Virus record (IMG/VR): IMGVR_UViG_3300018719_000012
Span: 1-24,073 of that record
DNA from: a virus
Length of the DNA: 24,073 nucleotides
Reading direction: 5' to 3' (one strand)
The notes beneath the pieces were generated by a model that saw nothing but the letters and a program-made list of their open reading frames with translations, was not told the DNA's origin and made no database searches. This document shows positions 1-24,073 of the stretch, piece by piece (positions within the stretch are counted from its first letter, which is position 1; each line of letters starts with the position of its first letter). A program made the translations under genes and the position numbers.

Positions 1-1
1 G

Positions 2-49
2 CCACTGCAGGCTGACAGTTACGAAACAGAATACTATAAAAAAGATTAA
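2..49 (+). CDS. C-terminal end of an upstream gene (partial)
   Basis: One forward frame is open from the window edge to a TAA at 47-49 and encodes about 15 residues ending ADSYETEYYKKD. The charged composition and the position 9 bp before the next start fit the tail of an upstream gene in the same operon. Nothing can be said about function from so short a piece, and another frame could be the real one. Confidence 0.4.
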   Translation, partial: PLQADSYETEYYKKD

Positions 50-58
50 ATCAAAATT

Positions 59-493
59 ATGGCAAAGACAACAAACACCAAACCCTTACCGCAATTGGAA
101 GCTTTTCAGGCTTCAGTGAAAACGATCATGGAAGACTATGTAGCTGATCCTGGCATGGTCAAAGAAATTGAGGCCTCTTTTCTTTCATTCAGCGCTAATT
201 GGAATGCAAAGGAAAAGCAGGTCAATGATCTAATGGAAGAAGTGAAAGAGCGCGATGAGACGATCACAGAATTGCGTGATGAAATCAAAAGCCTGGATAA
301 AGCATGTGATGACAAGGATACTGAGATTGAAATCCTTGAGAAAAAGGTTGAAGAATTAGAGGAAAGCGCAACAGATACAGATGGTTGCATTGTTGTCCAG
401 ATTAATAACCTCCATGATGAACAAAGGGTTCATGACTTCCTCACCACACAGATCTATCCTTATTACAATGAACAGGTAGCAAATATCAAATAG
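59..493 (+). CDS. Hypothetical coiled-coil protein
   Basis: This is a 144-residue protein of unknown function. Residues about 45-105 are almost entirely charged (E, K, D) with regularly spaced leucine, isoleucine and valine, which is the pattern of a long coiled coil. There is no signal peptide or membrane segment, so it is probably cytoplasmic. The ATG at 59 is the first in the frame. The stop codon is followed directly by the ATG of the next gene with no spacer, so the two are probably translated together. Position at the head of a replication module suggests an early gene. An accessory DNA-metabolism or scaffolding role is possible, but no enzymatic motif is visible. Confidence 0.75.
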   Translation: MAKTTNTKPLPQLEAFQASVKTIMEDYVADPGMVKEIEASFLSFSANWNAKEKQVNDLMEEVKERDETITELRDEIKSLDKACDDKDTEIEILEKKVEELEESATDTDGCIVVQINNLHDEQRVHDFLTTQIYPYYNEQVANIK

Positions 494-760
494 ATGGAAG
501 CACAACTGAACATATTCGATCAGCCTGTGCAAGAGTCGGTTTATGATATCAGAGAGCAGTTATTGAATGAATGCTACGAACTCAGAGGTCATAAGGAAAT
601 TTTTACAAGTGTGCCTCAATCCATTGAACGACTAACCTATCTATGTGACTGGATGAAAGCCTGGAAAGAAGGCCGCACTGAAAGGATTCAAGCCTTGGGT
701 CTTCAAGTAGGTGGAGCAATAGATTTAAAAACATTAGAAATAGAACAAACAACCATTTAA
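494..760 (+). CDS. Hypothetical protein (88 aa)
   Basis: The start codon abuts the TAG of the preceding gene. The 88-residue product is soluble and probably helical, with a Trp-containing middle segment (residues about 48-62) and no recognisable catalytic motif or membrane segment. Coding character is supported by the strict gene-to-gene abutment and by the 10-bp gap to the following ParB-like gene. I do not recognise the family. The context says only that it belongs to the early or replication operon. Confidence 0.7.
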   Translation: MEAQLNIFDQPVQESVYDIREQLLNECYELRGHKEIFTSVPQSIERLTYLCDWMKAWKEGRTERIQALGLQVGGAIDLKTLEIEQTTI

Positions 761-770
761 AAGAATTCTT

Positions 771-1526
771 ATGCAACACCAAGAATCGAATCTAAAAATA
801 TATTTCACAAATGATTACTCGCGTTTTAAGTTTTTGCTTGGAAACAGGCAATTGAACGATTCAAAAATTAAGCGCATCATGAAAGATATTGCTGAGGGAA
901 TTGATGTGCTTCGTTATAATCCTATACAGGTTGTGGAGCGTAATGGCCGACTTGAAATAGCAGATGGCCAGCATCGGTTCTACATCGCTCGGACATTAAA
1001 ACGGCCCGTTCATTATATCGTCATGGAGGAATCACTTCAATTGCATGATATCGCTAAGGTTAACTCCAACACAGAAAAGTGGAAGACAAAAGACTTCATC
1101 AATTGCTATGTAGAACAAGGCAATGAGAACTACCAGCAGCTGCAGGACTTCATGGATTCATATGGATTCTCTGCTACTACATCTATCAAATTATTGCAGA
1201 ATGGTAATCCCGGCACTGAAGCTGGTTTGATCAAAGGTGCTCAAGATTTCCAGCGCGGTGAATTTGAAGTAAGGTTTCTGGATAAGGCGCTTCAGATTGC
1301 TGATACGGTTTGCCAATTCAAAAGCTTCAAGTTTTATAAAGAACGTGGATTCATCATTGCCATTTACCGGATCATGGAAGCTGGTAAGATCACTATTGAT
1401 GAACTGATCCAGAAATACCAAAAGCATCCGGAGCTCCTGGAGCGTCAAGCAGGATTTAAAGAATACATCTTCAATCTGGAATCCATCTATAATAAAGGCA
1501 AGCAGCAAAGAGTGGTCATTTTTTAA
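771..1526 (+). CDS. ParB/sulfiredoxin-fold protein (ParB-like N-terminal domain)
   Basis: This 251-residue protein carries the ParB-like nuclease-fold signature near its N-terminus: a YNPI strand (residues 49-52) followed by IADGQHRF (63-70). The DGQHR core is equivalent to the catalytic GxRR/DGQHR motif in ParB, Srx and DndB-type domains. In known relatives the fold binds nucleotide (CTP in true ParB) and can load on DNA. The C-terminal half (about 100-251) is helical and lacks the obvious helix-turn-helix of chromosomal ParB, so it is unlikely to be a partition protein. Many Bacteroidota phages and plasmids carry similar stand-alone proteins of unknown role. It sits 77 bp upstream of the primase-helicase gene. 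A link to the GTTACA array downstream of that gene is an attractive guess, nothing more. Confidence 0.7.
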   Translation: MQHQESNLKIYFTNDYSRFKFLLGNRQLNDSKIKRIMKDIAEGIDVLRYNPIQVVERNGRLEIADGQHRFYIARTLKRPVHYIVMEESLQLHDIAKVNSNTEKWKTKDFINCYVEQGNENYQQLQDFMDSYGFSATTSIKLLQNGNPGTEAGLIKGAQDFQRGEFEVRFLDKALQIADTVCQFKSFKFYKERGFIIAIYRIMEAGKITIDELIQKYQKHPELLERQAGFKEYIFNLESIYNKGKQQRVVIF

Positions 1527-1545
1527 AAAGCCATCCTACGAAGTT

Positions 1546-1559
1546 GGGTATAAGTTATC
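1546..1559 (+). promoter_or_regulatory. Candidate operator GGGTATAAGTTATC
   Basis: The 76-bp gap before the primase-helicase gene contains GGGTATAAGTTATC. A near copy, GGGTATAAGTCATC, lies at 7440-7453 upstream of the LuxR-type gene, and TATAAGTTATC occurs exactly on the minus strand at 15862-15872 within a palindrome. All three lie in intergenic regions, which suggests a shared regulator site. The binding protein is unknown. Confidence 0.35.
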
Positions 1560-1602
1560 CAAATTAAAAGACAAGCATTAACAACCATCTGGGAGAACAG
1601 CT

Positions 1603-4074
1603 ATGAAAAAAGAGGATATACAATATGATGGATCCTTCGATATCGCCACCGGTCGAAGCAGGCGTGAAACAGCCTGGAAGAATCGCGAGATGCAGTGGAG
1701 TGATCTGGTGGTGAAAATTTCCCAGACGCACCGCACGGCTGAAACATACGGTGAGTATGTTGCCTCAAAGAAAATAAGACAGGATGAAATAAAAGATATC
1801 GGTGGCTTTGTGGGTGGATACCTGACAGGTGGCAGAAGAAAATCAGAGAACGTGCTGCATCGCCAGCTGATCACACTCGATATCGACTTTGCAACACCGG
1901 GCATGTGGGATGATTTCCAGCTGCTGTATGGATGTGCAGCGGTTATCTATTCCACGCATAAGCATGCACCGGACAATCAGCGCTTTCGACTTATCATACC
2001 ACTCGACCGTGAGGTACGTCCGGATGAATACATGGCGATATCTCGCCGCATTGCAGGTGTGCTGGGCATCAATTACTTTGATCATACCACTTTCCAGCCA
2101 GAGCGGCTCATGTACTGGCCATCCACTTCCAAGGATGGTGTTTATTTCTTCGATCACCAGGACGGTGAATGGCTGGTGGCAGATGAAGTGCTGGCCACGT
2201 ATACTGACTGGTCAGATACTTCAGAATGGCCGGTGAGTGACAGGGAAACAGAAGTCATAAAGAAAGGAATCCAGAAGCAGGGTGATCCGCTGGAGAAGCC
2301 GGGTGTGGTTGGCGCCTTCTGCCGTACGTACTCTATTGAAGAAGCCATTGAAACATTCCTTGCTGATGTGTACGTTCCATGTGAAATAGAAGACCGCTAC
2401 AGCTTTACGGAAGGATCTACGTCTGCAGGTCTTGTCGTGTATGAAGGCAAGTTTGCTTATTCCCATCACGGGACCGATCCGGTAAGCGGAAAGCTTTGCA
2501 ATGCCTTTGACCTGGTGCGTATTCATAAATATGGACTGAAGGATGAAGATGCCAAAGCAGATACACCATCCAATAAGCTGCCCTCGTATTTGGCGATGGT
2601 GGATTTTGCCACCAAGGATCCTGCCGTACGAAAGCTGATGGGACAGGAAAAACTGCAGGAGGCTAAAAGCGAATTCTTTGATATAGAAGAACCAGAGATT
2701 CTCGATAATGAAGAAGATGACTGGATCACACAGCTGGAGGTAGACCGCAAAGGCAATTACTATAACACCATTGACAACATTGCCATTATCCTGGCTAATG
2801 ATCCTTTCTTTAAAAACAATATTGCTTTTGATGAATTCGAACATCGTGCAGTGGCAAAAAGAGACCTGCCATGGAGAAGGGTAGATCATAAAACAAGATT
2901 CCTGACCGATCGAGACGATGATAACCTGGAACACTACCTGGAGAAAGTTTATAAGATCACATCCACAAAGCTGGAGAAGGCATTGAACGTTATTTATGAA
3001 CGCAATCTTTTTCATCCGGTAAAAGAATACCTCAGTAAACAGAAGTGGGATGGTATTGAAAGAGTAGAAAGGCTATTCATCGATTATATGGGTGCTGCAG
3101 AAAGTGAATACACAAAGGCAGTTACCCGTAAAACACTGGCAGCTGCTGTTGCCCGGGTGTTTCAGCCAGGCATCAAGTTCGACTATGTACTGACACTGAT
3201 CGGTGAACAGGGACAACAGAAAAGCTCACTGCTGAAGAAGCTGGGACGCGAATGGTTCACTGATACATTCAATCTCCATATGCTGCAAAGCAAAGAAGGC
3301 TATGAGCAGATAAGAGGTGTATGGATCGTGGAGATCGGAGAGATGGCGGGTATGGCCAAAGCAGAAGTGGAAAGGATCAAAGGCTTTATTTCTTCTCAGG
3401 AAGACCGCTACCGGCAGGCCTATGGCCGCAGGGTGGAAAACTACCCGCGTCAGTGCATCTTTTTCGGTACCACCAATAAGCCTGACTTCCTGCGAGATCA
3501 GACCGGGAACCGCCGTTTCTGGCCGGTAGCCATCAATCCGGAAGGAGCACTCAAGAATGTTTCCCAGGATCTTGACAGCGAAGAGGTCAACCAGGTATGG
3601 GCTGAAGCAGTGGCCATGTACCAGCGTGGTGAGAAACTGTATTTGCCGGAAAAGCTGGAGAAGGTAGCGGCCCTCGTACAAAAGGAACACACAGAAGAAC
3701 ATCCATGGCTTTCAATGATCCAGCAATACCTGGAAACACCGGTACCTGCTGACTGGGCTAAAATGAAGCGCTATGCGAGGCAGGAATTCCTGCAGGGTGA
3801 TGAACTGCAGCCAGTCGAAGGATTGATGTACATGGACCGCGTATGTGTGCAGGAGCTGTGGTCTGATGCCCTGAACAGGAGAGAGGCCATTGATGAAAAA
3901 AGCGCTGCAGCTATCAGAAGCATCATGCGGAATATGGAAGGTTGGGAGGAAGAAGCAAAGGTGATGCGTTATGGAATTTATGGCTCCCAGCGTAAAGGTT
4001 TTATGCGATCTGATGTACCAAAGGCAATAATGGAAAGTGTTGAAAAAGAGGTGTTACAAAAGCGTTACACCTAG
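1603..4074 (+). CDS. Primase-helicase: VirE_N-like primase plus VapE/D5-like SF3 helicase
   Basis: This 823-residue protein probably opens the origin and primes phage DNA replication. The N-terminal region (about 1-200) resembles the VirE_N/BT4734 branch of archaeo-eukaryotic primases, with the metal-binding DID at 93-95 and the conserved STHKH and RFRLIIPL segments (117-134). Residues about 265-310 hold a SHHGTDP...NAFDLVR segment typical of these fusions. The C-terminal part is a VapE-type superfamily 3 helicase: Walker A GEQGQQKS (534-541), Walker B-like WIVEIGEM (574-581), sensor FGTTNKP (621-627) and arginine-finger segment GNRRFW (635-640). All key residues are present and the length is normal for the family. 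The last codons run into the first boxes of the GTTACA array that follows, as expected when an origin lies next to its initiator gene. Confidence 0.9.
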   Translation: MKKEDIQYDGSFDIATGRSRRETAWKNREMQWSDLVVKISQTHRTAETYGEYVASKKIRQDEIKDIGGFVGGYLTGGRRKSENVLHRQLITLDIDFATPGMWDDFQLLYGCAAVIYSTHKHAPDNQRFRLIIPLDREVRPDEYMAISRRIAGVLGINYFDHTTFQPERLMYWPSTSKDGVYFFDHQDGEWLVADEVLATYTDWSDTSEWPVSDRETEVIKKGIQKQGDPLEKPGVVGAFCRTYSIEEAIETFLADVYVPCEIEDRYSFTEGSTSAGLVVYEGKFAYSHHGTDPVSGKLCNAFDLVRIHKYGLKDEDAKADTPSNKLPSYLAMVDFATKDPAVRKLMGQEKLQEAKSEFFDIEEPEILDNEEDDWITQLEVDRKGNYYNTIDNIAIILANDPFFKNNIAFDEFEHRAVAKRDLPWRRVDHKTRFLTDRDDDNLEHYLEKVYKITSTKLEKALNVIYERNLFHPVKEYLSKQKWDGIERVERLFIDYMGAAESEYTKAVTRKTLAAAVARVFQPGIKFDYVLTLIGEQGQQKSSLLKKLGREWFTDTFNLHMLQSKEGYEQIRGVWIVEIGEMAGMAKAEVERIKGFISSQEDRYRQAYGRRVENYPRQCIFFGTTNKPDFLRDQTGNRRFWPVAINPEGALKNVSQDLDSEEVNQVWAEAVAMYQRGEKLYLPEKLEKVAALVQKEHTEEHPWLSMIQQYLETPVPADWAKMKRYARQEFLQGDELQPVEGLMYMDRVCVQELWSDALNRREAIDEKSAAAIRSIMRNMEGWEEEAKVMRYGIYGSQRKGFMRSDVPKAIMESVEKEVLQKRYT

Positions 4075-4122
4075 TTACAGTCATGTAACAGAAGTAGCGG
4101 TTTTGTAACGCTTTTGTTACAC
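4051..4122. repeat. 19-bp inverted repeat, 34-bp spacer
   Basis: Arms at 4051-4069 and 4104-4122 are complementary at 18 of 19 positions (GTGTTACAAAAGCGTTACA against its inverted copy). Nested between them is a second perfect dyad, GTTACA-gtca-TGTAAC (4074-4089). The repeat spans the stop codon of the primase-helicase gene. It is not followed by a T-run, so it looks like a protein-binding or origin structure rather than an intrinsic terminator. Confidence 0.65.
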
Positions 4123-4216
4123 TTAAAATTTAGTAAATCAATCTTTTATCTATCTGTTACAAATGTTACAAGTAAATAATAATAAAAAGGAATTAGGGAG
4201 AAATAGAAAGAAAATA

Positions 4217-4258
4217 ACGCCTGCACACGCCTGTACACGCCTAATGCGTACGCGTGTA
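4217..4258. repeat. 10-bp tandem ACGCCTG repeats and GCGTACGC palindrome
   Basis: ACGCCTGCAC, ACGCCTGTAC and ACGCCTAATG follow head to tail at 4217-4246 with an exact 10-bp period. They overlap a perfect palindrome GCGTACGC (4246-4253) and a TACACGC / GCGTGTA inverted pair (4234-4240 and 4252-4258). This second repeat family sits between the two groups of GTTACA boxes and is GC-richer than its surroundings. Confidence 0.55.
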
Positions 4259-4299
4259 TAAGAGACTGATTTTTTGTAACAGTGTAACAGTGACTAAAA

Positions 4300-4578
4300 A
4301 TGAATGAAAAATTACTGGAGAAAAAGCTGAGAGAAGAGGTAAAGAAATTAGGCGGTTTAGCCATCAAGTTCACGTCGCCTTCTTTCACAGGATTGCCTGA
4401 CAGGATTGTGCTGATGCCGGTCCGGAGGATCTGGTTCGCAGAGATCAAGACTACCGGCAAAAGTCTGAACCCCAGGCAAAAGATCGTGAAAGCTTTTCTG
4501 GAAGGTCTTGGATTCCCGGTAGCAGTGATTGATGATGAAACATCGCTTGAGAACTTTTTAAACGAACTTAAGAAATGA
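4300..4578 (+). CDS. VRR-NUC family nuclease
   Basis: This 92-residue protein matches the minimal phage VRR-NUC domain, a PD-(D/E)xK endonuclease fold that in characterised relatives cuts branched DNA. The catalytic residues are in order: D34 in GLPDRI, then E48 and K50 in AEIK, with Q60 in the NPRQ segment. The stop codon overlaps the ATG of the SNF2-type helicase (ATGA), so the two are translationally coupled. VRR-NUC next to a SNF2-like helicase is a recurrent pair in phage replication modules, and probably processes replication or recombination intermediates. The gene starts 10 bp after the last GTTACA box. Confidence 0.88.
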   Translation: MNEKLLEKKLREEVKKLGGLAIKFTSPSFTGLPDRIVLMPVRRIWFAEIKTTGKSLNPRQKIVKAFLEGLGFPVAVIDDETSLENFLNELKK

Positions 4579-5981
4579 AGTACACACCATGGCAATACCA
4601 GCAGCATGCAGAGGACCATATTATCCTGCATCCCTTTTCAGGTCTTTTCCTTGGAATGGGTTTAGGCAAGACAGTGACGACCCTGACTGCCATTGATCGT
4701 TTGATGAATGAGCTTTTTGAAGTAACTAAAGTTCTGGTGTTCGCACCACTGCTGGTGGCAGATGAAGTCTGGACCACTGAGGCCAGCAAATGGGATCACC
4801 TGAAACACCTGACCATTTCTAAGGTTCTGGGATCCGAGCGGCAGCGGAAAGAAGCACTGAAAGCAAAGGCTGATATCTATGTCATCAACCGGGAAAATGT
4901 TCCCTGGCTCGTTTCCTTTTACGGTGGTGCCTTTCCATTCGATATGCTGGTGATCGATGAACTGTCATCATTCAAAAGTGCAAAGGCTGCAAGGTTCAAG
5001 GCACTTCGCCAGGTACGGCCAAAAATCCAGCGGGTAGTAGGACTAACCGGTACACCTGCACCTAACGGACTGCTTGACCTGTGGCCACAGCTGTACCTGC
5101 TGGATATGGGTGAACGTCTGGGTAAATCGCTGACATCCTATCGTGAAAAATACTTTCAGCCTGGAAAGCGTAATGGTCATATCGTTTATGACTATAAGCC
5201 AAAGAAGGTGGATGATGCGGATCTACTGGGTGATGATATTGACCAGAAGGAGATCTATGAGCGGATCGGTGATATCTGCATCTCCATGAAAGCAGAAGAC
5301 TGGCTGGAGCTTCCGGAAAGAATTAACCGTAATGTGGAGGTCCGGTTTCCAGTGGAACTGAAAAAGCAGTATGATGATTTTGAGCGCATGCAGGTGCTGT
5401 CACTGGAAGAGGAAAGAGAGATATCGGTTGTCAATGCTGCAGCACTTACTAACAAGCTGTTACAATTTTCCAACGGAGCAGTGTATGATGAAACAGGTGC
5501 ATGGCATGAGATCCACAATGCAAAGATCAAAGCCCTGGAAGAGATCATGGAAGCAGCGAACGGTAAACCGGTACTGGTAGCTTATTCCTTCCGTCATGAT
5601 GCGGAACGGATCAGAAAACATTTCAAAGCCTATAAGCCCAGGGATATCAAAGAGCCAGGCATTATTGATCAATGGAACCGCAAGGAAGTACAAATGCTTC
5701 TGGCGCATCCGGCCAGTGCCGGCCATGGGTTGAACCTGCAGGCCGGTGGCAACAATGTAGTCTGGTTCGGACCTAACTGGAGCCTGGAGTTATACCAACA
5801 GTTCAATACACGCCTTGACCGGCAGGGGCAGACTGAATCTGTGATCATTCACCACATTATCGTGAAAGGTACCATGGATGAAGACGTGCTGGCTTCATTG
5901 GAAAGTAAGGACAACCGGCAGGAAGCTTTGCTTAGAGCAGTGAAGGCAAGGATTCAGAAATATCAAAAGCAATTGGTTTAA
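4575..5981 (+). CDS. SNF2/superfamily 2 DNA helicase (phage type)
   Basis: This 468-residue ATPase has all the main superfamily 2 motifs: Walker A GMGLGKT (27-33), motif II IDEL (127-130), motif III-like LTGTP (157-161), motif V SAGHGLNLQ (381-389) and motif VI QQFNTRLDRQGQ (408-419). The RLDRQGQ form of motif VI is typical of SNF2-like proteins, which translocate on double-stranded DNA. The length is that of compact phage versions with no extra domains. The start overlaps the VRR-NUC stop by ATGA. Together they probably act on forks or branched DNA during phage replication or recombination. Motif II ends in L rather than the common DEAH/DEGH form, as often seen in phage members. Confidence 0.9.
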   Translation: MKYTPWQYQQHAEDHIILHPFSGLFLGMGLGKTVTTLTAIDRLMNELFEVTKVLVFAPLLVADEVWTTEASKWDHLKHLTISKVLGSERQRKEALKAKADIYVINRENVPWLVSFYGGAFPFDMLVIDELSSFKSAKAARFKALRQVRPKIQRVVGLTGTPAPNGLLDLWPQLYLLDMGERLGKSLTSYREKYFQPGKRNGHIVYDYKPKKVDDADLLGDDIDQKEIYERIGDICISMKAEDWLELPERINRNVEVRFPVELKKQYDDFERMQVLSLEEEREISVVNAAALTNKLLQFSNGAVYDETGAWHEIHNAKIKALEEIMEAANGKPVLVAYSFRHDAERIRKHFKAYKPRDIKEPGIIDQWNRKEVQMLLAHPASAGHGLNLQAGGNNVVWFGPNWSLELYQQFNTRLDRQGQTESVIIHHIIVKGTMDEDVLASLESKDNRQEALLRAVKARIQKYQKQLV

Positions 5982-5987
5982 GATCCT

Positions 5988-6203
5988 ATGAGACTGCATC
6001 TGTACATCAATCGAAAACTGATGGCCAATGAAACAGTGTTGAAAGATACCTGGCAGCGAAAGGCAAACACCTTGAGGGAATTGTACAATGAAGAGATCAA
6101 AAACAGTACGACCTGGTCACTGCAGCTGGTGATTTATTCAACTCTGAAGGAAGAAAAAGGTAAAAAACATAAGCCTAGGTTCTTCCAACGGCGGTATTAC
6201 TGA
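5988..6203 (+). CDS. Hypothetical small basic protein (71 aa)
   Basis: The start lies 6 bp after the helicase stop, in the same operon. The product is 71 residues, Lys/Arg-rich at the C-terminus, with no recognised motif, membrane segment or cysteine pair. The tight spacing supports a real gene. The function is not recognised. Confidence 0.6.
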   Translation: MRLHLYINRKLMANETVLKDTWQRKANTLRELYNEEIKNSTTWSLQLVIYSTLKEEKGKKHKPRFFQRRYY

Positions 6204-6238
6204 CCTGAGAAAACCTGAATTATTTAAACTAGAAACAT

Positions 6239-6685
6239 ATGGACTTACAAAAATTTATTGAAATCAACATTGCAGCCAACAGAGCTAAAACTTTAGCCAA
6301 TTCCGATCAGTTAACGCTTGGGCAAATGATTGAGAAACTGAAACCAATCGTTGAAAAGCAAAAGGACAGGGAAGAAGAAGCCAAGGTACGATATGACTTT
6401 GAGTACTTATTTCCTACCACAATTGATTCCTGGAGAGGATCATATAATGAGTTGGCGCTAAACTTTGAAATGGACGGCAAAGAGTTAACAGTCACAGAGT
6501 TTTACAATCTGCTTACAGCTTCAGTCGGGAAAGTGTTTGAAGGTTATAAAGGCGGTGATTTTAAGATGAGTGAAAGAACACCTGTTTGGGTAGCAAATTA
6601 TGGAAGATCAGGCAGTACTGCTGTCATTGACATTATTGACGATGGATATCAAGTATTGATCATGACAGGTTATAGAGATTTTTAA
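6239..6685 (+). CDS. Hypothetical phage protein (148 aa)
   Basis: This 148-residue soluble protein has a charged N-terminal half (residues 25-55 are helical and rich in Lys and Glu) and an ordered C-terminal half with short motifs: a YNELAL segment (about 70-75), EGYKGGDFKM (101-110) and TPVWVANYGRSG (114-125). I recall proteins with the same GYKGG and WVANYG signatures in other phages and bacteria, but no function is known to me. The gene has no coupling to its left neighbour (35-bp gap). Its stop is only 3 bp from the stop of the convergent minus-strand gene. Confidence 0.75.
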   Translation: MDLQKFIEINIAANRAKTLANSDQLTLGQMIEKLKPIVEKQKDREEEAKVRYDFEYLFPTTIDSWRGSYNELALNFEMDGKELTVTEFYNLLTASVGKVFEGYKGGDFKMSERTPVWVANYGRSGSTAVIDIIDDGYQVLIMTGYRDF

Positions 6686-6688
6686 AAA

Positions 6689-6910
6689 TCAATGCAACTG
6701 AGCCTTAACAGCCATAGTAAGTGTATAAAACTCATTGCCCATTTTAACAGCCTTGAAAGTTTGAGAAGTATGATCATATTCCAGCTTACCTCCGTACTCC
6801 TGGAGCAGCTCTTCATCTTTCAGGTAAATGAAGGTATGAGTATCATAAGCATTCACCAGGGCGTTACGCTGTTGAGATCGGAATGAAAAGACAATCGTAT
6901 AAGATTTCAT
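6689..6910 (-). CDS. Hypothetical minus-strand protein (73 aa)
   Basis: Read on the minus strand from the ATG at 6910, this encodes 73 residues. An in-frame TTG at 6919 would add three, but the ATG is preferred. The product has a plausible folded pattern: alternating strands (SYTIVFSF, HTFIYLKD, KLEYDH, TFKAVKMG) and no low complexity. That makes it a better gene than the overlapping plus-strand frame at 6692-6886. It is convergent with the gene ending at 6685 and divergent from the gene starting at 6929, with only 18 bp between start codons, so any promoters must overlap or lie inside neighbours. The function is unknown. Confidence 0.6.
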   Translation of the reverse strand: MKSYTIVFSFRSQQRNALVNAYDTHTFIYLKDEELLQEYGGKLEYDHTSQTFKAVKMGNEFYTLTMAVKAQLH

Positions 6911-6928
6911 AAAACACAATACTAATCA

Positions 6929-7435
6929 ATGGATCTGAACAATAAAATAACTGATATGCAACAGGAACCAAAAATCAAAGACTTCAATTACCTGACTGAT
7001 TTTGTGAAAGCACATAAAAAGTGGGCAGGTATTGAGCAACCTATCTATCATCCTGATGATGATTCTACAGAATTGAAAGATGCTATAAGATATATGCAGG
7101 AAATAAAACTAAATAAGGGTAATGAGCTTGAAGAACTACGTGCATGGAAGGAATCAGCCATGGCAGTCATGCCCGATTATCAACGGATCGGAAAACTGAT
7201 AGGTGTACCATTAGGTCAATCGGTGCATGATAAGATCATCCCATTTCTTGAGAAGTTAGCTGACAAGGAATGCGCTGGCAACAACGAAGCGGCACAACAT
7301 TGCCTTAATCTCATTCTTTCAAAAAGATATGAAACATACACACCTGCATTGAGACAAGAAGTAGTCAAAGTTGAAGATGTCATTAATGCATTTGAGCAGT
7401 ATTTGAAAGTAAAGCCTGATGAAATCTCTTTTTAA
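6929..7435 (+). CDS. Hypothetical protein (168 aa)
   Basis: This 168-residue protein is soluble, acidic and mainly helical. A possible recognisable feature is LKDAIRYMQEIKLNKGNELEELRAWK-type helical sequence around residues 49-75. No catalytic motif, cysteine cluster or membrane segment is visible. It is the last gene before the 68-bp regulatory region that precedes the LuxR-type gene. The ATG at 6929 is 18 bp from the divergent start at 6910. The function is not recognised. Confidence 0.7.
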   Translation: MDLNNKITDMQQEPKIKDFNYLTDFVKAHKKWAGIEQPIYHPDDDSTELKDAIRYMQEIKLNKGNELEELRAWKESAMAVMPDYQRIGKLIGVPLGQSVHDKIIPFLEKLADKECAGNNEAAQHCLNLILSKRYETYTPALRQEVVKVEDVINAFEQYLKVKPDEISF

Positions 7436-7439
7436 GAGC

Positions 7440-7494
7440 GGGTATAAGTCATCAACCTTATAATCAAGAAAAATAAGCCTGTACCCTTATAATC
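7440..7494. promoter_or_regulatory. Candidate operator region upstream of the LuxR-type gene
   Basis: This short gap holds GGGTATAAGTCATC (7440-7453), a close match to the site at 1546, and two perfect copies of CCTTATAATC at 7456-7465 and 7485-7494, 29 bp apart. TATAAG (7443-7448) and CTTATA (7457-7462) form an inverted pair. The CTTATA/TATAAG core is shared with the palindrome at 15865-15876. This looks like a regulator-binding region rather than a simple promoter. Confidence 0.4.
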
Positions 7495-7503
7495 CTATCA
7501 AAC

Positions 7504-7707
7504 ATGAATCTTATGAGTACACAGTCCAAAACCTTGAATACAAAGCAAAGAGCCATTATCCTGGAATTGGCAAAGGGGCATACGAAAAGGGAAATTGCCA
7601 GGAAGCTTCATGTGTCTTATTACATTGATGGATTGAGAAAAGAATTCCAGTGCCGCAACACCACGCAGCTGGTGGTCTACTGCATCGAGAACGGGCTCTT
7701 AAAATAA
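7504..7707 (+). CDS. Single-domain LuxR/GerE-type helix-turn-helix protein
   Basis: The 67-residue product is little more than one DNA-binding domain. The order LNTKQRAIILELAKGHTKREIARKL-VS (residues about 11-38, quoted with gaps), then a recognition helix near 40-48, then NTTQLVVYCIENGLL (52-66), follows the LuxR/GerE pattern. The recognition region looks one or two residues shorter than in canonical members. There is no receiver or ligand-binding domain. An in-frame ATG three codons later (7513) is an alternative start. Its place between early genes and the terminase operon makes a transcriptional switch to late genes a reasonable inference. The dyad immediately after its stop could be its own target. 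Confidence 0.75.
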   Translation: MNLMSTQSKTLNTKQRAIILELAKGHTKREIARKLHVSYYIDGLRKEFQCRNTTQLVVYCIENGLLK

Positions 7708-7724
7708 ATGGTTATTTAACCATT
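7707..7724. promoter_or_regulatory. Perfect dyad AATGGTTA-tt-TAACCATT
   Basis: Two 8-bp arms with a 2-bp centre begin on the last base of the LuxR-type stop codon. There is no T-run, and the loop is too tight for a good RNA hairpin unless it opens to four bases, so an operator fits better than a terminator. It lies about 75 bp upstream of the packaging operon. Confidence 0.45.
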
Positions 7725-7797
7725 GTACAGCTTAGCACCTCATCGTAAATTTACATTTTGCAACCATTCTCACATAAATAGTGAGCTGGTCACCTAA

Positions 7798-8289
7798 ATG
7801 AATACCCATGTAATTCCAAAGGCCTCGGCCGCATCCTGTTCCAGACGTGACTTTTACCTAATAGGGAAAGTCCTTCAACGTGAAAACCCTGAGATCTTTC
7901 AGCGGTTACGTGCTGCCTACATTGATGTGAAAGCCATCCCGCCTTTGGAATCAGATCATGAACAAATTCCACTCTTCTTTTCCCGCTTCTGTTTTTTCCT
8001 TGGTTTAGTGAAAGAGGATTATACCGGTCCACTCAGTAAGTCTTCGAAAGTGGACGTACGCCGGCATTTTATCGCTACTATGCTGCACCTGTACTGTCCG
8101 CATGTTTATTACCAGCCGGTGAAGGATATCGAGTTGCCAAAGAATGGATTTGTCAAAGCCTTAGCACAAACCTTACAGCAGAATGCTTCTAATATCAGCC
8201 TGATGATCCGGGAAGTGATCCTCTGGGAAAAAGAGTATGAAGACTTTCGCGATAAAGTGGAAGAAGCTGTTGAAAAGCTAAAAGCATGA
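7798..8289 (+). CDS. Hypothetical protein upstream of terminase (163 aa)
   Basis: This 163-residue protein begins the packaging operon. Its stop overlaps the terminase small subunit start (ATGA), so the two are coupled. The sequence has a helical core with FFSRFCFFLGLV (about 60-71) and a charged C-terminal helix (about 140-162). No membrane anchor or catalytic motif is evident. Similar unknown proteins often precede terminase genes in Bacteroidota phages, as far as I recall. A role in packaging or its regulation is inferred only from position. Confidence 0.75.
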   Translation: MNTHVIPKASAASCSRRDFYLIGKVLQRENPEIFQRLRAAYIDVKAIPPLESDHEQIPLFFSRFCFFLGLVKEDYTGPLSKSSKVDVRRHFIATMLHLYCPHVYYQPVKDIELPKNGFVKALAQTLQQNASNISLMIREVILWEKEYEDFRDKVEEAVEKLKA

Positions 8290-9026
8290 GTGACCAGGAT
8301 AACGATATCACGCTTACTGTCAAGCAGCAGCGGTTTATTGATGAATACCTGGTAGACTTCAGTAAAACAAAAGCAGCCATTCGTGCCGGCTATTCTAAAA
8401 AGACTGCTTATTCAATAGGCAATGAGCTGGCAAAGAAGCCAGAGATAAAAGCGGAGATCGATCGGCGCCTGGAAGAACTTTCCCTGTCAGCAAAAGAAAC
8501 AACAAAGCTTATTTCCGATATCGCTAAAAGTTCACTGAATGAATACTTCACAGTGACTGAGGTGTACAGGCGTCCGGAAGTGAAGAAGCCGTTGCGCGAC
8601 GTGATACTTGATATGCATGAACAGATTGAAGATGCTGATAAATTTATTTCACGTACCAGTAATGTCAGTGCTGAAGAACTTGAATACCATAATGCAACAC
8701 AGGAAAGCAGAAGAAGAGAGATCCTGAAGCTGGAGATAGAACTGGAACGTAATCCAAAGGCTTATCGTTTGGTCAGCGGAGATCCGGAACTGGTGAAAGT
8801 AGCAGAGCTGGACCTGCCTCGCTTGGTAAGTGACAAAAGTGCCGGCAGGATCAAGTCCATCAAGCCGACTGAACATGGTATCAATGTGGAACTGTATGCA
8901 GCTGATGGTGCTTTGCGTGACCTGGCTCGTATCCATGGCCTTTTCAATGATAAAATAGAAGTTGACATAAAAGGTCAACTGATGAACCTCTATAAAAATG
9001 TGATGTCTGATGATCCTGACGCCTGA
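8286..9026 (+). CDS. terS: Terminase small subunit
   Basis: This 246-residue protein recognises the packaging site on phage DNA and hands it to the large subunit. The N-terminal domain (residues about 6-60) has the Terminase_2-type helix-turn-helix pattern: LTVKQQRFIDEYL, KTKAAIRAGYS, KKTAYSIGNELAKKPEI. Later parts are helical and charged, consistent with the oligomerisation region. It is longer than many small subunits, with an extended middle (about 95-165) rich in Glu and Arg. The start overlaps the upstream stop (ATGA) and the end overlaps the large-subunit start by 17 bp, the usual terS-terL arrangement. Confidence 0.9.
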   Translation: MSDQDNDITLTVKQQRFIDEYLVDFSKTKAAIRAGYSKKTAYSIGNELAKKPEIKAEIDRRLEELSLSAKETTKLISDIAKSSLNEYFTVTEVYRRPEVKKPLRDVILDMHEQIEDADKFISRTSNVSAEELEYHNATQESRRREILKLEIELERNPKAYRLVSGDPELVKVAELDLPRLVSDKSAGRIKSIKPTEHGINVELYAADGALRDLARIHGLFNDKIEVDIKGQLMNLYKNVMSDDPDA

Positions 9027-10584
9027 CTTCCAGGAAAAGCTTAAATCCAAGATGCATCAGTGGCGAGGGGACTGGAATAAAGGTGCCTTTGAGCTCTTTG
9101 GTGCAAAGCTGGATAAAGAACAGGCAGCCATCCTTGAATCCGCACAGATCAACCGCATGACCTCTGTGGCAAGTGGTACAGCAAGAGGTAAAGACTATGT
9201 CAGTGCAGTAGCTGCTATGTGTTTTATGTACTTCACACCGCGATGGAAGGATGGTGAGCTGGTGAAGAATACCAAAGTGGCCATGACAGCACCAACAGAC
9301 CGGCAGGTAAAGAATATTATGATTCCGGAAGTATCACGACTGCACCATAAGATGATTTCCAATGGGTATGGATGGCTAGCCGGCAGACTAACTGCTTATG
9401 ATATCCGTACTGAAAATGAGGAATGGTTCCTTACAGGGTTCAAAGCAGATGAACATAATCATGAAGCATGGTCCGGATTTCACGCGGTGAATACGATGTT
9501 TATTGTAACGGAAGCTTCCGGTATTTCTGAATCCGTATTCAATGCCATTGAAGGTAACCTGCAGGGTAATTCGCGGATCCTCATTGTGTTTAACCCAAAC
9601 ATACCTACCGGCTATGCTGCCGGATCTCAAAAATCAAAGCGCTGGCATCACTTCCGGCTGGATTCACTCAATGCACCAAACGTTACAGAGAGAAAGATGA
9701 TCATTCCTGGTCAGGTGGACTATGAATGGGTAAAAGACAAAGTGGATACCTGGTGCCAGGTGATCCCACCATCTGATTTTCTGGAAACAGAAGGTGATTT
9801 TGTCTGGGAAGGTTTGCATTACAGGCCAAACGATCTCTTCCGGGTGAAGGTTCGCGGCATGTTTCCTAAAGTAGCAGAAGATATACTGGTGCCACTACAT
9901 TGGATCGAGGCAGCACAGGAAAGATGGAAAGCTTTTGAAGGTGAAATTGATAAGCCATTGCGTCTTGGAGTCGATGTGGCCGGTATGGGTCGTGACTCAT
10001 CTGCTTTTTGTCCACGCTACGGCAATTACGTGAAGCCTTTCCGTATGATCCAGTCAGGTGGTGTGGCTAATCACATGGAAATAGTCGGCATTGTCAAGAG
10101 TGAGATTGAGAGTAATACCAACATCTTCCAGGGCTATTATCCACAGGCTTTTTTGGATACAGTAGGTGAGGGAGCCGGTGTTTACAGCCGGCTGCAGGAA
10201 CTGAATGTCCCAAACGTGTATTCAGTGAAAGGTGGCGAATCCGCTAAACGCAATGATCGGCCGTATAAAGACGTCACTGGCCAGTACGAATTCAAAAATA
10301 TGCGTGCTTACCTGTACTGGGCTATTCGTGATTGGTTGAACCCGGCAAACGGATCACAGGCAATGTTGCCTCCGGATGATGAACTGGCAGAAGAGTTAAC
10401 AGAAACGAAGTGGAACATGAGAAGTGATGGATCCATTGAATTGGAAAGCAAAGACGAGATCAAAAAGCGGTTACGCCGTTCACCTGATAAGGGTGATAGC
10501 CTGGCTAATACCTTTTACCCTGTTTCGGATGTAGATCCCAGACCTAAAACAGCAACAGAGGAAACCACTACTTATTTCCACTAA
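9010..10584 (+). CDS. terL: Terminase large subunit
   Basis: This 524-residue motor packages DNA into the prohead and cuts the concatemer. The ATPase half shows a Walker A-like SGTARGKD (55-62), Walker B MFIVTEAS (163-170, with E168) and coupling segment IVFNPN (192-197). The RNase H-like nuclease half shows three acidic clusters in order: GVDVAGMGRDSS (D322, D329), FLDTVGEGAG (D383) and SPDKGDSLANTF (D493, D496). All key residues are present and the length is normal. The ATG at 9010 is inside the last codons of the small-subunit gene, so translation is coupled. The A-rich loop variant (SGTARGKD) is common in this terminase group. Confidence 0.93.
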   Translation: MILTPDFQEKLKSKMHQWRGDWNKGAFELFGAKLDKEQAAILESAQINRMTSVASGTARGKDYVSAVAAMCFMYFTPRWKDGELVKNTKVAMTAPTDRQVKNIMIPEVSRLHHKMISNGYGWLAGRLTAYDIRTENEEWFLTGFKADEHNHEAWSGFHAVNTMFIVTEASGISESVFNAIEGNLQGNSRILIVFNPNIPTGYAAGSQKSKRWHHFRLDSLNAPNVTERKMIIPGQVDYEWVKDKVDTWCQVIPPSDFLETEGDFVWEGLHYRPNDLFRVKVRGMFPKVAEDILVPLHWIEAAQERWKAFEGEIDKPLRLGVDVAGMGRDSSAFCPRYGNYVKPFRMIQSGGVANHMEIVGIVKSEIESNTNIFQGYYPQAFLDTVGEGAGVYSRLQELNVPNVYSVKGGESAKRNDRPYKDVTGQYEFKNMRAYLYWAIRDWLNPANGSQAMLPPDDELAEELTETKWNMRSDGSIELESKDEIKKRLRRSPDKGDSLANTFYPVSDVDPRPKTATEETTTYFH

Positions 10585-10654
10585 TCCTATAATCAAAGGC
10601 GGTCTTATGAAATTCAATTTATGAGCCGTTTATATAAATTCTATTTTTTCGGCC

Positions 10655-12088
10655 ATGGAGCTTATCGACATAACATCAGGCCTTAGTGATTTTGGCAAAT
10701 TGCATGATGCCATCAAGAAAACGAAGGGCATTTTTCAATATGAAAAGATCAAAAAGCAGTATGATCCTAAGCTTCATGATGTCATCACAGATAAGCTGAG
10801 ACGTCCGGATAAAAAAGTGCCAGGTAAGGAAGGAACGAAGATCGTTCCTGCCACCAGGCTGGCTATTCCACTTCAAAAACTGATCGTTGGTCGTGCAGCT
10901 GCATTCCTGTGCGGCAATCCTGTTGAACTGATTGCAAACGCAGAAGATGATTCTATTGAGGCTGATCTCTTGGAGGTATTGAAAAAGACCTGGGACGACA
11001 ATAAGCTGGATTATGAGAGTAAGAAGATCGCAAAGCTGATGATGTCTGAAACTGAGGTAGCGGAGTTGTGGTATGCAGAAGAAGCAGATGAGAATTACTG
11101 GAAAAATACACCTAACGATAAAGCATCAGTAAAGACCAGGCTTCGCATGAAGATCCTGGCTAACAAGTACGGTGATAGTCTTTTCCCTGTGTATAATGAA
11201 ATGGGGGACATGATCGCTTTTGGCCGTGGGTACTCATTATCTACCGTTGCCGGTAAGGAAGAACGGTTTGACCTGTATACAGATGAAAAGATCTACTGTG
11301 GTGTGAAGAAAGCAGGTGTATGGGTATATACAGAGAAAAATAACCCGCTGGTCAATGAATTCAACAAGAAAGGGAAAATACCCATCATCTACTATAGCCA
11401 GGAGTCACCGGAATGGAGTGATGTGCAGGAAATGATTGACCGATTGGAGTTCCTGATATCTAAGCATTCTGATACCAATGATTATTTCGGATCACCAACG
11501 CTGTTATTGGAAACAGAAGATGAAAAGAACATATCCTGGTCAGAGAAAGGAGAGGACGGGAAAGCTGCAGTATTGAAAGGAGGTGCTAAAGCGTCATACC
11601 TAACTTGGGAAAATGCTCCAGAGTCTGTTAAGCTCGAATATAACAACCTGCGGTCCCTGATCATGGACATGACAGATACACCAGATCTATCGTTTGAACA
11701 GGTGAAAGGTCTTGGATCTTATTCAGGCATTGCACTGAAGATGCTGTTTTTAGGAGCCCATATGAAGGCTTCTGATAAAGAAGAGATTTTCGGTAAGGGT
11801 ATCCAGCGCCGGATCAATTTTTTGAAAGCAGCACTGGCTGTTGTGAATACTGATTTTGAAGCTGCATTGCAGTTTTCCATTAAGCCTCGTTTCAAATTCT
11901 TCCTGCCTAAAAATGAAGTGGAAGAGATCAACACATTGTTGAGCGCTGTCAGTGGAGAAAAGCCGATCATGAGTCAGAAAACAGCTATTGAGCTGAATCC
12001 ATTGGTCGAAGACACACTGGCGGAAGAAGACAGAATTAAGGAAGAGAGGGAAAGCAGCGATGCATTGGATAATGTAATGAGGCAGTGA
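10655..12088 (+). CDS. Portal protein (SPP1 gp6-like)
   Basis: This 477-residue protein is expected to form the dodecameric ring through which DNA enters the head. Recognisable stretches are the IPLQKLIVGRAAAFLCGNP segment (about 70-90), the PEWSDVQEMIDRLEFLISKHSD region (about 252-273) and a C-terminal helical domain starting at DTPDLSFEQVKGLGS (about 338). These match the SPP1-like (phage_prot_Gp6) portal family, and the length is normal. It follows terL after a 70-bp gap with a five-codon mini-ORF (10607-10624) and is overlapped at its stop by the 57-residue gene (TGATG). Confidence 0.88.
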   Translation: MELIDITSGLSDFGKLHDAIKKTKGIFQYEKIKKQYDPKLHDVITDKLRRPDKKVPGKEGTKIVPATRLAIPLQKLIVGRAAAFLCGNPVELIANAEDDSIEADLLEVLKKTWDDNKLDYESKKIAKLMMSETEVAELWYAEEADENYWKNTPNDKASVKTRLRMKILANKYGDSLFPVYNEMGDMIAFGRGYSLSTVAGKEERFDLYTDEKIYCGVKKAGVWVYTEKNNPLVNEFNKKGKIPIIYYSQESPEWSDVQEMIDRLEFLISKHSDTNDYFGSPTLLLETEDEKNISWSEKGEDGKAAVLKGGAKASYLTWENAPESVKLEYNNLRSLIMDMTDTPDLSFEQVKGLGSYSGIALKMLFLGAHMKASDKEEIFGKGIQRRINFLKAALAVVNTDFEAALQFSIKPRFKFFLPKNEVEEINTLLSAVSGEKPIMSQKTAIELNPLVEDTLAEEDRIKEERESSDALDNVMRQ

Positions 12089-12261
12089 TGAAGCCAAAGC
12101 TATTGAGATGTGATAAAAAGCAGTTTACTAAAAAAGATGCGCAGACGATTCTGAATTTCAATCAGCGCAACAGGAAAAGAGGAAGGAATGAAGTGCGTTT
12201 TTATCACTGTCCGATTTGTAATGCGTACCACTTGACATCAAAAAGGAAATTTTCTCACTAA
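12088..12261 (+). CDS. Small zinc-ribbon-like protein (57 aa)
   Basis: This small gene starts on the last base of the portal stop (TGATG) and encodes 57 residues. Near the C-terminus is YHCPICNAYHLTS, with C41, C44 and H48, and a further cysteine at C8, enough ligands to bind one zinc ion. The middle (residues 26-34) is strongly basic (RNRKRGR), suggesting nucleic-acid contact. Phage and bacterial small proteins with a similar C-x2-C-x3-HLTS ending are known to me but not their function. The coupling to the portal gene and good codon structure make it a real gene despite its size. Confidence 0.72.
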   Translation: MKPKLLRCDKKQFTKKDAQTILNFNQRNRKRGRNEVRFYHCPICNAYHLTSKRKFSH

Positions 12262-12273
12262 AAATCAAACAAT

Positions 12274-12588
12274 ATGGCTAAACATCAAGAAAAAGCGGCT
12301 GATAAGCCTAAAGCATCTGAAAAGACAGCTACTTCAACGGAAACAAAAGCAGTTGAGGTCAATAGCGCTGAAAATGTAACCGCACCAAAGGATGAAGCTT
12401 TGGCAAATGAAGAAAAAGCAGCTCAGGCAGCTGGTAAGAAAGATCCTAATTCTCCGGAAAACACGTTTGCAAAATCCATGAGCGTAAAAGAGGCTGAGGA
12501 AATTGTAAGAAAGTATTCCGGTATCAACGGCAGTGAAATACCAAATGAATTGGTACAAGCCCGTGCGGTGCTGAAGAAATCAAAGTAA
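12274..12588 (+). CDS. Ala/Lys/Glu-rich hypothetical structural-region protein
   Basis: The 104-residue product is low-complexity for its first 65 residues (Ala, Lys, Glu, Thr), which are probably disordered. The C-terminal 40 residues look folded (SVKEAEEIVRKYSGINGSE, residues about 70-88). It lies in the head gene cluster after the portal and directly before a strong terminator, so it is the last gene of that transcript. Similar low-complexity proteins occur in virion gene clusters as minor or scaffold-associated components, but no assignment is possible here. Confidence 0.7.
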   Translation: MAKHQEKAADKPKASEKTATSTETKAVEVNSAENVTAPKDEALANEEKAAQAAGKKDPNSPENTFAKSMSVKEAEEIVRKYSGINGSEIPNELVQARAVLKKSK

Positions 12589-12606
12589 GACAACATTTAT
12601 TATTTG

Positions 12607-12634
12607 AAGGCCTGCAGATAAGTAGGCCTTTTTT
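12607..12634 (+). terminator. Rho-independent terminator after the portal transcript
   Basis: AAGGCCTGC (12607-12615) pairs with GTAGGCCTT (12622-12630) with one G-U pair and a 6-nt loop, followed by TTTT. It lies 18 bp after the stop of the Ala/Lys-rich gene and 12 bp before the next start, so the downstream genes need readthrough or their own promoter. Confidence 0.85.
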
Positions 12635-12645
12635 CTCCATTCACA

Positions 12646-12846
12646 ATGGTCATTGATAACAAATTCGATTTAGAGCAAGAGGTTTATTTAAAAACAGATA
12701 GCGATCAATTGAAACGGATTGTAACTGCTATATCTGTGCATCCAAATAAACAGATCATTTATTCTCTTACCTGTTGTACAGATTGTTCTGATCATTATGA
12801 TTTCGAGATCAGTGATGAAGAAAACACATTAACCAAAGTAAAATAA
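12646..12846 (+). CDS. Hypothetical protein (66 aa)
   Basis: This 66-residue acidic protein has a strand-rich pattern (EVYLKT, RIVTAISVHP, IIYSLTCC, HYDFEISDEE). Small proteins with the same YLKTDSDQLKRIVTAI / HYDFEIS outline are frequent in Bacteroidota phages, as I recall, without known function. The CCTDC cluster (residues 43-47) could bind metal or be fortuitous. It starts 12 bp after the terminator T-run. Confidence 0.72.
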   Translation: MVIDNKFDLEQEVYLKTDSDQLKRIVTAISVHPNKQIIYSLTCCTDCSDHYDFEISDEENTLTKVK

Positions 12847-12851
12847 GTGAA

Positions 12852-13112
12852 ATGATCCCTGTAGATTTTCCTAATAGAAATTTTGTATACACTAAGCCGG
12901 CTAATATGACCGATGAGCAGTGTAGTGATCTACCTGTATTCAAAGGAGAAAGTTCTGATGGATTCCCTGTTATTATTTCATGTTGGAGATTTTCGAAAGA
13001 AGATATGGAAGAGATACAAAGAACTGGATGTATTTACCTCTCCATAACTGGACATGGTATGCCGCCTGTTTCATTATTTACTGAAAGTCCATTCGTTGAG
13101 CAAGAAGGATAA
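12852..13112 (+). CDS. Hypothetical protein (86 aa)
   Basis: The 86-residue product has a CWRFSKEDMEEIQRTGCIYLSITGHGMPP core (residues about 44-72, given here as its outline W45, G57, G67, PP 70-71), a pattern I associate with small phage proteins of unknown role. There is no signal or membrane segment. The stop overlaps the MuF-type gene start by one base (TAATG), so it may be translationally coupled to that head protein. Confidence 0.72.
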   Translation: MIPVDFPNRNFVYTKPANMTDEQCSDLPVFKGESSDGFPVIISCWRFSKEDMEEIQRTGCIYLSITGHGMPPVSLFTESPFVEQEG

Positions 13113-14818
13113 TGCCGAATGACATCCATAAAGAGTTTGAGGCTCAGCATCTGCATAACCAGAGACGGATGGAGCGCAGGATACGTAAGGCGTATGAGGA
13201 TGCTATTCAGGAGGTTGCACTTTCAATCAACCAGGTGAATTATAACGGTGGTGTTTTCCAGCTGAAGGATTATCCGGCTTTACAAAGCAGGATCAATAAG
13301 CAGATTGAAAGGATCCATGCTTCTGTATATGGCGCTGTTGTGAATAGTATCAAAGAAAGCTGGGATCTTTCCAATGAGAAGAATGACCTGCTGGTTGATA
13401 AACGCCTGGCAGGAAAGAAGCTTTCAAGAAAAGCAAAGCAGATCCTCTATGATCCTAACATTAATGCCAGGGATCAGTTCATATCCAGAACAGAAAAAGG
13501 CCTCAATTTATCCGATCGTGTCTGGATCGGGCTTCAGGGATATCGCACTGAGATGGAGCAGGCGCTTGGTATCGGTGTGAGTGAGGGTAAAAGCGCTTTG
13601 GAAATGGCCGGTGATCTTAAGAAATATCTCAGGGAACCAAATAAACTATTTCGAAGGGTACGTGAGATCAAAGGTGATCCGGACAGCACATTGAAATTAT
13701 CCAAAGCAGCAAAGGACTATCATCCAGGTCAGGGTGTGTATCGGTCATCTTTCATGAACAGTAAAAGACTGGCTGTTACGGAAAACAACATGGCTTATCG
13801 TAATGCTGATCAGGAACGCTGGCAGAAACTTCCATTTGTTACCGGCTTTGAGGTCAAGCTTTCCAATAATCACCCGCAATATGATATCTGTGACAAGCTG
13901 AAAGGTACTTATCCTAAAGACTTTGTATGGAATGGCTGGCATCCCTTCTGCCGGTGCTACAAGATACCAAAGCAGGTCAGTGATGCGGAGTACGAAAAGC
14001 TGGAAGATGCAATGCTCGCAGGTGAAGACCTTCCGGAAGTGGAACAGGTAACAGATCCACCAAAAGCGTTTGATCAGTTTGTCCAGGATAACCGTGAACG
14101 TATGGAAAAGTGGAGTAATAGGCCATACTGGATGCGGGATAATCCGGATTATATTTCAAAAGCAAAAGCATCTATTGAAGGACCATCTGCAACTAAATCA
14201 TTTGATTTCAAGCCGGCTAAATCATTAAAAGAAGCAGAAGATTTTGCAATAGCTAATGGTCTTGCAAAGAAGGTGAGCTATAAAGGATTGAAAGATGTAG
14301 CTATAGCGAATGAGACCAATAAGGTACTTTTAGAATTGAAATCTCAAGGTATCGCATATGATAATGTAACATCGCTGCGAAAAGTGTTTAATAGTAATGG
14401 CCGGGAAAAATTCATGCTACAAAACAGTACACAATTAGAGTTTGATAAAAAAGGAAATGTAATACGTGAAGAAAATACATTGATTTTAAATAAAGCATTT
14501 TTTGATAAGCACCCAACATTAGACGAGGTAAATAAAGTAGCCAAAGGGTTACGTGACCGTCAGTGGGGAACTTCTGAAAGTTATAAGGATATGGTTTGGC
14601 ATGAAGCCGGGCATAGATTGACAGCTAAAAATATTTATATTAATAGAACTGTTGCTAATAAAGAGAGTTTAGTGGACGACATTTCACGGTTAGGCAGATA
14701 TTCTAAAAAGAATCTAGATGAAAATTTGTCTGAGATTTTTGCTTTTTATAAGAAAACAGGCGATGCCCCGAAGGAATGGAAAGAGTTGTTTAATAAATAT
14801 TCAATAATCAAAATATGA
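13112..14818 (+). CDS. MuF-type head protein with C-terminal HEXXH metallopeptidase-like domain
   Basis: This 568-residue protein looks like a two-part minor head protein. Residues about 1-290 are a Mu gpF/SPP1 gp7-like head morphogenesis domain, recognised by the conserved NHPQYDICDKLKG and WHPFCRCYKIP segments (253-285, Cys/His pattern C260, H277, C280, C282). After a linker, residues about 365-568 form a separate domain with MVWHEAGHRLT (494-504): H497-E498-x-x-H501 is a zincin catalytic motif, and NLSEIFAFY (538-546) supplies a likely third ligand E541. The C-terminal half is visibly more A+T-rich than the N-terminal half, as expected of a swapped module. MuF proteins with variable C-terminal toxin domains are known in temperate phages. 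That this tail is an effector is inferred. Confidence 0.85.
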   Translation: MPNDIHKEFEAQHLHNQRRMERRIRKAYEDAIQEVALSINQVNYNGGVFQLKDYPALQSRINKQIERIHASVYGAVVNSIKESWDLSNEKNDLLVDKRLAGKKLSRKAKQILYDPNINARDQFISRTEKGLNLSDRVWIGLQGYRTEMEQALGIGVSEGKSALEMAGDLKKYLREPNKLFRRVREIKGDPDSTLKLSKAAKDYHPGQGVYRSSFMNSKRLAVTENNMAYRNADQERWQKLPFVTGFEVKLSNNHPQYDICDKLKGTYPKDFVWNGWHPFCRCYKIPKQVSDAEYEKLEDAMLAGEDLPEVEQVTDPPKAFDQFVQDNRERMEKWSNRPYWMRDNPDYISKAKASIEGPSATKSFDFKPAKSLKEAEDFAIANGLAKKVSYKGLKDVAIANETNKVLLELKSQGIAYDNVTSLRKVFNSNGREKFMLQNSTQLEFDKKGNVIREENTLILNKAFFDKHPTLDEVNKVAKGLRDRQWGTSESYKDMVWHEAGHRLTAKNIYINRTVANKESLVDDISRLGRYSKKNLDENLSEIFAFYKKTGDAPKEWKELFNKYSIIKI

Positions 14819-14985
14819 TAGAAGTCCCTATCTGCTTCACCTGCATTCATTTTATCGATGACGGAAAATTTACCTGTAAAGCTTTCCCCAAAGGAATCAT
14901 TGAAGATATTTTATATGGAAACAGTGATCATGAAAACCCAACCCCTGAACAAGAAAACAACATTGTATTTGAAGAAGCTGACTAA
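14815..14985 (+). CDS. Small Cys protein coupled to the MuF gene (56 aa)
   Basis: This short gene overlaps the MuF stop (ATGA) and encodes 56 residues. The N-terminus has C7-x-x-C10-x-H12 and C21, with a C-KAFPKGI segment (21-27) followed by an acidic C-terminus. I recall a widespread family with the outline CxxCxH...C.AFP.GI...G...H, often near phage head genes, but no function. Coupling to a possible toxin-tailed protein makes it a candidate partner or immunity protein. Against that, the family seems too conserved and widespread to be specific to one toxin domain. Confidence 0.68.
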   Translation: MIEVPICFTCIHFIDDGKFTCKAFPKGIIEDILYGNSDHENPTPEQENNIVFEEAD

Positions 14986-14986
14986 A

Positions 14987-15403
14987 TTATTTATTTACTT
15001 CCCATTCTTTTAACCACGTGGCTGTTATCTCCTTAAACTCTTTCTTTCTGGATTTAGGTATGCGAAAGGGAATCATTTCAGTAGGCTCACCATATTTCAA
15101 TGGCCTTTTTGCATTTTCTCGGAAGCCACCGACAGGCATATTGAAAAGATGCAGACCTTTTTCCTGATAATATTTAATCCAATAGCCTTCTCTCTCATAT
15201 CCGTTTTCAATATTCTCTTCAATTGCCGTTATCAATGGCACCTTACCTTCAGATATTAATTTCTTTATCCACTTGTTTTTAGCACAGTCTTTTCTCTCAC
15301 TGATATGGCCAATAAGCCTTTCAATCAAGCTTTTTGAAGTGACTCCAATGTATAAAATCTCTGAGGTATCAGGATCTTTTAAAGAATATACTGTGTATCT
15401 CAT
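14987..15403 (-). CDS. GIY-YIG nuclease with RHH-like C-terminal tail
   Basis: This minus-strand gene encodes 138 residues. The GIY-YIG fold is seen as TVYSLKD (4-10), LYIGVT (17-22), R29 and H33, E70 or E72 in the GYEREGYWI segment, and LFNMPVGG (86-93). This nuclease type makes strand breaks and is used by homing, repair and restriction enzymes. After residue 103, a segment GEPTEMIPFRIPKSRKKEF (105-123) plus a terminal helix resembles a ribbon-helix-helix DNA-binding unit. Its start overlaps the stop of the RHH gene (ATGA on the minus strand). It lies against the structural operon and 1 bp from the preceding plus-strand stop. A free-standing homing-type endonuclease is the best guess. Confidence 0.8.
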   Translation of the reverse strand: MRYTVYSLKDPDTSEILYIGVTSKSLIERLIGHISERKDCAKNKWIKKLISEGKVPLITAIEENIENGYEREGYWIKYYQEKGLHLFNMPVGGFRENAKRPLKYGEPTEMIPFRIPKSRKKEFKEITATWLKEWEVNK

Positions 15404-15579
15404 TTCTTTTTCTTTTTGAGATCTTCTAAATGCGCAAGTATAAATGTTTCCAATAGATTCTTTACACTTCGATGTTGTTCTTTGGCCATTTTTTCAATTT
15501 GCAGGGCTTGCTCAGGTGCAAAATGAACCTCGAATCTTTTCTTATTTGGATCTTTTGGCATTGTACGAATATCGTCCAT
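15400..15579 (-). CDS. Ribbon-helix-helix DNA-binding protein (59 aa)
   Basis: The minus-strand frame from the ATG at 15579 encodes 59 residues with the order of a CopG/Arc-type ribbon-helix-helix: strand KKRFEVHF (13-20), helix APEQALQIEKMAKEQ (21-35), turn HRS, helix VKNLLETFILAHLEDL (39-54), then a poly-Lys end. Such proteins bind inverted repeats as dimers and commonly repress their own promoter. A 27-bp palindrome lies 25 bp upstream of its start, next to a TATCTTTG -7-like element. Its stop overlaps the GIY-YIG start by ATGA, so the two form an operon. It is likely the regulator of this cassette. Confidence 0.75.
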   Translation of the reverse strand: MDDIRTMPKDPNKKRFEVHFAPEQALQIEKMAKEQHRSVKNLLETFILAHLEDLKKKKK

Positions 15580-15593
15580 AAAATATATTTTGT

Positions 15594-15601
15594 CAAAGAT
15601 A
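15594..15601 (-). promoter_or_regulatory. Candidate Bacteroidota-type -7 element TATCTTTG
   Basis: On the minus strand, TATCTTTG matches the TAnnTTTG -7 consensus exactly and lies about 15 bp before the ATG of the RHH gene. No clear TTTG -33 element is seen 19-21 bp further upstream. The palindromic operator occupies that position, which would suit repression of this promoter. Confidence 0.4.
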
Positions 15602-15604
15602 CAG

Positions 15605-15631
15605 AAAGTTACGTAAAAGTACCGTAACTTT
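15605..15631. promoter_or_regulatory. 27-bp palindromic operator AAAGTTACG-N9-CGTAACTTT
   Basis: Two perfect 9-bp arms (15605-15613 and 15623-15631) lie between the divergent RHH gene and the small membrane protein gene. A plus-strand -7-like TAACTTTA (15625-15632) overlaps the right arm. The size, symmetry and place fit the operator of the adjacent ribbon-helix-helix protein, controlling both directions. Confidence 0.6.
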
Positions 15632-15649
15632 ATTTTCTAAACCTAAACC

Positions 15650-15844
15650 ATGCTGGACTTCTTTTTACACAAAACTGACTTAAAGTTATCGATGTTGTTT
15701 ATTGCCATCGCCCTGGTAGGTATCATGGCAGCTGCATTTACACCTAACTTCCAGGCAAGACGTATGCGCTCCCGGACTCGAGTAACTTACAGGATAGGTA
15801 ATCGTTCCTGTTCATACCGTAATTATCAAAAAAGCGGATCTTAA
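15650..15844 (+). CDS. Small single-span membrane protein (64 aa)
   Basis: The 64-residue product has one strongly hydrophobic segment, LSMLFIAIALVGIMAAAF (residues 13-30), followed by a basic C-terminal tail, suggesting an inner-membrane protein with its tail in the cytoplasm. It begins 18 bp after the palindromic operator, divergent from the RHH/GIY-YIG pair. It may be part of the same cassette. A holin-like or cargo role is possible but unsupported. The gene is small, and the opposite strand also has a short open frame here, so confidence is moderate. Confidence 0.5.
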   Translation: MLDFFLHKTDLKLSMLFIAIALVGIMAAAFTPNFQARRMRSRTRVTYRIGNRSCSYRNYQKSGS

Positions 15845-15864
15845 TAATTAAAACCCAAATTGAT

Positions 15865-15876
15865 AACTTATAAGTT
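15865..15876. promoter_or_regulatory. Perfect palindrome AACTTATAAGTT
   Basis: A 12-bp perfect palindrome in the gap before the gene at 15930. Extended on the left it contains GATAACTTATA (15862-15872), whose complement TATAAGTTATC is found exactly at 1549-1559. This is probably an operator that uses the CTTATA/TATAAG core seen at 7443-7491. Confidence 0.4.
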
Positions 15877-15893
15877 GATTTTAGAAGACATGC

Positions 15894-15924
15894 TTTGACA
15901 ATTGCTGAGTTAAGTTTAAATTTA
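15894..15924 (+). promoter_or_regulatory. Candidate promoter TTTG-N19-TAAATTTA
   Basis: TTTG (15894-15897) and TAAATTTA (15917-15924) are 19 bp apart, close to the Bacteroidota -33/-7 arrangement with one mismatch in the -7 element. It ends 5 bp before the ATG at 15930, so the transcript would have almost no leader if that start is correct. Confidence 0.4.
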
Positions 15925-15929
15925 TAAGC

Positions 15930-16208
15930 ATGGAACATACACTTTCATGGTCATCTGATAATCTCGATCGGGATGCATTCAAACGGGTGTTTGGTAATTA
16001 TCCTGAAGATTTAAAAAGTTTTCCTGAGCTAAAAGCATATCCAATATTTCATCGAAATAACCTTCTAATGCCTGTAGGGCAGTTTGAAATGCAAAGTGAC
16101 GATATGTGGATTATCACAATAAAGAGTGGATTACCTGCACCTATCTGTACAAATACAATGGAGCCTATATTTATAGATGGGGAATTGGATCATTGGATTT
16201 GTGACTAA
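15930..16208 (+). CDS. Hypothetical protein (92 aa)
   Basis: This 92-residue acidic protein is soluble and has no recognisable domain. It contains several tryptophans and aromatic segments (WSSDNL, WIITIKSG) and ends LDHWICD. Its own promoter-like sequence and palindrome lie directly upstream, so it appears separately expressed from the neighbouring head genes, as accessory cargo genes often are. Its stop overlaps the end of the minus-strand gene by 4 bp. The function is unknown. Confidence 0.65.
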   Translation: MEHTLSWSSDNLDRDAFKRVFGNYPEDLKSFPELKAYPIFHRNNLLMPVGQFEMQSDDMWIITIKSGLPAPICTNTMEPIFIDGELDHWICD

Positions 16209-16417
16209 GCATTATTATCCACCAGATCAACAAAGCTCCAGTGTTCTACACCTTCAAATTTCTGAAATTTTACATATCGTACTTTATTACGTGCTACATC
16301 TCTAAAAGGGATTAATACTGTTTCTTCTCCTGGCTTTTTATAAAGACCGATATATCCTCTTGCAGCTTGCTGTAATTGCCATTCTTCCAGCTTTCCCTTT
16401 CGGTGAAGTGTTAACAT
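16205..16417 (-). CDS. Hypothetical minus-strand protein (70 aa)
   Basis: The minus-strand frame starting with ATG at 16417 encodes 70 residues with a plausible beta-rich pattern (GYIGLYKKPGEETVLIPFRD, residues about 21-40 in outline, then VRYVKFQKFEGVEHWSF). No cysteine cluster or membrane segment is present. It converges with the gene ending at 16208, overlapping it by 4 bp. The 121-bp gap to the scaffold-like gene must carry its promoter. The function is not recognised. Confidence 0.6.
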   Translation of the reverse strand: MLTLHRKGKLEEWQLQQAARGYIGLYKKPGEETVLIPFRDVARNKVRYVKFQKFEGVEHWSFVDLVDNNA

Positions 16418-16538
16418 TCTGCTGTTTTAGGCCGACAAGCTACACAATTTTATAACTAACTACCATCTTATGAAATGGCTTTTCACACTGTTATAACAGC
16501 ATTATACTTTCGGATTCAATTAAAGTTCTTTTCATCTT
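16418..16538. promoter_or_regulatory. Intergenic region before the scaffold-like gene, with palindrome and direct repeat
   Basis: This 121-bp gap contains the perfect palindrome CTGTTATAACAG (16488-16499) and two exact copies of CATCTTATGAA (16464-16474 and 16533-16543). The second copy includes the real ATG at 16539. The first copy starts an 8-codon mini-ORF (16470-16496). The gap must hold a promoter for the minus-strand gene ending at 16417 and probably one for the head genes. Confidence 0.4.
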
Positions 16539-17195
16539 ATGAAGGAAAAAATCATAGCCAGAATTAAGGCTAAGTTCCCGGCTGTAAATCTGTCGAAAAA
16601 AAGGTTGGACGAAATATCGGACAAACTAGCTGCGAAGATTACAGACGAAAACGAGATTGATGCACAGTTGGACGACTACAATGAGATCCGGCCCCTGGCT
16701 GAGATTGCACAAACGGACGACAAGATCAGAGACCTGAGTAACAAAGTAAAAAATGTTACAAAGCCTACTGAAACAAACGATCAATCTAGTTCCCAGCAAA
16801 CAGATACAACAGGTACTCCCGATGACACTCCCGCTTGGGCAAAAAGCCTGGTTGAAAGCAACCAGAAACTAGCTCAGAAACTGGAAGCGTTTGAAAAAGA
16901 AAAGGCGATCAGCAGCATGCAGTCAAAACTGGCTGCGCATGAAAAGCTGAAAGGCATCAGCCCTGTGTTTTACAAGGGCCGTGCACTGCCCGAAAAAGAG
17001 GAAGACCTGGACACATTTGTCGAAGGGATCGTAACTGATTTTAACACCTTCAAACAGGAAGCGGCGAATACCGGATTAACTAACTCCGGAGCACCTGCCA
17101 GTGCATCAAGTGCAACCACTAACAAGGTTTCTTCACTGATGCAGCTTGTACAGAATGACAAGAACAAAACAGCTGATAAAACAGCAGCAAAATAA
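16539..17195 (+). CDS. Scaffold-like protein upstream of the capsid gene
   Basis: The 218-residue protein is highly charged and mostly helical: an N-terminal domain (about 1-70), a Ser/Gln/Thr/Pro-rich linker (about 75-100), a coiled-coil segment WAKSLVESNQKLAQKLEAFE (about 99-118 in outline) and a Lys-rich C-terminal tail (about 195-218). This composition and the place just before decoration and major capsid genes fit a head scaffolding protein, which shapes the prohead and leaves before packaging. No protease motif was seen. The assignment rests on position and composition, not on a specific motif. Confidence 0.65.
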   Translation: MKEKIIARIKAKFPAVNLSKKRLDEISDKLAAKITDENEIDAQLDDYNEIRPLAEIAQTDDKIRDLSNKVKNVTKPTETNDQSSSQQTDTTGTPDDTPAWAKSLVESNQKLAQKLEAFEKEKAISSMQSKLAAHEKLKGISPVFYKGRALPEKEEDLDTFVEGIVTDFNTFKQEAANTGLTNSGAPASASSATTNKVSSLMQLVQNDKNKTADKTAAK

Positions 17196-17201
17196 ATACG
17201 T

Positions 17202-17573
17202 ATGAACAGTATTAAAAAAGAAGCAGGCGGATTCGAGAAAGTAGTTTTTGAATCCGTTATTGATACGTTGGCTGGAGGTACATCCCTGGATGTTACTGGC
17301 TATGTAAATGCTGACGGCGTGATCCCAGCTGGTACACCTGTAGGCCCTAAAAACGCTTCAACAGGATTGTCTGCCATCATCACCAATTCTGGTGGTACAC
17401 CTAGTGCTACTCCGATTGGTTACGTTCATCATACTGTTCCCCTGGTTGCCAATGGCAATAACTTGGTGGGCGTTGTGATCGAAGGTGTGATGAGAGCAGC
17501 TGCCATGCCGGCAGGTTATACATCTGCCCTTGGAGCACTGAGGACAGCAACACCAAAAGTGACGATCGTATAA
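17202..17573 (+). CDS. Head decoration-like protein
   Basis: The 123-residue protein is rich in Gly, Ala, Thr and Val with few charges, with beta-rich stretches (VIPAGTPVGP, PIGYVHHTVPL, VGVVIEGVMRAAAMP). This pattern resembles capsid decoration proteins (lambda gpD-like or analogous) that stabilise the shell. It starts 6 bp after the scaffold-like gene and precedes the major capsid gene by 65 bp, with a hairpin in between. The order scaffold, decoration, capsid is common in siphoviruses. The family is inferred from order and composition. Confidence 0.65.
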   Translation: MNSIKKEAGGFEKVVFESVIDTLAGGTSLDVTGYVNADGVIPAGTPVGPKNASTGLSAIITNSGGTPSATPIGYVHHTVPLVANGNNLVGVVIEGVMRAAAMPAGYTSALGALRTATPKVTIV

Positions 17574-17593
17574 ATTATACGATCTTCTTTTTG
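17564..17593 (+). terminator. Hairpin with T-rich tail between decoration and capsid genes
   Basis: GATCGTATA (17564-17572) and TATACGATC (17576-17584) are perfect 9-bp arms around a 3-bp centre, followed by TTCTTTTTG. The hairpin overlaps the TAA of the decoration-like gene. It could be a partial terminator, a processing site or an mRNA stabiliser for the highly expressed capsid transcript. Confidence 0.5.
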
Positions 17594-17638
17594 TTATCCG
17601 TACAACGTAAACATTAAAAACTTTTCAATCTTATTAAG

Positions 17639-18736
17639 ATGATTGATGTAACTAAAATTGTAAGCGAATTTAACCAGGCTGACCTGCAGGCTTACATCGA
17701 AGAGTATACCATGGGAGATCTTCAGTTTAAGAACTATTTCCCTTCTGTGTATACGCCAAACCTGACGTTTGAGGCACTGGAAGCCCAGTTCTCTGCAAAG
17801 GTTGCGGCCGATGTGGTTGCTTTTGACTCCCGCGCTCCGCGTAAGGGCCGTCAAACCCCTGGTAAAAGATCCGGCGATATCCCTAAAGTGGAAGTGGCCC
17901 GGGTCAAAAAAGAATCAGATCTGAACGTATACCGTCAATTGCAGGCAGCATTCAATGCGGCTAACAATGATGGAACACGCGTGCAGATCGCTAAACGCCT
18001 CATCGACTGGATGTATGAGGACAGTTCTTTCGTTCTGGACAGCGTGAATGCCCGTATGGAGTGGTTGGCAAAGCGAATCGCTTCAACCGGTAAATACAGC
18101 CTGACGGTGACCAACAACGAAGGCGGTGTTCAGACAAAAGTGGATGTGGATTTCGGTATTCCGGGTGCTAACGTGACAAACGCTTCTGTAGATTGGGATT
18201 CAACCGCTACAGCAAAGCCGGTTACTGACATCAGGGCAAAGCAAACAGCGGCCAGGGCTAAAGGTCTTCGCCTGCAATATGCTTTCACAGATGCAGCAAC
18301 TTTTGATCGCATGGTGGCCACTGAGGAAATGCAGAAGTTCACTGCTTCTTATGTATCCAATGCCTTAGGCTTGCAGATGCAGCCTAACCTGGATTCAGTG
18401 AACACAGCATTGCGTGCAGCCGGTCTGCCTACTTTCATTATTTGGGATTCCTATGTGAATGTAGAAAGCAAAGCTGGTGTACATGTCACTACAACCGGAT
18501 GGGAAGATGGCAATGTCACTTTCGCTGCCACCAACATCCTGGGTGCGACTCAGTACACCACTACAGCGGATGGTTTCGTCAATATTGACGACAGCGTGAA
18601 GGTGAACAATGATTTTGTCCTGGTGAAAGCTTATGCGCTTCAGGATCCGATCAGTGTGGTGACCAAAGGTGTAGCTTATGCAACACCAGTTCTGAACGGT
18701 GCGAACAGCCTGTTCATTTTGAAAACTCAGTTGTAA
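17639..18736 (+). CDS. Major capsid protein
   Basis: At 365 residues and with head genes on both sides, this is the main shell protein. The sequence has the features of HK97-fold capsid proteins of the phage_cap_E group: an N-terminal helical arm (about 1-40), a long helix with NVYRQLQAAFNAAN (about 97-110) and SVNARMEWLAKRIAS (about 135-149), and a beta-rich C-terminal half with an Ala/Gly-rich end (PTFIIWDSYVNVESKAG, about 263-279). Codon use is neat and the GC content slightly higher than in nearby accessory genes, typical of a highly expressed gene. No fused protease is present. Confidence 0.85.
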   Translation: MIDVTKIVSEFNQADLQAYIEEYTMGDLQFKNYFPSVYTPNLTFEALEAQFSAKVAADVVAFDSRAPRKGRQTPGKRSGDIPKVEVARVKKESDLNVYRQLQAAFNAANNDGTRVQIAKRLIDWMYEDSSFVLDSVNARMEWLAKRIASTGKYSLTVTNNEGGVQTKVDVDFGIPGANVTNASVDWDSTATAKPVTDIRAKQTAARAKGLRLQYAFTDAATFDRMVATEEMQKFTASYVSNALGLQMQPNLDSVNTALRAAGLPTFIIWDSYVNVESKAGVHVTTTGWEDGNVTFAATNILGATQYTTTADGFVNIDDSVKVNNDFVLVKAYALQDPISVVTKGVAYATPVLNGANSLFILKTQL

Positions 18737-18747
18737 AAGTTCTTTGA

Positions 18748-19053
18748 ATGACGATACTAGAAGCTTTGATGGCAGAACTGGATGAGGCAAGTGTTGGAAC
18801 CAACACGCTTGAGAAAGTTCTTGCCACTCATAATCTTCCAGCTGCGTCAACATATAGTCCTGTGGACCATGACAAGGCGATAGATATGTGCGTGATAGAT
18901 ATTTTGAAAAAGATACTATCACGTGCATCAATCTCTGAAGGTGGTTACTCGGTTAAGTATGATCCGGGCGCTATCCAGGCAAGAATTGCTGATCTGTATA
19001 AGAAACATGCGATAGAGGATTCCAAGTCTTCCATTCAAAGGTTCATCATATGA
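18748..19053 (+). CDS. Head-tail connector adaptor-like protein
   Basis: The 101-residue helical protein is the first gene after the capsid, the usual place of the adaptor (HK97 gp6/SPP1 gp15-like) that docks on the portal. The sequence shows paired helices (residues about 1-26, 41-61, 73-90), matching the small all-helical fold of adaptors. The stop overlaps the next start (ATGA). No specific motif is decisive, so the call depends on gene order. Confidence 0.65.
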   Translation: MTILEALMAELDEASVGTNTLEKVLATHNLPAASTYSPVDHDKAIDMCVIDILKKILSRASISEGGYSVKYDPGAIQARIADLYKKHAIEDSKSSIQRFII

Positions 19054-19382
19054 TCGTGCAATATCCTGATGTGATGTCATTTTCTTCTGCTGAAAACGCT
19101 TCAACAGATGGATCCGGGAACTGGCAGGCCGGTAGTAATGGGAGTACAACTTCTATCAACTGCAGGTATGAGCCAGGAAGCGGATACGGGTTTGTTGTGG
19201 CAACAGACGGAAAACGGATTAACTACACTGGAATTGCTTACCTGCCTAAAACGGCGCCGGAGATCAAGGAAGGATCAGTCGTTCAGATTGTCATCAAGCG
19301 TGAAGGGCAGAGTGATATAGTGATGAAAGAAAAGGCACTTCGTTTTTCTCGTGGTCAGTTAAATGCACGGGTATGGCTGTAA
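19050..19382 (+). CDS. Head closure (stopper)-like protein
   Basis: The 110-residue protein is beta-rich (TSINCRYEPGSGYGF, NYTGIAYLPK, VVQIVIKREG, ALRFSRGQLNARVWL), matching the small beta-barrel fold of head-closure proteins such as SPP1 gp16 or HK97 gp7. It starts within the stop of the adaptor-like gene and ends inside the next gene by 10 bp, so it belongs to a tight translational chain. The role, sealing packaged DNA at the head neck, is inferred from order and fold pattern. Confidence 0.65.
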   Translation: MIVQYPDVMSFSSAENASTDGSGNWQAGSNGSTTSINCRYEPGSGYGFVVATDGKRINYTGIAYLPKTAPEIKEGSVVQIVIKREGQSDIVMKEKALRFSRGQLNARVWL

Positions 19383-19834
19383 GCTTGAAACCTAAATTCA
19401 AAAAGGCTGATATCGAAAGAATCGTTCTTGAAAGAATGATGCGGATTGAAAGCGCGGTATTGATGCGGTTGCAGCGTGTTGGTGAGAATTTCATCACTAA
19501 TGCCAGAAATCTTGGAGAATACACTGACCAGACAGGAAACCTGAGAAGTTCAAAAGGGTACGTGGTTTTACGTAACGGTGTACAATATGCCAATGGAGGC
19601 TTTGAACAGGTCAAAGGTGGCAGTGCAGGAAAAATAGCTGGCAATGCAGCATTAAGTGAAGCCATGCAAAAGTTCCCTACAGGATTGGTCCTGATCTGTG
19701 TGGCAGGAATGGACTACGCAGCAGCTGTTGAAGCAAAAGGAAAAGATGTACTAACCGGATCTTCACTCATTGCAACACAGGAACTGAAGAAAGCTTTAAA
19801 GGAGATCAGTAGGAAAATAGAAACAATGCGATGA
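19373..19834 (+). CDS. HK97 gp10-like connector/tail protein
   Basis: This 153-residue protein has the HK97 gp10-like pattern: an N-terminal helical region with ADIERIVLERMMRIESAVLMR (residues about 12-32 in outline), a YTDQTGNLRSS segment (50-60) and a C-terminal VAGMDYAAAVEAKGKDVL (109-126), the most conserved part of the family. The family sits at the neck or tail completion site of siphoviruses. It overlaps the preceding gene by 10 bp and the following one by 4 bp (ATGA). Confidence 0.78.
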   Translation: MAVSLKPKFKKADIERIVLERMMRIESAVLMRLQRVGENFITNARNLGEYTDQTGNLRSSKGYVVLRNGVQYANGGFEQVKGGSAGKIAGNAALSEAMQKFPTGLVLICVAGMDYAAAVEAKGKDVLTGSSLIATQELKKALKEISRKIETMR

Positions 19835-20256
19835 TTACAAGTTCTGAATTGATACAGGTTGTTTATGATGGGCTGAAAGGCTCATTGCTTGAACAGGCCG
19901 TTTCAGGGAAAATTTATAAACGTCGCCGGCCAAAGAACAGTAACCTGGAAGATGTGGTGATCAACTCTCTTCCAACCGTAAATGGACAACTGCAACAGGC
20001 TGTATTGAATGTAAATGTTTTTGTGCCGGATCTGCAGCTTTCAATCGGTGGTGAGAAACAAAATCTGCCAGATGAGAAAAGGCTGAATGAACTGGAGGTA
20101 TTAGCTGTATCTGTTTTAAAAGAAGGTTCCGCTGAGGACAGCCAGAAAAGGTTTATACAATTTGAAGTGCAACAAACCAACATCCTGGAGGATGACGAAA
20201 GTGATCAGTATTTCATCAACATAAGATTACAATTTTTTATCACGAACATCAACTAA
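19831..20256 (+). CDS. Tail terminator-like protein
   Basis: The 141-residue protein sits between the gp10-like and major tail genes, the usual place of the tail terminator (lambda gpU-like), which caps the tail tube. It has a mixed fold with N-terminal helix (1-20), a KRRRPKNSN basic loop (30-38) and a C-terminal beta pair (RFIQFEVQQ, YFINIRLQFFITNIN). The ending, a strand of alternating hydrophobic residues, fits a gpU-like sheet. The assignment is from order and overall pattern. Confidence 0.65.
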   Translation: MITSSELIQVVYDGLKGSLLEQAVSGKIYKRRRPKNSNLEDVVINSLPTVNGQLQQAVLNVNVFVPDLQLSIGGEKQNLPDEKRLNELEVLAVSVLKEGSAEDSQKRFIQFEVQQTNILEDDESDQYFINIRLQFFITNIN

Positions 20257-20262
20257 TAAAAG

Positions 20263-20778
20263 ATGGCAAAAAAATCAATCGGTCTCAAAAGTATCAAGAT
20301 GGGTGCTATCGCCGTTGATGGCGGTATGGGCACTGTTCTTACTCAGGTGGGTGCCACTGTTTCAGATACAGCAGCCCTTACAACTGAAGAGGGAACAAAA
20401 ACGGACTTTAATATCGAGGAATCAGATGCTCCGTTCTTTTCCATTGAAAGTGCACCGGGCAGGAAAGTATTAGCATGGAGCTCATATGACGTGGACCTTG
20501 ATACGCTATCACGTTTCTGGGGTGGTACCGTTGCCGCTGCAAGTGGTGGAAACGGAAGAAGCTGGGAAATGCCTGATACATTACCCGTTATCGAAAGATC
20601 CATTGAGATTGAAACGAAAGACGGCTGGAAGATTCAGATCCCTCGTTTGTCCCTGACAGCAAAGCTCCAGTGGAACCTGCAGAAAACCAAACTGGCACAG
20701 ATCGACCTGGAAGGTGTGATCCTGAAACCAGAAAAAGCAGGAGTGAGCGCTACCAAGTTCATCGAGCCAGTGGCATAA
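20263..20778 (+). CDS. Major tail (tube) protein
   Basis: The 171-residue protein has the composition of a tail tube subunit: long beta-strand stretches, few cysteines, abundant Gly/Thr/Ser and a repeated pattern of charged and hydrophobic residues (VIERSIEIETKDGWKIQIP, about 109-127). It starts 6 bp after the terminator-like gene and is followed by a strong terminator. Downstream lie the chaperone pair and the tape measure gene, the classical order. The size is normal for a single-domain tube protein without Ig-like decoration. Confidence 0.8.
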   Translation: MAKKSIGLKSIKMGAIAVDGGMGTVLTQVGATVSDTAALTTEEGTKTDFNIEESDAPFFSIESAPGRKVLAWSSYDVDLDTLSRFWGGTVAAASGGNGRSWEMPDTLPVIERSIEIETKDGWKIQIPRLSLTAKLQWNLQKTKLAQIDLEGVILKPEKAGVSATKFIEPVA

Positions 20779-20799
20779 ACATAAATCAGATTCATTTTT

Positions 20800-20825
20800 A
20801 AAGGCTGTCAAAAGACAGCCTTTTT
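20800..20825 (+). terminator. Rho-independent terminator after the major tail gene
   Basis: AAAGGCTGTC (20800-20809) and GACAGCCTTT (20814-20823) are perfect 10-bp arms around an AAAA loop, with a run of five T at the 3' side. It lies 21 bp after the major tail stop and 7 bp before the chaperone gene, so chaperone and tape measure expression depend on readthrough or a local promoter. Confidence 0.88.
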
Positions 20826-20832
20826 ACCATAT

Positions 20833-21357
20833 ATGAAAGAAATACTGCAAAAGGTACCTGATGTTGTTACAGAAAAGGCCATTCAGTTTGACATCACTAT
20901 CCTTCCAAAAAACAAATTCCATGGCCAGCTGCAGAAATACAGGCTGGCACCTACAAAACAAAGTTTCAGCATTCGTCCGTTAGTTTTAGGAACCCTGTAT
21001 CGTATCTCAAAGCTGTTATTAAAGATCGACGTAAACGGTTTTCAGGAATCAGGTACCTTAAGCCTGGCCTACCAGCTGATGAAAGAACATTCATCCACCG
21101 TTATAAATATTATTGGCCTTGCTATAACGAATTCTAAACAGCTTCCGGATAAAAAGCTTTTAGAATTGATAAGGTTTAATCTGTCATCTGATGAATGTGT
21201 TACAGTTCTTTCATTTGTACTAAAGCAAATGGAAGTAACGTCTTTTATACAGTCTATAATCTCCATAAGAGGGCTGGATCTGATAACGCCGAAGGAGATG
21301 AATCCACAGACCCAGGGGAGTACAGTAGCCCCTGGAGCACCATCGGTGCTATCTTAA
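20833..21357 (+). CDS. Tail assembly chaperone, short form (gpG-like)
   Basis: The 174-residue product lies between the major tail and tape measure genes, the place of the lambda gpG-like chaperone that coats the tape measure during tail assembly. It is mostly helical, with a middle segment YQLMKEHSSTVINIIGLAI (about 80-98) and a short Pro/Gln/Gly-rich end (about 154-174) that begins where an overlapping -1 frame carries coding sequence. A GC-rich hairpin (21312-21335) lies in the overlap. The short and frameshifted forms together would match the G/GT arrangement. Confidence 0.78.
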   Translation: MKEILQKVPDVVTEKAIQFDITILPKNKFHGQLQKYRLAPTKQSFSIRPLVLGTLYRISKLLLKIDVNGFQESGTLSLAYQLMKEHSSTVINIIGLAITNSKQLPDKKLLELIRFNLSSDECVTVLSFVLKQMEVTSFIQSIISIRGLDLITPKEMNPQTQGSTVAPGAPSVLS

Positions 21358-21530
21358 GAACTTTTAAAGGTGCCATTGACTGGGAAGAGGCTATGTGGGA
21401 AAGGTCATTTGTCAATCTCTCTATGATGATGGCAGCTCTTCCTGTGTACAGCCCAGCAAAAGGTAAAAAGGAAGATGAAGAGATAGAGGAAATTGAAACT
21501 AAGGATCTAAAGGATCTGTTTGGATCATGA
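21195..21530 (+). CDS. Tail chaperone frameshift extension (T-like, -1 frame)
   Basis: This frame is open from just after a TGA at 21192-21194 to TGA 21528-21530 and overlaps the gpG-like gene in the -1 frame. Only the part after about 21310 has protein-like sequence: a segment WSTIGAILRTFKG, then WERSFVNLSMMMAALPVY, which is the W...NL.MM....P.Y pattern of T-like chaperone extensions. There is no good start codon near that region, so it is probably made as a fusion of about 232 residues covering 20833-21530. I found no canonical X-XXY-YYZ slip site. GGGG (21315-21318) and CCCC (21329-21332) are the weak candidates. Confidence 0.7.
   Translation: MCYSSFICTKANGSNVFYTVYNLHKRAGSDNAEGDESTDPGEYSSPWSTIGAILRTFKGAIDWEEAMWERSFVNLSMMMAALPVYSPAKGKKEDEEIEEIETKDLKDLFGS
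21312..21335 (+). promoter_or_regulatory. RNA hairpin CCAGGGG-N10-CCCCTGG in the chaperone overlap
   Basis: A perfect 7-bp GC-rich stem (21312-21318 and 21329-21335) with a 10-nt loop lies 22 bp before the stop of the short chaperone frame. An AAGGAG Shine-Dalgarno-like hexamer lies upstream at 21292-21297. Both are typical stimulators of -1 ribosomal frameshifting. Confidence 0.6.
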
Positions 21531-21962
21531 GAATAGCCACATAAGTATACCAAATACGATAAGTGAAAATATCACAATTACGATGTTTGATGTTCTATCA
21601 ATCCCTTTATGTTTTTGATAAGTCGCATGTATGTTATTTGTACCAGGAAATGGCTGCTTACTTTTATAAATCTGTTCTGCTTCTTCAAACCTCTTTTCAT
21701 TATAAGCTTTGTACCATTCCTTTTTCCAAGCCTGCATATTGGCAAACTCTTTTCTTTTTTCCTCTTTAGCCAAGTCTTTTGGCTCCCACTGATTACCACA
21801 GGCAATACATGAAACAATGATATCATTACGGCCATGTGTTCCAGCCAGTAAGCCTATGCCACCGGTTAATACAGCGCCTGCTACTGCTTTGCCTCCACTG
21901 AATCCTTTTTTATGTGCTGTTACCTGGGTTGACCCGCATTTAGGGCATTTTACTTCACTCAT
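21525..21962 (-). CDS. Zinc-ribbon membrane protein (145 aa)
   Basis: Read on the minus strand from the ATG at 21962 (an upstream in-frame start at 22007 would add 15 residues not needed for the domain), this encodes 145 residues. C6-x2-C9 and C52-x2-C55 form a zinc ribbon. Between them is a Gly-rich hydrophobic stretch (about 22-43), a pattern I recall from many short bacterial and phage zinc-ribbon proteins. A helical charged linker (60-105) leads to a C-terminal membrane segment (126-144), so the ribbon would be held at the inner face of the membrane. It is inserted between tail genes on the opposite strand, overlapping the chaperone stop by 6 bp, as a typical cargo gene. A role in superinfection exclusion is possible but not shown. 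Confidence 0.78.
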   Translation of the reverse strand: MSEVKCPKCGSTQVTAHKKGFSGGKAVAGAVLTGGIGLLAGTHGRNDIIVSCIACGNQWEPKDLAKEEKRKEFANMQAWKKEWYKAYNEKRFEEAEQIYKSKQPFPGTNNIHATYQKHKGIDRTSNIVIVIFSLIVFGILMWLFS

Positions 21963-22007
21963 CGCTATGGCTTTGAAATTAAAAATATATAAAATTTCAT
22001 AAGTCAA

Positions 22008-22063
22008 ATGAGTGTTATTGTATTGGATCTAAGGTTTAACACCTTGCAGTATAATTTACGGCC
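22008..22063. promoter_or_regulatory. Short gap between zinc-ribbon gene and tape measure gene
   Basis: This 56-bp stretch, with the 45 bp to its left, is the only space for promoters of the minus-strand zinc-ribbon gene and any local promoter of the tape measure gene. It holds a small inverted pair AAGGT-ttaac-ACCTT (22031-22045). No convincing -33/-7 pair is visible. Confidence 0.3.
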
Positions 22064-24073
22064 ATGCCGTTAACGAATGTATCGGGTTCGCCTCTAGAAT
22101 TTGACGCTGTGATTAATCAGGGTGACATGCTTGCCCAGATTCGACAAATAGAAGCCCGTTTGAAAGGACTTACCGGTGCAGCTGAAAAGGAAGCATCCGC
22201 TATTGAGAAAGTTGTCAAGAATTCTACCTCTGTCATCGCAGGGTTTGCATCGTTTGCTGCTGCCACAAACATTATTAACGATATTATCCTAGTCAGAGGT
22301 GAGTTTCAAAAGTTGGAAGCTGTCCTAACAAATTCTCTAGGTGATAAATTGGCTGCAACTGAAGCACTCAAAATGATTTCTGAATATGCGGCTACCACTC
22401 CATTCCAATTACAGGAACTCGGTGCAGCATATGTCAAATTGGTCAACCAGGGAATAAAACCTACAAAAGCAGAATTGCAATCTTTAGGTGATCTTGCTGC
22501 TTCAACCGGTAAAGGGTTTGATCAATTGAGTGAAGCTATCATCGATGCACAGACTGGTGAATTTGAACGCTTGAAAGAATTTGGTATTCGTGCTTCTAAG
22601 GAAGGTGATCGGGTTGCCTTTACTTTTAAGGGTGTCAAAAAGGAAGTTGATTTTACTACAGATGCCATAAAAGATTATATCATTAGCCTGGGAAGACTGG
22701 AAGGTGTGTCTGGTGCTACTGCAGCCATTAGTGCAACCATAGAAGGTCAGTTGTCAAATATGGCTGATGCCTGGTCACGCCTGTTAAATGAAATAGGTCA
22801 AGCAAACGAAGGTTCCATATCAACTGTGATATCAAGTCTTACCACACTCATTGATAATTTTGAAAGTGTAGTTGATATTTTAAAAATTCTGGCTGCTACT
22901 TATGGAACTTACAAAGCAGCTGTAATAGCAACCACTGCAATACAAGCCATTCAGACTGCATCTGTACAGGGTTATACAATTGCTGAGCAGCTACGTTTAA
23001 GGGCTATGCTTATTTCGGAAGCTGCAATGAAATTGCTGAATAGGACGATGCTTGCTAATCCTGCTGTTTTTCTTGTAACCAGTTTTGCAGCATTAGCCGC
23101 AGCACTATATTATTTTGGTGGCAGAGCTGCAGCAGCTACTAAGGCACAGGAAGCTTTAAATGATGTTCAGGCTGAATCGCAGCGTATTGTTGAAAAAGAA
23201 AAGCGAAGCTTACAAGATCTACTCAAAATTGCTCTGGATGAGACCCGCAGTAAGCAGGATCGCGAAGCTGCTATTCGCAGGATTAATGAAATATCGCCTG
23301 AGTACTTAGGTAATATTACCCTGGAAACAATTCGTACCAATGATTCCAAAAAAGCTATTGATGAATACATTGAGTCCTTGGATCGTAAGGCCAGGGCACA
23401 GGCAGCACAATCTGCCCTTGATAAATTATACCAGGATCGAATCGAAGCACAGACTAAACAGGGTTTCAATTTAGGATTTGGTGATAAAGTAAAAGCCGGG
23501 CTAACCGGAACTGTTCTCGGATTGAGCGGTACTGCTCAATCGCTCATAAGCCAGTCAAAAGAGAACACGAAAAATGATATTAAGGATATTGATGCTCAGA
23601 TCAATGCCATCAAAAATACATACAAGGGTGACCTTGAAACCCAGCTTATCGGAGAGGGGCAGAAGCAGGGTGCAAGGAAACGGACCATCGAAGTAATTGA
23701 AGATGAGTTGAAGGCAGCGCAGGACCTTCAAAAAAAGCATTCTTCTTCATCAAAGGAATACCTGAAATACCAGACGCAGATCAATGCCTTAGAAAAGGAA
23801 CGTGAAGCTATTACTGGAAAACAGGCTGCAAAAAGTGCCATCAAGGCTGACAAGGATCTGGACAGGTTAAAAAATAAGCTGGAACAGCTGTTACAATCCA
23901 TCGCTGCTGCAGAAAGGGATGCTACACAGTCAGGCCTATTGAAGGAACAGTCTGAAATAGATAAGATCAATGAGCGATATGATGACTTGATCAGGCAGGC
24001 CAAAGAATTTAAAAATAATGCAGGGCTCCTTTCAAGAATAGAAGCTGCCAGAAATAAGCAGATTGATAATACC
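22064..24073 (+). CDS. Tape measure protein (5' part, runs off the window)
   Basis: An uninterrupted frame runs from the ATG at 22064 to the last base, 670 codons with no stop. Residues about 60-200 resemble the N-terminal domain of tail length tape measure proteins: YAATTPFQLQELGAAYVKL (108-126), then LGDLAASTGKGFDQLSEAI (141-159) and EFERLKEFGIRAS (166-178). Hydrophobic segments are at about 284-300 and 332-352, and long charged coiled-coil regions follow to the end. The protein sets tail length and enters the host envelope at infection. It follows the chaperone genes as expected, separated by the minus-strand zinc-ribbon gene. Confidence 0.92.
   Translation, partial: MPLTNVSGSPLEFDAVINQGDMLAQIRQIEARLKGLTGAAEKEASAIEKVVKNSTSVIAGFASFAAATNIINDIILVRGEFQKLEAVLTNSLGDKLAATEALKMISEYAATTPFQLQELGAAYVKLVNQGIKPTKAELQSLGDLAASTGKGFDQLSEAIIDAQTGEFERLKEFGIRASKEGDRVAFTFKGVKKEVDFTTDAIKDYIISLGRLEGVSGATAAISATIEGQLSNMADAWSRLLNEIGQANEGSISTVISSLTTLIDNFESVVDILKILAATYGTYKAAVIATTAIQAIQTASVQGYTIAEQLRLRAMLISEAAMKLLNRTMLANPAVFLVTSFAALAAALYYFGGRAAAATKAQEALNDVQAESQRIVEKEKRSLQDLLKIALDETRSKQDREAAIRRINEISPEYLGNITLETIRTNDSKKAIDEYIESLDRKARAQAAQSALDKLYQDRIEAQTKQGFNLGFGDKVKAGLTGTVLGLSGTAQSLISQSKENTKNDIKDIDAQINAIKNTYKGDLETQLIGEGQKQGARKRTIEVIEDELKAAQDLQKKHSSSSKEYLKYQTQINALEKEREAITGKQAAKSAIKADKDLDRLKNKLEQLLQSIAAAERDATQSGLLKEQSEIDKINERYDDLIRQAKEFKNNAGLLSRIEAARNKQIDNT

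Follow-up and report, generated by a model that had tools for sequence, protein, structure and literature searches.

A box array next to the vapE gene as the probable replication origin of a phage, with lineage-specific counterparts in related loci

Results

Genes at the locus

The window (the whole 24,073-nucleotide stretch of viral DNA that was analysed, IMG/VR record IMGVR_UViG_3300018719_000012) carries at 1603-4074, on the plus strand, the gene of a VapE-type primase-helicase of 823 amino acids (Pfam VapE-like domain, E 7e-82; PHROG 256, DNA helicase), the proposed box-binding initiator. It is followed on the same strand by its constant right-hand neighbour, a VRR-NUC nuclease gene (4300-4578; Pfam VRR_NUC, E 3e-4, which is below the curated cut-off; PHROG 93, endonuclease), and by the gene of an SNF2-type helicase belonging to the same module (4575-5981; SNF2-rel_dom, E 4e-17). 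A ParB-like gene of the DGQHR type lies at 771-1526 (PHROG 12305, E 4e-28); distant relatives of it were found in the Flavobacterium phages lillamy/morran (~26% identity) and in Enterococcus and Streptococcus phages. The window also encodes a terminase small subunit and a homologue of the terminase large subunit.

The helicase half of VapE is 33% identical to SaPI PriRep1 (PDB 7PDS; phmmer E 1e-76 over residues 372-800). An AlphaFold2 model covering residues 372-823 (mean pLDDT 90.7) had 7PDS as its best structural match (Foldseek E 1e-41; VIA Z 37.1, 4.5 Å over 430 residues). The title of the entry reads 'PriRep1 with dsDNA', and the chain is named 'Similar to D. nodosus vapE'; from the work of the depositing group we take it to be the SaPI protein. 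At the C-terminal end of the model the elements follow in the order beta1 (746-748), alpha2 (749-756), alpha3 (765-777), beta2 (781-783), loop, beta3 (799-802). In our reading, this secondary-structure order predicts a winged helix for residues 746-802 (3838-4008, plus strand), with residues 781-802 (3943-4008) as the wing segment. It is this segment that corresponds to the part exchanged along with the boxes in relatives (see below), so that in the model the box-linked portion of VapE comprises the wing and the final strand and does not include the presumed recognition helix. Residue 795, the column best correlated with the boxes, is Ser in the window (codon 3985-3987).

Position and chance level of the array

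Ten copies of the hexamer GTTACA/TGTAAC were counted at 4053-4288, all as placed in the preliminary description. Six are on the plus strand (box 1, 4053-4058; box 2, 4064-4069; box 3, 4074-4079; box 6, 4116-4121; box 7, 4156-4161; box 8, 4165-4170) and four on the minus strand (box 4, 4084-4089; box 5, 4104-4109; box 9, 4275-4280; box 10, 4283-4288). Seven of the ten read TGTWACA. Boxes 1 and 2 fall in the 3'-terminal part of the VapE gene, and box 3 starts with the final base of its stop codon; from these last codons the array runs through the 225-bp gap before the VRR-NUC gene, between the primase-helicase and the VRR-NUC/SNF2 pair as had been described. Boxes 5 and 6 belong to a near-perfect 18-bp dyad, in which 4104-4121 pairs with 4052-4069 with one mismatch.

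The densest 240-bp cluster of any hexamer is the one described here, with ten copies; elsewhere in the window no cluster exceeded five, and the maximum in 200 dinucleotide shuffles was six. The whole window contains 22 copies of the hexamer as compared with 8.6 expected, a number reached in none of 100 shuffles. Since the window total is 22 and the expectation 8.6, the 12 copies beyond the array are near background, in agreement with the earlier remark that copies elsewhere are merely scattered.

The box pairs 4156/4165 (9 bp apart) and 4275/4283 face each other, the right pair being inverted, over a 104-bp core. The A+T-rich stretch that had been noticed after the main group of boxes forms part of this core (4171-4225, 73% A+T) and is the proposed melting zone. 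The core also holds a 17-bp alternating purine-pyrimidine tract, ATGCGTACGCGTGTATA, at 4244-4260. Three tandem near-copies of ACGCCTGNAC with a period of 10 (4218-4243) abut the 5' side of this tract; similar ACGCCT repeats are present at the equivalent place in Listeria phage LWP01. GC skew, proposed in the preliminary description as a check, had no turning point at the array.

Arrays in related loci

Scans for close relatives yielded none in the genome collection and one locus in the viral collection, therefore alignment queries were used to gather VapE relatives from phage records and viral contigs. When repeated records had been merged, 229 distinct loci were obtained. A VRR-NUC gene was nearby in 225 of these. 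The gap between VapE and VRR-NUC had a median length of 281 bp overall; in 201 loci it was non-coding and measured 150-700 bp. The count of the top hexamer in the gap exceeded that of every tile of equal size from the fetched locus in 176 of these 201. Among the non-redundant loci, the first 74 averaged 7.7 copies of the top hexamer in the gap and 2.96 per tile of that size (1974 tiles, none above 6). The box occurred 26.5 times per kb in the gap versus 0.6 times per kb elsewhere in the locus, a difference of about 45-fold.

The sequence of the box differed among the phages. The top hexamers present in six copies or more were of at least 54 kinds, many of them, as judged by eye, having the form TGT-N(2-4)-C. 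In the test in relatives suggested by the preliminary description, arrays were found between the same two genes, with a lineage-specific hexamer. As the box varies from lineage to lineage, a search for the hexamer of the window in the relatives finds almost nothing, and a test relying on the same hexamer would wrongly refute the idea of an origin. The nearest relative of the window (67% identical over VapE residues 1-700) shares the layout; its boxes read TGTTCCA, and it has Pro in place of the Ser of the window.

A clear array was absent from 25 of the 201 gaps, among them those of a small clade in which the tail motif is the usual one, YGxQ (x, residue 795), and from the fetched stretch of several loci where VRR-NUC immediately follows VapE. 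The origins of array-less loci may be located elsewhere. The YGxQ motif without a clear array was seen in L032, L149 and L246, where VRR-NUC overlaps the end of VapE (fetched stretch), and in L040, L044 and L248, where a gap is present. L056, L117, L118 and L120, in which VRR-NUC directly follows VapE, have 5-7 GTGAAC boxes ~2.0-2.2 kb past the VapE stop, which may represent a displaced origin. Streptococcus phage Javan512 (L019) has CGTAAC-type repeats in its gap (5835-6199) and a differing VapE C-terminal region that lacks YGxQ; here the layout may be read by a domain of another kind. In Streptococcus thermophilus phage D4446 ten TGACCA boxes occupy a non-coding stretch from 5269 onward, two small genes past the helicase gene; replication of the dairy phage may begin there.

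A shared layout

The relatives follow a common plan, in which boxes are followed by an A+T-rich core of ~96 bp with an alternating purine-pyrimidine tract and then by one to three inverted boxes. This was quantified on 94 non-redundant loci in which an alternating tract has boxes to its left and to its right. In 86 of the 94, the two boxes next to the core were oppositely oriented (p 1e-17). Core length had a median of 96 bp and was 83-107 bp in 80% of the loci; the median number of boxes to the left of the core was six, and one to three, rarely four, were found to the right. In the gap the longest alternating run was on average 15.6 bp long, and the other tiles gave 7.7 bp (p 2e-33). Neighbouring boxes of like orientation were most often 9 bp apart, not 10-11 bp. 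The phasing by one helical turn claimed for the window holds only for its first three intervals; it did not hold up as a conserved feature.

Boxes change together with the VapE tail

In the Clostridioides difficile prophages L028, L029/L030 and L031/L008, VapE residues 1-700 are more than 99% identical. DNA changes between them are concentrated in a segment reaching from ~150 bp ahead of the VapE stop to ~290 bp past it; the flanks (2.2 kb before and 2 kb after) contain scattered single changes only, plus artefacts of the alignment ends. Within this segment the last ~30 VapE codons are altered (GWEPHSSHLRFGKVYGKQRAYIRTK, GWERYDKRLRFGKIYGSQRAFIRKK, DWISYNGNLRFGKIYGRQRAYVRKS), and every box is altered along with the tail (TGTCTACA, TGTTACCA, TGTCAACA). 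Since differences were found at 68 of 229 positions outside the boxes as well as at 24 of 64 positions in the boxes, the event was an exchange of a cassette, not mutation of the boxes only.

All pairs of loci with at least 95% identical VapE residues 1-700 were then compared, taking residues 783-800 as the tail. Tail identity was 0.979 for the 207 pairs with matching boxes versus 0.639 for the 53 pairs with differing boxes; the pairs are interdependent, and most different-box pairs among those listed come from the C. difficile group. The two classes of pairs could not be told apart by residues 701-769 (0.975 for matching, 0.985 for differing boxes) or by VRR-NUC (0.972 and 0.961, respectively). 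No pair above 85% identity combined an identical tail with different boxes. Further contrasts of tail and boxes were provided by L072/L076 and by the staphylococcal loci L205/L203. When box similarity was set against local VapE identity by partial correlation across all pairs, the C-terminal region gave no signal; percent identity is too coarse a measure for this, and most pairs of boxes have nothing in common.

These sequence comparisons suggest that the boxes are read by the C-terminal tail of VapE. Two candidates for the binding protein had been put forward in the preliminary description. The primase-helicase is favoured, as the boxes change with its tail while the rest of VapE and VRR-NUC stay near-identical. 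The ParB-like protein is unlikely to be the reader: no homologue was found in any of 97 other loci, most of which were covered to ~3.5 kb upstream.

Residue 795

Loci with GTTNC boxes were used to look for single box-linked residues. After thinning at 85% core identity (31 sequences), residue 795 was the first of 804 columns in distinguishing GTTAC from GTTGC; it was also first for all four bases after thinning at 70% (41 sequences). Leu was present at 795 in 5 of 9 GTTAC loci and 0 of 22 GTTGC loci, Val or Ile in 16 of 22 GTTGC loci and 0 of 9 GTTAC loci, and Pro in 6 of 15 GTTCC loci and 0 of 37 others. The signal is suggestive, since the residue was spotted by eye before testing, relatedness was only partly removed, and a first mutual-information screen per base ([TG]GTNNNC boxes, 54 non-redundant loci) was ambiguous, with 795 ranking first at none of three box positions.

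Discussion

The array is very probably the iteron-type replication origin of the phage, situated beside the initiator gene, with boxes that would be bound by the C-terminal winged helix of VapE. The earlier proposal of an iteron origin is strongly supported by the conserved place and layout of the arrays in relatives and by the homology of VapE to SaPI PriRep1. The winged helix would recognise the TGTWACA boxes, and VapE would assemble on both facing box groups, probably as two facing hexamers. It would then melt the ~100-bp core, comprising the A+T-rich part and the alternating tract, and prime and unwind in both directions, giving bidirectional replication. Loading, core melting and bidirectional replication are proposed because of the homology and the layout.

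The main competing explanation is that the array is mainly an operator, through which VapE or another regulator controls transcription of VRR-NUC/SNF2, and perhaps of VapE, rather than replication. Initiators often autoregulate, and the last two boxes are just upstream of the VRR-NUC start. However, sigma-70-like promoter matches at the array were not above chance (Bacteroidota-type promoters are outside this model), an array is retained 3' of vapE in three of four streptococcal satellites, where no VRR-NUC gene is annotated, and the inverted arrangement round an A+T-rich core, together with the precedent of SaPI Rep/ori, fits an origin better. We consider a mainly regulatory role unlikely.

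Two further explanations assign the boxes to other proteins. A centromere-like partition site for the ParB-like protein is suggested by the location of its gene (771-1526), a PHROG 12305 family match within ~3 kb of the array. Nearly all of the 97 other loci compared, none of them with a homologue, have an array in the gap; a conserved ParB gene, as expected beside a parS site, does not accompany the boxes there. The boxes co-vary with the VapE tail instead, and such a function is very improbable. The boxes might also be recognised by VRR-NUC or the SNF2 protein, serving for instance as targets of the nuclease or for recombination. This would agree with the nearly constant neighbourhood of the arrays, but VRR-NUC is identical or nearly so between the C. 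difficile prophages whose boxes all differ, and this is the least probable of the alternatives.

Assuming that the array is an origin read by VapE, phages with this module might use a readable origin code, in which the wing segment, with residue 795 as one key position, sets the box. The last codons and the origin would recombine as one cassette and, therefore, co-resident phages and satellites would not fire each other's origins. We consider such a code about as likely as not.

With the relatives included, a single array becomes a general rule for locating the likely origin in hundreds of phages. A search for one motif misses these origins, as their boxes have no common sequence. The natural swaps point to the part of the initiator that may determine specificity and supply ready-made protein/DNA pairs, which bear on how initiator helicases choose an origin and on how related phages keep their replication separate. 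The alternating purine-pyrimidine tract is a testable additional element of the melting core. Among the hits listed by searches of the open-access literature there was no account of this origin in VapE/VRR-NUC phages, the primary SaPI papers being outside the scope of that search; newness relative to SaPI origins was judged from PMC7581432 and general knowledge.

Comparison with known origins

Among viral origins, those of SV40 and papillomaviruses have SF3-type origin-binding helicases, which load as two hexamers round a melting zone. The model proposed here likewise has two helicase hexamers around such a zone. The origin-binding domain of the SV40 and papillomavirus proteins is N-terminal (PMC7581432), in contrast to the C-terminal one proposed for VapE, and the box sequences are unrelated. 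Cch2 of SCCmec is an initiator helicase with a C-terminal domain and a putative origin of short repeats just downstream of its gene (PMC7581432). It resembles our reading of the window in that a C-terminal domain binds short repeats just 3' of the initiator gene; it differs in having only three 5-nt iterons, in belonging to a different helicase subfamily and in not being of phage origin.

The closest parallel is the SaPI Rep/ori system, where Rep recognises an iteron origin directly downstream of its own gene through its C-terminal domain (PMC7581432). The window shares with it the homologous helicase half of the initiator and repeats directly 3' of the initiator gene, on both sides of an A+T-rich core. 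The C-terminal domain as reader is stated for SaPI Rep (PMC7581432) and proposed for VapE. Unlike the SaPI system, that of the window is part of a phage carrying terminase and structural genes, its initiator unites primase and helicase in a single protein, and its array is followed by VRR-NUC and SNF2 genes. The long alternating purine-pyrimidine tract of the core is a probable further difference, as judged from four streptococcal satellite loci (see below). The window does not qualify as a SaPI, a satellite island mobilised by a helper phage: it has its own terminase small-subunit gene and large-subunit homologue.

The streptococcal satellites Javan354, Javan373 and Javan212 also have locus-specific box arrays 3' of vapE round an A+T-rich stretch. 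Such an array was clear in three of the four streptococcal satellites inspected. They differ from the window in their downstream genes and in having no long alternating tract. Since the alternating runs reach only 7-11 bp in all four streptococcal loci, the long tract may mark the phage version of this origin.
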